NCBI RefSeq assembly: GCF_026130545.1 | Contig: NZ_JAMOIM010000012.1 | Coordinates: 1 to 64,000, forward strand | Direction of reading: 5' to 3' | From: Lichenifustis flavocetrariae | GTDB taxonomy: Bacteria; Pseudomonadota; Alphaproteobacteria; Rhizobiales; Beijerinckiaceae | DNA: 64,000 nucleotides | In this document: positions 1 to 64,000 of the stretch, one piece after another | Position numbering within the stretch: the stretch's first letter is position 1 | Layout of the letters: every line of letters starts with the position of its first letter | Notes under the pieces: generated by a model | What the model was told of the DNA's origin: nothing | Database searches by the model: none | Seen by the model: only the letters and a program-made list of their open reading frames with translations | Position numbers and translations under genes: made by a program

Positions 1-92
1 CGTTCGCGGCGACGCTACGACCGATGACGCCGCATGTGGAACCGCCGGTCGATCGGATGATTACAATCCGGTAATTCCACTGGCGTCCGGGA

Positions 93-476
93 ATGTGCAT
101 GGCGACGCGATCGGAAGGAAAGAAGGCGATCGTCCTCGTCGTCGAGGACGAGGCCATGCTTCGAATGGCAGCCATGGACCTGGTCGCGGATGCGGGCTTC
201 GAAGCCATCGAAGCGTCGAACGCCGACGAGGCGATACGTATCCTTGAGGCTCGGACGGACATCCACATCGTGTTCACCGACGTCGACATGCCGGGGTCGA
301 TGGACGGCATCAAGCTCGCTGAGGCCGTCCGAGGTCGATGGCCTCCAATCGAGATCATCGTGACATCGGGGCATCGGATCGTGGCCGTCGAGGACCTGCC
401 GAAAGGCAGCGTCTTCTTCGCGAAGCCTTATCGGGACGAGCAGATCGTGGCCGCGCTTCGGCGAATGGCGGCTTGA
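93..476 (+). CDS. Single-domain response regulator (CheY/FixJ-like receiver)
   Basis: A 127-residue protein that is a receiver domain only, with no output domain. The acidic pocket is in VVEDE near residue 17, the phospho-acceptor Asp sits in FTDVDMPG near residue 63, and the conserved Lys is in FFAKPY near residue 109. Such stand-alone receivers act as phosphorylation sinks or partners of sensor kinases. The gene converges on the hybrid kinase that ends at 542, so the two may form one signalling pair; this is inference. A second in-frame ATG two codons downstream (99) is possible, and neither start has a strong ribosome site. It resembles the receiver at 58507. Confidence 0.85.
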   Translation: MCMATRSEGKKAIVLVVEDEAMLRMAAMDLVADAGFEAIEASNADEAIRILEARTDIHIVFTDVDMPGSMDGIKLAEAVRGRWPPIEIIVTSGHRIVAVEDLPKGSVFFAKPYRDEQIVAALRRMAA

Positions 477-541
477 TCGGGAAGACCATTTCGCCTTGCG
501 CCGCCTAACCTGATCGAAGGAACCCTACCGTCGTTCGAGGC

Positions 542-3500
542 TCAGGCCGGAGCGAGCGTTCCCTGGCGCCAACCGGCGGCCTTGCGAAGCACGCGGGACA
601 GGTCCTCGATCGAATACGGCTTGTGAAGGAGTTCGAAGCCGAAGGTGCCGTTCTGCGCGAGCACGTGGCTGTAGCCGGACGTCAGGACCATCGGCAGGCT
701 CGGGTAGCGTCGCCGGATTTCCTGGCCGAGTTCGATCCCGTTCATGCCGGGCATGACGACGTCCGAGAACACGACGTCGAACCGATCAGGATCGCTCGCC
801 AACGCCGCGAGGGCCTCGTCGGCGTTGGCCGCGAGCAGGGTGCCGTACCCCAGTTCCTGGAGCGACAGGGTGGCGAACGAGCCGACGTCCTCGTTGTCTT
901 CCACGACCAGCACGCGGACGCCGTGGCCGTCGACCAAAGCGTCCGACGCCGTTCCGTTGGCGACCGCGTCGTTCGGCTCCGACGTGCGCGGCAGGTAGAG
1001 GCTGAACGTTGTCCCTCGCCCCACTTCGCTTTCGACCGCGACCTCGCCGCCGGACTGCTTGACGAAGCCGATGACCTGGCTGAGCCCGAGGCCGGTCCCT
1101 TGGCCGACGCCCTTGGTCGTGAAGAAGGGTTCGAAGATCCTCTCCAGGTCGGCCGCCGCGATGCCCGAGCCCGTGTCGGACATGGCGACGACCACGAAGT
1201 CCCCCTTCACGACGGGTTGGGACCGCGTCTGTGGAACGCTCGTCGCCGTCGTCACAGAAATCGTGAGCTGGCCTTCCCCGTCCATCGCGTCCCTGGCATT
1301 CACCGCGAGGTTGACGAGTGCCGTGTCGAACTGGCTGGGGTCGGCATCGACGAAGCAGGGCCGGTCGGGCAATGACGTCTCGATACGGATGCGTGACCCC
1401 GTGAGGGTCCGGACCATGTCACGGATGGTGCCGACGCTCCGGACGACGTCGAAGACTTCGGGCTTGAGCGCCTGCCGCCGCGCGAAGGCGAGCAACTGGC
1501 CGGTCAGCTTCGAGGCCCGGGTCGTCGTGTCGGAGATCGCCTGGACGTAACGCTGCCGTCGCTCCTCGGCGAGGTCGGCACGCTTCAGCAGGTCGACCGA
1601 AGAGCGGATGACGGTGAGCAGGTTGTTGAAGTCGTGCGCGACCCCGCCCGTCAGCTGGCCCACCGCTTCCATCTTCTGCGCCTGCCGAAGCTGTTCCTCG
1701 GCGAGTCGGAGCGCTTCCGTCTTTTCCTTCTCGGCCGTGACGTCCCGACCGTAGGCGTAGATGAGGTCGTCCTCGGGCGCGGCCACCCAGGACATCCAGC
1801 GATAAGTCCCGTCCTTGCGACGATACCGATTGAGGTAGGTCGGCAGCTCCTCGCCCTTGGCCTTGTCGAGGGAGCGCCCCGTCGAGGGCAAGTCATCCGG
1901 ATGGACGAAGTCGAACACGGTCAGGCCGAGCATTTCTTCGGGAGACCAGCCGAGGATCTTCTCGGCCACTGGACTGACCGAACGGAACACGCCTCTTCGG
2001 TCGATGACGACCAGGAGGTCCTGGGAATTGCGCCACACGCGGTCGCGCTCGCGTGTCCGTTCCTCGACGCGCCGTTCGAGGTCGGCATTCAGATCCCGCA
2101 GCCGGTCCTCGGCGAGCCGGCGCTCGATCGCGGCCCGGGTGCGGTCGGCGACGTTGCGCACGAAGGCGGTCTGCTCCACGCCCCAGTGCCGGGCCTTGTC
2201 GTCGTGGACATAGAACATCGCCACGAACCGGCCGTGCTCGAAGATCGGAAGGTTGATGACGGACCGGACGCCGATCGCATCGAGCGCGGACGTCTTGGCG
2301 ATCGTCCGGCGATCCGTTTCGGTGTCGTCGACGACGACCATCGCGCCTCGTTTCAACTCGTCGACGAAGGAGCCGAAATCCCGGAACGTATGCGTGCCCG
2401 CGATGCCGGCGACACCCGGAACGGCCCAGTCCTTCTCGATCGTGATGACCTCCCCGGCGAGGCTGACCGTTCCATAGCCGGCTCGACTCGCGCCCAACGT
2501 CCGGCCCATGACCTCGGCCGCCGCGAAGGCCATCTCGGCGGGATCCGTCAGGTCGCGAAGGCGATCGCCCAGGTCGAGCACGGCAAGACGTCGGGCCTCG
2601 GCCTGCTTCCGCTCCGTGATGTCGACCGACGCGCCGGGGAACCGGATGGGAGTCCCGTCGTCGTGCCGGACCAGCCGCCCCCGCGCCAGCACCCAGCGCA
2701 CGGAGCCGCCAGGCTGGAAGATGCGGTATTCGTTCGAGAACTCCTCGGCGCCGGCAAACAGACGATCCAGTTCCGCCTGGAAGTCCGGAAGGTCGTCGGG
2801 GTGGATGTTCTTGACATACTCGGACAACGGGGCGCCGCGGGCGGCCCACTCTGGATCGACAGTGTAGATCCGCGCGAAGTTCGCGTCCGCATAGATGACG
2901 TCGGCCCGCAGGTCCCAGTCCCAGATGCCCACCATGCCCGAGGCGCCGAGCGCCAGGTTCAGGCGCTCCTGGCTTCGCGCGAGCTTTTCGGCGACCTGCC
3001 TGGACGCGGTGATGTCGCGACCCACCGAGACCAGCCGTTCGGGTTCCCCATCGGGACCGAGCAGCGGCGAGATCACCACGTCCCACCACTTCGGCGTCCC
3101 CTTGTGGGTGGGACAGAACCCCTGGAACTGGCCCTTTCGTCCGGCCCGAGCCTCGGCCACGGCGTTCCGGGCGGCCTCGTTGTCCGCGCCGTTCCAGACG
3201 CGGAGCCACGACAGGCCGATGATCGCGTCGACGTCCGAGATCTCCATGGCCTCGATGCCGCCGGGGCTGACGAACAGGGTGTGCCCGTCGAGGTCGAGCA
3301 CGACGGTGCAGTCGCCGCTCGAATTGAGGATCAGCGAGTTCAGCCCCTCGGCCTCGCGCAGCGCCGCCTCGGCGTGCCGGGCCGCCGTGATGTCGCGGGA
3401 GATGGCCAGCAGCTTCTCCGGCTTGCCCTCGCCGTCCAGGATGGGCGTCACCCGCACGTCCCACCACTTCGGCGTGCCCCCGAAAGTGTCCGTCCGACCC

Positions 3501-4657
3501 TGGTAATGTCCCGTTCCACCGGCCCTCGCGGCCTCCACCGCGACGTTCGCGGTGGGGCGCAGGTCGTCGGGGCACGTGACCGGCCATGCGCGGCCACGGA
3601 GCGCCTCGAAGTCGTTGACCTCCATCGCGCGTCGGCCGCCCTCGCTCATGAAGGTCAGATTGCCGTCGAGGTCGAGCACCTGGATGCAGTCGTCCGACGA
3701 GGCGAGCACGCCTTGCAGGAACTCCTCGCTGACGCGAAGCTTCTCGTCCGCCTCGCGCCTACTGGTCTCGTCGCGCACGATCTTGATGAAGCCGATGTGC
3801 TCGCCGGCCTCGTTGCGAAGCGGCATCATCTCGCCGTTGGCCCAGAAGCGCGAGCCGTCTTTCCTGAGGTGCCAACGCTCGTCGTTGCCGCGCCCGGATT
3901 CCAGGGTGCTCCGCATCTCATGGCCGACGCGATCGGCCGCGCGATCCTCGGGCGTGAAGAAACGGTCGGCGGGTTCCCCCCGCATCTCGGCGATCGACCA
4001 GCCGAAGATCCGCTCCGCCCCGGCGTTCCAATCCGTCACGAGGCCTGCGCGATCGGTCGCGATGATCGCGAAGTCGACCGCGCTTTCCAGGATTTGACGC
4101 TGCCGGACGTCGCCTTCGCGCATCGCCCGAAGCGCGGCGTCGCGCGCCCGCATGGTGCGCCGTAGTTCCATCTGGGCCATGACCTGGCCCGCCAGTACCT
4201 CCAGCGCGGTCGCTTGGGCTGCGCTGAGCCCTTCCGGACGGGCTTTCGTGTCGATGACGCAGAGGGTCCCGAGGGCGAGGCCTTCGGGTGTCTCCAGCCG
4301 GGCCCCGGCATAGAAGCGAATGAAGGGTTCGCCGGTGACGAGCGCGTTCTCGCGGGTGCGGGGATCCGCTGTCAGATCGGGGATGACCAGGAGCCCGGGC
4401 CGGGCGAGGGCATGCCGGCAGATGGACACGTCGAGCGGCGTCTCGCACCCGTCGAATCCGGTCCGGGCCTTGAACCATTGCCGGTCGGCCGCGACGAGGC
4501 TGACGAGCGCGACCGGCGCCTGGCAGATCTGGCTCGCCAGGAGAACGATGCCGTCGAAGCCGGGCTCGGCGGGGGTGTCGAGGATGCCGTAGCCATCGAG
4601 GATCGAGAGGCGTCTCGACTCGTCGGCGTTGGCGTCGCGGGTTTCAACCATCCGCAT
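542..4657 (-). CDS. Multi-PAS/GAF hybrid sensor histidine kinase
   Basis: A protein of about 1,370 residues. Order of domains: N-terminal GAF (about 20-170), four PAS domains (about 180-690, two of them near-duplicates containing PKWWDV), a second GAF (about 690-840), a fifth PAS (about 850-985), HisKA with the phospho-His in [11 protein letters not shown], HATPase_c with DTGSGI and GTGLGLS boxes, and a C-terminal receiver with VVEDN and [11 protein letters not shown]. It should autophosphorylate in response to small-molecule, redox or light cues and pass phosphate to its own receiver. No transmembrane segment is evident, so it is probably cytosolic. The reading frame extends to 4702, but the ATG at 4657 (MRMVETRD) lies inside the end of the upstream RHH gene and fits translational coupling better. 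Ligands cannot be predicted. Confidence 0.88.
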
Positions 4658-4835
4658 CGGCCCGGCGACTGACGTCCGCATGGAGCTTTTGCATGTCATC
4701 ACGCTCCATCAGCTTGCGTAGGCTGTCGCGGACGACGTCGCTGGCGGTCGGATGGTGCCCGGCGACGACCTTGTCGCGGACGTACCTGACGAGCCGTTCG
4801 TTGAGCACGACGTGAAGGGTATATTTCGCGGGCAT
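4644..4835 (-). CDS. Orphan ParD-like ribbon-helix-helix antitoxin-type protein
   Basis: About 63 residues; KYTLHVVLNERLVRYV followed by ASDVVRDSLRKL is the ribbon-helix-helix pattern of ParD/CopG antitoxins, which bind operators as dimers and neutralise ParE. No ParE-type toxin gene lies next to it; instead its 3' end overlaps the start of the large hybrid kinase. It may therefore be a repurposed repressor of the kinase gene. An upstream ATG at 4850 would add five residues. An operator-like inverted repeat lies about 130 bp upstream. Confidence 0.7.
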   Translation of the reverse strand: MPAKYTLHVVLNERLVRYVRDKVVAGHHPTASDVVRDSLRKLMERDDMQKLHADVSRRADADG

Positions 4836-4980
4836 GAGCGGAATTACCATGGGTCCACAAAGGTGTCACCCAAGCGCCGCGCCACATCGGTTCTTCCGGA
4901 AGGCCCTGCACGTCAGGACGTGACGGCCTCGCAAGTCACGGGCCCCATCGCCAGATGGAAGTTTATGACCTCGCCTGGTT

Positions 4981-4999
4981 TGTATCAGGAAACGCTACC
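4981..4999. promoter_or_regulatory. Degenerate copy of the 19-bp operator-like repeat
   Basis: TGTATC-N7-GCTACC. The right half-site matches the two better copies at 6546 and 8191 exactly, while the left half is degenerate. It lies in the 208-bp gap upstream of the leftward RHH-kinase operon. Calling it an operator is inference from recurrence and position. Confidence 0.4.
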
Positions 5000-5058
5000 T
5001 GCTTTCGGCTGTGACCAACGTTGACGACGAGGCCGGGCCCGTGCCGAACGATTGAACT

Positions 5059-5700
5059 TCAAGACCGGATCGGCCGGCTGATCGGGATGGACCTCTTGAA
5101 CTCGTCGGCCGCCCGAACGAACGGCTCGACGGCCTTCAAAGCCCCGATGGCGACCGCCCGGTCCCACAGCAGGCCGATGTCCTCCCCGTGCCGTACGTAA
5201 TCGTGCAGGGCCTTCATCGCGGGCTCGTCGCCGTAAACCTTGCGGAGGCGTAGAACGTCAGCGGTCGTCCGCGCCTTGTCGGTGATCCGCATCCGGGCGC
5301 CGCCGATCATGTGGGTCTCGATGCCGACCGTCATCAACGGACCTGACCACCCGACCGAGCGAAGCGTCGGCCCCCTGGTCCTGCGGGTCAGCTTCGGGTC
5401 GACGGCCAGCCATAACTGCCAGGGCAGTTCGTCGCTGATGTCGTGGAAGAGGCAGGCGCTGTACATGCAGATGATCGCGCTGGGGTGCAGCAGACAGGCC
5501 GCCCCGTAGGACAGCCATTCGAAGTGCTCGCTCAGGCCGGCCATCGAGATCCACACGCCGTCGATGACCTCGATGGCGCGCTCCTCCTTGGCCGCTTGCG
5601 CCAGCGCCCCGCGCGGCACGCCGGCCCGGACGATCTCCCGAACCGTGTGCAGGTTGTCGTCCGCGAGGACGGCGTCCAGGCGAGATTGCTCGTCCCTCAT
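5059..5700 (-). CDS. AbiEi-like antitoxin / transcriptional regulator (type IV TA family)
   Basis: A 213-residue protein. The N-terminal 50 residues (TVREIVRAGVPRGAL... IEVIDGVWIS) form the winged-helix typical of AbiEi antitoxins. The rest (ICMYSACLFHDISDELP, ...ITDKARTTADVLRLRKVYG) matches the AbiEi C-terminal antitoxin region, where these proteins repress their own operon and counter an AbiEii nucleotidyltransferase toxin. The start is set by an ATGA overlap with the upstream gene. No intact AbiEii toxin is next to it; the two preceding small genes take the toxin's place. Family assignment is by pattern recognition. Confidence 0.72.
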   Translation of the reverse strand: MRDEQSRLDAVLADDNLHTVREIVRAGVPRGALAQAAKEERAIEVIDGVWISMAGLSEHFEWLSYGAACLLHPSAIICMYSACLFHDISDELPWQLWLAVDPKLTRRTRGPTLRSVGWSGPLMTVGIETHMIGGARMRITDKARTTADVLRLRKVYGDEPAMKALHDYVRHGEDIGLLWDRAVAIGALKAVEPFVRAADEFKRSIPISRPIRS

Positions 5701-6029
5701 CGCGTGTCCCCTTCGCCTGGCACCTCGGGCGTCCTCGGTTGGCCGGTGGTCCATTCCCAGAAGCGGAACAGCATCTCGTCATGCAGGCGCGCCCGCACGG
5801 CAGTGATGGATTGCATGACGGTGACGCCGACCCGGACCCGCGCCCAACGTTCCGTCTCGGTCGCGGCTTCAACGACGGGCGGCAGGGACTCGGTCATGCT
5901 CCAATGGCCGAGATAGGCCTGCAAAGGTTCGTCCGGGCGGATGCCTTCGGCCCGGCACCCATGAACGAAATGCCAGAGCGGCGACATGGCGCGGCCGGCG
6001 CCGTCGACGGTGAACCGGGCGTCAGGCAT
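5697..6029 (-). CDS. Small protein of unknown function in AbiEi operon
   Basis: 110 residues with no domain I can name. It is rich in Trp and charged residues (FRFWEWTTG near the C-terminus) and predicted soluble. It overlaps the upstream 82-residue gene by TGATG and the downstream AbiEi-like gene by ATGA, so the three are almost certainly co-translated. Position suggests a toxin or toxin partner in a modified abortive-infection module, but nothing in the sequence proves this. Confidence 0.55.
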   Translation of the reverse strand: MPDARFTVDGAGRAMSPLWHFVHGCRAEGIRPDEPLQAYLGHWSMTESLPPVVEAATETERWARVRVGVTVMQSITAVRARLHDEMLFRFWEWTTGQPRTPEVPGEGDTR

Positions 6030-6277
6030 CACGCGCCTCCCCGGGCACGTGCCGAGCCCATCCCATTGCGGCGTCGGCCAGGTCGCTCTGCTGACCGCCG
6101 GACGGCATCCACGATCCTGAGGCGCCGGGTTCCCTCCGCGATGGCCCCAACCAACACCACGGCAACAAGAAGTCCGGTCGCATCTAAGTCGACATCGTGC
6201 ACGCCGTGCAGCCGCGCGCCGAACGCCTCGCGCAGCACGCCCCCGAAACGCCCGAGGGCGTCGTCTTCGATGTCCAT
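6029..6277 (-). CDS. Small protein, possibly a degenerate nucleotidyltransferase domain
   Basis: 82 residues. The stretch FGARLHG...VDLDATGLLVAVVLVG is reminiscent of minimal nucleotidyltransferase domains (FGSRARG...DIDLLVV), but the GS motif is GA and the catalytic Asp-x-Asp spacing is abnormal, so it would be inactive if related. It is the first gene of the three-gene AbiEi operon and overlaps the next start. The resemblance is weak, and an unrelated small protein is equally possible. Confidence 0.4.
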   Translation of the reverse strand: MDIEDDALGRFGGVLREAFGARLHGVHDVDLDATGLLVAVVLVGAIAEGTRRLRIVDAVRRSAERPGRRRNGMGSARARGGA

Positions 6278-6545
6278 GCCGATGTCCGTTCAAGAAGGGC
6301 CGTCAAGGCGGCCTGATGCGACCCCGGCAGCGACCGCGTGGTCATGCCGGCCCGCCGCGCCGATCGAGGGGACGGTGACGGGCGGAAGCGATCTTGCCGA
6401 GCCCGATGGGCTTCAGCGCATGATCAGCGAGGTATGTTCGTGCAGGTCAGGCGAAAGGAAAGCTGCAAGGGGCGGCCTTCTCTGTTGGCGCCGGGCGGCG
6501 ATCGTTTGATCCGTCCCGGCCTCGGAGTCAAGGAAGATCCAGTTC

Positions 6546-6564
6546 GGTAGCAAATAGCGCTACC
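6546..6564. promoter_or_regulatory. 19-bp operator-like inverted repeat GGTAGC-N7-GCTACC
   Basis: A perfect 6-bp inverted repeat separated by 7 bp. It overlaps the stop codon (6560-6562) of the DUF429 gene and precedes the AbiEi operon by about 270 bp. Related copies lie at 8191 and, degenerate, at 4981, each upstream of a leftward operon. A dimeric regulator, perhaps the KfrA-like protein at 7393, could bind it; that is inference. Confidence 0.5.
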
Positions 6565-7396
6565 TGGCACCCGTCATAGTGTAAGGGACGCGTCGTTCAT
6601 AGGCTGCCGCCGCAAGGCGTGTTCGCGCCGCAGCGCTGGTCGGCGTGACGATGTACCCGGTCGTGAGGTCACCGATCATCGCTGAAGCGTCAGGTTCATC
6701 GAGGCGCCAGCGCACCGCCACCAACATGCAGATGAGGGCGTCCAACCGGTCTTGGTCCCCCTTCGTGGGTCGGTCTGACGCTCTCAAATTTGCGAGCCAT
6801 GTGTCCGCCTCGTGACAACCAAGGCGGGTTGCTTCGGACATGACGACCGTGATGACGCGCTGCCAGTGTTCCAGGCGGAACGTGGCCCGACGACCCGGGT
6901 TGTAGCGTGGGCCGGCCAAGCGACCGAAGAACTCGTCCGCGAGCGAAGGAAAGGCGAGCGCGGGAAAGACCTCCATCAGGTGCAAGCCTGTCATTGCGGT
7001 CCTTACGGCCAATGGGTCCTCGACGGCGCCCAGGCCCGATAGGAACCGCCACACGGGAGCGCCGTCGTCGAACATGCCGCGCCGGCCACGGTTGGCCGGC
7101 TGGACGCCGCCGCCGACCCAGGAAACCAAGGTCGCAGCGACCTTCTCGACAGGACGCATGCCCGTGGCGTTCGGCACGATGGTCGGCTGATCGAGAGCCA
7201 ACAGAGTCGGTCCCGCCCTGTTGGGCAGAGCGCGGATGAACTCCAATGCGGCGGCGAAGCCGACGAGACGAGGTGCGAGGAAGCCGCTGAACACCGACCC
7301 GTCGAAGTGGATCGAGCAGATGGCGCCAGGCGCCTTCGAATTGTCGGCCCAGGCCGAATCGAACCCGATGAATGTGGCCGGCGATCCCGCCGTCAC
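6560..7396 (-). CDS. DUF429 family protein (predicted RNase H-fold nuclease)
   Basis: 278 residues. The N-terminal FIGFDSAWADN and later LLALDQPTIVPN segments place acidic residues as in DUF429 proteins, a family predicted to share the RNase H-like fold and to act on nucleic acid; biochemical function is not established. The C-terminal half has conserved Glu/Asp positions (MEVFPALAFP, QDRLDALICML) typical of the family. It overlaps the upstream KfrA-like gene by ATGA, forming a two-gene operon. Placement in an island rich in defence genes suggests a nucleic-acid-targeting role, which is inference. Confidence 0.72.
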   Translation of the reverse strand: MTAGSPATFIGFDSAWADNSKAPGAICSIHFDGSVFSGFLAPRLVGFAAALEFIRALPNRAGPTLLALDQPTIVPNATGMRPVEKVAATLVSWVGGGVQPANRGRRGMFDDGAPVWRFLSGLGAVEDPLAVRTAMTGLHLMEVFPALAFPSLADEFFGRLAGPRYNPGRRATFRLEHWQRVITVVMSEATRLGCHEADTWLANLRASDRPTKGDQDRLDALICMLVAVRWRLDEPDASAMIGDLTTGYIVTPTSAAARTRLAAAAYERRVPYTMTGAR

Positions 7397-8127
7397 GCAG
7401 CCTTCACGCGGCCCTTGGCGTCCGGTCTCAATCGGAACCGCTTAACGGGCGGGTCTCCCTCGGCACGCGGTTCCGCCTCGAACAGCTTCTCATGGTCTTC
7501 GCGCATCAGGATCTTCTTCCTGATCGTGGCCTCCGTGAGGGGCTCCACATGGAACCTCGCCTCGCGACGCAGTCCCTCGTCCAAATCGACGAGCATCTCT
7601 TTGGGGGTCTTCCACTCGTTGGGCACCATCAGACCCGCGATCTCAAGCACGACGCGATCCCAAAATTCTTCGGACCGACGCCGTTGGAGGAGCTTCTCGG
7701 CCCTCAATTCCTTGCGCAACGTGACGATCTGCACACTCATTTGTCCGGCCACCGCGAGGTGGCCGTCTGCCAGGGCAAGCGCTTCGTTTCTGAGTTCGAA
7801 GGCGTAGCGCCGCTGCGAGTCAAGCTTCTCGATTTTTGAATCGAACTCCGCCCTGATCTTCTGCGTCGCCCTCTTCCAAATGAGCATCAACCTCAAGTCT
7901 ATCTTCTGATGTTCTTCCAGCGCGAATCCCTTCCTCGCCAGCCTGAACTCGATCCTCTGATCCTTCCAGCGCTGCAACGACCGGCCCACGTCACGGTGAG
8001 AGCCACCGTTGGGGAGGGCCTGGATCAACGTTCGTATCGACACGTCGCCTTCCTCGCCGAACAACCTGTCGGCAAGCGGGAAGATCGCTTTGTCCTTCTT
8101 CTCGTCCTTTTTCCTGTTCTCGGCCAT
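7393..8127 (-). CDS. KfrA-like DNA-binding protein with coiled coil
   Basis: 244 residues. Residues about 28-62 (VSIRTLIQALPNGG...VGRSLQRWKDQR) resemble the winged-helix N-terminus of plasmid KfrA-type proteins. It is followed by a long highly charged helical region (about 75-150), probably coiled coil, and a basic C-terminus (RFRLRPDAKGRVKAA). KfrA proteins repress their own promoter at inverted-repeat operators, and a 19-bp inverted repeat lies 64 bp upstream of this start. It is first in an operon with the DUF429 gene. The family link is moderate; a plain DNA-binding coiled-coil protein is the fallback. Confidence 0.55.
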   Translation of the reverse strand: MAENRKKDEKKDKAIFPLADRLFGEEGDVSIRTLIQALPNGGSHRDVGRSLQRWKDQRIEFRLARKGFALEEHQKIDLRLMLIWKRATQKIRAEFDSKIEKLDSQRRYAFELRNEALALADGHLAVAGQMSVQIVTLRKELRAEKLLQRRRSEEFWDRVVLEIAGLMVPNEWKTPKEMLVDLDEGLRREARFHVEPLTEATIRKKILMREDHEKLFEAEPRAEGDPPVKRFRLRPDAKGRVKAA

Positions 8128-8474
8128 GGCGACACCTCCACAGGGAGCCTGCCACCGGCAGCTGAGGAAAGCGTGAAGCCGTGGGAAACAGGTAGCGCAA
8201 CCCGTTACCGACCCGGTGTGTCGACGATCGTTCGAACGATGCGTTCACCATGTCTTCGCTCCCGATTTGTCGCCCGTCGATGCATGGACTATTTCCGATC
8301 GCATGACATCGCCCGCCACAAAGAACCGCCTGAAAGGCAGCGCCATCACGCGCCGCCGTCGCGGCCGCGCGTCGACGATATCGGGCGTCTGATCGACGGC
8401 TCGGCCGTCACCGTTCGTCCCCCCTCGTCATTTCGTCGCCGAATCCCGCACTCGCGACCTCAATGGAGGCCTCT
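8128..8474. other. Intergenic region between divergent operons
   Basis: No convincing gene in 347 bp. It contains the operator-like repeat at 8191-8209 and a perfect 14-bp palindrome (ATCGTTCGAACGAT) at 8227-8240, plus the ribosome site GGAGG (8465-8469) for the metallophosphoesterase. It must hold the divergent promoters for the leftward KfrA-like operon and the rightward phosphoesterase gene. Confidence 0.6.
8191..8209. promoter_or_regulatory. 19-bp operator-like inverted repeat GGTAGC-N7-GTTACC
   Basis: A near-perfect inverted repeat (one mismatch) with the same 7-bp spacer as the copy at 6546. It sits 64 bp upstream of the KfrA-like gene start, a typical position for an autoregulatory operator. 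Confidence 0.5.
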
Positions 8475-9275
8475 ATGCCTCGCTTCTGGACGTTCTCAGA
8501 CTTGCATCAAAACTGGGCCGACAACGCCTGGGACCCCTCACGTTGCGTGCCGCCCGGCGGCTTCGACGCCTTGCTCGTCGCTGGGGACGTGCATTCGCCG
8601 CTGACGGCGGCGCTCGATTGGCTGCACGCCCGTTTCCCGGGAACCAAGGTCCTGTACACGCCGGGCAATCACGACCATTGGACGGACGCCAACCGCGACG
8701 ACAAATTCACCTTCGCCGACCAGATCGCTTGGGGGCGGGATCTCGCCGCGCGTTACGGCATCGACCTTCTGATTGACGACACCGTCACGGTCGACGGCGT
8801 CAGGGTGATCGGCACGACGCTCTGGACCGACTTGGCCCTAGGGCCGGCGCCGTTCGCCCATGCCGCCAAGCACGCCCAACGCACGATGTTCGACTACCGG
8901 CGCATCAGGCGCCGGTCGGCGGGGCCCCACAAATACGTTCGGACGGGAGACTTGCTCGCCGTGCACCGGACGAGCCTTGCCTACGTCACCGACCGTATGT
9001 CGCAGCCGCATGACGGCCCGACCGTTGTCATGACGCACCATGCGCCATCGGCACGGTCCCTGAACGCGGACGTGAAGGACTTGCCGTGGTGCTACGCCAC
9101 CGCGCTCGATGACCTCATCGTCACCGCGAAGCCGGACGTCTGGGTGCACGGTCACGTGCACGGCAGGTTCGACTACCGGATCGGCGACACCCGCATCGTG
9201 TGCAACGCGCTGGGCAACCGCGAGCAGGCGTCGCGGAAGGTGTTCGATCCGACGTTGGTCATCGATCTCCCTTGA
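8475..9275 (+). CDS. Calcineurin-like metallophosphoesterase
   Basis: 266 residues containing the full set of metallophosphoesterase motifs: SDLH, GDVH, GNHD, MTHHAP and GHVHGR, which bind the di-metal centre. The substrate cannot be told from sequence; members cleave phosphoesters in nucleotides, cyclic nucleotides, proteins or DNA. The ATG at 8475 is preferred over 8463 because GGAGG ends 5 nt before it. It stands alone, divergent from the KfrA-like operon. A role in nucleotide metabolism within the island is possible but not shown. Confidence 0.85.
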   Translation: MPRFWTFSDLHQNWADNAWDPSRCVPPGGFDALLVAGDVHSPLTAALDWLHARFPGTKVLYTPGNHDHWTDANRDDKFTFADQIAWGRDLAARYGIDLLIDDTVTVDGVRVIGTTLWTDLALGPAPFAHAAKHAQRTMFDYRRIRRRSAGPHKYVRTGDLLAVHRTSLAYVTDRMSQPHDGPTVVMTHHAPSARSLNADVKDLPWCYATALDDLIVTAKPDVWVHGHVHGRFDYRIGDTRIVCNALGNREQASRKVFDPTLVIDLP

Positions 9276-9495
9276 AAGAGCCTTGGCGGGAGGATTCCCG
9301 CCAAGCTTCCTGGCCTCCAATGGCCGTTGACTCGAATCGAACCGTTCGGCATTCGTTCCTCATGACCCACGTTGCGACACACCTGCGGACCCCCCGGATA
9401 TCGGCGCATCACGCGACCGAATCCGCCTTCGCATGTCCCCCTGCGTAGCCGGCCAAGCCACCATTAAGGGGGACGCATGATCAGCGTGGTCCCCA

Positions 9496-10074
9496 ATGTC
9501 ATCGCTTCCTGCCTCAACCCGCGCCGTCGCGGTCCGCACCTTCCGTTCGGCCAAGACCGCTCACGCGGTCCCGATCGCATCCGATCTCGTCGAGACGGCA
9601 CTCGTCCAGGCAAGCCTCGATCCCGAGGTCCTCGTCATCGCGCCCGTGCAGCCCCCGACCTGGTCGCCTGACGCCCACCCGGTCGCCCATTTCGTGGTGA
9701 CCCGTGCCGACGAGAGGATCGGCGTGCATGTCGCCGTGGAAGACCACACACCGGACGTCGAGCCCTCGCCCGACCGATTGAAGACGGTCGTGCTCCGTCC
9801 CGCCGACCTTCGCGCCGAGCCTTTCGCCAACAACGTTCGGCTCGCCTGGGCATGTGCCCGCCGATGGTACCCCGCCGGCGATCAGGTCCGCATCCTCAGG
9901 TTCTTGCAGGAGAACGGGGAGAGTTCCCTGATCGACGCCGCGCAGGCCGCATCGGCTTCGAGCGATCCGGTCGCGACACTCATGGCGATGGCCTGTCGCG
10001 ACCTCCTCGAACTCGACTTGAGGTCCGGGCCGCTCGGTCCAGAAACGCGGGTCGCGCGCCGCCTTGCGCCGTGA
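9496..10074 (+). CDS. TnsA-like protein lacking catalytic residues
   Basis: 192 residues. Aligning it by eye with the intact TnsA encoded at 13820 gives parallel segments: P-x-x-S...L...LDPEV...PVQP against PWES...DTDV...VQP, then a strand pair ending AVE against EVK, then RLAWACARRW...VRILRFL, and a closely similar C-terminal block (AMACRDLLELDLRSGP against ALVVRRLLTFDLDRP). The nuclease residues are not kept: TnsA Glu61 falls on Ala/Ser, Asp103 is missing and Lys119 is Glu. It would therefore be an inactive paralogue, perhaps a regulator or a scaffold. The ATG has a poor ribosome site; a strong one (AAGGGGG) serves an out-of-frame ATG at 9477, so coupling or a frameshift should be considered. 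Confidence 0.6.
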   Translation: MSSLPASTRAVAVRTFRSAKTAHAVPIASDLVETALVQASLDPEVLVIAPVQPPTWSPDAHPVAHFVVTRADERIGVHVAVEDHTPDVEPSPDRLKTVVLRPADLRAEPFANNVRLAWACARRWYPAGDQVRILRFLQENGESSLIDAAQAASASSDPVATLMAMACRDLLELDLRSGPLGPETRVARRLAP

Positions 10075-10157
10075 GCGCCATGCTTGCCGCCCTGCTCAAG
10101 CCCCCTCGTAACAGCCGATGCCGCCGCGTGCAGGCGTCGCCCCAATCCCCGGAGGCC

Positions 10158-12134
10158 ATGATGCCCGACGAGAACGACGACCTGTCCGAGGCCGACCAAT
10201 TCGAGAAGGACGCCCGAGAGGGTTACGCGCTCGCGAAGAACGGGAAGCCGGGCCGCAGGCTGCCGGCCAGCGACACGCTGGTCGACAAGGTCATCAAGGC
10301 GACGCTTCCGGCAGGCTTGAAACGCAGGATCAGAGGCCGGGCAAGCCTGTGCCTCGTCATCGAGGTTCCCGCGGCCGACTGGACGCGCCCCGTCGTGGAT
10401 GCCTGCCGCCGTTTGGGGTCCTGGCGCGCCATCTACGAGGGGGAGTCCAACCCCAAAAACCGCAACAAGGACAACGCGTCGGTCACCACATACTTGTCCA
10501 ACGGCGGCCGCGTCCTCGGCGTCTCCCATGCACCCGACACGCTGCTGCCGACGTCGATCCTCGGCAGCGCGGACGTCCGGCTGACGCTGGCGCCGCCCGA
10601 CGAAGCCGTCATTTCGGACGTCATCCTCGTCGCCACTGCACGCAGGCCCAAGGACATCCCGCCGGGACTCGGCCAATCGCTGTCCTACTCCGAGATCTGC
10701 GGAGCCATCCGCGTCGGCTCGAAGGCGTCGGAGTGCGTCCAACGGCTCGCCGCCGCAGCGAACGCCAGGAGCGGGTCGACGGCAACCGACCACGTGCCGC
10801 TCCTGGACGAACTCGCCGGCTACGGCGAAGCGATGGCTTGGTGCAAGGATCTGCTCGCGGACGTCGAAGCGTGGCGAAGGGGCGAGGCCCCATTCCCGAC
10901 CAACTCCCGGATCGTCTTCGCGGGCCCGCCCGGCACGGGAAAAACCACATTGGTGCGCTCCCTGGCGCGCTCCGGACAGCTCAGCTTGGTGCCGACCTCG
11001 GTGGGCGACTGGTTCGCGAACTCTCCCGGCAATCTGGACTCGGTGATCAAGCAGATCGCGGAGGTGTTCGCCGCGGCGAAGGCGGCCAGCCCGGCCATCC
11101 TGTTCCTCGACGAGTTGGACGCCATCCCGAATCGGGCGACCATGAGCGACAGGGGGCGAGACTGGTGGCTGCCGGTCATCACGTTCATGCTGACCACCCT
11201 CGACAGCGCGGTGTCTCAGGCGTCGCGCAATCTCATCATCATCGGCGCGACGAACTTCGGCGATCACCTCGACGCCGCGCTCGTCCGACCCGGACGTCTC
11301 GAACGGATCGTCACGATCGAGACGCCGGACGACCCCGAGACACGGGTCGAGATCCTGCGCAGCCACCTTGGAAGTGACCTGCGCGACGATGACCTGTCGC
11401 TGGTCGGCAGGCTGACGCCACGCGCGACCGGCGCCGATCTAGCCGGTATCGTGAGGCGGGCGCGAAGGAACGCGCGAGCCGGCGCTCGACCGATCTCGCC
11501 GGCCGACCTCATCGCCCTGGTGATGCCACCCGAAACGCGGGATGCCGCAACCTTGCGCCGGGTCGCGGTGCACGAAGCCGGACACGTCGTGGTGTCGTCG
11601 GCAACCGGCGTGACCGTCCGTGGGGTCAGTGTCGTACAGGGAGAGCTGTCCGGGGGTTGGATGGCGAGCGACCCGGTGATGGGCGGCATGCCCGTGCGGT
11701 CGGAACTCGAAAGGTTCGCGGTTGTCTCGCTGGGCGGGGCCGCCGCCGAGGAGGTGATCCTGGGCGAACGATCGGTCGGGGCCGGCGGGGTGAAGGGGTC
11801 CGACCTCGCGAGGACGACCGAAATCCTTGCGATACTGCGGGTGAGCTTCGGGCTCGCGGACGCCCTGGCTTTCCGTGCTCCCCACGACGAGGCGATCGCG
11901 CTCCTGGAGAGCGATCCGGTGCTTCGCAAGGCGGTGGAGGCCGACATGCGCCGGCTCATGTCGCGGGCCGGACGTATCGTGGAGGATAACCGCGCAGCAG
12001 TGGAGGCCATCGCGGCGGCGCTTCAGGAGCGGCGGTTCCTCAGCGCGGCAGATATCGAAGCCGTCCTGCACGCGGGCGGTCCTATTAACGGAGCTTTGAC
12101 TCCGATCCTAAGTGATCGCAGCTCGGATCGTTAG
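10158..12134 (+). CDS. Soluble FtsH-like AAA+ protease (M41)
   Basis: 658 residues. A novel N-terminal region (1-240) is followed by an AAA+ module with Walker A GPPGTGKTT (about 256-264) and Walker B ILFLDELD, an arginine-finger region (VRPGRLERIV), then an M41 peptidase domain with the zinc motif HEAGH (472-476) and the downstream Asp in GGVKGSDLARTTE. FtsH degrades unfolded or tagged proteins in an ATP-dependent way, but FtsH has two N-terminal membrane helices and none are seen here. GGAGG at 10151-10155 precedes ATGs at 10158 and 10161. It lies between two genes that resemble parts of the transposase, which suggests it may remodel or degrade transposition complexes; that is inference. 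Confidence 0.82.
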   Translation: MMPDENDDLSEADQFEKDAREGYALAKNGKPGRRLPASDTLVDKVIKATLPAGLKRRIRGRASLCLVIEVPAADWTRPVVDACRRLGSWRAIYEGESNPKNRNKDNASVTTYLSNGGRVLGVSHAPDTLLPTSILGSADVRLTLAPPDEAVISDVILVATARRPKDIPPGLGQSLSYSEICGAIRVGSKASECVQRLAAAANARSGSTATDHVPLLDELAGYGEAMAWCKDLLADVEAWRRGEAPFPTNSRIVFAGPPGTGKTTLVRSLARSGQLSLVPTSVGDWFANSPGNLDSVIKQIAEVFAAAKAASPAILFLDELDAIPNRATMSDRGRDWWLPVITFMLTTLDSAVSQASRNLIIIGATNFGDHLDAALVRPGRLERIVTIETPDDPETRVEILRSHLGSDLRDDDLSLVGRLTPRATGADLAGIVRRARRNARAGARPISPADLIALVMPPETRDAATLRRVAVHEAGHVVVSSATGVTVRGVSVVQGELSGGWMASDPVMGGMPVRSELERFAVVSLGGAAAEEVILGERSVGAGGVKGSDLARTTEILAILRVSFGLADALAFRAPHDEAIALLESDPVLRKAVEADMRRLMSRAGRIVEDNRAAVEAIAAALQERRFLSAADIEAVLHAGGPINGALTPILSDRSSDR

Positions 12135-12171
12135 GATCCTAAATGCGTAGATTCTGATCCTTTCGGATTCA
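12104..12171. repeat. Cluster of GATCCTAA / TTAGGATC inverted repeats
   Basis: GATCCTAA at 12104-12111 faces TTAGGATC at 12131-12138, and TTAGGATCCTAA at 12131-12142 is a perfect 12-bp palindrome that includes the protease stop codon. CTGATCC at 12154-12160 faces GGATTCAG at 12164-12171. This could be a terminator without a T-run, an operator or a protein-binding end sequence. Function unknown. Confidence 0.45.
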
Positions 12172-12635
12172 GCTCTTCTACAGCTCTATCAGGTATGGTC
12201 TCCCACATGAGCAGCATGGTCCACCATAGCCCGATAGCGGGCAACGCAACGAGCGCCCTTTAGGCGTCGGCGAACGGCCATTGCGGGCCTCTCGCCCGCT
12301 CACTCGGCACTCGGCACGGCTTCCCAGCGATGACGTGCTTCGACAGATGCCCCGGCGAGAGGAGGGACCCATGTCCAAGATCTTCCTTCTGATAGCGATA
12401 TCCGCGACGCTCTGATCGCCTGATTCCGCCCGGGTCCTTCCAAGGCGGCACAGCCTTCGGACTCCGTCGAACGCGCGGCGGGAAGCTCTAAGCTTCTCAT
12501 ATCGGCGAACCATGGCCACGGCAGATTCTGCCCGCCCGTCGCGCCGTCCGCGCTGCACCGCCTTCCAGACATTCGCTCCTTCCGGCCCGAGGACCATTCT
12601 CGGGCGACGGCGGAGTTACATCTCGCGAGCGCCCC
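12135..12635. other. 501-bp gene-poor gap
   Basis: No protein gene of normal size is supported. It holds the tail of the GATCCTAA inverted-repeat cluster and one 14-codon reading frame at 12371-12415 with an unusually good ribosome site. It presumably contains the promoter for the 12636 gene. No tRNA or other RNA gene was recognised. Confidence 0.5.
12371..12415 (+). CDS. Possible 14-residue hydrophobic leader peptide
   Basis: ATG preceded by AGGAGGGACCC, close to a perfect Shine-Dalgarno at ideal spacing, followed by 14 codons (MSKIFLLIAISATL) and TGA. The peptide is hydrophobic after one Lys. It could be a leader peptide controlling the gene at 12636 or a tiny membrane peptide; the strong ribosome site is the only evidence for translation. 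Confidence 0.3.
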   Translation: MSKIFLLIAISATL

Positions 12636-13106
12636 ATGACCTACAGCAACGACAATCAGCGACCCCGCCGAAACCCTTTCGCCGTCCACGCGAACGACAA
12701 TCCGCCGCCACCGGACTGGTACAGCGGCTTTTTGCCGGCGGACGGCGTGCCCAACCTGCTCGGCTATCCGAACGACGACGGGTTGATCGCGCGTCGTTCG
12801 CGACTGCACCGGGGAAGGTTCAAGCTGAACGGGCTCACGTACGACGCGCGTGGCCTGGATCTCGTCGAGAACGTCCCGGACGGCGAACAGGTCGAGGTCA
12901 GGATCGACCTGTCCGACCTCTCCTCGGCCTGGATCGAAGATCCTCTCCTGGGTGAGTGGTTCCCCGTTCGCTGCGTGCAAACCCGCTATGCGCGGGGCGT
13001 CTCCTTCGCAGCGCACCTCAGGCTGATCGAGGACTACGTCCGCTCGGATCCCATGCCGCCGCCCTGGCACGAGGCGGACGGCGCGGCGGGTTCCGGTTTG
13101 GACTGA
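12636..13106 (+). CDS. Stand-alone TnsB/MuA C-terminal beta-barrel-like protein
   Basis: 156 residues. Residues about 62-140 (FKLNGLTYDARGL... VEVRIDLSDLSSAWIED...GEWFPVRCVQ...YARGVSFAAHLRLI) follow the pattern of the Mu-transposase C-terminal beta-barrel. The TnsB encoded at 14563 shows the same order (VRVRGHRFHD...IKVKYDPADCSFIDVWNP...FATGLSFRNADVI). There is no DDE catalytic core, so it is a solo domain rather than a transposase. It may be a remnant or a protein that competes in transpososome assembly. It precedes a second small gene at 13206 and the tns operon, all on the same strand. Confidence 0.55.
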   Translation: MTYSNDNQRPRRNPFAVHANDNPPPPDWYSGFLPADGVPNLLGYPNDDGLIARRSRLHRGRFKLNGLTYDARGLDLVENVPDGEQVEVRIDLSDLSSAWIEDPLLGEWFPVRCVQTRYARGVSFAAHLRLIEDYVRSDPMPPPWHEADGAAGSGLD

Positions 13107-13205
13107 CCTTTTCCCTTTCCGGCGGGGCGAATGCCCGTTCCGCCGGATCGACCAAACAGACTGCGTTCATGCCACCCGGCACCCGTAACTGACTAGGAGT
13201 CAGAC

Positions 13206-13622
13206 ATGACTTACTTCCTTGTAGTAGAAGGCACCGTCGAATCCCCGACGTTGCTGTCCGGCGAAGGTACCCTTCGGAGCGGAGCAGTCACGGTGCCGGG
13301 AGGGATCCTCCGGTCGCCCGACGCGGTCGATCTGGGCGGACGAGTCGGAGACTCCGTTCGGCGCGGCGTGCTCACGGTGCCGGGCGGGACCTTCTGGTCG
13401 GCCGACACGCTCGATCTGAGCGGACTCGTCGGAGACGTCCAGGTCCGAGTGCTGATCGACCTTTCGGACAAAGACCGCGTGCTGGTTTGTCACCCCGAAG
13501 ACGGACGCCTCTTGCAGGCGCACCGTTTGACGGACCTCGATTGGCAGCCATGTTCGCTGGTTGTCCGGGCGAGCGATCAACCTCAGTCGGATATGGCCGA
13601 GGACGTGAGGCGCCGGGCGTAA
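13206..13622 (+). CDS. Small protein with tandem 28-residue repeat upstream of tnsA
   Basis: 138 residues. Two tandem copies of a 28-residue unit (TVPGGILRSPDAVDLGG and TVPGGTFWSADTLDLSG cores) are encoded by an 84-bp DNA duplication at about 13278-13445. The C-terminal third (VQVRVLIDLSDKDRVLVCHPEDG) resembles the corresponding strand region of the 12636 protein (VEVRIDLSDLSSAWIEDP), so it may be a reduced beta-barrel relative. A good ribosome site (AGGAG) lies 7 nt before the ATG. Function unknown. Confidence 0.55.
   Translation: MTYFLVVEGTVESPTLLSGEGTLRSGAVTVPGGILRSPDAVDLGGRVGDSVRRGVLTVPGGTFWSADTLDLSGLVGDVQVRVLIDLSDKDRVLVCHPEDGRLLQAHRLTDLDWQPCSLVVRASDQPQSDMAEDVRRRA
13278..13445 (+). repeat. 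Tandem duplication, two units of 84 bp
   Basis: The CACGGTGCCGGG... segments begin at 13289 and 13373, exactly 84 bp apart, and stay similar to the end of each unit (GTCGGAGAC). The phase keeps the reading frame of the 13206 gene. Confidence 0.7.
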
Positions 13623-13636
13623 ACCCGAGCCCGCCC

Positions 13637-13701
13637 GAGGTGTCACGCCGCCCGGCCGGATCCCTTCGGGCGACCGTAACGGCGTGGGCGTGACACCTCG
13701 C
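13637..13701. repeat. Strong stem-loop upstream of tnsA
   Basis: CGAGGTGTCACGCC (13637-13650) and its exact complement at 13688-13701 form a 14-bp stem. A second small hairpin (GCCCG...CGGGC, 13651-13672) lies inside the loop. It sits between the 13206 gene and tnsA with no T-run after it, so attenuation, an operator or mRNA processing is as likely as termination. Confidence 0.55.
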
Positions 13702-13819
13702 GGCTGCCGGCTCGCGCGCGTGGTGTTCCTGCATCCACACCGGGGATCCCAACACCCGAAACAGCATAGCACCCGGCGGCACGCCGCCGGGAACGACGAC
13801 TTGTTGCCTGGAGGGCAGG

Positions 13820-14566
13820 ATGAGCCATTCCGACCCATTCGCGTCTCTGACGCCCCACACGCCTTTCGACATCCGACGCCGCAAGGCGCGCCTCGTCGTG
13901 TCCCCACGTGGCGGCCCGATCCGGCTCATCATCACGGGCCGCAAGGTCATCCCCACGGGCCGTTGGTACTCGACGAAGAACGGTCGCTGCATGCCTTGGG
14001 AATCGAAAGCCGAGCGTGACCTCTGCATCGTCGCGGAAGCCGACACGGACGTGATCCGTTTCCTCGTCCAGCCGCACAGGCTCGAAATCGACGTCGGCGA
14101 GGCGCGTCCGCTCGTCTACATCCCGGATGCCGAGCACGTTCTTGCCTCCGGCGTGACCGAGATCATCGAGGTCAAGAGGGCGGGCGAAAAGCTCGAACCT
14201 GACTACGAGCGCAAGCTCGAACTTGCCGCCGAGATCTACCGAGGTCTCGGGTGGCGGTTCCGGATCATGCGTGACGCCGAGATTCGGCGCGAGCCGAGGT
14301 TCCCTAACGCGAAGATCATCGCGAGCCATGGTCCGACGCTCGTCACGTCCGAGGAGACGCTGGCGGCCTTGGACTTAATCGATCGTCCAGGCGGTTCGAC
14401 CTACGGGTGCGTCGGGGACGTCCTCGGCGGCGGTCCTCAGGGCGTCGCAAGGCTGCATGCGTTGGTCGTTCGTCGGTTGCTCACCTTCGATCTCGATCGC
14501 CCGATCCGATCCAATATTCCCGTGACGCTGGTCGCGGACCACCCCGACCGCCGGAGGCCCGCATGA
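13820..14566 (+). CDS. tnsA: TnsA-like transposon endonuclease
   Basis: 248 residues. The restriction-endonuclease-fold N-terminal domain shows PWESKAE with Glu61, YIPDAE with Asp103 and EIIEVK with Lys119, the Glu/Asp/Lys triad with which TnsA cuts the 5' strands at the transposon ends. This makes cut-and-paste rather than replicative transposition likely. A C-terminal helical domain (about 190-235) would contact TnsC. GGAGGGCAGG lies just before the ATG. The stop overlaps the tnsB start (ATGA). First gene of a four-gene tns operon. Confidence 0.85.
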   Translation: MSHSDPFASLTPHTPFDIRRRKARLVVSPRGGPIRLIITGRKVIPTGRWYSTKNGRCMPWESKAERDLCIVAEADTDVIRFLVQPHRLEIDVGEARPLVYIPDAEHVLASGVTEIIEVKRAGEKLEPDYERKLELAAEIYRGLGWRFRIMRDAEIRREPRFPNAKIIASHGPTLVTSEETLAALDLIDRPGGSTYGCVGDVLGGGPQGVARLHALVVRRLLTFDLDRPIRSNIPVTLVADHPDRRRPA

Positions 14567-16794
14567 TCTCGCTCGCCCTCTCTGTCGGCGACCTCGTCGA
14601 AATGGATTTCGGCGACCGGATCGCCCGATTCCGGACCAGCAAGGAGCTGGATGGCTCGCGCATGCTGTTCCTGCGTGAGGATACCGACGGGGAGATCATC
14701 CTCCCGGAGCGGCAGATCGAGGAAATGGTCGGCTCCGGAGCGTTCCGCAGGCTGCGCCGGCACACCACACGGGCTGGTCGGCCCTCTTCCTACGACAACG
14801 ATGACGCCGTCCCGCCCGAAGGCGCCAGCCTCCCTGCGCAGACGAGGTGTTTCTACGTACGCCAGTGGGACAAACAGCCGACCGCTCTCAGCACCAAGGC
14901 GCTCGAAGGATTCATCGAACGAAACCGCCCGATCGCCGTGAGGAAGGGCTTCACCTGGGAACCCAGCGCCGGAACTCTTCGCCGCGCCATCAACGAGCGC
15001 GGGGAGAGTGGATCCAGGCCTGTAAAGGTCATGGAGAGAAGGACCGGCAGGGTACCCCGAGCCCCGAGACATGGCATCCTGGCCGGCGAGATCATGCGCC
15101 GAACGGTCGCTTGGTTTTACGCCGCTCGCCCCCGGACGGTGACCGACGCTCACGCCCGCCTCGTCACCTTCACGGACCGCGTGAACCGGTTTGGCCGTAG
15201 GGCCTTCTTGGCCTGGGCTGAAGTCACGCTGCCGCACAGGGAAACCACACGCCTCCGCATCCGAGCGGGGGAGTGTTACGACACTTTGGCCGCGAAGTTC
15301 GGACCAATCGAGGCCAAGAAACTTCTCGGCACGGGCCCGGGCCTGTCAGCCGACAAGATCCTTGAGGTCGTGCTGATCGACTCGACAATCGGCGACGCTT
15401 GGATCTTCGACGCCGAACGCAGTCTGCCACTCGGGCGCCCGACCATCACGGTGGCGATCGACGTGTATTCGCGCATGGTGCTCGCCATCGTCGTGACCTG
15501 GGAACCGCCGTCGCTCTACACGATCGGCCAAGCGCTGTACCAGACGTGCCGGCCGAAGCACGATTGGCGTGAGCACTTCCCGAACCTGACGCGCGACTAT
15601 GATGCGTGGGGTAAGCCCGGCACGATCATCGTCGACAACGCCTGGGAACAGGTAGGCGTCAGCTTTCAAGACGCCTGCGAGGACGCCACGATCTCGGTCG
15701 ATTGGGCGCCTGTCGCCAATCCCGAGTACAAGGCGATCGTCGAGCGGTTCTTCGGGACCCTGAACACCTTGGTGAACCATCGGTGCAGGGGAGGTGTACC
15801 GTTCCCTCCCCACCTCATGCAGAAGCTCAAGATCAATCCTGCCAAGGAGGCCATCGTCGAGCTGGAAGACTACAAGGCGTTGCTGCACCAAGCCGTCGTT
15901 GAGACCTACCAGACCGAAGTTCACACGACGCTCGGGAAGGCTCCCGCGCTGGCCTGGCGCCAGTCCAAGGCCGTGCATGGCCGTGCGTTCATCGACGACC
16001 TCTCTCAAGTTCGAACGATGGTTGGCGCGCTCGCCCGCGCGAAGCTGCGCCGGGACGGCGTCCGTGTCCGAGGCCACCGGTTCCACGACCAGGACGCGAC
16101 CACGCGCCTCCTCGATGACCTCGCGCACCACACCCCCATGCGCCAGCGCCCGAAGGGAGGCGCCACCGCGGCCATCAAGGTCAAGTACGATCCGGCCGAC
16201 TGCTCGTTCATCGACGTCTGGAATCCCGTAGCGAAGAACTATGAGCGATTGCCGAACGTCGACCGGCGTTTCGCGACGGGATTGAGCTTCAGGAACGCGG
16301 ACGTGATCCGCGAATGGGCTCAGGCCGAGAACAAGGCTTTCTTGAGCGACGAGGAGAAGTGGGCCGCGCGCAACGCGCTCCGCTCCTCCATCGAGCGTGC
16401 CACCGCCGGAAACGCTCGGTACGGCTTCATCCGCAAGGCGCGCCGCATGCTGCATCCACCGAAGCCCATGTCCGGCGACACGGTTGAATTCGTCACCGCG
16501 ATGCCCACCGCCGCTGGCCTCGGCCCGACCGACATCGAGGTACGCGTCGCCATGCACACGCGCGACGACGACGGCATGCCCGAGATCGGGCCGCAGCGGG
16601 GCAACCGCAAGAAGCCGAAAAAACCTCGGAAGCCGGCCGCAGGTTCGTTGGAATCCGCAGCGGCGGAGCCGGATGAACTCCGAAGGCAGACAGCAGATAC
16701 ACGGCCGCCCGCATCCGGCTTCGGGTTCGATGCGGACGAGATCGAGGCGGCTTCCAACCTCGATTGGGTGACCCGAAAGGACAATGGCCGATGA
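14563..16794 (+). CDS. tnsB: TnsB/TniA-family DDE transposase
   Basis: 743 residues. An N-terminal DNA-binding region precedes the rve integrase core with catalytic Asp273 (IDST), Asp358 (IVDNAW) and Glu394 (VERFFGTLN), a DD(35)E arrangement. After it come a Mu-type C-terminal beta-barrel (about 500-580) and a charged tail that probably contacts TnsC. It binds repeats in the transposon ends and joins 3' ends to the target. The start at 14563 is fixed by GGAGG 5 nt upstream and the ATGA overlap with tnsA, although the frame is open from 14407. The stop overlaps the tnsC start. Confidence 0.9.
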   Translation: MISLALSVGDLVEMDFGDRIARFRTSKELDGSRMLFLREDTDGEIILPERQIEEMVGSGAFRRLRRHTTRAGRPSSYDNDDAVPPEGASLPAQTRCFYVRQWDKQPTALSTKALEGFIERNRPIAVRKGFTWEPSAGTLRRAINERGESGSRPVKVMERRTGRVPRAPRHGILAGEIMRRTVAWFYAARPRTVTDAHARLVTFTDRVNRFGRRAFLAWAEVTLPHRETTRLRIRAGECYDTLAAKFGPIEAKKLLGTGPGLSADKILEVVLIDSTIGDAWIFDAERSLPLGRPTITVAIDVYSRMVLAIVVTWEPPSLYTIGQALYQTCRPKHDWREHFPNLTRDYDAWGKPGTIIVDNAWEQVGVSFQDACEDATISVDWAPVANPEYKAIVERFFGTLNTLVNHRCRGGVPFPPHLMQKLKINPAKEAIVELEDYKALLHQAVVETYQTEVHTTLGKAPALAWRQSKAVHGRAFIDDLSQVRTMVGALARAKLRRDGVRVRGHRFHDQDATTRLLDDLAHHTPMRQRPKGGATAAIKVKYDPADCSFIDVWNPVAKNYERLPNVDRRFATGLSFRNADVIREWAQAENKAFLSDEEKWAARNALRSSIERATAGNARYGFIRKARRMLHPPKPMSGDTVEFVTAMPTAAGLGPTDIEVRVAMHTRDDDGMPEIGPQRGNRKKPKKPRKPAAGSLESAAAEPDELRRQTADTRPPASGFGFDADEIEAASNLDWVTRKDNGR

Positions 16795-17810
16795 CCTCCC
16801 AAACCGAACGCCTCCTGAATTCCGGAATCGCTTTCCAGGAGATGCTGGTCATGCATCCGCGTCTCACGCAGACGCATCAGCGTCTCGACGAACTGCGGGC
16901 GCTCGGCCGCGCCACCCGAGGCAAGCCGCAAAAAATCCTGCCGATCATCGGGCCATCGGGTTCGGGGAAGACGACGAACTTCAAGACCTGGAGGGATGGC
17001 GTCGCAACCAGCGTACTCCCCGGCTCCAACAGTCCGCCGGCCATCCTCCACGTGACCTTGAGCGCGAAGTGCTCGGTCAAACAGCTCGGGGCCGACATCC
17101 TGCAAGCGCTCGGCCAGTTCGGACTGCCGGTCGACATCGTCGACGACCTCCGAGGTCGCCAGCGCGGGCGGAGGACGCGTCTTATCGACCCGTTCCACGA
17201 TCTCAAGGACGCGGTGTTGATGTACGCGGCGGCGGTCGCGCTCGACAACGCGGGGATCGAGTTGCTTGCCATCGACGAGTTGCACCACCTGATCGACAAG
17301 GACCAGAAAGGCAAGATCGCCTGGACTGTCAGCGAGGCGCTGAAGGTACTTGCCGACATGGGCGTCTGTCCCGTCGCCGTGATCGGGACGTCGACGGCGA
17401 TGCGGATCGTGTCGGCGAAGAACAACCCGCAGTTCGCGGCGCGTTGCGCTGCCCCCGTGATGCTCGACCCGCTCGACATCACGCTGAAGGGGGATCGAAC
17501 GCTGTTCATCGGCTACATCGCCTCCCTGTCGAAGCTGCTCATCAAGCATGGGGTCTTCGACGAGGATCAGGGCCTCACCCGAGAGGATTTCGTCGCCTGC
17601 TTCTACGACGTTTCCAGGGGCGTGGTCGGGACGGTGTCACGCCTGGTCGACAACGCCTCCGCGATCGCCATCAGGGAGGGCAAGGACAGGATCGGGCGCG
17701 AACACCTAAGCGAAGCCACGCGCACTTGGGCGATGCCCATGGACCTCACGGACCACGATCCTTGGATGAAGGGGCCGCGTGACCTCAAGCTTTTGAAAAA
17801 GGTGCATTAG
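16791..17810 (+). CDS. tnsC: TnsC/TniB-family AAA+ ATPase
   Basis: 339 residues. Walker A GPSGSGKT is at 54-61 and Walker B is in LLAIDELHHL, followed by a sensor stretch (VAVIGTSTAM) that places it in the TniB/TnsC group. TnsC forms filaments on target DNA, links the TniQ target selector to TnsAB and mediates target immunity. The start is fixed by the ATGA overlap with tnsB and by GAAAGGA upstream. The stop is one base before the tniQ start. Confidence 0.9.
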   Translation: MTSQTERLLNSGIAFQEMLVMHPRLTQTHQRLDELRALGRATRGKPQKILPIIGPSGSGKTTNFKTWRDGVATSVLPGSNSPPAILHVTLSAKCSVKQLGADILQALGQFGLPVDIVDDLRGRQRGRRTRLIDPFHDLKDAVLMYAAAVALDNAGIELLAIDELHHLIDKDQKGKIAWTVSEALKVLADMGVCPVAVIGTSTAMRIVSAKNNPQFAARCAAPVMLDPLDITLKGDRTLFIGYIASLSKLLIKHGVFDEDQGLTREDFVACFYDVSRGVVGTVSRLVDNASAIAIREGKDRIGREHLSEATRTWAMPMDLTDHDPWMKGPRDLKLLKKVH

Positions 17811-17811
17811 A

Positions 17812-19698
17812 ATGCCTGGGAGCACTTTGCAGTCGTTCGAGACCGTGGAGGGATGCGGGACGCTGCCATGGAGCCGTTCGCCCATCCCGGGTGAATCGAT
17901 CATGGGCCTCCTGGCGCGGACGGTTGCGCATCACGGCATCGACCGCATCGCACCGGTGTTGCGGATTGCCGGCATCGACACCCTCTTTCCGGAAGCGCTC
18001 CCGACCACGCACCGGAAAAAGGCTAAGGCCATCGCCGCCCTCCTCGGCACCACGCCCGACGAGGTCAAGCTCAGATGTCATCAGCCTATCGACGTCCCCG
18101 GCCGGCCGAACTCGTTCATGAATTTCTTTGGCACGCCGATCCGAGAACACTATCGGGAGGCGAGACGCCGTCGCTTCTCGCCGGCAAGTCTCGCCACAAG
18201 CCCGCACCATCGCGCCCTCTGGGACTTGAAGGTCTTCTCGTTCTGCCCCGAGTCCAGGGAGACGCTCATCTCGGCCTGTCCGCACTGCGATGCCAAACTC
18301 GGATGGCGGTGGACGGTCGGCATCGCTTCTTGCGAGCACTGCGGAGAAGACCTGCGCGACGCGTCGACGTCCAAGGTAGAGTGCGTCGATTGGGAAGCGC
18401 TCGATTTCCTGGTCGACCTCATTCATCCGGACCCGGCGCGGCGAACGCGGGCTCATCGCAGCCTCCCGCACCCCTTGTCTGGGCTCGATAACGGCGAGGC
18501 GTTCGAGGCATGCATGGCGTTGGCTTGCGCCTCAACGTTCGCATCCGATGCACCCGAGAAACGGCTGGTCCGCTCCACCGGGTTTGCCGCCGTCACTCCC
18601 GACGCGCTCGCGTGGGGTGGTCGGACCATCTTGGAGTGGCCGACGAGCTTCCAGGCTTGGGCCGGTGTCGCCGGCTTGGCACGCCCGGATCAAGGCATCC
18701 TCAAACGGCGCCTTGGAATGCTGGCTCGATTGTTCGCCGATCCTTACCTGGCACCTGCATTCAGGGAGCAGATGCGTCGCGAGTTGGGCATCGAGATTTT
18801 CAGGTTTGGCTTGAAACTGCGCCGACCTCATGTGCGTCGCCCTTCCGATAAAGGGCGTGTCGCAGGAGAACCGTATGTACGGCAGTCGGCGGCTCCAGGG
18901 CGGTCATCGCTCGAAAAGCCACCGATCCCCAAGAGGGGTGCCGCGAAGTTGCCGGTGGTGCGCCGCGCCAAGATTGGCCGCAACAAGATCGCGATGCAAC
19001 TCGGGGTGGACTGCCTGACCGTCGCGCGGCTAGCCGACGCCGGCTTGTTCTCACGTGTCGACGGCGCCTCTGCGTGGTCCAAAGCGGGCGAGGCCTATGA
19101 TCGGTCGAGCGTCGATGCCTTCGTCATGAGGGCCAGGGGCGCCATCCGCGCAAACCCTGAATCCTGCGACGCGGTGCCCCTCGCCATTGCGGCAAGGCGC
19201 CTGCCTACCGCCGCACCGTGGGTCGGAATCTTCCGCGCCATCCTGGTCGGCGCCCTCGAAGTTTACCCTTGCGACGGCGAGGGAGAGCGCGCCCTTACGT
19301 CGGCGCTGAACGTCGTGGAGTGGCGGCTCCGCGACTTGGTGTCATCCGTTCCGCCCGAAGTCGTCCTGACGCCCAAGGGGCAGCACGTCAGCCTGAGGGA
19401 GGCTGCGGCGATGATCGGCGTCACGGTCTCGATCGTGCAGTCCATGGTCGAAGATGGACTGCTGATCAACGACCCTGCAACACGCCGCCTACGGACGGCC
19501 GACGTCATCGCGTTTCGCTCCGCCTTCATCCTGTCCGGCGAGGTCGCACGACTCCTCGGATATTCTGGCAGCGTCCGAGAAGTCCTCTTCCATCAGGGTG
19601 TTTCCCCCGCAGCGACCCTTCAGCGTGGCGAAATTGCCTTATGGCGACGGGAGCAGGTGGAGGTGGCCATCGGCCCTGCAAGGCAGAGATGCGCCTAA
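17812..19698 (+). CDS. tniQ: TniQ/TnsD-family target-selection protein
   Basis: 628 residues, in the size range of TnsD rather than short TniQ. The N-terminal TniQ domain (LPWSRSPIPGESIMGLLAR) is followed by a zinc ribbon (SACPHCD...ASCEHCGED, about 158-185). The C-terminal half has several helix-turn-helix-like stretches (NKIAMQLGVDCLTVARLADAGL; SLREAAAMIGVTVSIVQSMV; GEVARLLGYSG). Long forms of this family bind a specific attachment site and recruit TnsC. No Cas genes are present, so a protein-read attachment site is expected. The stop codon lies in the first repeat of array A. Confidence 0.88.
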   Translation: MPGSTLQSFETVEGCGTLPWSRSPIPGESIMGLLARTVAHHGIDRIAPVLRIAGIDTLFPEALPTTHRKKAKAIAALLGTTPDEVKLRCHQPIDVPGRPNSFMNFFGTPIREHYREARRRRFSPASLATSPHHRALWDLKVFSFCPESRETLISACPHCDAKLGWRWTVGIASCEHCGEDLRDASTSKVECVDWEALDFLVDLIHPDPARRTRAHRSLPHPLSGLDNGEAFEACMALACASTFASDAPEKRLVRSTGFAAVTPDALAWGGRTILEWPTSFQAWAGVAGLARPDQGILKRRLGMLARLFADPYLAPAFREQMRRELGIEIFRFGLKLRRPHVRRPSDKGRVAGEPYVRQSAAPGRSSLEKPPIPKRGAAKLPVVRRAKIGRNKIAMQLGVDCLTVARLADAGLFSRVDGASAWSKAGEAYDRSSVDAFVMRARGAIRANPESCDAVPLAIAARRLPTAAPWVGIFRAILVGALEVYPCDGEGERALTSALNVVEWRLRDLVSSVPPEVVLTPKGQHVSLREAAAMIGVTVSIVQSMVEDGLLINDPATRRLRTADVIAFRSAFILSGEVARLLGYSGSVREVLFHQGVSPAATLQRGEIALWRREQVEVAIGPARQRCA

Positions 19699-19819
19699 AT
19701 CAGGCTTAGCTTGGGGAGACCTGAATCGGTTTAACTTTGGCTGGCTGAATCAGCTTTATGTTGGATGTCTTGAATTCAGTCATCCCCTCAGAGGGTTAGG
19801 TGAATCACCCTTGGCTTGT
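19695..19819 (+). repeat. TnsB-type repeat array A
   Basis: Four matches to a 20-bp site of consensus NTGAATCA-N5-T-N-A-N2-TTGG begin at 19695 (overlapping the tniQ stop), 19721, 19745 and 19800 (last one degenerate), at spacings 26, 24 and 55. Array position immediately after tniQ and the repeat form fit TnsB-binding sites of a transposon end. Confidence 0.7.
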
Positions 19820-19887
19820 CGCCTCTCTCGCAGTTCGTCGAACGTCGCCCAGGCGCAACGCGTAGCAGTCATCTGAGTGCGTTCTAA

Positions 19888-20922
19888 CTAGACCGAGCAC
19901 GCGATATACGGGTTCGCTTCGGTCGTCAGAAACATTTCGCGGATGCGATGACCTCCACTCTCCACCAGCGAACGCGCCATGTTGGGCAGCTCCGCGATGG
20001 CCCTGTCACTGTCGTCCATCGCTATAGGATTCGGCGACTCAGGAGCGTCGAGCCGCATCACCTGGTCCTTGCCGACCAGAAGGAAAGCCTGCCCTAGCGC
20101 ATTCAGGGACTGCGCCTTCATCGCCCCCCGCAGCGCGTCACGCCACTGCCACATGCCGCCAGCCGAGCGGTCTTCGGAGACCTGGAACGAGGATTCGCCA
20201 CAGCCCAGGCTCAGGATTTGCACCTGCCGCCGGTCAATGTCGAAACAGGCCAAGGCGTCCACCAAGCCGATCATGATCGGATTGTTCGCCCATAGACCGC
20301 CATCGATCAGTTCGTAACCAAGTTCTTTCAGCGACCGAAAATAGGTTGGCGCCGCCGACGTCGCTCGACCGACCCTGACCATCTTCTCAGACCGATCCTT
20401 CTTGTAGTCGGGGTGGTGAGGCGTCTTGTAGACCCACGGCTCGCCGTGCCGGCCTTCGAAGGCCGGAATGCAGAGCCGCGTCGTGGCCTCGCCGAACAGC
20501 TTGTGATCGAATACGCGAAGCAGTTCCTGCTCCAGTATGTCGGCATCGTAGACGGCCGCGACCGTGCGCTTGGCTTTCTTGAACAACCCCCTCGCAGCGC
20601 CGCTTATCCCCTTGGTTGGGAAGATGTTGGGCCCGCGCTCGATGTAGAAGTCGCGCAAACCCTTGCCGGTCATTCCCGAGGCGAGACCCATCGCGATGAG
20701 GCCGCCGGTGGAGGTGCCGGTGATCATGTCGAAATGGCTCGCGACGGATTTGCCGCCCAGGAAGCGGCCCTCGATCTCAGCGAGGATGGAAGCCGGCAGG
20801 ATTCCGCAGATGCCACCTCCGTCAATGGAGAGAATGCGGAACGGCCGCTCCGGCGACCAGGGCTGTTGAACGCGGAGGTTTTGAATCGTGCCGTCAGAGC
20901 GGCGGGGGGGCATGTAGTTCAT
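19888..20922 (-). CDS. capV: CapV patatin-like phospholipase, CBASS effector
   Basis: 344 residues. The oxyanion loop is DGGGICG (34-40), the nucleophile Ser71 lies in GTSTG and the catalytic Asp in the later DGG (YELIDGGLWANNP), i.e. a complete Ser-Asp dyad. CapV is a cyclic-dinucleotide-activated phospholipase that degrades the inner membrane and kills the infected cell. The ATG at 20922 overlaps the E2 stop (ATGA); a longer in-frame start at 20991 is less likely. Third gene of the leftward CBASS operon. Confidence 0.88.
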   Translation of the reverse strand: MNYMPPRRSDGTIQNLRVQQPWSPERPFRILSIDGGGICGILPASILAEIEGRFLGGKSVASHFDMITGTSTGGLIAMGLASGMTGKGLRDFYIERGPNIFPTKGISGAARGLFKKAKRTVAAVYDADILEQELLRVFDHKLFGEATTRLCIPAFEGRHGEPWVYKTPHHPDYKKDRSEKMVRVGRATSAAPTYFRSLKELGYELIDGGLWANNPIMIGLVDALACFDIDRRQVQILSLGCGESSFQVSEDRSAGGMWQWRDALRGAMKAQSLNALGQAFLLVGKDQVMRLDAPESPNPIAMDDSDRAIAELPNMARSLVESGGHRIREMFLTTEANPYIACSV

Positions 20923-21389
20923 CGGGGCGCTCCGGTCGGCAGTTGCTGGGGATGGCGGCCTCCTCCCGTCCACGTCCCGGTCGCGCGCCATCCTTCATAA
21001 CAGGCGAGCCAGTCGCTCGTGTAAGGGACAGTCGTTCGGGACAGTAGGTCGGCAGGCGTCCACTCCGTCGTGTCGGGATCGAAGAGGCAGAGAATCGGTA
21101 CAGGTTCTCCCTCCACTCGGTAGACGTGCGGCAGGTCGCCCTCGGGATCGCCTCGACGTGGCGCCAACCTGGGGTTCAGCACTCGAACCCGGGGCTGCAT
21201 CGAGAGCAGATCGATGCGTTCGAGCACCGTTGGCACGCGGTAGCTGATCGCGACCGTGTAGGTCCGCATCAGCGGCTTCAACGTGCCGCGCCAGATCGCG
21301 GAAGGGCCCTCTCTCTGCATGACCTCGAACGACGGGAAGTCCGATTTCAAGGCAGCGATCTGGTCATCGATGTCGGGGAAGATCCTCAC
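20919..21389 (-). CDS. Stand-alone E2-like protein of CBASS
   Basis: 156 residues from a GTG start that overlaps the CD-NTase stop (GTGA). The proposed catalytic Cys101 lies in VPILCLFDPDTTEW, followed by the block VPYTSDWLACYEGWRATGTWTGGG, the conserved signature of prokaryotic E2-like proteins found beside CD-NTases. In type II CBASS, E2 activity conjugates the C-terminus of the CD-NTase to cell components and primes it. No E1 or JAB partner is present, so this is an E2-only (short type II) system. There is no ATG start in frame, which makes this gene easy to miss. Confidence 0.85.
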   Translation of the reverse strand: MRIFPDIDDQIAALKSDFPSFEVMQREGPSAIWRGTLKPLMRTYTVAISYRVPTVLERIDLLSMQPRVRVLNPRLAPRRGDPEGDLPHVYRVEGEPVPILCLFDPDTTEWTPADLLSRTTVPYTSDWLACYEGWRATGTWTGGGRHPQQLPTGAPR

Positions 21390-22645
21390 TTCAGGAGCCC
21401 GCCCATGAAAGTGTGGGCGCGCGCGGGCGCCGCCGTGGCGGCCGTTGCCGTGGCCCCGGTGATGATAGCGGGCCGGCTCGGGACGAAGACTGAACCACGG
21501 CCCGTGTGCGCATGCCGTCCGTGCTGCACGGCGCCTCCGATACGCTCGTTGAAGAGCTTCAGGCTTCGCGAGACGACGTGGTTGCCGAACATGCCGCGAA
21601 GGACCTCTCTGAGTTCCTCCTGGGACATCTCGCTGCGCTGGGCGAACTCGATGGTGTCGCCGAGGTCCTTCACCTTCCGACGCCACTCCTCCTGGTCAGC
21701 GATGGTCGCCGGCCAACGGTCGGTGAAGACGTCCCGTGCGAACACGGGGTTCGCGACATGAAGCCGATCCCGGCGGCTGGTTGCCGCGGCGATCTCCCGC
21801 TCGATCCAACGGCAAAGCCGCACCAGCATGGCGGACAGGCTGAGCCCCGGCGTCGCGGCGCGACCGGCATAGTAGGAAAGCATGACGGAGGGAGGGACCC
21901 GTCCGGCGTAATCCGCATATTGCACGTTGCGGAACCGCTTCAGGAGCTGAAGCGCCACCGTGGCGGTGTTCTTCGCGATGAGCGGCGTTTGATCGGGAAC
22001 CTTGTCGTGCTCGGCATCGGCTCGGAACTCCATGCCGCCCGACTCATAGTACCTGCGCGCAAGCTCGAACGCGAAGTTCCACTCCATCGGGGTGTTGGCG
22101 CGGTACCAGACCGCGAATCCGTGGGCGTTCATGGGAACGTGAAAGTGATCTGCCCTGGGCTCCTCGCGCTTGGCGTGGAAGATGTGGCTTTCGCGCTCGC
22201 CGGGCGTGTTCAGCCGTGACGACGGCGTCACGTCGATGTGCATCCCGTCCGCATAATAGATGGTGACGCAGCGTGTCTGTCGGACGATGGCCCTCTCGAC
22301 GGGGTAGCCCTCCAAAGCCTGTTCGAGGAGGTCGAGCGGCACGTGCGGCGCGATGAGCGGATCGACTGACAACTGGGCCACGACATCGATGTCGTATTCG
22401 TCGTCGGTGCCACGGGTCGATACCGTGGCGTCGATGGCCATGCTGCCCTGCGGCGTGAAGCGCAGCACCCTGCCTTCCAGGGGGCTGCCGGGGCGTTCGA
22501 TGTAGGCCCGGACTGACTCGTCCCGCTCGCAGGTCTTCGCGTGAAGGCCCGGCGGCAGTTGCACGTTGATCGCGATATCGGCAAGAATCGCGTCGAGCGG
22601 GTGCAGGAAGGGATTCGAGGGTGGGTGGGAAACCAGTCTGTTCAT
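21386..22645 (-). CDS. CD-NTase (cGAS/DncV-like nucleotidyltransferase) of CBASS
   Basis: 419 residues. The nucleotidyltransferase motif GS is at 67-68, the metal-binding Asp85 and Asp87 are in DEYDIDVV and the third Asp138 is in MHIDVTPS, so it looks active. It would make a cyclic oligonucleotide when phage infection is sensed, activating CapV. The C-terminal tail (ATAATAAPARAHTFMGGLLK) is low-complexity and exposed-looking, a plausible E2 target. AGGAG lies 7 nt before the ATG at 22645; the frame is open to 22669. First gene of the CBASS operon; divergent from the sigma-like gene. The clade is not assigned. Confidence 0.88.
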   Translation of the reverse strand: MNRLVSHPPSNPFLHPLDAILADIAINVQLPPGLHAKTCERDESVRAYIERPGSPLEGRVLRFTPQGSMAIDATVSTRGTDDEYDIDVVAQLSVDPLIAPHVPLDLLEQALEGYPVERAIVRQTRCVTIYYADGMHIDVTPSSRLNTPGERESHIFHAKREEPRADHFHVPMNAHGFAVWYRANTPMEWNFAFELARRYYESGGMEFRADAEHDKVPDQTPLIAKNTATVALQLLKRFRNVQYADYAGRVPPSVMLSYYAGRAATPGLSLSAMLVRLCRWIEREIAAATSRRDRLHVANPVFARDVFTDRWPATIADQEEWRRKVKDLGDTIEFAQRSEMSQEELREVLRGMFGNHVVSRSLKLFNERIGGAVQHGRHAHTGRGSVFVPSRPAIITGATATAATAAPARAHTFMGGLLK

Positions 22646-22699
22646 TCGACAACTCCTTTCGGGCCACATGCGGAGCGCCCGATTGGCGTTGCATCAGAA

Positions 22700-22792
22700 C
22701 CGTCACCACCTTAGGCGCTGCTGCGGAAGCCACGCGGACATGCGACTTCGATGTCCGCGTGAAATCTTCTACGGCGCCTAAGGTGGTGACGG
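22700..22792. promoter_or_regulatory. 93-bp palindrome between divergent CBASS and regulator operons
   Basis: Outer arms of 19 bp (22700-22718 and 22774-22792, core CACCACCTTAGGCGC) and inner arms of 11 bp (22731-22741 and 22751-22761, CACGCGGACAT) share one symmetry axis at 22746, with a partly paired 12-nt stretch between them on each side. It could be two nested operators or a long RNA hairpin in the leader of the sigma-like gene, whose ATG is 19 nt away. Confidence 0.75.
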
Positions 22793-22811
22793 CAGGGACA
22801 AGGATTCCCTG

Positions 22812-23405
22812 ATGTCCGATTCCGCACTCGGGTCCCCTGAAGGCGACCAGGACGAAGCCGAAGCGCTGACTCTCGAAGAGGTGCGAGTCGCGATTGAGCA
22901 TCTCGGGCCAGCGGACATGCTGCGTCTCGCGAAGGCGGCGGCTCACTTCGAATACAGGAATGGGCGGCTTGCCCGCGACTTGAGGCAGGAGGCGTTCGTC
23001 CGAGTGCTCGACGGTCGGCGCAAATGCCCCCGGAACGTGAACTTGGCCTTGTCCCTCTCCAACGTCATGCGCAGCATAGCTTCCGAGAGGGACCGGGAAG
23101 CAGAACATGCCGACATCGACGAGATGATCGCTGCCGACTCGCTGGAAGCCGGGTCGATGAGCGGAATTGGCCCTGATCTGCTGGAGCAGGTCAGGGGAAA
23201 GCTCGATGGCGAACAGCTTCTGAGTGAGGCGCTCCGCCTCTTCGAGGACAATGAAAGGGCGAAGACGATGTTCGAGGGAATCATTGAGGACATGGAAGGC
23301 CAGGAGCTGCGGGAGCTGCTCGGCGTATCCCAGGTCGAGTTCGATACGTTGCGCAGATTGGTGCGGCGGCGGCTGGATAAGCATTTCCGAGACCGGAAGT
23401 CATGA
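22812..23405 (+). CDS. Sigma-70-like regulator divergent from CBASS
   Basis: 197 residues. The middle (RDLRQEAFVRVLDGRRKCP...LSNVMRSIASERDRE) follows sigma region 2 of ECF-like factors, and the C-terminus (LRELLGVSQVEFDTLRRLVRRRLDKHF) the region 4 helix-turn-helix. An acidic linker joins them. It could be a true sigma factor or a DNA-binding protein built from sigma domains. It is the first gene of a three-gene operon (ATGA overlaps) ending in an ImmA/IrrE peptidase. Position opposite CBASS suggests it controls that operon. Confidence 0.7.
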   Translation: MSDSALGSPEGDQDEAEALTLEEVRVAIEHLGPADMLRLAKAAAHFEYRNGRLARDLRQEAFVRVLDGRRKCPRNVNLALSLSNVMRSIASERDREAEHADIDEMIAADSLEAGSMSGIGPDLLEQVRGKLDGEQLLSEALRLFEDNERAKTMFEGIIEDMEGQELRELLGVSQVEFDTLRRLVRRRLDKHFRDRKS

Positions 23406-23839
23406 CCCGGGATCGAACCAGCGACGATACAAAGAAGCTCGCCAATCTCGACAAGTTCGTGGAGGAGCAACTGTTCGCAACCACGGACGAGGAACTGCTG
23501 CGAGAAGCTTCGGAGGATGGCATCGATCTCACGAAGCTGAGGAACGAGCACCTTGCGTCGCTGAGCGAAGCAGGCAAGGTCGCGGGCCGCAACAGGCAGG
23601 CGGCGATCCGAGACGAGATGGCTCGCGACCGCGCCAAGCCGCCAGCAGTTCTGGACCTCAACCGGGCGCGCTCGAAGTACGAGCAATTGCTGGCTGGAAA
23701 CGACAATGCCGCGACGCGCATGACGATGGCGGCCCGGAACCAGGACGGTGATGCAGAAGCCGACATGGACGGCATGTTGGAGGACTTCGCAGAGCTTGGA
23801 CTCATCAAGGATGCGGACAAGGACAAGCCTGGGCCATGA
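23402..23839 (+). CDS. Small acidic helical protein between sigma-like and peptidase genes
   Basis: 145 residues, mostly helical and charged, with an acidic C-terminal tail (DGDAEADMDGMLEDFAELGL). No domain recognised. It is coupled at both ends by ATGA overlaps. It might be an anti-sigma, an adaptor or the peptidase substrate; this is guesswork from position only. Confidence 0.65.
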   Translation: MTRDRTSDDTKKLANLDKFVEEQLFATTDEELLREASEDGIDLTKLRNEHLASLSEAGKVAGRNRQAAIRDEMARDRAKPPAVLDLNRARSKYEQLLAGNDNAATRMTMAARNQDGDAEADMDGMLEDFAELGLIKDADKDKPGP

Positions 23840-24663
23840 GCCTGTCGAGGGCGGAGGCGATCCTTGAGTCGTTGGGCATCGACCGTCCGGAGGACATCGA
23901 CCTTGAGATGGTGGCGTGGAGCCTGGGAGCAAAGGTCAAGTACCGGCCTCTCTGTTCGTGCGAGGCTCGGATATGCGGCCATGGGAACAAGGCGATCATC
24001 ACCGTCGACGACCGGAAGAGCGCTCGGCGCGTGCGCTTCTCGCTCGCCCACGAACTTGGACACTGGACGCACCATCGGGAACGCTTGCTGATCTGCCGTT
24101 CCGTGGACATTGGCAAATCCTCGGGATCAAGACGGGACGCCACCGATCCGGAGAAGGTTGCAGACCGTTTCGCTTCGGAACTGATCCTCCCCTCCTACAT
24201 CCTGCACCCGATGTTGAAGGGCTACAGGACGCTCAACCTGAAAACCATGCGAGAGGTCGGATCGGCGTTCAATGCCAGCCTGACGGCGACCGCCATCCGC
24301 ATCATGCAAAGCAACACGTTTCACGCGATGATCGTCTGCCACCGGCCTGGCAAGAAGCCGTGGTTCGAACGGGCCGACTGCGTGCCAGATCGTTGGTTTC
24401 CGAAAGCCACGCTCGACTGCGAGAGCTATGCGAAGGAGGTTCTCGCCAACAAGACGGAGCAGGTCCACCCGAGGAAGATCGGAGCGGACGCTTGGTTCGA
24501 TCGTCCCGAGGCGGAGCGCTACGAAGTCTCGGAACAGTCGTTTCCGCTGCCGAACAACGAGGTGCTCACGCTGCTCACCTTTTCCGATCCAGCTATGATG
24601 GAAGAGCAAAGGGAACGGCGCCAGTACGGTCTGTCGATAGACCCAGCCATACGCGTTCGCTGA
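23836..24663 (+). CDS. ImmA/IrrE-family metallopeptidase (CapP-like position)
   Basis: 275 residues. The zinc motif HELGH (72-76) and the downstream Glu in RFASELILP are those of DUF955 ImmA/IrrE peptidases, which cleave a cognate repressor on stress signals. In characterised CBASS loci the peptidase CapP cleaves the repressor CapH and switches CBASS on. Here the likely partner is the sigma-like protein or the small protein in the same operon. A Cys-rich loop (CSCEARICGHG, 40-50) is unusual and could sense redox or metal. Confidence 0.82.
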   Translation: MSLSRAEAILESLGIDRPEDIDLEMVAWSLGAKVKYRPLCSCEARICGHGNKAIITVDDRKSARRVRFSLAHELGHWTHHRERLLICRSVDIGKSSGSRRDATDPEKVADRFASELILPSYILHPMLKGYRTLNLKTMREVGSAFNASLTATAIRIMQSNTFHAMIVCHRPGKKPWFERADCVPDRWFPKATLDCESYAKEVLANKTEQVHPRKIGADAWFDRPEAERYEVSEQSFPLPNNEVLTLLTFSDPAMMEEQRERRQYGLSIDPAIRVR

Positions 24664-24675
24664 AACAGGTCTTTT

Positions 24676-24838
24676 CATCCCCTCAGCGGGTGTCCGGCAC
24701 AGAACGGTTGCCGGGGTGAATCAGCAGTATCTTGGCAGCCCTGAATCAGTTTTGTCCTGTGCAGTCGAATCAATTCTGTCTTGGAGTTTGCGAAAGCGAC
24801 TTGTCGTCAGGCATTTGAGCGAATCAGGCTTGACTTGG
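24676..24838 (+). repeat. TnsB-type repeat array B
   Basis: Sites begin at 24716, 24741, 24765 and 24819 (spacings 25, 24, 54) and match the array A consensus. They are preceded by TCATCCCCTCAGCGGGT at 24676, a sequence also found in array A at 19780 with one change. The near-identical spacing shows that arrays A and B are copies of one end. Confidence 0.7.
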
Positions 24839-24956
24839 ATGGCGACCTTGGACGGAGGGTCGTCGCGAAATGGATGATGGTCGCGCCCTGCGTTCGTGAC
24901 GCTTGCAATTCGAAGCCGTCCGCGGGAGTCGCTCACTTCCTCAACGGAGCAGGTGC

Positions 24957-26372
24957 ATGCCGAACTCGAATCTGTCGGAGCTTGTGAGCGGCAAGAGCGA
25001 AGACCTGAGCGTCGAGTACAAAGCTTGGATGGACACCACCCAGGGTCCAGTCCGTGCCAAATTGGCGAAGCACATCGCTGCGCTGGCGAATCACGGTGGT
25101 GGCTACCTGATCTTCGGCGTCGACGACAAGAGCCGTCTCCCCCAAGGCGAACCCGGCCCTGGGCTCGATCGCAGCATGTTCTCCCAGGACGCCATCTCCG
25201 GAATCGTCAAGAAGTACCTCGATCCCCGCATACAGGTCCGCCTGGAAGAAGCCAGCCATGACGGCGTTCTGTACCCTGTGATCGTCGTGCCTTCGCATGC
25301 CGGAAGGCCGATCATAGCCGTCACTGATGGGCCGCAGGAGAACAATCGGCCGGTCGGCGTTCGCCAAGGGGAGATTTACGTCAGGGCTGCTGGGCCCGAA
25401 AGGGCCCAGATCCGCTCCGCCGACGACTGGAACGCATTGCTGGATCGGTGCCTGACGCACCGCGCGGATCTTCTGGGCAATATCGTCCGGCAAACCATCG
25501 CACGACCGGGTCGGCCGAGCGCTATCGCTATCGACGCCTTGCTGGAGGCGGTGGAGGCCACCGCCAGTGACTTCTCCGAGCAGACCGGCGAGTTGGCGCC
25601 GCGCGTCGCCGCATCCGACCAGAAGAACATCGCTCAGGCCGGCCAGAACTTCAGTACGCTCGCCTACGCTTTGGTCGGCGACGATGGAGAACTGATCGAG
25701 CTGGGCAATGTTCGTGGCCTCAACCAGCGCGCTTCCATCGCCATGGGTGAGGTGGCCTACATCGGATGGGCCTCGTTCCTGCCGCTGAACGTGCCCGAAC
25801 GAGCCCCCCAGCTCAGGACGGGCCGGCTCCTCGGGCGTGATCGAAGCTATTTGGAAGGCATGCGCCTTGCCGCCAGCGCCGTTATCGGCGGCTCCCTGGA
25901 TTATTGGCGCATCTATGAAACGGGAATAGCGGCGATATCGCAAAGTTATCCGGAGGATAACGGCGGCCTGCGTTCCGGAATCCCTCGCCGCATCGAAGTC
26001 GGCTTTTCGCTTCTTCGCGTGCACTCTCTCCTGGCCCATGCACGATTCATGGGACAGGAAATCCCAGGTGTTCAGCAGATCGTCGTCCGCATGGATTGGC
26101 GAGGGATGGCCGGACGCATGCTGACGTGGGACGAACAGAGGTTTGTCACGCCGGGCCAAGTGGCCGACGACCGTTTTATCCACACGGTCACGCTTCCATG
26201 GGCCCGGCTTCGGGATACGTACTTCGACGCTTTCACCGCCGTCATCATGCCGATGTACAACCTGTTCCCTGAAGCGGGGTGGGGCACTCCCGACCGTTGG
26301 TTCAATCGCGGGGTGGTCGAGCGTGAGTTCGGCAAGTTCAAAACGGGCGGCGTTCGATTGTTTGACGATTGA
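24957..26372 (+). CDS. AlbA_2 (Schlafen-type) domain protein
   Basis: 471 residues. The N-terminal 150 residues (LSVEYKAWMD...IAALANHGGGYLIFGVDD...) match the AlbA_2 domain, which binds DNA/RNA and has nuclease activity in some Schlafen-type proteins. The remaining 300 residues are not recognised and carry conserved aromatic positions (WRIYETGIAA, MDWRGMAGRM). It is a single gene enclosed by repeat arrays B and C, so it is probably an independent cargo gene and a candidate anti-phage effector. GGAGCAGG precedes the ATG at 24957; the frame is open from 24903. Confidence 0.72.
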   Translation: MPNSNLSELVSGKSEDLSVEYKAWMDTTQGPVRAKLAKHIAALANHGGGYLIFGVDDKSRLPQGEPGPGLDRSMFSQDAISGIVKKYLDPRIQVRLEEASHDGVLYPVIVVPSHAGRPIIAVTDGPQENNRPVGVRQGEIYVRAAGPERAQIRSADDWNALLDRCLTHRADLLGNIVRQTIARPGRPSAIAIDALLEAVEATASDFSEQTGELAPRVAASDQKNIAQAGQNFSTLAYALVGDDGELIELGNVRGLNQRASIAMGEVAYIGWASFLPLNVPERAPQLRTGRLLGRDRSYLEGMRLAASAVIGGSLDYWRIYETGIAAISQSYPEDNGGLRSGIPRRIEVGFSLLRVHSLLAHARFMGQEIPGVQQIVVRMDWRGMAGRMLTWDEQRFVTPGQVADDRFIHTVTLPWARLRDTYFDAFTAVIMPMYNLFPEAGWGTPDRWFNRGVVEREFGKFKTGGVRLFDD

Positions 26373-26424
26373 GTGCTACAAAGTATGCATTGTAATTTGC
26401 AGGCCCCGATCCGCGTAGTTTGCC

Positions 26425-26541
26425 CTGAATCGGTACTAACTTGGCCGCCCTAGGATCTGAATCACCCCTAAGTTGGAAATTGAATCACCTCTAAATTGGC
26501 CGCTCAGGGTGAATGAGAATCAGTTTGAACTTGGCACGACA
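26425..26541 (+). repeat. TnsB-type repeat array C and probable element terminus
   Basis: The best-conserved array: sites begin at 26425, 26457, 26480 and 26515, with CTGAATC(G/A)...CTAA(C/G)TTGG cores. It ends with CACGACA at 26535-26541, the complement of a TGTCG-type terminus. Orientation is the same as arrays A and B. The cores match more closely than in A and B, consistent with this being the functional end. Confidence 0.7.
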
Positions 26542-26648
26542 CCTGAGTAGGCACACCGATATCTGCGGCTTGGCTCCCTCCGTCCTGAAGCACGAAATGG
26601 CCCATGATTGCCCCACGCCGCGCTTCACCCTGCTGGGGGCACCGCTCA

Positions 26649-27005
26649 TCATTCCCCGTTCCGCCCCGCTCTCGGCGACACCGTCAGGCCGAGGAACACC
26701 ATCACGGCCAGGTTGAGCCGCACCACATCCTCGTCATCCAGCCGGCCGATCCGCTCGCTGGCCTTGGATTTCGGGACGGTGGTGATCTTGTCCACCATCA
26801 GCCGGGAAGGAGCGCGCAGCCCGTTGCGCTCGCTCGGTTCCACCGGCAGCCGGAACAGAGGCGTTTCGGTCGGGTCGGTCGTGAAGGCGCAGACAGTGAT
26901 GGAATCCGTCGCGTCGAAGGCGTCGTCCTGCACGATGACGACCGGGTGCGGCTTGCCCGCATAATCCTTTCCGCCAGAGACGGTCCAGATGTCGCCCCGC
27001 CTCAT
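26649..27005 (-). CDS. PemK/MazF-family toxin
   Basis: 118 residues. MRRGDIWTV...PHPVVIVQDD...DSITVCAFTTDP...IGRLDDEDVVRLNLAVMVFLGL is the full MazF/PemK fold pattern: an endoribonuclease that cleaves mRNA in stressed cells. It overlaps its antitoxin gene by ATGA. It lies just outside the last repeat array, so it may stabilise the island or belong to the chromosome. Confidence 0.88.
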   Translation of the reverse strand: MRRGDIWTVSGGKDYAGKPHPVVIVQDDAFDATDSITVCAFTTDPTETPLFRLPVEPSERNGLRAPSRLMVDKITTVPKSKASERIGRLDDEDVVRLNLAVMVFLGLTVSPRAGRNGE

Positions 27006-27235
27006 TCATTGTCCCAGCCCGACACCGCGTCGATGAACGCCTGATCTTCGGTCGCATGAATGCTCGCCGCCACGGCCAACGACTGACGGTGAGCCTCCGA
27101 ACGGAAGGACGGTGCCCGAACATCCGGCACCCAAATTTGGATCGGCCGCAGTCCCTGCGCGCGCAGCCGATCGCGATGCTCCTGCACCTTCACGCGGGTC
27201 GGCTTAGGGTCTCTTGTCCGCGCCATGACTGGCAA
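27002..27235 (-). CDS. MazE-family (DUF3018) antitoxin
   Basis: 77 residues. TRVKVQEHRDRLRAQGLRPIQIWVPDVR and the SEAHRQSLAVAAS helix are typical of DUF3018 antitoxins that pair with MazF-type toxins. It should neutralise the toxin encoded directly downstream and repress the shared promoter. A second ATG three codons in (27226) is an equally good start. Confidence 0.82.
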   Translation of the reverse strand: MPVMARTRDPKPTRVKVQEHRDRLRAQGLRPIQIWVPDVRAPSFRSEAHRQSLAVAASIHATEDQAFIDAVSGWDNE

Positions 27236-27336
27236 TCCGAATGAGTTACATGTAACCTATCATGAGTCGTATACCCTGGCTATCTCCCGGTTTTGCAACA
27301 AAGAAGAGAAGTCCCATGGGCCCACTCTTCGCCCCT

Positions 27337-27891
27337 TTACGGGCCAACGACAGACAAACTATCGAGCGACACGGGACCGTCCGGACCTGAGAAGGACAAG
27401 GAATAATCGCTGCCCTGCTGCTGGGAGAAGCCGGTGAGGCGGTAATGCCCGGTATCGTAGATCGTGACCTGACCGTCGCGCTCGATAGCCAGGCGGCGGC
27501 GTTCGGGGAAACAGGCGTAGCGCATGCCATTTTGCGCGCCTGAGGAAGACGCCGATCCGAGATCGGAGGGCCACCAATGGGCCGAGCCATGCCGGCCGAC
27601 GGCGCCTCCGGTACCGCCGTTCGTTCCGGTCGCTGTCGAACGCGCCGCGCGTGCAGCGGCGCTCATGTCTTGGCAAAAGCCGTTCACCCTGGCCTTCAGC
27701 CCGTCATTGAACATGTCGCCGATCTGGGTCATGCCGTTCGACCATTGGCCCATGCCGCCGAGTTCGGGATGGCTGAATTGTGCTTGGCCACCCCCGCCGG
27801 CCACGAGGGCGCCAAACAGGGCTTCGGCGGCGGCCAGGCTGAAGCCATGGCGGCGGGCGGCTTCTGCAAGTTGCTCCGGTTGTACGCTCAT
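27337..27891 (-). CDS. SHOCT-type protein of unknown function
   Basis: 184 residues. The N-terminal segment (GFSLAAAEALFGALVAGGGGQAQ then FSHPELGGMGQW) matches alphaproteobacterial proteins annotated with a SHOCT domain. The C-terminal half carries a small beta-rich domain (RRLAIERDGQVTIYDTGHYRLTGFSQQQG). Function unknown. AGAGGG precedes the ATG at 27891. Its position opposite the TIGR02302 gene suggests divergent promoters in the 211-bp gap. Confidence 0.6.
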   Translation of the reverse strand: MSVQPEQLAEAARRHGFSLAAAEALFGALVAGGGGQAQFSHPELGGMGQWSNGMTQIGDMFNDGLKARVNGFCQDMSAAARAARSTATGTNGGTGGAVGRHGSAHWWPSDLGSASSSGAQNGMRYACFPERRRLAIERDGQVTIYDTGHYRLTGFSQQQGSDYSLSFSGPDGPVSLDSLSVVGP

Positions 27892-28102
27892 GTTGCCCTC
27901 TCTGATGTTCCAATGAAATGGGCCATCCCTGGTCGCACGCAAGCGCGGCCTGGCTATTCGGCATGCCCGATCCGTTGAACTGCATTGAAGCGAGGCACAA
28001 AATGCCGAAGGCCGCTGCCGGCGCGGGGTCATCTGTCGCGGCACTCGCGGTGTCGCCGCCTTGTGAAGGCCGGAAAGGCCGCCTTATAGTCGTGGCGAGG
28101 AC

Positions 28103-30736
28103 GTGACACGCGCGGCCGAACCGGAGTCGGATATGGGACGCGGGCCGGAAACAATGGAATCGAGCCTGCTCGACCGTCTCATCGGGCGGGCCAAGGCCGT
28201 ATTGCTGTTCGAGCGTGTCTGGCCCCCGATCGTTCTCGGTCTTGCCATCGTCTCCATTTTCTTCGTTCTGTCATGGCTCGGCTTGTGGCTGGTGCTGCCG
28301 CTCTGGGGGCGGGGCGTCGGCCTTGTCGTCTTTGTTGCAGCCTTGGGCTGGGCCGCGTCCCGCCTCCTCCGCCTGCGTTGGCCGCGGCGAGCCGAGGCTC
28401 TGGCCCGGCTCGATCGTGACTCGAAGATTCCCCACCGGCCCTTTGCGACGAGCCAGGATGCGCTCGCCAATCCGGGTGCCGATCCCGCGACCCGCGCCCT
28501 GTGGGATCTCCATCGCAAGCGTCTGCAGAAGGCAGCCACGGGCACGCGCGTGGCGGCGCCGTCGCCCCGCCTGGTCGAACGCGACGCTTTCGCGCTGCGG
28601 GCCGGCGTGATCCTGGCCCTTGTGGCGGCTGGTTTCGTTGCCGGCCCGGACAAGGAGGGGCGCGTGGCGGCGGCTTTCGCGTGGCGAACCGACGACAGCG
28701 GCCGGCTCGGGACCCGGATCGACGCCTGGGTGGATCCACCAGCCTATACCGGGAGACCACCCTTGGTTCTGATGGGCCAGGGGACGGCGACGAGGCAACA
28801 GACGGCCGAGGCGATCAGCGTGCCGGTGGGCTCCACCGTCGTGGTCAGAGCTGCCGGCCCGAGCCTGGTCGACGTCACGACCGACGGCGGCTTGCGGCCG
28901 GCGCCCGTCAAGGAGGGCGCGAAGGCGCCACCGGCGCCGAAGCCGGGCACGACGGGACTGGATCGGCACCTGATCCTCTCCGGTGACGGCACGCTCACGG
29001 TGACGCAGGACGGCACGACGGTCAGGACGGTTCCCCTGAAGGCCATCCCCGACCTCCCGCCCCGTATCGCGCTCAGCGGCGTTCCGCGCCCCAATTATCG
29101 GGGATCTCTCAGTCTCGCCTACACGCTCGAGGATGATTACGGGGTGGTCGGGGCCGAGGCCCATTTCGACCATCCTGTCATCGGCGGCAAACCCGTGACA
29201 GGGCGTACGCTGGTCGATCCGCCGAAGGGTGTGCTGAGCCTGCCGGCCACGCCCGGAGCGCTCGGTGATGCCAAGACGACCCTCGACCTGTCGGATCACC
29301 CGTGGGCGGGCGCGCGGGTCACCATGACCCTGACGGCACGCGACGAGGCCGGCAACACCGGGGAAAGCAAGCCGGTGGATCTCGTCCTGCCGGCGCGTCC
29401 CTTCACCAACCCGCTCGCCCGAGCCCTCGTGGAGCAGCGCCGCAACCTCGTGCTCGATCCCGACAACCGCGACCGGGTGGCGGCCGCCCTCGACGCCCTT
29501 GCCATGGCACCGGAGGTCTTCGACGTACCGCTCGGCATCTATCTCGGCCTCCACACCGCACAGACGACGCTCGCTGAGGCGAAGACCGATCCGCAACTCG
29601 TCGCGGTCGCGGACTTTCTCTGGGCGATGGCCTTGCGCATCGAGAATGGCGACATGAGCCAGACCGAGCAGGATCTGCGGGCCGCCCAGAAGGATCTCAA
29701 GGACGCGATGGAGCGGGGCGCGCCGCCGGACGAAATCAAGCGCCTGACCGAGAACCTGCGCCGCCAGATGGACAAGTTCCTGTCCGAAATGGCGCGGCAG
29801 CAAAACCAGAACCGCGATCCCTCACAGCAGGCCCAGGGGGAACGCAACAGAACGGTCACGGACAAGGATCTGAAATCCTTGATGGACCGCATGGAGGAAG
29901 CGGCCCGCAATGGCGATATGGCCGAGGCGCAGCGCCTGCTGGATCAGCTCAACGGCATCATGAACAACCTGAAGACCGCGCGCCGCGGAGGCCAGCAGTC
30001 GCAGGCGGCGCGCGAGATGAACAATTCCATGAACGAGCTCAACCGCATGATGCGTGACCAGGGCGACGTGCGGGACAAGACGTTTCGGGAGGGCAACGGA
30101 CAGGATCTCGATCAACAGGGCGACCAGGAGGCCGGGCAGGATCAAGATTCGGCGCAAGATGGGCAACAGGGCGATCCTGGGCAGCAGGGCCAAGCCTCGC
30201 CAGGACAGCGTGGGGACGGCCAGCAGCCCTCCCCCGGCCTGGGTGAATTGCAGCGCCGTCAACATGCTCTGTCGCAACAGCTGCAGGCGTTGCAGCAGCG
30301 CTTGCGTGGCCTGGGGTTGAAGGACGAGCAAGGCTTTTCCGATGCCCAGGAAGCCATGAAACAGGCCGAAAATGCCCTTGGCAAGGGTCAGAGCGGGATT
30401 GGTGACGCCGTTGGGGCCCAGGGCCGGGCCCTTGAAGGCCTTCAGCGCGGCATGAACGGAGCCGGCCAGCAGATGGCACAAGGCAGTGGCGAGGGATCCG
30501 GTCAGGCGCAGGCGCCCGGAGAGGGTGACACCCCGTCCGACGAAGGCGACGGCACAGACCCACTCGGGCGTCCGCGACAGGGACGCGGCTCCGCGCAGAA
30601 CAATCAGCTGGACGTAAGCGGCGGGCTCGCCGCCCGGGCGGCGCGGGTCATGGAGGAATTGCGCCGTCGCCTTGCCGATCCGACGCGGTCGCAGGACGAG
30701 CAGGATTATCTGGAACGCCTGCTCAAGCGCTACTAA
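28103..30736 (+). CDS. TIGR02302/DUF4175 membrane protein
   Basis: 877 residues. Three hydrophobic segments lie near residues 50-65, 70-90 and 170-185. They are followed by a large extracytoplasmic beta-rich region, a helical region and a Gln/Gly/Asp-rich C-terminus (about 640-830; many QGQ and GQQ runs). The length and layout match the alphaproteobacterial TIGR02302 family, whose function is unknown and is thought to be envelope-related. The frame starts at GTG 28103 after GAGG; ATGs at 28133 and 28154 are alternatives. Confidence 0.82.
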   Translation: MTRAAEPESDMGRGPETMESSLLDRLIGRAKAVLLFERVWPPIVLGLAIVSIFFVLSWLGLWLVLPLWGRGVGLVVFVAALGWAASRLLRLRWPRRAEALARLDRDSKIPHRPFATSQDALANPGADPATRALWDLHRKRLQKAATGTRVAAPSPRLVERDAFALRAGVILALVAAGFVAGPDKEGRVAAAFAWRTDDSGRLGTRIDAWVDPPAYTGRPPLVLMGQGTATRQQTAEAISVPVGSTVVVRAAGPSLVDVTTDGGLRPAPVKEGAKAPPAPKPGTTGLDRHLILSGDGTLTVTQDGTTVRTVPLKAIPDLPPRIALSGVPRPNYRGSLSLAYTLEDDYGVVGAEAHFDHPVIGGKPVTGRTLVDPPKGVLSLPATPGALGDAKTTLDLSDHPWAGARVTMTLTARDEAGNTGESKPVDLVLPARPFTNPLARALVEQRRNLVLDPDNRDRVAAALDALAMAPEVFDVPLGIYLGLHTAQTTLAEAKTDPQLVAVADFLWAMALRIENGDMSQTEQDLRAAQKDLKDAMERGAPPDEIKRLTENLRRQMDKFLSEMARQQNQNRDPSQQAQGERNRTVTDKDLKSLMDRMEEAARNGDMAEAQRLLDQLNGIMNNLKTARRGGQQSQAAREMNNSMNELNRMMRDQGDVRDKTFREGNGQDLDQQGDQEAGQDQDSAQDGQQGDPGQQGQASPGQRGDGQQPSPGLGELQRRQHALSQQLQALQQRLRGLGLKDEQGFSDAQEAMKQAENALGKGQSGIGDAVGAQGRALEGLQRGMNGAGQQMAQGSGEGSGQAQAPGEGDTPSDEGDGTDPLGRPRQGRGSAQNNQLDVSGGLAARAARVMEELRRRLADPTRSQDEQDYLERLLKRY

Positions 30737-30764
30737 GGTCGGCGGCCAAACCCGAAAGACGCCC

Positions 30765-30962
30765 ATGTCCTATACAACCGGCAATATCGTGTCGGGCGTC
30801 GCCCTCGGCCTGGTGGTGCTCGTCCTCTTCGCAGGGCTGATCAACATGTTGCGGGGCGGCTCGTCGAACACGTCGCAACGCCTGATGCGGCTCCGTGTCG
30901 GCCTGCAGTTCCTGGCCATTGTGGTCATGATGACGGTCCTGTACTTCCGCCACTCGGGTTGA
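30765..30962 (+). CDS. Twin-transmembrane small protein
   Basis: 65 residues with two membrane helices (about 7-27 and 47-62) joined by a basic loop (SQRLMRLRVG). This two-helix protein is conserved next to the cobalamin adenosyltransferase gene in Hyphomicrobiales and resembles HIG1-type proteins. Role unknown, perhaps respiratory-complex association. Lies 28 bp after the TIGR02302 gene and 66 bp before pduO. Confidence 0.75.
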   Translation: MSYTTGNIVSGVALGLVVLVLFAGLINMLRGGSSNTSQRLMRLRVGLQFLAIVVMMTVLYFRHSG

Positions 30963-31028
30963 ACCTGAACGACGAGCCGGTCCGACGACCGCTCTGGCTC
31001 AGGCTTTCGCGCCAAATCAGGAGCCGCA

Positions 31029-31610
31029 ATGGTCGTTCTCAATCGTATCTACACGCGTACCGGCGACGACGGATCGACGGCGCTCGCCGATGGGGCGCGC
31101 CGCAGCAAGTCGGATCTCCGGGTCGAATCCTACGGCACGATCGACGAGACGAACGCCGCGATCGGTCTGGCGCGCCTGTCCCTCGCCGCCCATGCGCCTG
31201 AGGTCGACGCCATGCTCGGACGCATCCAGAACGATCTCTTCGACCTCGGGGCCGATCTCGCCCGCCCCCCGGCGCCCAGCGAGGACGAAGGCCAGGTGCT
31301 CCGGGTGACGCAGCATCAGGTCGACCGGCTGGAGAGCGAGATCGACACGCTGAATGCCGACCTGTCGCCCCTTCGGTCCTTCGTTCTGCCCGGCGGCACC
31401 CCGGCGGCCGCGGCCCTTCACCTCGCCCGCACCATCTGCCGCCGCGCCGAGCGGGCAATCGTGACGCTGCGCGGGGAACCCGATGAGATCGTCAGCGAAG
31501 CGGTGCTCCGTTATGTGAACCGGCTTTCCGACTTTCTGTTCGTGGCGTCGCGCTGGGTGAATGCCAAGGGAGACGCGGACGTGCTCTGGGTGCCAGGCCG
31601 TAACCGCTGA
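31029..31610 (+). CDS. pduO: PduO-type cob(I)alamin adenosyltransferase
   Basis: 193 residues. The N-terminal ATP-binding motif YTRTGDDGSTALADG, the SYGTIDETNAAIGLAR helix and the RRAERAIV / YVNRLSDFLFVASRW C-terminal motifs are diagnostic of PduO-type enzymes. It transfers the adenosyl group of ATP to cob(I)alamin (or cobyrinic diamide), making coenzyme B12 for enzymes such as methylmalonyl-CoA mutase. Follows the twin-TM gene in the same direction. Confidence 0.92.
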   Translation: MVVLNRIYTRTGDDGSTALADGARRSKSDLRVESYGTIDETNAAIGLARLSLAAHAPEVDAMLGRIQNDLFDLGADLARPPAPSEDEGQVLRVTQHQVDRLESEIDTLNADLSPLRSFVLPGGTPAAAALHLARTICRRAERAIVTLRGEPDEIVSEAVLRYVNRLSDFLFVASRWVNAKGDADVLWVPGRNR

Positions 31611-31753
31611 ACAGCTTGGCTCGCTTCAGGTTGAAGTCGGGGAAACGCAAAGCCTTTCTTCCCGTTGGAGGTTAGGCTTGGGAGTATATCGGCGTGCGGT
31701 CGAGCTGCGCGCCGGCCACGCATCGGCTCGATGACAGATCGCGGGAAAACGCC

Positions 31754-32227
31754 ATGCCGAAGGTCGACGTCGCCACCGTGCCGGTCCACAAAGGGACGGG
31801 TTATCCGGCGCCCTTCGATCAACCTTGTGCGGATCGGCTTCGACAGCGGCTCGGCGATGCCGGCGGCCTCACCGAGGTCGGCATCAATCTCATGCGTCTG
31901 GCGCCGGGCGCCTGGTCCAGCCAACGCCACTGGCACTCGGCGGAAGACGAGTTCGTCTATGTGCTCGAAGGCGAGTTGATCCTGATCGAGGATGGCGGCG
32001 AGTCGGTGCTGCGCGCCGGTGAGTGCGCGGCATTTCCGAAAGGCTCGGGCAACGGTCATCACATGATCAACAGATCGGCGACGACGGCGGTTTACATTGA
32101 AATCGGCACGCGCTCCCCTGCCGATGTGACGACTTGCTCCGACATCGACATGATGAGCACCAACGCTGACGGTCGGTTCGTCCGCAAGGACGGCACACCT
32201 TATCCCGAATCCCATCCCGGCTCCTGA
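31754..32227 (+). CDS. Cupin-domain protein
   Basis: 157 residues. The cupin beta-barrel motifs are HWHSAEDEFVYVLEG (metal-binding His and Glu) and the second GHHMIN region. Similar stand-alone cupins bind a divalent metal and act as sugar isomerases or dioxygenase-like enzymes; the substrate is not predictable. GCGGGAAAA precedes the ATG at 31754. Confidence 0.8.
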   Translation: MPKVDVATVPVHKGTGYPAPFDQPCADRLRQRLGDAGGLTEVGINLMRLAPGAWSSQRHWHSAEDEFVYVLEGELILIEDGGESVLRAGECAAFPKGSGNGHHMINRSATTAVYIEIGTRSPADVTTCSDIDMMSTNADGRFVRKDGTPYPESHPGS

Positions 32228-32254
32228 TGAACGGAGCGGGCTGGCAGACGCGGC

Positions 32255-32857
32255 TCAGGCGTGCCCGGCCTCGCCCGACAACATGACCGGATCGATGCCG
32301 ATCTTGTGCAGGGCGAGATTGTACTTCTCGTCGAGCACCGGATCGAACAGCAGGCTCGCGTCAGCTGGACAATTCAGCCAGCCATTGCTCTGGATTTCCG
32401 CTTCGAGCTGTCCCGGCGACCACCCGGCATAACCGAGTGCCAGCACGGCCCGGCGCGGCCCTTTGCCGGCCGCGATGGCGCGCAGGACATCGAGGGTCGC
32501 GGTGAGCGAGATCGTATCATCGATCGGCAGGGTCGAATTGTCGACGTAATAGTCCGCCGTATGGAGCACGAAGCCGCGCCCGGATTCGACCGGCCCGCCA
32601 CGCAGCACCGGGACATTGTCGATCGGCGCAGCCCCCGCGGCTTCGCCGCCGAAGACGTCGAGCTGGACGAGGATTTCCGAAAAGGTGACTTTTCGCGCCG
32701 GCTGGTTGACGATGATCCCCATCGCGCCGTCCTGAGAATGGGCGCAGATGTAGATGACAGAGCGGCTGAAGCGCTCGTCCGCCATGCCCGGCATCGCGAC
32801 GAGCATTTGGCCATCCAGATAGCCGTCGCGTTTCGATCTGGAACGAGTTTGCGTCAT
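32255..32857 (-). CDS. YqgE/AlgH family protein
   Basis: 200 residues. [40 protein letters not shown], with a typical YqgE N-terminal half, and [15 protein letters not shown] in the C-terminal half identify the family, which has no settled biochemical role. The ATG at 32857 fits the family length better than the frame start at 32908. It is divergent from the DsbD-like gene, whose start lies 50 bp away. Confidence 0.9.
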
Positions 32858-32906
32858 CTGGCGATTATGTGCCTCCCGGCGCAAGTGGCAAGAAACGATG
32901 TGAGTC

Positions 32907-33791
32907 ATGGCAAAAGCACTCCGGACCCTTATTGCGGGACCAACACGGCGCGCCGTTTGCGCCGGCCTTGCGGCAGCGGGAACAGTCGGGCTACGCGCCG
33001 CTCGGGCGGAACCAGGCGGAGGTGTTTCGGACTGGTGGGAGGCCGATCATGTTCGCGTGCGGCTCATTGACGCCGGGCCGTCCCCGAAACAACATGGCGT
33101 CCGGCTCGCCGGGATCGAGATCGACCTCGATCCGATGTACCTGACCTACTGGCGATCGCCCGGGGACGCGGGTGTGGCGCCGGTCGCGGCATTCGAAGGT
33201 TCGACGAATGTCAAGGATGGCAAGATCCTGTTCCCTGCCCCGGGCCGGTTTTCGGAAGATGGCGCCGAGGCCCTCGGCTACAAAGGCGGGGTGGTCTTTC
33301 CCTTGGAGGTCACGCCGGCCGAGCCGGCCAAGCCGGTGTCGCTGGTGCTCACCCTTTCATTCGCCCTCTGCGAGCGGCAATGCCTGCCCGCGCAGGCGAA
33401 GTGCAAGCTGATGCTCACGGGAGATGGCCAAAGCCCCGAGGCCGGGCTCGTTCGTGATGCCCTGGCGCGTGTACCGGCGCCGGCGGGTGTTGGCGGAGCC
33501 GGGCCGCTGCGCATTCTCTCCGTCGAGGGGGATGCCGGGCAGGATCATCTGACGGTTCTGGCCAGAACCACCAGCAACGATATTCCGATGCTGTTTGCCG
33601 AAGCGCCGGACCCCTGGTTCGTTCAGGCCGGCGCGGGCTTGTGGTTGAACGACGGAAGCCTCAAATACACCGTCAATGTGCTCGCGAGGCCGCAGGACCC
33701 GGCGCCATTGCCGGTGCGCTTGACGCTGGTGGGGGTCGAAACCGCCATCGAAGTCCCGGTAACGCTCGACGCGCCGCCCCCCAAGCCCTAA
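32907..33791 (+). CDS. Exported DsbD N-terminal-like protein
   Basis: 294 residues. A signal peptide with twin arginines ([15 protein letters not shown]... ending ARA near residue 33) precedes a DsbD alpha-type domain. The pair of Cys in [12 protein letters not shown] (about 154-165) is the region that would exchange disulfides. The transmembrane domain of full DsbD is missing, so it needs a separate partner such as CcdA or ScsB. Probably periplasmic and linked to reduction of thiols in the envelope, near a peroxiredoxin gene. Confidence 0.8.
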
Positions 33792-33818
33792 GACGCCGAC
33801 ATAGCACGTCAGGAGAAC

Positions 33819-34307
33819 ATGATGGTCATTGCAGTCGGACAGGATCTGCCGGATGCCACGTTCCGGATCACCACGCCCGATGGCGTGGCGACCCGCAGCA
33901 CGGCCGAGATTTTCAAAGGCAAGACCGTGGTGCTGTTCGCGGTCCCCGGCGCTTTTACGCCGACCTGTCACAAGAACCACCTGCCCGGCTACCTGCGGCT
34001 CGCCGAGGCCATCAAGGCGAAGGGTGTCGATACGATCGCGGTCACCAGCACCAATGATCCGTTCGTGATGGCGGCCTGGGCCAAAGAGAGCGGCGCAACC
34101 GGGCAGATCGAGTTTTTGTCGGACGGCAACGGCGATTTCGCCAAAGCGGTCGGACTCGACCTCGACGGGTCGGCGCACGGCATGGGCCTGCGGTCCAAGC
34201 GCTACGCGATGCTGGTGAAGGACGGCGTGGTGTCCCGATTGGCCGTGGAAGATGCGCCCGGCCAAGCCGAGGTCTCTGGCGCCGACGCCATGTTGAACGC
34301 GCTCTAA
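33819..34307 (+). CDS. Peroxiredoxin (Prx5/redoxin family)
   Basis: 162 residues. VVLFAVPGAFTPTCHKNHLPGY holds the peroxidatic Cys in the PTxC context of Prx5-type enzymes, and later VTSTNDPFVMAAW and GLRSKRYAMLVKDGVV are also typical. It reduces H2O2 and alkyl hydroperoxides with thioredoxin or glutaredoxin. No second conserved Cys is obvious. It sits 27 bp after the DsbD-like gene. Confidence 0.92.
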   Translation: MMVIAVGQDLPDATFRITTPDGVATRSTAEIFKGKTVVLFAVPGAFTPTCHKNHLPGYLRLAEAIKAKGVDTIAVTSTNDPFVMAAWAKESGATGQIEFLSDGNGDFAKAVGLDLDGSAHGMGLRSKRYAMLVKDGVVSRLAVEDAPGQAEVSGADAMLNAL

Positions 34308-34322
34308 CCAGGACCTTCCCGC

Positions 34323-35579
34323 ATGACCCTCGTCGAGGCTCCCCTATCCGGGTTGTCGCTCCCTGGTGAGCTGAAGCAGCTGGGGCCGGCGCAAGCCAAG
34401 CTCACGCTCGCCGGCATGACGCGGGAGGAACTGGCGACGGCGCTTCGGGCGATCGATGTGCCTGAACGTGAAATCCGCATGCGGGTCGCGCAGGTCTGGC
34501 ATTGGATTTACTTTCACGGGCTTCGCGATTTCGACGGGATGTTGAATGTCGCCAAAGGGTTGCGTGCCCGTCTGGCGGAAGCTTACACGCTCGATCGCCC
34601 GGATGTCGTGACCGAGCAGGTGTCGGTCGACGGCACCCGAAAATGGCTGATCCGGTTGGCTCCGACGGGACCACATGACCGGGGCGCCGAAGTGGAATGC
34701 GTCTACATTCCCGAAAGCGACCGCGGCACGCTTTGTGTGTCGAGCCAGGTCGGCTGCACGCTGACCTGTACGTTCTGCCACACCGGAACCCAGAAACTCG
34801 TCCGCAACCTGACATCGGCCGAGATCGTGGCGCAGTTGCTCGTGGCCCGGGACCGTCTGGGAGATTTCCCGGGCTTGACGGCACCGACCGACGGCCTTGT
34901 ACCCGGAGAGGGCAACCGAGCCGTCTCGAATATCGTGTTCATGGGCATGGGCGAGCCACTCTACAACCTAGACCATGTGACCGCCGCGATCGGCATCATG
35001 GCCGATGGCGAGGGACTGTCGCTGTCGCGCCGCCGCATCACCGTGTCGACCTCCGGTGTCGTGCCGCAGATTGGACCCTTGGGCGCCACGGCCGGCACGA
35101 TGCTGGCAATATCGCTGCATGCCACGCACGATGCCCTGCGCGACGAACTCGTGCCCCTCAACCGCAAATATCCGATCGCCGACCTGCTCCAATCCTGCCG
35201 CACTTATCCAGGTGTCTCGAATGCCCGGCGCATCACCTTCGAATATGTGATGCTCAAGGGCGTCAACGATTCGCTGGCCGAAGCCAAGGCGCTCGTCAGG
35301 CTCCTCAAGGGGATTCCGGCGAAGATCAATCTGATCCCTTTCAATCCATGGCCGGGATCCCGCTATGAATGTTCCGAATGGAACGTGATCGAGCGTTTTT
35401 CTGACGTCGTCTTCAATGCCGGCTATGCGAGTCCGGTCCGCACCCCACGCGGTCGTGACATTCTGGCCGCCTGCGGTCAGCTCAAGAGCGAGACGGAAAA
35501 GCTGCGGGCTCGGGCTCGGCTCATGCTGGAAGCGGGCGATCAAGCGGAACCGTCGGGTGCGGATATCCTCTCGGCCTGA
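34323..35579 (+). CDS. rlmN: RlmN 23S rRNA/tRNA adenine-C2 methyltransferase
   Basis: 418 residues. The radical SAM motif CTLTCTFC is preceded by SSQVGC, and the second catalytic Cys lies in ILAACGQL near the C-terminus. RlmN methylates A2503 of 23S rRNA and A37 of some tRNAs by a radical SAM mechanism. N-terminal RlmN domain and length are normal. It follows the peroxiredoxin gene after 15 bp. Confidence 0.95.
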
Positions 35580-36033
35580 GACGGCCGTGCAGCCCAACGA
35601 AGCTTATCAGCCGAGCGGCCACGATTTCTCCGCTGGATCCGCAGATTTGGATAAAGCTGGCTTGGCAAGGGTCGTGGAAGCTGCTATCTAGAAAATAGAA
35701 CCACGCGGCCCCTACAGGGTGGCCGCATCCCAGATGGGATATTGGCGTTATTGCTGGCGATCCGCTCCGAACAGGACCGTGAAAATGTATCGCAAATAAC
35801 GCTTGGATCGTGAGCGCGATTATCTCTGGTTGTTTAGCCGGACCGTCCGGCTCCTGGAGGTCGATTGTGCAACGATTCTCGTAATGGGCGCGAAACGGAC
35901 CCTTCTTCTAAAGAAGAAACTCGGGATCACGACGTGACATTGGGTGGGCTTGAACCAAGCAGTGCCTGCAAGGGCGACTCGGTCGGGTCCTTGTTTCAAA
36001 CATGTGAGTGCGATGGTGTTTCAAGGACACTCG
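35580..36033. other. 454-bp leader upstream of the DUF4167 gene
   Basis: No supported gene. It contains several hairpins: GCGGCC...GGCCGC (35705-35726), ATCCCA-GA-TGGGAT (35727-35740) and the near-perfect palindrome AGCCGGAC-C-GTCCGGCT (35836-35852). The last is followed by CTGGAGG. Such a structured leader may regulate the DUF4167 gene. Confidence 0.5.
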
Positions 36034-37188
36034 ATGAGACCCGGTCAGAACAAGCGTATGCGTGGTCGGAACAACAACAATAACAACAGCAATGGTGGCG
36101 GCGGCCACCGCCGGGGTCCGAACCCGCTCACTCGGTCCTATGAATCGAACGGCCCCGATGTGAAGATCCGGGGTACAGCGCAGCACATCGGCGAGAAGTA
36201 TCTGCAGCTCGCCCGAGATGCACAGACCTCCGGTGATCCCGTCGCGGCGGAAAATTACCTGCAGCACGCCGAACATTATTTCAGGATCATCGCGGCCGCC
36301 CAGCAGGCGCAGCAGCAGGCACAACCTGGTTACGCACGCCAGCCCGGCGACACCGAAAGTGACGATGCCGACGGCGACGACGAGGTGATGATGCCCGACC
36401 GGTTTTCCCTGCCGAGCGAGAGATTCGCCCAGCCGACAGGGACGGGACAACAACCTTACGCCGACCGCGCCGGATTCAACGGCGAGCGAACCGGCGTGCC
36501 GGAACGAGCCGAACGTCCGCAGGGACAGGAGAATGGCTACCGGGCCGAGCGACAGGATCGTGAGCCCCGAGTGGACCGCGACCAGCGCCAGGATCGCGAG
36601 CCGCGACAAGATCGTGATCAACGCCAAGAGCGCGATACGCGTCAGGACCGCCCGGTCACCGACCGGCCCGCTGGCGACCAGCGTCCGGCAGCGTCCGGCA
36701 ACGCAGGCGAGCGCGCCCCGTACGAAGGCGACAAGCCTTATCGGAACGATCGTGGCACGCGCCCGCAGCGCACGCCTCGCTACCCGCGCGACGGCCAGGA
36801 CTACCGCGAGCGTAATGAACGAGCCCCACAGGAGGGTCGTGATCAGCGCGACACCCGTGATCCTTCCGTGAGGGAGCAACCCCGGATCCCGGAGCCTATC
36901 GCCACGGTGGACCCGGAGATTGGTTCGGACTTGCCGGCCTTCATCACAGCGCCGGTGCGCAGCGTGGTTCCCGCTGCTCCTCCTGTTCCCGAGCCTGTCG
37001 AGGTGGCTACGCAACAGAGCCCCACCCTGGCAGCCGAGTCGCCTCAGCCCGCTGCGGAGGCGGTCGCGGATGCCGCGCCGGAGGCTGAAGGTTTCGCGGT
37101 TCGCCCACGCCGCCGCCGCCGAACCCGCGCCGCCATCGAGGCCGATGCGGCCGCAGCTCAGGCCGCCGGTGAAGTGGATTCCGAATAG
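36034..37188 (+). CDS. DUF4167 family protein
   Basis: 384 residues. The N-terminal Asn/Gly/Arg-rich stretch (MRPGQNKRMRGRNNNNNN) leads into the conserved DUF4167 helix (GTAQHIGEKYLQLARDA...AAENYLQHAEHYFRI). A long disordered Arg/Asp/Gln-rich region with repeated QDREPRQDRDQ units (about 175-220) and an Arg-rich tail (RRRRRTRAAIE) follow. The family is confined to alphaproteobacteria and may bind RNA through its RG-rich parts. ATG 36034 is chosen as the family start. Confidence 0.85.
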   Translation: MRPGQNKRMRGRNNNNNNSNGGGGHRRGPNPLTRSYESNGPDVKIRGTAQHIGEKYLQLARDAQTSGDPVAAENYLQHAEHYFRIIAAAQQAQQQAQPGYARQPGDTESDDADGDDEVMMPDRFSLPSERFAQPTGTGQQPYADRAGFNGERTGVPERAERPQGQENGYRAERQDREPRVDRDQRQDREPRQDRDQRQERDTRQDRPVTDRPAGDQRPAASGNAGERAPYEGDKPYRNDRGTRPQRTPRYPRDGQDYRERNERAPQEGRDQRDTRDPSVREQPRIPEPIATVDPEIGSDLPAFITAPVRSVVPAAPPVPEPVEVATQQSPTLAAESPQPAAEAVADAAPEAEGFAVRPRRRRRTRAAIEADAAAAQAAGEVDSE

Positions 37189-37498
37189 CAGGCGTCTCTT
37201 GGATCTCCGCATCGCGCGGAGACGCTTGTTTTAAGCCCATGGAGACGTTTCGCGTCGTCTCCATGTGAGGGTAGCGGGGACACACGAAATTCCCGTCCTG
37301 GGCCTTCCTAAGAGTTGGCCTTTTCTCTCCTCCTCGCCTTATCGCTCTTGCTCTAGCTGAGCGAATCGGCTAGGGCACAATTCCCTCCTTGTTCCAGGCC
37401 ACGCTCCGCCGGTCTTTTTGATCGACCTGAGCGCCTGGACTTCCTTCCTGCCATAGCGCCGCGCCCTCCCTTCCTGTTGCGCGCCAAGGATCCGTCTC
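37189..37498. other. 310-bp region with terminator and rho leader
   Basis: No gene. It begins with a terminator hairpin at 37204-37222 and a strong stem-loop CATGGAGACG...CGTCTCCATG at 37238-37265. The rest is the upstream region of rho, with no further structure seen. In many bacteria rho is autoregulated by its own leader. Confidence 0.55.
37204..37230 (+). terminator. Terminator after DUF4167 gene
   Basis: TCTCCGC at 37204-37210 and GCGGAGA at 37216-37222 form a GC-rich stem followed by CGCTTGTTTT. An alternative longer pairing of GCGTCTC (37192) with GAGACGC (37220) is also possible. Confidence 0.6.
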
Positions 37499-38767
37499 AT
37501 GCGGGAAATCAAACTTAAAGACCTCAAAGAGAAATCCCCGACCGAGCTTCAGGTCTTCGCCGAGACGCACGAGGTGGAGAACGCCTCCATCATGCGCAAG
37601 CAGGAGCTGATGTTCGGTATCCTGAAGCAGCTCGCGAGCCGCGACATCGAGATCGTCGGCGAGGGTGTGGTCGAGGTGCTGCAGGACGGCTTCGGCTTCC
37701 TCCGCTCCTCGGACGCCAACTACCTAGCTGGACCGGACGACATCTACGTTTCTCCTTCCCAGATCCGCCGCTTCGGTCTGCGGACCGGCGATACTGTCGA
37801 GGGCCTGATTCGCAGCCCGAAGGAAGGCGAGCGCTATTTCGCGCTGCTCAAGGTCAATACGATCAATTTCGAGGACCCGGAAAAGATCAGGCACAAGGTC
37901 CATTTCGACAACCTCACGCCGCTTTATCCCAATCGGCGGCTGAAGCTCGAAATCGAAGACCCGACCCGCCGGGATTTCTCGTCCCGGGTTATCGACGTCG
38001 TCGCACCCATCGGCATGGGGCAACGCGCCCTGATCGTGGCCCCGCCCCGCACCGGCAAGACGGTTCTCCTGCAGAACATCGCGCAATCGGTCACGGCCAA
38101 TCACCCGGAATGCTACCTGATCGTGCTGCTGATCGACGAGCGGCCCGAGGAGGTGACCGACATGCAGCGCTCGGTGCAGGGCGAGGTGGTGTCCTCCACC
38201 TTCGATGAGCCGGCAACCCGTCACGTCCAGGTCGCCGAAATGGTGATCGAGAAAGCCAAGCGCCTGGTCGAACATGGTCGTGACGTGGTGATCCTGCTCG
38301 ACTCGATCACCCGCCTCGGTCGGGCCTACAACACCACGGTCCCGTCCTCCGGCAAGGTGCTGACCGGCGGTGTGGATGCCAACGCGCTGCAGCGCCCGAA
38401 GCGCTTCTTCGGCGCGGCCCGTAACATCGAGGAAGGCGGCTCGCTGACCATCATCGCGACGGCGCTGATCGACACCGGTTCGCGCATGGACGAGGTGATC
38501 TTCGAAGAGTTCAAGGGCACCGGCAATTCGGAAATCATCCTCGACCGCAAGGTGGCGGACAAGCGGATCTACCCGGCGCTCGACATCACGCGCTCCGGCA
38601 CCCGCAAGGAGGAACTCCTGGTCGCCCCCGAGATCCTCAAGAAGATGTATGTGCTGCGTCGAATCCTCAACCCGATGGGCACGGTCGACGCGATCGAGTT
38701 CCTGCTCGGCAAGCTGCGTGAGACGCCAAAGGGCAACAGCGCCTTCTTCGACTCGATGAACACCTGA
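37499..38767 (+). CDS. rho: Transcription termination factor Rho
   Basis: 422 residues. The Rho_N domain ([22 protein letters not shown]), the cold-shock-like RNA-binding domain ([29 protein letters not shown]), Walker A APPRTGKT and Walker [14 protein letters not shown] are all present. The hexameric ATPase unwinds RNA from RNA polymerase at Rho-dependent terminators. It is the first gene of the conserved rho-mnmE-mnmG-rsmG-parAB neighbourhood. Confidence 0.97.
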
Positions 38768-38992
38768 CGCTGACCTGCGTCACGCGTCTGAGGTTTGAAC
38801 GTCAAGGAAACAAGGGCGGCGGCGTGAACCCGCCGCCGCTCATCGCTTGTGAAGAGCGACGCGCCAGGGGCGGGTTCGGATTGGCGCAGCGCTCTCCGAA
38901 GGCTCCTTCGACGCAGATCGGTCCAAGGGCTTTCTGGATGATCGGATCCGGCATGCCGCATCGTGCTTCCTCTCCCTTCATGGCCCGCGGCA

Positions 38993-40303
38993 ATGGCTGA
39001 AACCATCTATGCCTTGGCCAGCGGAGCCGGCCGATCCGCGGTGGCCATCATCCGCGTTTCGGGCCCGGCCAGCCGTCATGTGCTGGAACGCCTGATCGGC
39101 CGATGCCCTGAGCCACGACGCGCGGTGCTGGCCGCGATCGTTCATCCCCAAACCCATGAGTTGCTCGATCGCGGCCTGGTGCTCTGGTTTCCGGGTCCGG
39201 CCTCCTTTACGGGCGAGGACGGAGCGGAGTTCCAAGTGCATGGCAGTCGGGCCGTGGTGGCGGCGCTGCTCGACGCCATCGGCCGTGTTCCTGATTGCCG
39301 TCTGGCCGAAGCTGGCGAGTTCACGCGACGTGCCTTTGGGCATGGCAAACTCGACCTCGCGGCCGTCGAGGGACTCGCCGACCTCATCGAGGCGCAGACT
39401 GAGGCACAGCGTCGGCAAGCCCTCCACCAGCTCGATGGTGTGCTCGGCCGCTGGGTGCAGGATCTTCGTGACGACCTCCTGACCGCCCTGGCGCTCGCAG
39501 AATCGGCGATCGATTTTGCGGACGAGGACGATGTGGCGGCGGACGCTCTCGCCATAGCATTGGACACAGCCACCGCGGTTGCGGAGCGGATCTCGCAGGA
39601 ACTGGCCAAACCGCGAACCGCGGAGCGCATCCGGGATGGTTTCGTGGTGGCCTTGGCGGGTCCCCCGAACGCCGGCAAATCGACCCTCCTCAACGCGCTC
39701 GCGAGACGCGACGTGGCCCTCGTCTCACCCATCGCCGGCACCACGCGGGATGCGATCGAGATCGAACTCGATCTCGGCGGTTTCGCCGTGATCCTGATCG
39801 ATACAGCCGGGTTGCATGTTTCGGAGGACCCTCTCGAACAGGCCGGAATGGAGCGCGCCCGCGCCCGCGCCAAGGCGGCCGACCTCGTGTTTTGGCTACA
39901 GGATTGCGCGGACTCTCCTGCCCTACCGGCCGAGCATGGTTTCGCGGAGATCTGGACGATCGGCACGATGTTGGATCGAACCCTCACTCCTGCTCCCGGC
40001 CACGATCTCTTGATCGCGGCGCCGTCCGGCCAGGGTCTCTCGGACCTCACCGAGCGGCTCCGCCAGAAAGTCAGCCAGGAGCTTTCGGGGGGCGAGTCAG
40101 CCGTCCTGGCGCGTGCCCGACATCGGGGGGCACTCGAAGCCGCCCTGCGGGCGCTGCGTCAGTCGCTCGGCTTCCACGAGGCGCCGGAGGTCGTCGCAGA
40201 GAATTTCAGGATGGCGAACGATGCGCTGGCCACGATCGCGGGCCGCATCGAGGTTGAGGACGTGCTTGGGGCCATTTTCTCCCGCTTCTGCATTGGGAAG
40301 TGA
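38993..40303 (+). CDS. mnmE: MnmE tRNA modification GTPase
   Basis: 436 residues. Conserved N-terminal domain (TIYALASGAGRSAVAIIRVSGP), G1 GPPNAGKSTLL, G3 DTAGLH and the C-terminal CIGK that carries the catalytic Cys. With MnmG it adds the carboxymethylaminomethyl group to U34 of certain tRNAs. The ATG at 38993 begins the conserved N-terminus (frame is open from 38963). A 225-bp gap separates it from rho. Confidence 0.95.
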   Translation: MAETIYALASGAGRSAVAIIRVSGPASRHVLERLIGRCPEPRRAVLAAIVHPQTHELLDRGLVLWFPGPASFTGEDGAEFQVHGSRAVVAALLDAIGRVPDCRLAEAGEFTRRAFGHGKLDLAAVEGLADLIEAQTEAQRRQALHQLDGVLGRWVQDLRDDLLTALALAESAIDFADEDDVAADALAIALDTATAVAERISQELAKPRTAERIRDGFVVALAGPPNAGKSTLLNALARRDVALVSPIAGTTRDAIEIELDLGGFAVILIDTAGLHVSEDPLEQAGMERARARAKAADLVFWLQDCADSPALPAEHGFAEIWTIGTMLDRTLTPAPGHDLLIAAPSGQGLSDLTERLRQKVSQELSGGESAVLARARHRGALEAALRALRQSLGFHEAPEVVAENFRMANDALATIAGRIEVEDVLGAIFSRFCIGK

Positions 40304-40305
40304 CG

Positions 40306-40325
40306 CGCGTTTCACGTGAAACGCG
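40306..40325. promoter_or_regulatory. parS site 1
   Basis: CGCGTTTCACGTGAAACGCG, a perfect 20-bp palindrome whose central 14 bp are identical to the parS consensus GTTTCACGTGAAAC. It lies two bases after the mnmE stop. ParB binds such sites and spreads from them to organise chromosome segregation. Confidence 0.95.
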
Positions 40326-40435
40326 ACGCGACAGTCCTTTCGTCGCGCGGCAGGGTTCTTGCTGGACCTTGTGACGCGTCCGATCGTTATAGGAACATTG
40401 CTGGTCGGATGGTTGAACGACGGGGTGGCGCGGTC

Positions 40436-41122
40436 ATGACGTTATCGACTGACGGGTTCGCTTATGATCGTCCACAGGTCCAGAAGGCGGGACCCGTCCG
40501 CCAGATCATCGGCGGGATCGACCAGCGGCTCAGCCGCAATCAGGGTGTCAAACCCTTCAGCCACGACGAACGCTGCATCTTGCGCTATGCCCTCCTTCGG
40601 TCGCCCTGGAGTTTTTCCCTCTCAGACGGTTCGCGGGTGGAGAGGGGCGACCCCGTCATCGACATCCATTGCTGGAACGAGCGGGTCCCGCCGATGCCGT
40701 CCTCAGGACCGGAACTCGCCTGGGCGCAGGATATTTCGAAACGCCTCCGATACTCCCTCCGGCTGCTCGCGGCCGAGATGATCACCGATCCCGCGCTCCA
40801 GCCGGCGCGCGCCTGCCGCGCGCGCGTCAACTTCGTCGGGCGCGGCTGCTCCAATGAAAGCGTCTCGCGCATCATCGGGCGACTTGGATTTGAAGATATC
40901 AATGAGGGCCCAAGCTCATCCTGGGCGCTCATCCACGATCAACTTGAAAACGTCCTTACAGCGGCACTCGTCTGGACCTACAACCCCAAGGCTTTGCGCC
41001 GTGACAAGATGGTTCGGGAAAAGCGCCCGGTCTGGGCCTCACGCGAAACCCTGTTGCAACGCTATGCCGGTACGGCCGTGATCGTCGCCAAAACCCCTGA
41101 AGGCTTGGCTTACCGACGCTGA
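40436..41122 (+). CDS. YkoP-like conserved protein
   Basis: 228 residues. GDPVIDIHCWNERVPPMPSSGPELAWAQDISKRLRYSLRLLA matches the YkoP-type domain found alone or beside glycosyl or deacetylase modules. The first 35 residues are poorly conserved, and the frame is open from 40316; the ATG at 40436 is preferred on family grounds. Function unknown. It sits between mnmE and mnmG, next to parS site 1. Confidence 0.55.
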   Translation: MTLSTDGFAYDRPQVQKAGPVRQIIGGIDQRLSRNQGVKPFSHDERCILRYALLRSPWSFSLSDGSRVERGDPVIDIHCWNERVPPMPSSGPELAWAQDISKRLRYSLRLLAAEMITDPALQPARACRARVNFVGRGCSNESVSRIIGRLGFEDINEGPSSSWALIHDQLENVLTAALVWTYNPKALRRDKMVREKRPVWASRETLLQRYAGTAVIVAKTPEGLAYRR

Positions 41123-41298
41123 GCTTGCGCGGAAACTGGCCAACGAAATCCGGATCGGTTAAGTGAAGCCTCGACATCTCTCGCTCGAGCTTGGCTGACG
41201 CCGACCCTTGAGGTTGGCCGACCGGACTCGGCAGCGATCAGGACTGCCGTAGACCGGGCGAGCGAGATCCGGCCGGCTTTGTGTTGGACGTCTCGATC

Positions 41299-43170
41299 AT
41301 GACCACCCGATATGACGTCATCGTTGTCGGCGGCGGCCACGCGGGCTGCGAAGCGGCCGCGGCGTCGGCGCGACTCGGCGCCACAACTCTTCTGCTGACC
41401 CACAAGGCACGGACGATCGGCACCATGTCCTGCAATCCGGCCATCGGCGGGTTGGGAAAAGGGCACCTCGTCCGCGAGATCGATGCCCTCGATGGCGTGA
41501 TGGGACGGGTCGCGGACGCGGCCGGCATCCAGTTCCGCGTGCTCAATCGCCGCAAGGGACCCGCCGTGCGTGGGCCACGCGCGCAGGCCGACCGTAAACT
41601 CTACCGCTTAGCCATGCAGGACATGTTGGGTGCGACCGCCAACCTGACGATCCTCGAAGGCGAGGCGCATGATCTCGTCCTCGACGACGCTGGCCGCGTC
41701 GCCGGCGTGCAAACGGCCGACGGCCGCACCCTGGCCTGCGGTGCCGTGGTATTGACCACGGGCACGTTCTTGCGCGGCCTGATCCATATGGGCGAGACCC
41801 AGATTCCCGCCGGGCGGATCGGCGAAGCCCCTGCCCTCGGCCTCTCGGCCACACTGGCGGGACGCGGTTTTGCCTTGGGCCGCCTGAAGACCGGGACGCC
41901 ACCTCGTCTCGAGGGCAGGACCATCGACTTCTCAGGCCTTGAGCGGCAGCCCGGCGACGACGAGCCTGAGCCGTTTTCGAGCCTCACACGGGTCATCACC
42001 ACGCCTCAGGTCGACTGCCACATCACCCGGACCACTGAGGCGACCCACGCGGTGATCCGCGCCAACATGCATCGCGCGCCGTTGTTTTCCGGGGCCATCC
42101 AGGGGCGTGGTCCGCGCTATTGCCCGTCCGTCGAAGACAAGGTGGTGCGCTTCGCCGATCGCGAGAGCCACCAGATCTTTCTCGAACCCGAGGGGCTCGA
42201 CGACACGACCTATTACCCGAACGGGATCTCGACATCCCTGCCGGCCGATGTGCAGACGGCCTTCCTGGCCACCATCCCGGGTCTTGAGCGTGCCGAGATC
42301 CTGCAACCTGGCTACGCCATCGAATATGATTTCGTCGATCCTCGCGAACTTCATCCGACGCTGGAGACGAAGCGGCTGCCGGGCCTCTATCTCGCCGGTC
42401 AGATCAACGGAACGACGGGCTACGAGGAGGCGGCCGGGCAGGGGATCGCGGCAGGGCTCAATGCAGCCCTTCGATGCGGCGGCAAGGCGCCGATCCTGTT
42501 CGACCGGTCGACCTCCTACCTCGGCGTGATGATCGACGATCTCGTGACACGTGGTGTGACCGAACCCTATCGAATGTTCACCTCCCGGGCGGAGTTCCGG
42601 CTGACCCTGCGGGCCGACAATGCCGACCAGCGGCTGACCCCGTTGGGGCTGGCGATCGGCTGCGTCACGACCGAGCGCGCGGAGGCTTTCGACGCCAAGC
42701 TGCAGGCCCTGCAAGCGGCGCGTCAGTTGATGCACGGCTGCAAGGCGACGCCCAACGAGGCCGCGCGGCACGGCATGTCGGTCAGCCAAGACGGCTTGCG
42801 CCGCTCGGCCTTCGAGCTCCTCTCCTACCCGTCGGTCGAATGGGAAATGTTGCAGTCCCTCTGGCCCGAGATTGCGGGCGTGCCCGACACGATCCGGCCG
42901 CAGATCGAAGCGGACGCGCGCTATGCCGTCTACCTCGACCGGCAGACCTCCGACATCGAGCGCGCGCGGCGCGAACAGGGTGGCACCCTCTCCCCGGATC
43001 TCGACTATGCGGCGATCTCAGGCCTGTCGCGAGAGATCCGCGACAAGCTGGCGGCGGCGCGGCCGATGACGCTCGGCCAGGCGCAGCGGCTCGAAGGCGT
43101 CACGCCTGCGGCCATCACGTTGCTGCTGGCCCATGTCGATCGCCCTTCCCCGGCCGCGCTCGCTTCGTGA
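41299..43170 (+). CDS. mnmG: MnmG (GidA) tRNA modification enzyme
   Basis: 623 residues. FAD-binding [16 protein letters not shown], the GidA signature [11 protein letters not shown] and later [26 protein letters not shown]. Works with MnmE on U34 of tRNA. The ATG at 41299 gives the family N-terminus ([13 protein letters not shown]). The stop overlaps the rsmG start by GTGA. Confidence 0.97.
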
Positions 43171-43827
43171 GCCGCTCCATCGAACTGGACCGCGAGCGCG
43201 CCTTGCGGCTGATGGCTGTTTCACGTGAAACAGCCGATCTTTTCGCCATCTATGTCGACCTGCTCGCGCGCTGGCAGTCGATCAAGAACCTGGTCGGCCC
43301 ATCGACGCTCCCGGAGGTGTGGACTCGCCACATCGCCGATTCGCACCAGCTCGTTGCGCTCGCCCCTGACGCCCGGGTTTGGACCGACATGGGCTCCGGC
43401 GCCGGCTTCCCCGGACTCGTTGTCGCCATCGAGATCCGCGACCGCCCGGGCGCGCAGGTCCATCTGATCGAGAGCAACAACCGCAAGGCGGCGTTCCTGC
43501 GCGAGGTCGCGCGGGAAACCGGGGCGCCGGTCGTCGTGCATCCTCGCCGGATCGAGGACGTCGTGCCGGATCTTGGGGCGATCGACGTGCTGACCGCGCG
43601 GGCCTTGGCTCCGCTTCCGCAATTGTTCCTGTGGGGAAAAAGACTCATCGACGCCGGGACGCTCGGCCTTTTCCTGAAAGGCGAGGAGATCGCAACCGAA
43701 TCAGCTACGGTCGCGGAAGATCCGGCCTATGCGATCGACTTCGTCGAGAGCGTGACGCCGGGTAGCGGCCGGATCGTGCGGGTGCGAGCCGTCGATGCTG
43801 CGGCCGGCCGAGAGGAGGGGAATTCAA

Positions 43828-43838
<11 letters not shown>
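43167..43838 (+). CDS. rsmG: RsmG 16S rRNA m7G527 methyltransferase
   Basis: 223 residues from a GTG start that overlaps the mnmG stop. SAM-binding [16 protein letters not shown] and [16 protein letters not shown] are typical. It methylates G527 of 16S rRNA. An alternative ATG at 43212 would remove the first 15 residues ([15 protein letters not shown]), which belong to the normal N-terminus. parS site 2 lies inside the 5' coding region. Confidence 0.95.
43214..43235. promoter_or_regulatory. parS site 2 (inside rsmG)
   Basis: A perfect 22-bp palindrome whose central 16 bp match parS consensus TGTTTCACGTGAAACA. It encodes residues 17-22 of RsmG (AVSRETA), so the coding sequence and the ParB site constrain one another. 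Confidence 0.97.
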
Positions 43839-44645
<807 letters not shown>

Positions 44646-44649
<4 letters not shown>

Positions 44650-45545
44650 GGATGAGCATGGCCGAAGAACATTCCCGTCCCCGTCTCGGGCGGGGCCTGG
44701 CGGCGCTGCTGGCCGACACCAGCGCCCAGATGCCGGTGGCCGATGCCGCACGCGAGCAGATGCGGGTGCCGGTGGGAGCGCTCGCGGCCAATCCGCATAA
44801 TCCGCGACATGCCTTCGACGGCGCTGAACTCGACGATCTCGCGGCCTCGATCCGCGAGAAAGGAATTCTGCAGCCGATCATCGTTCGGCCTCTCCGGGGC
44901 ACCACCGATCGCTACGAGATCATTGCGGGCGAGCGTCGCTGGCGTGCCGCGCAACTGGCCGGGCAAGGCGATGTCCCGGTTATCGTGGTCAGGGTCAACG
45001 ACCAGGAGGCTCTCGAACTCGCCATCATCGAGAACGTGCAGCGTGCCGACCTCAACGCCATCGAGGAAGCGCGCGGCTACGACAGGTTGAGCGGCGAGTT
45101 CGGCTATTCCCATACCGATCTGGCCAAGGTGATCGGAAAGAGTCGCAGCCACGTGGCCAATACGGTGCGGTTGCTGAAGCTGCCCGAGCCGGTCAGCCGC
45201 ATGGTGACGTCGGGCCAGTTGACGGCCGGTCACGCCCGGGCGCTGCTCGCCTTCGACGATCCCGAACCAGTGGCGCGACGCGTCATCGAACGCGGCCTCA
45301 ATGTGCGGGATGTCGAGCAACTGGCGCAGCGCCAGCAGGACAAGCGAGCCGCCCCGGCTGTTGTCGAGGTCCTGCCGCCGCGCAAGCCCCGGCGGGGCAC
45401 GGAAGCCGCCGCCGTGGCCGAAGAACTCAGCAACCTTCTCGGACTCTCCGTGACTCTCAATCATCAAGGCGCCGGCGGCGAGCTTCGCATCCGCTACAAC
45501 ACGCTGGAACAGCTGCACAGCCTGTGTCGCCAATTGCGGTCGTAA
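44646..45545 (+). CDS. parB: ParB chromosome-partitioning protein
   Basis: 299 residues. The N-terminal GRGLAALL motif contacts ParA. The ParB/Srx CTPase domain follows (PHNPRHAFD, GERRWRAAQLAG, ENVQRADLNAIEEARGY), then the DNA-binding helix-turn-helix (SHTDLAKVIGKSRSHVANTVRLL) and a C-terminal dimerisation tail. It binds the two parS sites at 40306 and 43214 and slides as a CTP-dependent clamp. ATGs at 44652 and 44658 are alternatives. Confidence 0.96.
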
Positions 45546-45573
45546 CCGACGAGGGATAGGGTAGGGCGATGTT

Positions 45574-45589
45574 GCCGGAATGCTCCGGC
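45574..45589 (+). terminator. Weak hairpin after parB
   Basis: GCCGGA-ATGC-TCCGGC. Stem of 6 bp with no T-run; may slow transcription or do nothing. Confidence 0.3.
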
Positions 45590-45622
45590 CGTTGCTGACG
45601 ATAGTCGAGGTCGCGAACCAAT

Positions 45623-45943
45623 ATGCCCGACGCCGAGGGCCACCCTGACCTGGACGAGATGGAGTTGGGCGCCGTTTTGTCCGCCTTGGCCGACCCATTG
45701 CGTCGGCGTGTGGTCGGCGATCTGCTGCGCTGCCAGGCAGGTCACGAACGCACCTGCGTGTCGTTCAATCTGCCGGTCAGCAAGGCGTCGCTCACCCATC
45801 ACTTCCGGGTCTTGCGGGAGGCGGGCCTGATCCGTCAGGAGAACCGCGGCAACAGCCGGGCCGCAACCTTGCGGCGCCACGACCTCGAAAGCCGGTTTCC
45901 GGGTCTGCTGGCTCTTGTGGCCGCCGACCTCAGCCGCGACTGA
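45623..45943 (+). CDS. ArsR-type winged-helix repressor
   Basis: 106 residues. ALADPLRRRVVGDLLRCQ... followed by SKASLTHHFRVLREAGLIRQENRGNSRAA is the ArsR HTH with the recognition helix at about residues 52-66. No metal-binding Cys motif (CxC in ELCVCDL position) is conserved; CQAGHERTC near residue 36 is different. Could respond to a non-metal signal. It lies 15 bp before the ThDP enzyme gene and may control it. Confidence 0.85.
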   Translation: MPDAEGHPDLDEMELGAVLSALADPLRRRVVGDLLRCQAGHERTCVSFNLPVSKASLTHHFRVLREAGLIRQENRGNSRAATLRRHDLESRFPGLLALVAADLSRD

Positions 45944-45958
45944 ACGACAGGATCACGA

Positions 45959-47644
45959 ATGACGACACGAGAAGCGCGAACCGGCGGGCGAATCCTTGTC
46001 GACCAACTGGTGGCACAGGGTGTCGACCACGTCTTCTGCGTGCCGGGGGAAAGCTACCTCGCGGTTCTCGACGCGCTGCACGACTCGCCGATCGCCCTCA
46101 CGGTATGCCGGCAGGAGGCCGGCGCCGGCATGATGGCCGACGCCCATGCACGACTGACGGGCCGGCCCGGCATTGCCATGGTGACACGGGGACCGGGCGC
46201 CACCAACGCGGCCCATGCGATCCATATCGCCCAGCATGATTCCGTGCCGCTGATTTTATTCGTGGGCCAGATCGAACGCGGCATGCGAGGGCGCGGCGCC
46301 TTCCAGGAAATGGATTACGCCGCCTTCTTCGGGTCGACCGCCAAATGGGCCGTCGAGATCGACGATGCCGCGCGTATCCCCGAACTTGTGTCGCGTGCCT
46401 TCCATGTCGCCCTGCAGGGCCGCCCGGGACCCGTCGTCATCGCCTTGCCGGAGGACATGCTGGTCGATGTCGCGGAGGTGGCGGACGCCTCCCGGGTGGA
46501 GCCGGTGCAGGCCTGGCCCGGCCTGACCCAAATGGCGGAACTGCAAAAGCTGCTCTGGGCCGCGCAACGGCCCTTTCTGGTTCTCGGCGGCTCCGGCTGG
46601 ACCACCACGGCCCGAGCCAGCGTCGGCCGCTTCGCGGAACGGTTCGATCTGCCGGTCGCCACCTCGTTCCGGCGCGCGTCGCTCTTCGACGCCGATCATT
46701 CCTCCTATGCAGGCGAAATCGGCATTGGACCGAACCCCCGATTGAAGGCCCGGATCGAGGCGGCCGATCTCCTGATCCTGCTCGGCGCCCGCATGGCCGA
46801 GATCCCGTCGCAATCCTACACGCTGCTGCGGATCCCCTCGCCCGGCCAGACGCTCGTGCAGATCCATCCGGGGTCCGAGGAACTCGGCCGCGTCTATCAT
46901 CCGGCCCTGGGAATCCAGGCGAGCCCGGCCACCTTCGCGGCAACGCTCGAAAGCGTTCAGCCGCCCCAGACTTTGCGCTGGGCCGCCGAAACCCGGTCCG
47001 CGCGCAAGGATTACCTTGACTGGACGGGTCAGCCAGCCGCCGACGTGCCTGGACCCGTCGACATGGCCGAAATCGTGATGTGGTTGCGGGACCGCCTGCC
47101 CGCGAACGCCATCGTGACCAATGGAGCTGGCAATTACGCCATCTGGGTCGGCCGCTACATGCGGCTCACTGGAGCGCGCAGCCAGCTGGCCCCGACCTCA
47201 GGGTCGATGGGCTACGGGCTGCCGGCGGCGGTCGCCGCGAAGCGGGTCGCGCCCGAGCGCTGTGTCGTCTGCTTCGCGGGCGACGGCTGCTTTCTGATGA
47301 ACGGCCAGGAATTCGCGACCGCCGTGCAATATCGCCTGAACATCATCGTCGTCGTGGTCGACAACAGCATGTATGGGACCATCCGCATGCACCAGGAGCG
47401 CACCTATCCGGGGCGTGTGTCCGGCACCGACCTGCACAACCCGGATTTCGCCGCCTATGCCCGCGCCTTCGGGGGCCACGGCGAGACGGTGGAGCGGACG
47501 CAGGATTTCGCGCCGGCGTTCGAGCGAGCGCTGCAGGCCGGGCTCCCGGCCATCATCCATGTGAAGGTCGATCCCGAAGCCCTCACGCCTGCGAAGAGCC
47601 TGTCGCAGCTTCGGCAGGAGGGACTTGCGGCCCACAAAGGATAA
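45959..47644 (+). CDS. Thiamine-diphosphate-dependent enzyme (acetolactate synthase-like)
   Basis: 561 residues. N-terminal Pyr domain (FCVPGESYLAVLDAL, the activating Glu in CRQEAGAGMMADAHAR), a central domain, and the C-terminal PP domain with the ThDP motif GDGCFLMNGQEFATAVQYRLN. It catalyses decarboxylation and/or ligation of 2-keto acids; acetolactate synthase, glyoxylate carboligase and sulfoacetaldehyde acetyltransferase share this fold. No regulatory subunit gene follows, which argues against biosynthetic ilvB. Probably controlled by the ArsR-type gene upstream. Confidence 0.85.
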   Translation: MTTREARTGGRILVDQLVAQGVDHVFCVPGESYLAVLDALHDSPIALTVCRQEAGAGMMADAHARLTGRPGIAMVTRGPGATNAAHAIHIAQHDSVPLILFVGQIERGMRGRGAFQEMDYAAFFGSTAKWAVEIDDAARIPELVSRAFHVALQGRPGPVVIALPEDMLVDVAEVADASRVEPVQAWPGLTQMAELQKLLWAAQRPFLVLGGSGWTTTARASVGRFAERFDLPVATSFRRASLFDADHSSYAGEIGIGPNPRLKARIEAADLLILLGARMAEIPSQSYTLLRIPSPGQTLVQIHPGSEELGRVYHPALGIQASPATFAATLESVQPPQTLRWAAETRSARKDYLDWTGQPAADVPGPVDMAEIVMWLRDRLPANAIVTNGAGNYAIWVGRYMRLTGARSQLAPTSGSMGYGLPAAVAAKRVAPERCVVCFAGDGCFLMNGQEFATAVQYRLNIIVVVVDNSMYGTIRMHQERTYPGRVSGTDLHNPDFAAYARAFGGHGETVERTQDFAPAFERALQAGLPAIIHVKVDPEALTPAKSLSQLRQEGLAAHKG

Positions 47645-47752
47645 GCCTGGACGGAACCGACGGAGGTCCGTGCGCGGGCAACGCGGACGCCACCAACTCA
47701 TGAGCTCGCGTCTATAAGAGCCCAGAAGGGCAGCTAGCGATGCTGGGAGCTC

Positions 47753-47831
47753 CGTCATCGCGAGCGAAGCGTGGCGATCCATCCCCCGGCGCCGCATGGA
47801 TTGCCGCGTAGGTTCGCTCCTCGCAAAGACG
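47753..47831. repeat. Palindromic intergenic repeat
   Basis: Left arm CGTCATCGCGAGCGAAGCG... ending ATCCAT (47753-47782) pairs imperfectly with ATGGATTGCC... GCTCCTCGCAAAGACG (47796-47831). This is the familiar alphaproteobacterial intergenic palindrome of the form GTCATTGCGAGCG...CGCTCCTCGCAATGAC, found in many copies per genome. Confidence 0.75.
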
Positions 47832-47891
47832 GTGGGGGGGGAAAGCACTCGCGTCGATCGAGAGGTGGCTCGTTCCCCCTCCACCGGCGGG

Positions 47892-48719
47892 CTAAGGCGC
47901 GTCGCTTTTCGCCCCAAGCCTCTCGATCAGCGCCATAGCGGCCGCGGGGGCCTTGGGCTTGTGGCCGTTGATCATGAATACGAAGACGTCGCGCGGCGCG
48001 GCGCCCTTCCGCGGCGGCGGTACGACATAGTCGAGGTCCTTGGGGCAGCCGCCGGCCGCGAAAGTGCCGCCCCGCTCGGCCCAGTGCTGCAATTCGGCAG
48101 GAGCGTAGCCGGTTTCGCACGCCTCCGAGGCCTGTTGCAGACGGGCGTAGACGAAGGGCGCCGTCACGTCGGGGATGTGAGGAAACTCCTCCTTGTCGGT
48201 CAATACGGTCGCGACGCCATAGGTTCGCAGCAGTGCGACGAACTCCGGCACCCGGAAACTTGGATGTCGTACCTCCACCACATGCCGTAGGGCCAAGCCG
48301 TCGGCCTCAGTCGGCAGCAGCTTGAGAAAAGCCTCGAAATCGGCCGGGTCGAAGCTCTTGGTCGGCAGAAATTGCCAGTTGATCGGCCCAAGCTTGTCCT
48401 TGAGCTCAGTCACGCCGCCCGTCACGAAGCGCTCGATGGAGGCTTCCGCCTCGGCCAGAACCCGCCGGTTGGTGGTGAAGCGCGGGCCCTTGACGGCGAA
48501 CATGAAGCCGTCTGGGGTTTCATCACGCCAACGGGCGAAGCTTTCGGGTTTCTGCGAGCCGTAATAGGTGCCGTTGATCTCGATCGCGGTCAGATGGCTG
48601 CTGGCATAAGCGAGTTCCTGCTTCTGAGGCAATCCTTTGGGGTAGAATGTTCCCCGCCAGGGCTCGAATGTCCAGCCGCCAATCCCGACCCTGATCGCTC
48701 CCGCCGGCCGCTTGACCAT
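47892..48719 (-). CDS. DUF72 family protein
   Basis: 275 residues. VGIGGWTFEPWRGTFYP, LTAIEINGTYYGSQKPESFARWRDETP and FMFAVKGPRF are hallmark motifs of DUF72, a TIM-barrel family of unknown function. Full length. The next leftward gene (48723) stops 3 bp before this start, so the two may be one transcription unit. Confidence 0.92.
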   Translation of the reverse strand: MVKRPAGAIRVGIGGWTFEPWRGTFYPKGLPQKQELAYASSHLTAIEINGTYYGSQKPESFARWRDETPDGFMFAVKGPRFTTNRRVLAEAEASIERFVTGGVTELKDKLGPINWQFLPTKSFDPADFEAFLKLLPTEADGLALRHVVEVRHPSFRVPEFVALLRTYGVATVLTDKEEFPHIPDVTAPFVYARLQQASEACETGYAPAELQHWAERGGTFAAGGCPKDLDYVVPPPRKGAAPRDVFVFMINGHKPKAPAAAMALIERLGAKSDAP

Positions 48720-48722
48720 GCC

Positions 48723-49355
48723 TCACCAACCACCCGGATCGAGCAACCATTCTCCCATGCCCGGCGCTGCCGGCGCATAGCCCAGCGCCCGTCCATGCAG
48801 GCGGCGACCGTAATCGTAGGTCTGGCCGCCATCATAGGCATAGGTGGCGGCGCGTGGGATGCTATTCCGGCTCCGGCTGCTGGCATAAACAACAGTCGGA
48901 TGGACATTACGCTTGGCATAGACGCGACCGCCCGCCGGCACCGCGCCGTTGATAGCGATCTGCGCCCCTTCGCGCTTGACGAGTCCGTAGAGCAAGGCCG
49001 CGTTCTGCGGCGCGAGCCGGATACATCCATGCGAGGCAGGCCGGCCAAGCGATCCCGTCGCGTAGGTGCCATGGATCGCATAGCCGCCGGAGAAGAAGAT
49101 GGAATGCGGCATCGGCGAGTTGTGGTACTTGTGCGACCGGTGCATCGCTTCCATCCACTTGACCCCGAAGGTCCCATGCGGGGTGCGGAAGCCTGAACGC
49201 GCGGAGGAGATCGGCCATACATAGGCCCCGCTGGCTGAACTCACCTGCATGGTCTGCGAGGCGAGATCCACCCGGATTCGCACGCGCGCCTCGGCGCCCT
49301 GCATCATGGCCAGCATCGTACCCAGCATGGCCATGAACATAATGACGAAACGCAT
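48723..49355 (-). CDS. L,D-transpeptidase (YkuD)
   Basis: 210 residues. A signal peptide (ends AEA near residue 23) precedes the YkuD catalytic domain with HGTYATGSLGRPASHGCIRL, where His and Cys form the active site. It cross-links peptidoglycan or attaches proteins to it in the periplasm. The C-terminal part is a Tyr/Gly-rich extension of unknown role. Confidence 0.92.
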   Translation of the reverse strand: MRFVIMFMAMLGTMLAMMQGAEARVRIRVDLASQTMQVSSASGAYVWPISSARSGFRTPHGTFGVKWMEAMHRSHKYHNSPMPHSIFFSGGYAIHGTYATGSLGRPASHGCIRLAPQNAALLYGLVKREGAQIAINGAVPAGGRVYAKRNVHPTVVYASSRSRNSIPRAATYAYDGGQTYDYGRRLHGRALGYAPAAPGMGEWLLDPGGW

Positions 49356-49482
49356 CGGTAAGCCTCGGGGTCGAACCTGCTTGAGCGGTTTGAACGTCTC
49401 GCGTTATGGGGGGCGCGTAAACAACGGGCTGAAAACAAGGTTGACGAAATCCCTCCACTTTCGCCGGCTGTGAGCGTCCAGA

Positions 49483-50232
49483 GTGGCGCTCGATGTCGTC
49501 GACCTTCGCAGCTTCTATGCGGCTCCGCTCGGGCGGCTGGCTCACCGCTTTCTCGCGGCGGTGATCCGCCATTGGTGGCCCGATACGACCGGGCTCGCGG
49601 TCCTCGGGTGTGGATTCGCACTTCCTTATCTCGACCTGTTCCGCCAGGAGGCACTGCGAAGTCTGGCGTTCATGCCCGCCGATCAGGGGGTGGTGCATTG
49701 GCCACCTCACGCGACGCAGTCCCTGACATCCTCGGCCCTCGTCGACCCCGATCTCCTGCCGCTGCCGGATGGCTCCGTGGATCGGGTTCTTCTGGTGCAT
49801 CTGCTCGAAGTCACCGAGATTCCACGCGATGTGCTCGACGAGGTCTGGCGCGTGTTGGCACCCAGTGGCCGGCTCATCGCGGTGGCACCAAACCGGCGCG
49901 GCTGGTGGGCGAGCGTCGACACGACGCCCTTCGGGCATGGCCAGCCCTTTTCGAAGGGCCAGCTCCACCGGCTGCTGCGCGATAGCCTGTTCTCGCCGGA
50001 ACGGTTTAGCGAGATCCTCTACATCCCGCCGTTCGAGCGGCAGACGACATTGCGGATGGCGCCGCTGTTCGAAAGCTTCGGCCGTCGTCTGGGCCTGCCG
50101 GGCGCCGGGCTATTGGTGGCCGAGGCCACCAAGCAATTGTATCGTCCCGTCATGGTCAGGAAGGTCGTGCGTCGCAGCCTGCCGCAACTGCAACCGGCTC
50201 TGGCACCGCTTGGGCTCCGCCGCGAGAGCTGA
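49483..50232 (+). CDS. Class I SAM-dependent methyltransferase
   Basis: 249 residues. SAM motif VLGCGFALPYLDLF, motif around LPLPDGSVDRVLLVHLLE and post-motif VAPNRRGWWASVDTTPFGHGQPFS fit a class I fold. The Gly-rich loop is less conserved (GCG) than usual. The substrate is unknown; the gene is divergent from the L,D-transpeptidase gene. Confidence 0.85.
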   Translation: MALDVVDLRSFYAAPLGRLAHRFLAAVIRHWWPDTTGLAVLGCGFALPYLDLFRQEALRSLAFMPADQGVVHWPPHATQSLTSSALVDPDLLPLPDGSVDRVLLVHLLEVTEIPRDVLDEVWRVLAPSGRLIAVAPNRRGWWASVDTTPFGHGQPFSKGQLHRLLRDSLFSPERFSEILYIPPFERQTTLRMAPLFESFGRRLGLPGAGLLVAEATKQLYRPVMVRKVVRRSLPQLQPALAPLGLRRES

Positions 50233-50250
50233 ACGATCGATGTTCGGCCC

Positions 50251-51003
50251 TCAGCGCCAATCGCCAAGCGCCGCCTGGACCACCGCGAGAGCCGCGACCG
50301 CGGCCGTGTCGGCGCGCAAGATCCGCGGCCCGAGCGATAGACGGATCGTTTGCGGGAGACGGCAGAGCGCTGCCCGTTCCATGTCGTCGAAGCCCCCCTC
50401 GGGACCGATCAACAGGCCAAGCGGCGGGACCGCTTCACCCTCCAGCCTTTGACGCAGGGCCTGCACGGGATCCCCCACCTCGGCGTCCTCGTCGCAAAAC
50501 ACGAGCAGGCGATCCGCCGGCCATGCGGCCAGAAGCGCGTCGAGCCGGAGATCGTCGCGGACCTCCGGAACATGCAGGATACCGCATTGTTCCGAGGCCT
50601 CGACCACATTGGCCCTCATGCGCTCAAGGTTGACGCGGGTGGCCTGGGTCCGATGGGTCATCACGGGCTGCAGCACGCCCGCCCCCATCTCGACCGCTTT
50701 CTGAACCATGTAGTCGAGGCGGGCGTGTTTGAGAGGCGCGAAGCCGTAGAGCAGGTCGGGTGCGGGCGGTTGGGCGCGGATCTGTTCGACGGGTGTCAGC
50801 GAGGGAGCGCCCTTGGCCGGGAGCGAGAGGGACGCCCGCCACTCCCCGTCCATTCCGTTGAAGATCAAGACGCTTGCGCCGGCATTCAACCGGAGCACGT
50901 TGCGGAGATAGTTGGCGTGCCCCTTGTCGAGCGCGATCTCACGTCGCGGCTCAAGAGGACCGGCGACAAAGAGACGGGGAGACGTGAAATCCTGACGTGA
51001 CAT
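50251..51003 (-). CDS. rsmE: RsmE 16S rRNA m3U1498 methyltransferase
   Basis: 250 residues. PRLFVAGPL..., [32 protein letters not shown] and [18 protein letters not shown] are the SPOUT-fold signature of RsmE, with the SAM-binding knot at the C-terminus. It methylates U1498 of 16S rRNA. Divergent from the small exported protein at 51130. Confidence 0.95.
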
Positions 51004-51129
51004 GGTCGCGCTGTAGCATGGAGATCGAGTCAGCGCCTTGTCACATGAAAACGACGGTTTCGCATTGCTTTCCCCGACTCTCGCGTCACAGTCATGAAGC
51101 CGCCGCTTTTTTGCGGAAACCCTGGGCCT

Positions 51130-51648
51130 ATGCTTTCATCGCTCAGCGACCCGACCAATATTGTGGCCCTAGGGAATTCACCCGTGACCCAGGCACCGTC
51201 GACGTCAACGATCCGCACCGTCAGCCGGCAGCCCCGGACGGTCCTCCTGGCTTCGCTGGCTCTATCCTTCGTCTCGCTGTGTGGGGGCGCCGCGCGGGCC
51301 GATTGTCAGACCGACATCAACGCGATCATGAAGCGCCGGATAGATGCCGTTGCACAGATCAACGGGATCGCCAAGAAGAACGGCGGCAAGCTGGATCCGA
51401 TCGCGGCTTGTCCGCGTCTGCGCAGCCTCGCCAGCGTCGAAGCCGAAGGGATGGCGTATTTCACGAAGAACCAGGAATGGTGCAATCTGCCGCCGGATTT
51501 CGTGTCCAAGATGACAGACGCCCATGCGAAGACGGTCGGCTTTGCGGCCAAGGCCTGCGCGGTCGCGGTCAAGATGAAGCAAATGCAGACTCAGCAGGCC
51601 CAGCAGGCGCAGGAAGCCCTGCCGAAACTGCCCGAAGGTCCGCTCTGA
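51130..51648 (+). CDS. Small exported Cys-containing protein
   Basis: 172 residues. A signal peptide ([22 protein letters not shown]) ends before DCQTD. The mature part has four Cys (DCQTD, ACPRL, WCNLP, ACAVA) that could form two disulfides and a Gln-rich tail ([13 protein letters not shown]). Unknown function. A GTG at 51184 that leads directly into the signal peptide is an equally likely start. Confidence 0.7.
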
Positions 51649-51681
51649 GCCGTAACCCGAAAGGTCGCCTATGAGCCGGAC

Positions 51682-52620
51682 ATGACGCTGCGCCCGGCCG
51701 CCGCCTTACCGGATACGACGGCTCCTTGGTTGCTGCGCATGTGGCCGCGTCGCTGGTGGCCTTATGCCCAGCTGGCCCGGATCGATCGGCCCATCGGTTG
51801 GCAGTTGCTCCTCCTCCCCTGCTGGTGGAGCGCCTCGCTGGCCGCGGATGCGGCCCGGACGATGCCCAACGCGCTTCATCTCCTCCTGTTTCTGGTCGGT
51901 GCCATCGCAATGCGCGGGGCAGGATCGACCTTCAACGATATCGTCGACCGCGATCTCGACAGGCGTGTCGAACGCACCCAAGGGCGCCCGGTGGCAAGCG
52001 GACGTGTGTCGGTCACGCGGGCCTTGGTGTTCCTGGCCGGGCAAGCTCTCGTCGGCGCGCTCGTCTTGTTCAGCCTCAACCGTTTCAGCATCGCCCTCGG
52101 GCTTGTCTCGCTCCTCATCGTCGCGCTGTATCCCTTTGCCAAGCGGGTCACGAACTGGCCACAGGCCGTGTTGGGCTTGGCCTTCGCGTATGGAGGCCTG
52201 ATGGGCTGGGCCGCCTTCTACGGCAGCCTCGCGGTTCCGGCGTTCCTGCTCTACGGCGCCGCGATCTTCTGGACGATGGGCTACGACACGATCTACGCGT
52301 TGCAGGACACGCGCGACGATGCCGTTGTGGGGATCGGATCGACGGCTCTGTATTTCGGGGACCGTGTGCGTGGGGGCGTCGCCGCCCTCTACGCCGTCGC
52401 GGTCGGGTGCGGAACCGCAGCTTTGGTGACCGGCCGCGTTGGCCCGGCAGCTTACCTTGGACTGGCCGGCTTTGCCGCACACTGCGTCTGGCAGGTGTTC
52501 CGCATCGACGCCGCCGATACCACCCGGTCCCTCGCTCTGTTCCGCTCCAACAGGCTGGCCGGGACGATACTCTTCCTCGGCCTGACGCTCGATGCCCTGC
52601 TGCGGTCGCAGGGCGTCTGA
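51682..52620 (+). CDS. ubiA: UbiA 4-hydroxybenzoate polyprenyltransferase
   Basis: 312 residues, mostly membrane helices. The two Asp-rich motifs are NDIVDRDLDRRVERT and DTIYALQDTRDDA, which bind Mg and the polyprenyl diphosphate. It joins 4-hydroxybenzoate to the isoprenoid tail in ubiquinone synthesis at the inner membrane. Full length. Confidence 0.95.
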   Translation: MTLRPAAALPDTTAPWLLRMWPRRWWPYAQLARIDRPIGWQLLLLPCWWSASLAADAARTMPNALHLLLFLVGAIAMRGAGSTFNDIVDRDLDRRVERTQGRPVASGRVSVTRALVFLAGQALVGALVLFSLNRFSIALGLVSLLIVALYPFAKRVTNWPQAVLGLAFAYGGLMGWAAFYGSLAVPAFLLYGAAIFWTMGYDTIYALQDTRDDAVVGIGSTALYFGDRVRGGVAALYAVAVGCGTAALVTGRVGPAAYLGLAGFAAHCVWQVFRIDAADTTRSLALFRSNRLAGTILFLGLTLDALLRSQGV

Positions 52621-52715
52621 CGCTTCGTCACCGATCGGCCGCATTTGAACGATCGACTTAAACGGGGTTCAGCACGTCTCCTCTACGCTCCTAAGGAATG
52701 AAACAGGGGGCGCAT

Positions 52716-52958
52716 ATGGCCGAGAACACGCTCGATACCGCATTTGGAGAGCTTCTTCACTTGAACCTTCTTGAAGAGTTCAAGGCCTATGGCGGTGCCT
52801 GGACCCGTGAGCGGCTGGCCAAAGCCTATGAGAACGCTCTGACCAACACGATGCTCGACGGCGCCCCGGAGCCCGCCGAGGGCAGTCTCGAGGCCGCCAT
52901 TCTGGGTCTTGGCCCCAAATGCGAGACGCCATCCGCACGGCCGCGACGATCCGCATAA
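52716..52958 (+). CDS. Small hypothetical protein
   Basis: 80 residues (MAENTLDTAFGELLHLNLLEEF...), helical N-terminal half, Pro/Arg-rich tail. No domain recognised. GGGGGC precedes the ATG. Confidence 0.5.
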   Translation: MAENTLDTAFGELLHLNLLEEFKAYGGAWTRERLAKAYENALTNTMLDGAPEPAEGSLEAAILGLGPKCETPSARPRRSA

Positions 52959-53203
52959 TGGGATAGGCGCCGCGCGCGCTCGGCGAGCCGAGACAGAACG
53001 CATGGCGGCATCGCACGCAGCAATCCAAAGCGGCTCCCGGCTCCTGGGGCCGCGAAGTCGAACCGGATCGGCCTCAGACATTGCTCGCGGAGCCCCAGGT
53101 TCCGGTTCTCCACTGTACTCCGTCCGGAGTGAGCCACCACACGGAGACGCCTTGCGGGGGCGACGTGTGAACCGTGAAGGAACGTAGGGGAAGTACGCTG
53201 GCC

Positions 53204-53770
53204 CTACGGTTCCAGCGTCGAATCCCAGTAGAGGTAATCCAGCCACGTCGAATGCAGATTGTCCGGCACACGCTGCTTTCGGGCAATGGCGTCGAGCTGG
53301 GACGGCGTCGGCTCGAACGGCGGGTGGCGCAAGGTCAGACCGGATTGCTTGAGGGTCTTGTCCGCCTTTTGCAGATTGTGCCTGGAACAGCAGGTCACGA
53401 TATTGGTCCAGCAGGTCGTCCCGCCCTTGGACTTCGGGACCACATGATCGAAGGTCAGGTTCGTGCTGTCGTCCTGCTTGCCGCAGTACTGGCACCTGAA
53501 GCTATCGCGCAGGAAGACGTGGTAGCGCGTGAACGAGATCCGTTTGCGCCGGTGATAGCTCTTCAGCGAGACCACTGACGGGATCGCGAAGGACCGAGAC
53601 GCCGAATGGACCTCCAGGTCGTAACAGGAGACCTGGTGCACGCGGCCCTGGATGACCGCCACAAGGGCATCTTGCCATGTCCAGACCGAGAGCGGCCCCC
53701 AGCTGAGGGGCTGCATGTCCGCATTCAGGACCAGCGTGCAGAGCTCCGGAATGGGTCTATGGAACCCCAT
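53204..53770 (-). CDS. HNH endonuclease
   Basis: 188 residues. CQYCGKQD...TFDHVVPKSKGG...NIVTCCSRHNLQKAD is the HNH nuclease motif with two zinc-binding CxxC pairs. The N-terminal half (LNADMQPLSWGPLSVWTWQDALVAVIQGRV) is typical of the chromosomal HNH proteins conserved in alphaproteobacteria. Role in DNA metabolism or repair is assumed, not shown. Confidence 0.92.
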   Translation of the reverse strand: MGFHRPIPELCTLVLNADMQPLSWGPLSVWTWQDALVAVIQGRVHQVSCYDLEVHSASRSFAIPSVVSLKSYHRRKRISFTRYHVFLRDSFRCQYCGKQDDSTNLTFDHVVPKSKGGTTCWTNIVTCCSRHNLQKADKTLKQSGLTLRHPPFEPTPSQLDAIARKQRVPDNLHSTWLDYLYWDSTLEP

Positions 53771-53999
53771 GAGTCCGTCTCTTTTCTGCGCCCCAGCGAC
53801 TGGATGAAGGATTAGCGATCGCGGAGCAGTGGCTCATCAGCCAGTCACCCCGCGGATATCGCGGCCGGGTGTCTGCCTTTCGGTACGCGATCTTCGGTAA
53901 AGCGTCATGTTCACGCCTTTGAACCACCGGCCCTGGAGTGCGCAGGGCCTTCCAATAGCTATAGTCTACACAGGCTATGACACCCTTGTGAAGAACACA

Positions 54000-54027
54000 A
54001 ACCGCCGCTGGTTCGCTTCAGGCGGTT
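54000..54027 (-). terminator. Terminator of the hbd-etf operon
   Basis: AACCGCC at 54000-54006 and GGCGGTT at 54021-54027 form a 7-bp stem. Read leftwards it is followed by TTGTGTTCTT, a T-rich tract, as expected for a terminator of the leftward operon. Confidence 0.6.
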
Positions 54028-54064
54028 CTCTTGTGGTTGAAGTGGTGTGACGATTAAAGCCGCT

Positions 54065-54946
54065 CTAACGGGTCGGAACCGGGGTTTCGCCTCGGTAATC
54101 GTAAAAACCGCGCTGAGTCTTCCGGCCAAGCCAGCCTGCCTCGACGTATTTCACCAGGAGCGGGCAGGGCCGGTACTTCGAATCCGCCAGACCCTCGTGC
54201 AGCACCTGCATCACCGCCAGGCAGGTATCGAGCCCGATGAAGTCGGCCAGCTGCAGCGGCCCCATCGGGTGATTGGCGCCGAGCCGCATGGCGGTGTCGA
54301 TCGCGTCGACCGAACCGATCCCCTCATGCAGCGTATAGACCGCCTCGTTGATCATCGGCAGGAGAATGCGATTGACGATGAAGGCGGGAAAGTCCTCCGA
54401 CACCGTCGTGGTCTTGCCAAGCGCCTGGATGAAGGCCTGGGCCGCTGTAAAAGTGTCGGCCTCGGTCTGGATACCGCGGATCAGCTCGACGAGCTGCATG
54501 CGCGGCACGGGGTTCATGAAGTGAATGCCGATGAAACGTTCGGGACGATCTGTCGTCGAGGCTAGCCGCGTGATTGAAATCGACGACGTGTTCGAGGCGA
54601 TGAGCGCGGTTGGCTTCAGGTTTGGGCAGAGACTCGCATAGACCTTCCGCTTGACAGCCTCGTTCTCGGTCGCCGCCTCGATGACGAGGTCACAATCGCC
54701 AAGGTCCGCATAGCTTTGCGTCGCCTGAATGCGCGCAAGCGATTGCCGCCTCGTCTCTTCGCTGATTTGGCCCTTCTTGACGGCCCGTGCGAGATTGCCA
54801 TTGATCGTCGCCAATCCGGCTCGCAGACGCTCTTCGGATACATCGTTGATAACCACGGGGAAGCCGGATGTGGCGACGACCTGTGCGATGCCGCAGCCCA
54901 TCTGGCCGGCACCCACCACCCCGAGTTTCTGGATCACACCGGTCAT
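54065..54946 (-). CDS. 3-hydroxybutyryl-CoA dehydrogenase
   Basis: 293 residues. NAD-binding GAGQMGCGIAQVVA, the substrate pocket (NTSSISITRLA, GIHFMNPVPRMQLVELI) and the C-terminal domain (DAIDTAMRLGANHPMGPLQLADFIGLD) match the family. It oxidises 3-hydroxyacyl-CoA in butanoate/PHB-related metabolism. Last gene of an etfB-etfA-hbd operon, 29 bp after etfA. Confidence 0.93.
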   Translation of the reverse strand: MTGVIQKLGVVGAGQMGCGIAQVVATSGFPVVINDVSEERLRAGLATINGNLARAVKKGQISEETRRQSLARIQATQSYADLGDCDLVIEAATENEAVKRKVYASLCPNLKPTALIASNTSSISITRLASTTDRPERFIGIHFMNPVPRMQLVELIRGIQTEADTFTAAQAFIQALGKTTTVSEDFPAFIVNRILLPMINEAVYTLHEGIGSVDAIDTAMRLGANHPMGPLQLADFIGLDTCLAVMQVLHEGLADSKYRPCPLLVKYVEAGWLGRKTQRGFYDYRGETPVPTR

Positions 54947-54975
54947 CCCGCTCTCCCGCTGTCGCAGCCGAGCTT

Positions 54976-55905
54976 CTACAGTTCCTTGGCCAGTTCGGGA
55001 AGGATCTGAAACAAGTCCCCGACAAGGCCGTAATCGGCGATCTGAAAGATCGGGGCCTCTTCGTCCTTGTTAATGGCGACGATGACCTTGGAATCCTTCA
55101 TGCCGGCCAGATGCTGGATCGCACCCGAAATGCCGACCGCGATGTAGAGATCCGGCGCCACCACTTTTCCGGTCTGTCCGACCTGCCAATCATTCGGCGC
55201 ATAGCCGGCATCGACCGCCGCCCGCGACGCGCCCATGGCGGCGCCGAGCTTATCGGCGATCGGCTCGAGATAGATGGTGAAATTCTCGCGGTTCTGCATC
55301 GCTCGGCCGCCCGACACGATGATCTTCGCCGAAGTCAGTTCCGGACGCTCGGAGGTCGCCAAGGCTTCCCCCTTGAAGGTCGAAACGCCGGGATCCGTTA
55401 CGGCCGCGATCGTCTCGACCGGTGCGTCGGCCCCACCCTGGCCCGTGGCCGGAAAGCCTGCCGTCCGCACGGTGATGACCTTGTGGGCGTCCTGGGTTTG
55501 CACCGTCTGGATCGCATTGCCGGCATAGATCGGCCGCTCGAACGTGTCGGACGAAACCACCTTGGTGATTTCCGACACCTGCATCACATCGAGCAGGGCC
55601 GCGACGCGCGGCATGATGTTCTTGGCGCTGACCGTGGCGGGCGCCATGATGGTGGGGTGGTGATCGGCGAGCGACACGAGGAGAGCCGCGACGGGTTCGG
55701 CGAGTTCATGCTCGAACCCGGCCTCGGCAACGTGAACCTTCTCGATACCCTCGAATTTAGCCAGGGCCGCACCGGCCGCGGCGGCGCCCTTGCCGATGAC
55801 GAGGCCATGCACCGGCGCCCCGATGGCGCGAGCCGCGGTCAGCGCCCGTGCCGTGACGTCGTTGAGATGGCCGTCCTTCTGCTCGGCGAGGAGAAGTGTG
55901 GTCAT
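54976..55905 (-). CDS. etfA: Electron transfer flavoprotein subunit alpha
   Basis: 309 residues. The C-terminal FAD domain has [36 protein letters not shown], the ETF-alpha signature. With EtfB it carries electrons from acyl-CoA dehydrogenases to ETF-ubiquinone oxidoreductase. ATGA overlap with etfB. Confidence 0.96.
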
Positions 55906-56654
55906 GGGAGAACCCCCGCTTCGGTTTTCAGCTTGCTGACCAGTTCGCGCACGGAAGCGACCTTGATGCCGCCCTTGCGACCCACCGGTTCGACCGTCTT
56001 CAAGACCTTGAGCCGAGGTGTCGTGTCGACGCCGTAATCCGCCGGCGATTGTTCGGCGATCGGCTTCTTCTTGGCCTTCATGATGTTGGGAAGGCTCGCG
56101 TAGCGCGGCTCGTTCAGACGCAGATCCGTCGTCACGATCGCCGGGAGTTTCAACTCGACCGTCTGCGAGCCGCCGTCGACTTCGCGTGTCACTTCGGCCT
56201 TTTCACCGTCGATCACGAGTTTCGACGCGAAGGTCCCCTGGCCCCAACCCAGCAACGCCGCCAGCATCTGTCCGGTCTGGTTGCAATCATCGTCGATGGC
56301 TTGCTTGCCCAGGATGATGACACCCGGTCCTTCCGCGTTCGCCACGCCCTTCAGGATCTTGGCGACAGCCAGGGGCTCGACGGGTCCATCCGTCTTCACG
56401 TGAATGCCGCGGTCGGCCCCCATGGCGAGACCCGTGCGGATCGTCTCGACAGCCTGGGCCGGACCGATCGAGACGACGATCACCTCCGTCGCCTTGCCGG
56501 CTTCCTTCTGACGCAACGCCTCCTCGACGGCGATTTCGTCGAAGGGGTTCATCGACATTTTAACGTTGGTGAGATCAACGCCGGATCCGTCAGGCTTGAC
56601 CCGTATCTTGACGTTGTAATCGACGACCCGTTTGACAGGGACAAGGATCTTCAT
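55902..56654 (-). CDS. etfB: Electron transfer flavoprotein subunit beta
   Basis: 250 residues from the ATG at 56654 ([14 protein letters not shown]). AMP-binding region ([29 protein letters not shown]) and the basic C-terminal part are conserved. Partner of EtfA in electron transfer; first gene of the operon with hbd. Confidence 0.96.
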
Positions 56655-56759
56655 CGAATTGTGGGCTTTCGGCGGGGCGCTGTGGCGCTTAGACGTGATC
56701 GGCACTGGTAAAGCCGGCCCTGCCGCAAGTCAACGCAGGCGGTTCGTTGCAGGCCGGAG

Positions 56760-57266
56760 TCAGTGTGGCGAGACCGCGTCGGCAATGCGCCAAACGTGAA
56801 GAGCGATGCCCGTGATCCCGCCCATCAGGACGGCGTCGCCGAGCAGGGCTTCGACGGCGGCGGCCAAGCGGCCCGCGCCGCTGCTCGCGGCAACTCCAAC
56901 ATCCGCATGGGCGAAGGCCGCTATCGCATAGGCGAGGCAGCTCAGCGCATCCGCAACCGGTTTACCATCCGCGACCTGATGCAGGCCCGCGCTGCGAAAT
57001 ATCGCCGCAAACAGGATCAGAACGTCCATGGCGGAGACTGCGAGGCACCATATGTTCAGGAAGGTGCGGAGCGGGAATCCGCGGGTCTCGGACGCGAAGC
57101 GCGCCCGGAGAAACAACCCCTGATCGGTCAGCACCAGGACGGCCAAAACACAGGCAAAAGCGGCCTGGTTCTGAGCGAGGCACCAGATCAGCCCAATAAT
57201 GCCCACGCTCTGCGTCAAGAAGGTGCGCGTATAGGTCTTGAGGATCAGGGAAAGGTCGTCGACCAC
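56760..57266 (-). CDS. Membrane protein of unknown function
   Basis: 168 residues with about four hydrophobic helices (near 17-47, 70-90, 105-125 and 140-160). No family recognised. It is upstream of the etf operon on the same strand but with a 106-bp gap, so it may be separate. Confidence 0.55.
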   Translation of the reverse strand: MVDDLSLILKTYTRTFLTQSVGIIGLIWCLAQNQAAFACVLAVLVLTDQGLFLRARFASETRGFPLRTFLNIWCLAVSAMDVLILFAAIFRSAGLHQVADGKPVADALSCLAYAIAAFAHADVGVAASSGAGRLAAAVEALLGDAVLMGGITGIALHVWRIADAVSPH

Positions 57267-57332
57267 AGTCCCAGATCCTCCGGTGTCTGAATCCGCAAGT
57301 CGGCGGTCACATCGCAGGTTGGCGTGCGCCCG

Positions 57333-57566
57333 TCACTTCTTCCGCATGCCGGCGTCGTAGACGATGCCGCAGTTGACGCTCAGATCCGCGCGATGCTGTC
57401 CCATGCAGGCCGCGATCTTTTCTTCATCCGGAACGAAATCCTTGCAGAACTTCATCGCATCGGCTTGGCAGGCCCGTTCTTGGCGATCGCGAATGCTTTC
57501 GGCGGAGGCGGCGCTTGAGACGCACGCGAGTACCGCTACGGCCAGAACGGTTTGGGAAAGGCGCAT
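57333..57566 (-). CDS. Small exported Cys-rich protein
   Basis: 77 residues. Signal peptide (LSQTVLAVAVLACVSSAASA) then ACQADAMKFCKDFVPDEEKIAACMGQHRADLSVNC, a pattern of spaced Cys shared by small periplasmic proteins. Function unknown. Confidence 0.65.
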   Translation of the reverse strand: MRLSQTVLAVAVLACVSSAASAESIRDRQERACQADAMKFCKDFVPDEEKIAACMGQHRADLSVNCGIVYDAGMRKK

Positions 57567-57668
57567 GACAACGATCCTGATTTGCAGACAGTTTAGAGCG
57601 TGATCGACACGGTCTAACAATTGTAAAATGAACACACGATGGCCAAATCGCGGCCTGTCGCCGCGCCT

Positions 57669-58346
57669 TCAGAAGTTCGGCAACCTCGTTCTCGGGGCCA
57701 CACGCTTGTAAACCCTCACCATCAAGGCGGTACCGAAGAGCGGCGTCAAAAGGTTGAGAAGCGGGACGGACACGAAGACCGCGATCAGGAAGCCGGCGAA
57801 CAGGACGGAACCGCTGTGTCGCCGGCGCAGGGCGGCCGCCTCGGCGGCACTATGGAACCGGAGGGCCGCGAATTCGAAATATTGTCGTCCGAACAAATAG
57901 GTATTGGCGCCCAGGAAGGCGATCGCATTGACGCCCGGCACGAGAAGCAGCCCGAGAGCCACGAGAGTGATGGCCAGGGAAAGGAGCCCGAACCGAAGCC
58001 CGAGCCACACGGACAGGGCAATCGAAATCGGCCGTCCCGGCGTGCCGAACGGATCGACGTCGCGCTCGATGTGAGCGGCCAGATCATCGACGAAGAAACC
58101 CGCGACCAGGGCCGACATGGGCGCGACCAGGAACACCGATCCCACCACGAGCCCCAGTCCCGCCAGCAGGGAGGCCGTCGTCTGCAACCAGGAGTAGGGG
58201 AGTGTGACCAGGCTCAGAAGCGCATGGTGCAGGCCGAGGATTGCCAGAGCCAGCAACGCGACGGTGAACCCCAGGACCTTCCAGAACACGGCACGAAATG
58301 GAGGCGAAAAGATCTCTGACAGGGCAGCCAGTGCGTCGGCGATCAT
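57669..58346 (-). CDS. EI24/CysZ-like membrane protein
   Basis: 225 residues with several long helices (FTVALLALAILGLHHALLSL, LVVGSVFLVAPMSALVAGFFVDDLA) and the GANTYLFGRQYFEFAALRF motif of the EI24/CysZ family. CysZ proteins take part in sulfate uptake in enteric bacteria; in alphaproteobacteria the role is not proved. AGGAG at good spacing before ATG 58346; the frame is open to 58457. Confidence 0.82.
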   Translation of the reverse strand: MIADALAALSEIFSPPFRAVFWKVLGFTVALLALAILGLHHALLSLVTLPYSWLQTTASLLAGLGLVVGSVFLVAPMSALVAGFFVDDLAAHIERDVDPFGTPGRPISIALSVWLGLRFGLLSLAITLVALGLLLVPGVNAIAFLGANTYLFGRQYFEFAALRFHSAAEAAALRRRHSGSVLFAGFLIAVFVSVPLLNLLTPLFGTALMVRVYKRVAPRTRLPNF

Positions 58347-58506
58347 CTCGTCTCCTGCTAGGTTCCACGACGGCCTCGTCGCCGAACTGCACCAAGGAGA
58401 TAGTCGCGGCATCGCCCACCGCAAAGGTGGCTGTCTTTTGAAAGCGTAAACTGTCAAATGTTAAGCCGGCGCGGGAACTCCGGTCGTTTGAAGCCGTTGG
58501 CCGTCC

Positions 58507-58899
58507 ATGGGACACTTGGTTGACTTAACAGCTCGCCACAAACTGGTCGCAATCGTCGAGGACGAGGCGATCGTCCGCGATGTCGCGGCGATGGAGCTCG
58601 AAGACTGCGGGTTCGACGTTGTCGATTTTCGGTGCGCCGACGATGCCCTGCCGTATCTCAGGCAACATGGGGGCAACATCTCGGTTCTGGTCACCGATGT
58701 TCAGATGCCCGGCGCCATGAACGGGCTCGATCTTGTGACGCTCATCAGCCGGATGTGGCCTGAGCTGAGGATGCTCGTGACCTCTGGTGGGCCGCTCGTC
58801 GATCCGGGCAAACTTCCGCCCCGGGTCCGCTTTATCGCCAAGCCCTGGCGAGCGGCCGACATGGCGGCCCGCGTGCAGGAACTCTCGCGCGCCGGATGA
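58507..58899 (+). CDS. Single-domain response regulator
   Basis: 130 residues; receiver only. AIVEDEAIVRD (acidic pocket), phospho-Asp in VTDVQMPGAMNG, Lys in FIAKPW. It is close in layout to the receiver at 93. No partner kinase gene is adjacent. Confidence 0.88.
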   Translation: MGHLVDLTARHKLVAIVEDEAIVRDVAAMELEDCGFDVVDFRCADDALPYLRQHGGNISVLVTDVQMPGAMNGLDLVTLISRMWPELRMLVTSGGPLVDPGKLPPRVRFIAKPWRAADMAARVQELSRAG

Positions 58900-59011
58900 A
58901 GACAACCCTGTTGCTCAGGAGACAGGCATTCGATGCCTGCGTCCTTTCACCATCGATCAGCCCGCTTGTCTGCAGCGCAATATCAAGTGGTTCGATATCG
59001 AACCGCGATCG

Positions 59012-59326
59012 TTAGCCGACCTTGCGGAACCCGGTGTCCTGACCGGCATCGGCCGCGACGGGGGTGTTCAAGCCGGTCCACACGGCGCGGGCGGCTTGCA
59101 CCTCGCCTTCCTTGGATTTCACGACCTGGGATCGCAGGGCGTTCCAGTGCTGGCTGACGAGCGTGCTGATGGCCGCGCTCAAGGTTTCATAACCCTCGTG
59201 GTCGCGTCCTTCGGTCCATGTCACCACGACTTCGCCCGGTTCGGTGATGTCCGCCGGGAAAGCCTTGAGTCCTTCAAGCTCGTCGAGCTTGTCGGCCAGA
59301 GCGCGAAGAGCCTTGGCTTCGTTCAT
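59012..59326 (-). CDS. Small conserved protein of unknown function
   Basis: 104 residues from ATG 59326 with AAGGAGACATC upstream, an excellent ribosome site. Helical N-terminus (ALRALADKLDELEGLKAF), middle beta-rich (EVVVTWTEGRDHEGY). Family not recognised. Confidence 0.6.
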   Translation of the reverse strand: MNEAKALRALADKLDELEGLKAFPADITEPGEVVVTWTEGRDHEGYETLSAAISTLVSQHWNALRSQVVKSKEGEVQAARAVWTGLNTPVAADAGQDTGFRKVG

Positions 59327-59455
59327 GATGTCTCCTTGTGCCCGACGTGCCGTTAGCATCCGGGTAACGACGCCGCAGGATTGCGACCACCTCCACGACT
59401 CTGCGCAGGAATAGTTAATCAGTGGTAAATCGGCAACCTCATCGTCGCCACGCCC

Positions 59456-60625
59456 TCACGCGGCAGGCGCGAGGGCCGTTTCCACGAGCCTCACCCAATA
59501 GGAGATCCCGAAGGGAAGCACCGAATCATTGAAGTCGTAGGCGGGGTGGTGCAACCCTGCCGTATCGCCATTGCCGACGAACAGAAAGGCGCCGGGTCGC
59601 TTCTCGAGCATGTAGGAGAAGTCCTCGGCCCCCATCATGGGCTCGATGTTGGCATTGACCTGCGCCGCGCCCACGACATCCGCCGCGACAGTGGCGCAGA
59701 AGGCGGCGCGGTCCGGATCGTTCCGGGTGACCGGGTAGCCTCGGTTCAGCGTCAGCTTGGCCGAGACGCCTGTCGCGGTCGCGACCCCGGCCACGATCTC
59801 CCGCATTCGCGTCTCGAGGAATGTCCGGGTTTCCGGCCGCAGGGTCCGCATGGTGCCGGCGAGGCGCGCCGTCTCCGGGATCGCGTTCTGGGCCGAACCG
59901 GCATTGAACTGGGTCACGGACAACACGCAGGCGTCGAGCGGATCGATGTTGCGCGCGACGATCCCCTGCAGCGCACAAATCATCTGGGCTCCCGCAAAGA
60001 CGGGGTCGGCGCAGAGGTGCGGCATGGCGGCATGGCCGCCCCGGCCGGTCACCATGATTTCGAACCTGTCGGCCGCCGCCATGATGGGTCCCGGACGGAT
60101 CGCGAAAGATCCGACCGGCAGACCCGGCACATTGTGCATGCCGAAAATCTCGTCGATCCCGAAGCGCTCCATAAGACCGTCTTCGATCATCACGCGGCCT
60201 CCGGCGCCTCCCTCTTCGGCGGGCTGAAACACGACCACGGCGGTCCCGGCGAAATTGCGCGTCACGCAGAGGTGACGGGCGGCCCCAAGCAGCATCGCCG
60301 TATGCCCGTCGTGCCCGCAGGCATGCATCCGGCCCGGCGTCCGCGACGCATAGGGCAGGGGCGTCGCCTCGGTGATCGGCAGCGCATCCATGTCGGCCCT
60401 GAGCCCGATCGTCCGGGGTCCGGTGATGCGGCCGTGGATCACGCCCACGACACCGCTCCGGCCCACCCCGGTCGTCACGTCGTCGCATCCGAAGCCGCGC
60501 AACCGCTCAGCCACGATCCCCGCGGTGCGCCCGACATCGAACATGAGCTCCGGGTTGGCGTGCAAATCCCGTCGCCAGGACTGCACCTCCGCGAGCGCCT
60601 CGTCTGTGCTGTCGATCAGAGCCAT
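59456..60625 (-). CDS. M20 family amidohydrolase (hippurate hydrolase-like)
   Basis: 389 residues. Metal-site motifs GLRADMDALPI, MHACGHDGHTAMLLGAAR, FQPAEEGGAGGRVMIEDGL and MMGAEDFSYMLEKRPGAF. Enzymes of this type hydrolyse N-acyl amino acids or peptides, and some also indole-acetyl-amino acids. Probably cytosolic. Confidence 0.93.
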   Translation of the reverse strand: MALIDSTDEALAEVQSWRRDLHANPELMFDVGRTAGIVAERLRGFGCDDVTTGVGRSGVVGVIHGRITGPRTIGLRADMDALPITEATPLPYASRTPGRMHACGHDGHTAMLLGAARHLCVTRNFAGTAVVVFQPAEEGGAGGRVMIEDGLMERFGIDEIFGMHNVPGLPVGSFAIRPGPIMAAADRFEIMVTGRGGHAAMPHLCADPVFAGAQMICALQGIVARNIDPLDACVLSVTQFNAGSAQNAIPETARLAGTMRTLRPETRTFLETRMREIVAGVATATGVSAKLTLNRGYPVTRNDPDRAAFCATVAADVVGAAQVNANIEPMMGAEDFSYMLEKRPGAFLFVGNGDTAGLHHPAYDFNDSVLPFGISYWVRLVETALAPAA

Positions 60626-60735
60626 GCCTCATCCCCTCCGCCGGGGACACCATGCCCCAAATCGCCCGACCTTTCACGTCGCTCTGACAAGTGTTAACGC
60701 TGACGCCTTGTTCTCAGGGGTCCAGCGCCGCATCG

Positions 60736-62532
60736 ATGGTTGTTTCTCTCTCCCCGGCCAAGGGCCGCGACGATCGCGCGTGGCCGATGGTGGGACGCAT
60801 GCTCTCGGAGCACGCACGGACGCACGTGTGGGCCTATCTGGGAGCCCTTGTGCTGATGGCGCTCAGCGGCGGCGCCACCGCCCTTTCGGTGGCCCTGCTG
60901 CAGCCGATCGTCAACCGCATGATGGACTTCGGCGGCACCGGCGCCTTCAAGCAGCTGCGGTTCCTGGCCTTCGCGGTGGCGGCGCTTTACATGCTGCGGG
61001 GCCTCGCGACCTGCGGGCAGCTCATCATCATGTCGCGGACCGGCAACCGCATCATCGCGACCATGCAGGCCCGTCTCTTTAACCATGTTCTGGGGCAGCC
61101 CGTCGGTTTCTTTTCGGACCGACATTCGAGCGAGCTGATGGCGCGCCTGGCGCTGGCCGCGAACGGCGTCCGCGACGTGCTGCAACTGCTCATCACCTCG
61201 GCGGGGCGGGACGTCGTCACGGCGCTCGGCCTCCTGGCCGTGATGATCCACACCGATGCCCTCATGGCCCTGATGGTCATCACCTGCATGCCCATCGGCG
61301 CCCTGCTGCTCGGACGCGTCATCCGCCGCATCCGCAAGGCCGCCCGCCGGTCCTTCGACGGGTCGACCAAGATCATGCAGATCATGCAGGAAACCGTGCA
61401 TGGCATCCGCATCATCAAATCGTTCAACCTGCAGGACACCATGCGGGCCCGCATGGCGGGATCGGTCCGCGAGGTCGAGAAGTCCGCCAACCGCATGGCG
61501 GTCGGCGTCGCCATGTCGAGCCCCGTTTCCGAGACGCTCGGTGGGCTCGTCGTGGCCTTGATCATCCTCTATGGCGGCTGGCGCGTCTCCGTCGCCCATG
61601 CCGATCCGGGCTCGTTCTTCGCTTTCATCGTGGCACTGATCTCGGCCTATGAACCCGTCAAGCGCCTGGGCAAGCTGAACCTCGACCTGCAGAACGGCCT
61701 CGTCAGCGCCCGCATGATCTACGATTTGCTCGATGAGCCGCTGCCCGTGACGGAAAACGCGGGCGGCCCGAAGCTGGTCCCGACGGTCGGCCGGATCACC
61801 CTGCAAGGCGTCTCCTTCGGCTATCGGCCGGAGACACCGGTGCTCGACGGCCTTGATCTTGTGGCCGAGCCCGACCAGACGACAGCCCTGGTGGGGCCGT
61901 CCGGGGGCGGAAAATCGACGATCATCAGCCTGATCCAGCGTTTCTACGACCCGCAGGGCGGGTCGATCAGCATCGACGGCACCGACATCGCCGGCGTCGA
62001 TGTCGCGTCGCTGCGCAACGTGATCGCCTTCGTGTCGCAGGACGTGTTCCTGTTCCAGGGCACCATCCGCGAGAACATCGCGCTCGGGCGCGTCGGGGCG
62101 AGCGACGAGGCCATTGTGGCGGCAGCCCGACAGGCCCATGCCCATGATTTCATCATGGCGCTGCCGTCCGGCTACGATACCGCCGTCGGCGAACATGGGT
62201 CCAAGCTGTCGGGCGGGCAGCGGCAGCGGCTGGCGATCGCCCGCGCCTTCCTGAAGGAGGCTTCGATCATCCTTCTCGACGAACCGACCGCGGCCCTCGA
62301 CGCGGAATCGGAGCGCGAGGTCCAGAAAGCGCTGGAAGCCTTGCGGGTCGGGCGCACCACGATCGTCGTGGCCCACCGCCTGCAGACCATCATGGATGCC
62401 GACCGGATCTGCGTCATCGAGAACGGCCGCGCCGCCGAGAGCGGGACCCACGAGGAATTGCTGCGCGCTCGCGGCTCGTATCACACGTTCTTCTCGACCC
62501 AGTTCGGGGAACGCAAGCGGCGGATCGCGTGA
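60736..62532 (+). CDS. MsbA-like ABC transporter (membrane + ATPase)
   Basis: 598 residues. Six-helix exporter domain (about 25-310), then the ATPase: Walker A GPSGGGKST, signature LSGGQRQRLAIARAF, Walker B IILLDEPTAALD. Half-transporter that works as a dimer, probably flipping lipid or exporting a hydrophobic compound. The frame is open from 60691 and an alternative ATG is at 60787. Divergent from the M20 gene. Confidence 0.92.
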   Translation: MVVSLSPAKGRDDRAWPMVGRMLSEHARTHVWAYLGALVLMALSGGATALSVALLQPIVNRMMDFGGTGAFKQLRFLAFAVAALYMLRGLATCGQLIIMSRTGNRIIATMQARLFNHVLGQPVGFFSDRHSSELMARLALAANGVRDVLQLLITSAGRDVVTALGLLAVMIHTDALMALMVITCMPIGALLLGRVIRRIRKAARRSFDGSTKIMQIMQETVHGIRIIKSFNLQDTMRARMAGSVREVEKSANRMAVGVAMSSPVSETLGGLVVALIILYGGWRVSVAHADPGSFFAFIVALISAYEPVKRLGKLNLDLQNGLVSARMIYDLLDEPLPVTENAGGPKLVPTVGRITLQGVSFGYRPETPVLDGLDLVAEPDQTTALVGPSGGGKSTIISLIQRFYDPQGGSISIDGTDIAGVDVASLRNVIAFVSQDVFLFQGTIRENIALGRVGASDEAIVAAARQAHAHDFIMALPSGYDTAVGEHGSKLSGGQRQRLAIARAFLKEASIILLDEPTAALDAESEREVQKALEALRVGRTTIVVAHRLQTIMDADRICVIENGRAAESGTHEELLRARGSYHTFFSTQFGERKRRIA

Positions 62533-62701
62533 GCGACGAACCGCGCAAGCGACGCCGAGGCTGAGGGAAACTGCCGGCCGAACCGGTTTTGCGCTTGCAT
62601 CACGCGGGCTTGGCGCAAATCATGCACCCCGAGGCGGATCCGTTCTCCAAGCCGGGCTGCAGGTCCGTCCGGCACGACCTCACGTCAGGGATGAAACCAG
62701 A

Positions 62702-63547
62702 ATGATGATAGCACGCGCACTTGCGTCAGCCTTGCTGTCGGCGACGCTGATTGCCGGAGCCGCCGTTTCGGCTGAAGCCAAGGATTGGAAATCCGTTACG
62801 GTCGTGACCGAAGGCGCCTACGAGCCCTGGAACCTGACCAATTCCGACGGCACCGTCGGGGGTTTCGAGCCGGAGCTGCTCAAGGATCTCTGCGGGCGCA
62901 TGAAGATCGAGTGCAAGGTCGTGACGTCGGATTTCGACAGCGCGATCCCGTCGCTCGTGGCCGGCAAGTACGACGTCATCATGGACGCCCTCTCGATCAC
63001 CGACGACCGAAAGAAGGTGATCGCCTTCACGGACCCCTATGCCGCGACCCCGGCCGTTTTCGTCGCCGACAAGACGGGGCCGCTCGCCAAGGCACCCGGC
63101 ACGGACACGACGATCAAGCTCGATACCGATGCCCGCACCCCCACCATGGACGACCTGCGCAAAGCCTTTAAAGGCAAGACGATCGGCATCCAGTCCGCAA
63201 CCGTCTACTCGACCTTCGTGACGAACAATTTCAAGGATGTGGCGACGATCCGCGAATACAAGACCTCGCCCGAGCACGACCTCGACCTCGCGGCCGGCCG
63301 CATCGATCTCGCCTTCGACGACGCGACCTATTTCACGGCCGCCTTCGCCAAGGCCGAGAACAAGGACCTTGGCTACACGGGACCGCAGATCGGCGGCCTC
63401 GTATGGGGGCCAGGCGAGGCCTTCGGCATCCGGCAGGGAGATGCGGATCTCGTGGCCATGTTCAACAAGGCCATTGCCGAAGCGAAGCAAGATGGGACCA
63501 TCCAGAAGCTCAGCATGAAGTGGTTCAAACTCAACGTCGTGCCTTGA
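62702..63547 (+). CDS. Periplasmic substrate-binding protein of a polar amino-acid ABC importer
   Basis: 281 residues. Signal peptide (ALASALLSATLIAGAAVSAEA) then VTEGAYEPWNLTNSDGTVGGFEPELLKDLCGRM and SALVAGKYDVIMDALSITDDRKKVIAFTDPY-like blocks, the SBP_bac_3 family (lysine/arginine/ornithine/octopine). It is the first gene of an importer operon continued by the permease at 63589. Confidence 0.93.
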   Translation: MMIARALASALLSATLIAGAAVSAEAKDWKSVTVVTEGAYEPWNLTNSDGTVGGFEPELLKDLCGRMKIECKVVTSDFDSAIPSLVAGKYDVIMDALSITDDRKKVIAFTDPYAATPAVFVADKTGPLAKAPGTDTTIKLDTDARTPTMDDLRKAFKGKTIGIQSATVYSTFVTNNFKDVATIREYKTSPEHDLDLAAGRIDLAFDDATYFTAAFAKAENKDLGYTGPQIGGLVWGPGEAFGIRQGDADLVAMFNKAIAEAKQDGTIQKLSMKWFKLNVVP

Positions 63548-63588
63548 GCCGTTAACTCTCCGACCCGCCTCCAGCTCCGAGCCTCTGC

Positions 63589-64000
63589 ATGACTTGGCTT
63601 ACCCTGTTCGGCTTCGGCGAAAAAGGCTGGGGCGGGTTGCTGGTGATTGGACTTCTGGTCACGGTCGCGGTGACTGGGTGCGCGCTGCTGATCGGCGCCG
63701 TCTTCGGGGCGCTGGCCGCATGGGCCAAGCTGTCCCCCAAAATATGGGCGCGGGTCGCTGGCGACCTCTACACGACCGTCTTCCGCGGCGTGCCCGAGCT
63801 TCTGATCATTTTCCTGTTCTATTTCGGAGGCTCGTCCGCGCTCTCCTCTCTCGGGCATCTGTTCGGCCGGGAAGGCTTCATCGGCGTTCCCACCTTTCTG
63901 GCCGGGGCCCTGGCGGTGGGCGTCATCTCCGGTGCTTACCAAGCAGAGGTCTTCCGCGCCGCCTTCCGGGCGGTGAACCGAGGCGAGATCGAAGCCGCCC
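63589..64000 (+). CDS. HisM/ArtQ-type ABC permease, 5' part
   Basis: Starts ATG ACT TGG CTT and reads through the window end with no stop, so the protein is cut at about 137 residues. Predicted helices (LLVIGLLVTVAVTGCALLIG...) and FRGVPELLIIFLFYFGG, YQAEVFRAAFRAV are typical of inner-membrane permeases of polar amino-acid importers. Belongs with the substrate-binding protein at 62702. Confidence 0.92.
   Translation, partial: MTWLTLFGFGEKGWGGLLVIGLLVTVAVTGCALLIGAVFGALAAWAKLSPKIWARVAGDLYTTVFRGVPELLIIFLFYFGGSSALSSLGHLFGREGFIGVPTFLAGALAVGVISGAYQAEVFRAAFRAVNRGEIEAA

Follow-up and report, generated by a model that had tools for sequence, protein, structure and literature searches.

The peptidase CapP has single-stranded DNA as its signal, and Lau et al. 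2022 is reportedly the study of CapH and CapP. In the available part of PMC13373217, CapP cuts its partner, the repressor CapH, a negative regulator, and the pair lies beside CBASS, Bub and other immune operons; all three families of immune-operon controllers that this 2026 paper names there act through repressors. Excerpts of PMC10904395 describe PprI/IrrE of Deinococcus, where cleavage of the regulator is stimulated by single-stranded DNA, and excerpts of PMC11417357 describe CalpL/CalpT/CalpS, a type III CRISPR protease, anti-sigma factor and ECF sigma factor, in which cA4 triggers the SAVED-Lon protease CalpL.

In the window (the whole 64,000-nucleotide stretch of DNA that was analysed), a CBASS operon faces a triad of genes for an ECF-like sigma factor, a small acidic protein and a CapP-type peptidase. 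As with CapH + CapP, a CapP-family peptidase gene (PADLOC capP, PDB 7t5t) adjoins an immune operon; however, the HTH repressor found there is replaced here by an ECF-like sigma factor and a small protein, and derepression there contrasts with the positive control by a dedicated sigma factor that is predicted here. To our knowledge, PprI/IrrE + DdrO have no adjacent immune operon. DdrO is a repressor of DNA-damage genes and no sigma factor is involved, although the peptidase family is common to both systems according to the PMC10904395 excerpts. CapW/BrxR and CapK + CapS are likewise modular regulators of the DNA-damage type and accompany immune operons of several kinds (PMC13373217, available part), but they are repressor systems of unrelated proteins, unlike the sigma factor here. 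A parallel in roles, as excerpted in PMC11417357, is CalpL/CalpT/CalpS, with a protease, an anti-sigma factor (putative here) and an ECF sigma factor. In contrast to that switch, the protease of the triad is not SAVED-Lon but an ImmA/IrrE peptidase (Pfam Peptidase_M78), the small protein is a different one, and it is the neighbouring immune operon that the triad is predicted to target, via a twin promoter. The preliminary description did not recognise this regulator arrangement, and we too found no description of a sigma/small protein/ImmA-IrrE immune controller in the open-access literature searched.

The two operons and their products

The CBASS operon lies on the minus strand and consists of a CD-NTase, the cyclic-nucleotide synthase (21386..22645; PADLOC cyclase PDLC00800, 3e-163; Pfam DncV-like_NTFase, 1.5e-07), an E2-like protein (20919..21389; GTG start, GTGA overlap; PADLOC E2 PDLC00877, 9.6e-54) and a CapV-type patatin phospholipase as effector (19888..20922; ATGA overlap with E2; PADLOC PDLC00757, 1.6e-112). 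CapV also matches the NCBIfam CBASS_lipase model above its cut-off (NF041079, 231 bits against 200). A CD-NTase, a Cap effector and an ancillary E2 are all present by PADLOC, Pfam and NCBIfam, as expected of CBASS. For CapV, a longer start is possible at 20991.

On the plus strand, the ECF-like sigma factor (22812..23405, 197 aa), the small acidic helical protein (23402..23839, 145 aa), which we propose as anti-sigma factor and peptidase substrate, and the CapP-type ImmA/IrrE (M78) metallopeptidase (23836..24663) are coupled via 4-nt overlaps. The peptidase matches PADLOC capP (PDLC04141, 2.9e-58, 195 bits), finds CapP (7t5t, 6.6e-17) as its best match among PDB profiles, and carries the HELGH zinc-binding motif at 24049..24063, as read back from the sequence; HExxH is present in 81/81 triad peptidases. 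By analogy, its single-stranded DNA or DNA-damage input is probably the same as that of CapP. Both operons had been outlined correctly beforehand, the one coupled by GTGA and ATGA overlaps and the other ending in an HELGH peptidase.

Searches of the two genes upstream of the peptidase against Pfam, PADLOC and NCBIfam gave no match to a CapH-like HTH (cro/C1-type) repressor, which rules out a plain CapH + CapP system. The suspicion that this CapP-type peptidase has a partner other than CapH is hence upheld, all the more so as the family of the sigma-like protein matches ECF sigma factors. The window protein alone gives weak matches (Pfam Sigma70_r2, E 0.038; TIGR02937, E 0.0054) and stays below every curated sigma cut-off. 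At the family level, sigma2 and sigma4 domains are found: a 78-member sigma profile matched 208/398 genomes at E<=0.01 (its own included), often over most of the profile length, and in all 10 non-triad loci checked, out of 25 that it found (L117-L141), Sigma70_r2 and r4_2 are present. Among the 78 members themselves, Pfam matches Sigma70_r2 in 18 and Sigma70_r4_2 in one. An 11-member profile matches the ECF factor SigH in the PDB (3.8e-4), and the best Foldseek matches are ECF sigma chains (E 0.04), with no E-value reaching 0.001, low TM-scores and mostly large rmsd. The family appears to belong among the ECF sigma factors, with sigma activity as its predicted function.

The small protein is present in 74/77 loci with upstream DNA, with a remnant in L032. 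It matches no Pfam, PADLOC or NCBIfam family, and PDB profile and fold searches were empty or insignificant. Its MTMAAR motif (23720..23737, plus strand) contains Arg112, which is invariant in 78/78 aligned sequences. A search for small proteins apart from the sigma factor or peptidase gave weak matches only, outside triads.

Twin elements between the operons

The two operons are separated by a 93-bp inverted repeat (22700..22792) that had been noted as a palindrome and withstands closer analysis: its arms (22700-22741 and 22751-22792) are 81% complementary around a 9-nt loop, and its single-strand DNA fold has z = -8.7, with 0/200 shuffles equally stable. The repeat is not due to chance. On sequence, the best description is a single two-block element, TGTCCG, N17-18, CGCATA/CGCCTAA, present in two copies that point outward, one toward each operon. 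The promoter-like element toward the CBASS operon (CATGTCCGCG ... CGCCTAAGGT) occupies 22708..22742 on the minus strand (exact pattern 22711-22740), and its counterpart toward the sigma operon occupies 22750..22784 on the plus strand (exact pattern 22752-22781). Each scores 22.8 bits, and the sigma-side element stops 27 nt before the sigma start codon.

The seed for the motif search was picked by eye in a view showing both strands, and the weight matrix was trained on sigma-side copies only, leaving the divergent copies untrained. The motif set comprised 85 triad loci minus four near-duplicates (L051, L052, L056, L059), that is 81; L092, which duplicates the window, L037, whose sigma gene is interrupted by an inserted element, and L091, whose start is uncertain, had been left out before this step. 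The 99th percentile of controls was reached by the sigma-side copy in 66/81 loci and by the untrained divergent copy in 64/81, with both copies at threshold in 58/81, at least one in 72/81 and neither in 9/81, six of these nine being betaproteobacterial. In all 58 two-copy loci the copies have no bases in common and the gap between them varies, which rules out a single operator for a repressor dimer. Median distances are 22 nt from the end of the sigma-side element to the sigma start codon and 49 nt from that of the divergent element to the first called gene (n=55); some divergent distances are gene-calling errors, since in L040, L085, L046 and L068 the called starts fall inside or beyond the element.

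Within a locus, the two copies agree at 14.57/20, against a permutation mean of 12.18 and a maximum of 12.96 (2000 permutations, n=56), and their spacing is identical in 53/56 loci versus 29.4 expected. The agreement is not significantly higher than with the copy next to the closest sigma relative (14.57 vs 13.98, Wilcoxon p 0.13), and tree-independent pairs go mostly in the expected direction, being too few for significance; hence the match between copies could stem from common ancestry of the intergenic DNA.

In the genome itself (7.5 Mb), the exact pattern occurs at two sites, both at this locus, against one for the reversed-pattern control; a wider regulon in this genome is ruled out by this count. 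In eight relatives, a shorter consensus gives 19 matches, 11 in triad loci and eight elsewhere, against two for the reversed-pattern control and about nine from a rough chance estimate (12 fixed bases, two spacings); as the control lies below this estimate, relatives may hold a few further target sites.

The usual ECF -35 element is GGAAC. Judged by sequence and fixed spacing, the sigma gene has a two-block promoter of its own, as in ECF sigma factors, and the palindrome looks like two divergent promoters of the sigma protein. The triad resembles ECF sigma/anti-sigma pairs in the coupling of the sigma gene to a putative inhibitor, in an apparently autoregulated promoter and in sigma2-sigma4 at the family level. 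It differs from them in its promoter consensus (TGTCCG/CGCATA, not GGAAC), in a proposed inhibitor that is soluble, helical and of no known family, and in the proposed release by an ImmA/IrrE peptidase.

Triad loci and their neighbours

Peptidase similarity gathered 80 genome loci, 77 of them with upstream DNA; in L033, L055 and L067 the contig start cuts the locus just upstream of the peptidase. All three genes are present in order in 74 of the 77. Overlaps of 4 nt join the sigma and small genes in 61/78 and the small and peptidase genes in 43/78, counts that are biased toward coupling because start codons were picked by rule, for the small protein and peptidase as the start nearest the preceding stop.

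In 53 of the 81 non-redundant triads, the operon faced is CBASS, Bub-like, 6A-MBL, Pycsar, Bil-like or E1-only, most divergent families having been annotated via one or few representatives, and 28 face no recognised immune operon. The triad had been put forward as a CBASS controller, a view to be given up if triads occurred mostly without CBASS nearby. This is literally what we found: only 19/81 face CBASS, which rules out a CBASS-specific regulator, although the association with CBASS-, Pycsar- or ubiquitin-like immune operons stands. Since 53/81 face some immune operon, the triad looks like a general immune-operon controller. Genes of CBASS, Pycsar and ubiquitin-like systems lie on the divergent side in 51/78 loci and downstream in 1/70, this downstream control having drawn its references from the divergent side. 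When 123 downstream proteins from 68 loci were scanned independently with PADLOC, single members of GajA, IetS, dCTPase, SoFic, a type I specificity subunit and others turned up (at most one of the 123 proteins per family, among the 25 of 132 families listed), and we conclude from these that triads lie in defence islands. The triad is sparse, occurring in 3/149 genomes of the neighbourhood, its own included, and is also found on plasmids; for example, plasmid pDE of the laboratory strain Cereibacter sphaeroides 2.4.1 carries a triad facing CBASS.

A putative sigma/anti-sigma/protease switch

We consider it probable that the triad is a sigma/anti-sigma/protease switch for the neighbouring immune operon. 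The computed basis consists of gene content and order, the ECF homology of the family, the twin elements, the association with immune operons and the kinship to CapP. The ECF-type 197-aa protein would recognise TGTCCG ... CGC(A/C)TA promoters, with the sigma operon driven from one copy and the immune operon (CBASS at this locus) from the divergent one. The 145-aa protein would bind and silence the sigma factor in resting cells; upon infection or DNA damage, the CapP-type peptidase would cut the small protein, perhaps within the LTMAAR-like motif that holds the invariant Arg, and the sigma factor, once free, would activate both the immune genes and the operon that encodes it. A pulse would then result from self-amplification together with rebuilding of the inhibitor.

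The preliminary description had assigned the repressor role to the sigma-like protein and/or the acidic protein. Because the family profiles make the former an ECF-type sigma factor, with the palindrome resembling its two divergent promoters, it is read as an activator and its assigned role was probably inverted; the 145-aa protein is the better candidate for a negative regulator and putative peptidase substrate. That a degenerate sigma factor nevertheless binds the palindrome as a repressor and is cut by the CapP-type peptidase, following CapH-like logic, seems to us unlikely. The known partner of CapP is a repressor (PMC13373217, available part), the window protein scores weakly against sigma models, and its site is palindromic; yet what is conserved is an oriented element of two blocks, spaced as for a sigma factor, that occurs twice without overlap and at a variable gap; the elements are as far from both start codons as promoters would be, the family shares homology with ECF sigma factors, and an equally conserved small protein would be left without a role. 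Slightly less probable again is an arrangement that keeps the proposed sigma factor and promoters but makes the small protein a chaperone or positive partner and has the peptidase turn the operon off, by action on the sigma factor or elsewhere. It draws on a small protein without known fold and an inferred peptidase substrate, but for both CapP and PprI the protein removed is a negative regulator (PMC13373217 and PMC10904395, as excerpted) and the CRISPR complex CalpL/CalpT/CalpS has the same three roles (PMC11417357, as excerpted).

We give still less credence to the triad being a mobile stress cassette in its own right, as on plasmids or transposons, that lies near immune operons because both gather in defence islands. 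Its sparse occurrence, the plasmid-borne cases, the 28 triads facing no recognised immune operon and the downstream GajA, IetS, dCTPase and SoFic members would all suit such a cassette. However, neighbourhood alone would pick no side, so the count of 51/78 divergent versus 1/70 downstream speaks against it, as do the downstream families with their single members.

If the sigma/anti-sigma/protease switch is correct, a dedicated sigma factor would bring a different kind of control, one that acts fast, amplifies itself and stays silent when sigma is absent, and CapP-type peptidases would be paired with two unrelated outputs. Genes under TGTCCG...CGCATA elements that adjoin such a sigma gene would be candidates for undiscovered immune systems; at other loci, the promoter-facing 314-aa family, a beta protein, DUF2188/DUF3892 and 92-aa ORFs could be new immune systems or accessory immune genes. 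Parts of the triad also occur separately: L143 and L144 hold sigma relatives without the small protein and peptidase, L047 and L080 hold peptidase relatives without the sigma gene, and L106 is the single case of a distant pair of small protein and peptidase.

Two facing operons in the cargo of a putative transposon

On the minus strand (19888-22645), genes for a CD-NTase, an E2-like protein and a CapV phospholipase each give a strong PADLOC match, and on sequence grounds this operon is CBASS. The plus-strand operon opposite encodes a 197-aa sigma-like protein (22812-23405), a 145-aa acidic protein (23402-23839) and an ImmA/IrrE peptidase (23836-24663), together referred to as the triad. The positions of all six genes in the preliminary description, 4-nt overlaps included, were borne out, as was the 93-bp inverted repeat (22700-22792), whose stability far exceeds that of shuffles. 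The peptidase matches PADLOC capP (2.9e-58), and solved CapP (7t5t) is its top PDB profile match; for the acidic protein, no family match was found in Pfam, PADLOC or NCBIfam.

TnsB-, TnsC/TniB- and TniQ-like genes occupy 13820-19698, preceded by an ORF that we read as putative TnsA-like. TGAATCA...TTGG repeats (19698-19819, 24717-24838 and 26458-26534) flank the CBASS and triad block on both sides, and the block looks like the cargo of a Tn7-like transposon. The next gene after the triad carries a Schlafen/AlbA_2 domain (24957-26372; PF04326, 8.1e-12) and has one group of transposon-end-like repeats on each side. Two small adjacent ORFs (26649-27235, minus strand) presumably resemble a MazF/PemK-type toxin-antitoxin pair.

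Conservation of the triad and character of its proteins

A peptidase-alignment scan of 84,980 species genomes gave at least 80 loci. Among the best 80, profiles of the three proteins recovered the complete ordered set in 74; with L033, L055 and L067 set aside, where the contig start cuts the locus, the count is 74/77. This includes L037, in which an inserted element interrupts the sigma gene. The three that depart from the pattern are L032, which has a small-gene remnant, L047 and L080. With tblastn against 72,556 plasmids, the sigma-like protein was found in 30 records (identity <60% in all), the peptidase in 44 and the small protein in 7, and the three genes occur together in all ten plasmid loci retrieved. 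Hosts of the 81 non-redundant loci comprise 40 alpha-, 15 beta- and 7 gammaproteobacteria, 2 Desulfuromonadia and 1 Terriglobia, the class label being absent for 16. The triad is sparse: counting the window's own genome each time, it is present in 3 of the 149 genomes around that one and gives 2 clear matches among 385 from the class. Judged by gene content and order, the triad is a conserved module.

By itself, the window's sigma-like protein scores poorly against sigma models, and 18/78 family members match Sigma70_r2 and 1/78 Sigma70_r4_2. An 11-member family profile matched the PDB ECF factor SigH at 3.8e-4. The 78-member profile has matching proteins in 208 of 398 genomes, and of the 25 non-triad loci that it yielded (L117-L141), ten were checked, each of which encodes an ECF sigma factor containing both region 2 and region 4. 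The AF2 model is helical (pLDDT 87, pTM 0.58); its top Foldseek matches (E >=0.04, low TM-scores) come from RNA polymerase complexes, where they are the ECF sigma factor, and are suggestive but by themselves not decisive. Relatives of the triad sigma without small protein or peptidase occur at L143 (G834) and L144 (G783), the former reading as preceding a DNA cytosine methyltransferase-like gene.

The model of the small protein consists of long helices (pLDDT 85, pTM 0.49), and profile and fold searches returned no significant PDB match. All 78 aligned members are acidic or neutral (net charge -20 to 0). Start Met aside, the sole invariant residue is the Arg of an LTMAAR-like motif, a loose form of which is found in 61/78. 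Given that its gene sits between those of the sigma factor and the protease, we infer that the small protein is a natural candidate for both anti-sigma factor and peptidase substrate. At L080, where a peptidase relative is accompanied by neither a sigma nor a small gene, the ORF upstream of 7815 reads as an HTH protein with VLTMAAR, resembling the small-protein motif; this may be chance, or CapH-like partners may share a cleavage motif.

Paired promoter-like elements and the operons they face

Most sigma genes are preceded by two outward-pointing copies of an element, TGTCCG, 17-18 bases and CGCATA or CGCCTAA. The window's copies (22708-22742, minus; 22750-22784, plus) are near-identical across 20 bp, which accounts for the palindrome; by its sequence, the palindrome is a pair of predicted promoters. 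A two-block matrix trained on sigma-side copies alone gave gaTGTCCGAa / CGCATAagaa, with 10-base blocks mostly 14-15 bases apart. With the threshold at the 99th percentile of scores from shuffled and unrelated DNA, a copy passes on the sigma side in 66/81 loci and on the divergent side in 64/81 (both 58, either 72, neither 9). The median distance from the end of the sigma-side copy to the start codon that follows it is 22 nt; for the divergent copy, which precedes the first called gene, the median is 49 nt (n=55). Within a locus, the two copies have the same fourth base in the second block in 53/56 cases (expected 28.6) and the same spacing in 53/56 (expected 29.4). This within-locus agreement is not independent of descent: a copy matches the one next to the closest sigma relative almost equally well (p 0.13), and there are too few tree-independent pairs. 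TGTCCG-N15..18-GCGCCTAA has two matches in the 7.5-Mb genome, both at this locus; the reversed-pattern control has one.

In some loci, mostly betaproteobacterial, the first block is shifted to CGTCCA on one or both sides (L065, L074, L075, L078, L082, L085, L087, L090) or to TGTCCA (L070), a possible specificity switch useful for studies of sigma region 4.

On the divergent side, genes were called, proteins clustered and cluster representatives annotated. Here, 53/81 triads face a recognised operon: 22 Bub-like multiubiquitin/E1; 19 CBASS (18 by census, L073 by a cGAS match above cut-off); 7 6A-MBL (both proteins exceed NCBIfam cut-offs in L012 and L024, the other five assigned by similarity); 3 Pycsar (L026 tested, PycC 1.6e-229; L004 and L021 by similarity); one Bil-like (L068; BilD 1.1e-19, BilB 2.1e-5); and one E1 protein alone (L064). 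The operon kind switches at least 36 times along the peptidase tree, against 43-55 in 100 label shuffles; partners were therefore swapped often, yet non-randomly.

The remaining 28 comprise 16 with small ORFs only (92-aa family, DUF2188, DUF3892), 5 with a 304-314-aa family, 3 with 'beta protein' and 4 with nothing recognised. The small-ORF-only loci, within the reference set, are L002, L006-L008, L016, L018, L019, L029, L039, L041, L042, L044, L045, L069, L083 and L093; these same small ORFs precede CBASS or Bub genes elsewhere (e.g. L003, L025, L028, L040). The 304-314-aa family, the sole one recognised under the divergent promoter in L074, L077, L078, L082 and L090, is a candidate immune gene; its L074 member matches nothing in Pfam, PADLOC or NCBIfam. 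The 'beta protein' (PF14350) lies under this promoter in L009, L061 (PADLOC 'beta' 3.4e-45) and L072.

CBASS, Pycsar or ubiquitin-like genes lie on the divergent side in 51/78 loci with >=1.5 kb there, and the same reference set is found downstream of the peptidase in 1/70. Because this set was drawn from the divergent side itself, 123 downstream proteins from 68 loci were also scanned with PADLOC at 1e-10. Single-member matches included GajA, IetS, dCTPase, SoFic, PDC-S13 and a type I specificity subunit, with at most one downstream protein per family among the 25 of 132 families listed. Thus, triads do sit in defence islands; despite this setting, CBASS, Pycsar and ubiquitin-like operons, by gene position, concentrate on the promoter-facing side.

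A proposed sigma-based immune controller

The components, gene order, promoter-like elements and association are observed; by analogy with CapP/CapH, PprI/DdrO and CalpL/T/S, we infer every biochemical step of the following mechanism. Damage or infection would activate the peptidase, which would cleave the small protein; the sigma factor would then fire both divergent promoters, immune genes and triad would rise in concert, and newly made inhibitor would restore the off state. The peptidases of CapP/CapH (PMC13373217) and PprI/DdrO (PMC10904395) respond to single-stranded DNA, and the CalpL/T/S protease releases an ECF sigma factor from its anti-sigma factor (PMC11417357). The triad lacks CapH, unlike CapH+CapP, and its protease differs from that of CalpL/T/S, so it belongs to neither, although its predicted mode of action resembles that of both. 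We rate it as a sigma-based member of a modular class of immune controllers, the sigma role being predicted. In the open-access literature searched, CBASS, ImmA and 'sigma factor' were not found together in any one paper, and further searches there found no description of a triad-like controller. Part of the tally in PMC13373217 (2026) may be this triad, counted via its peptidase.
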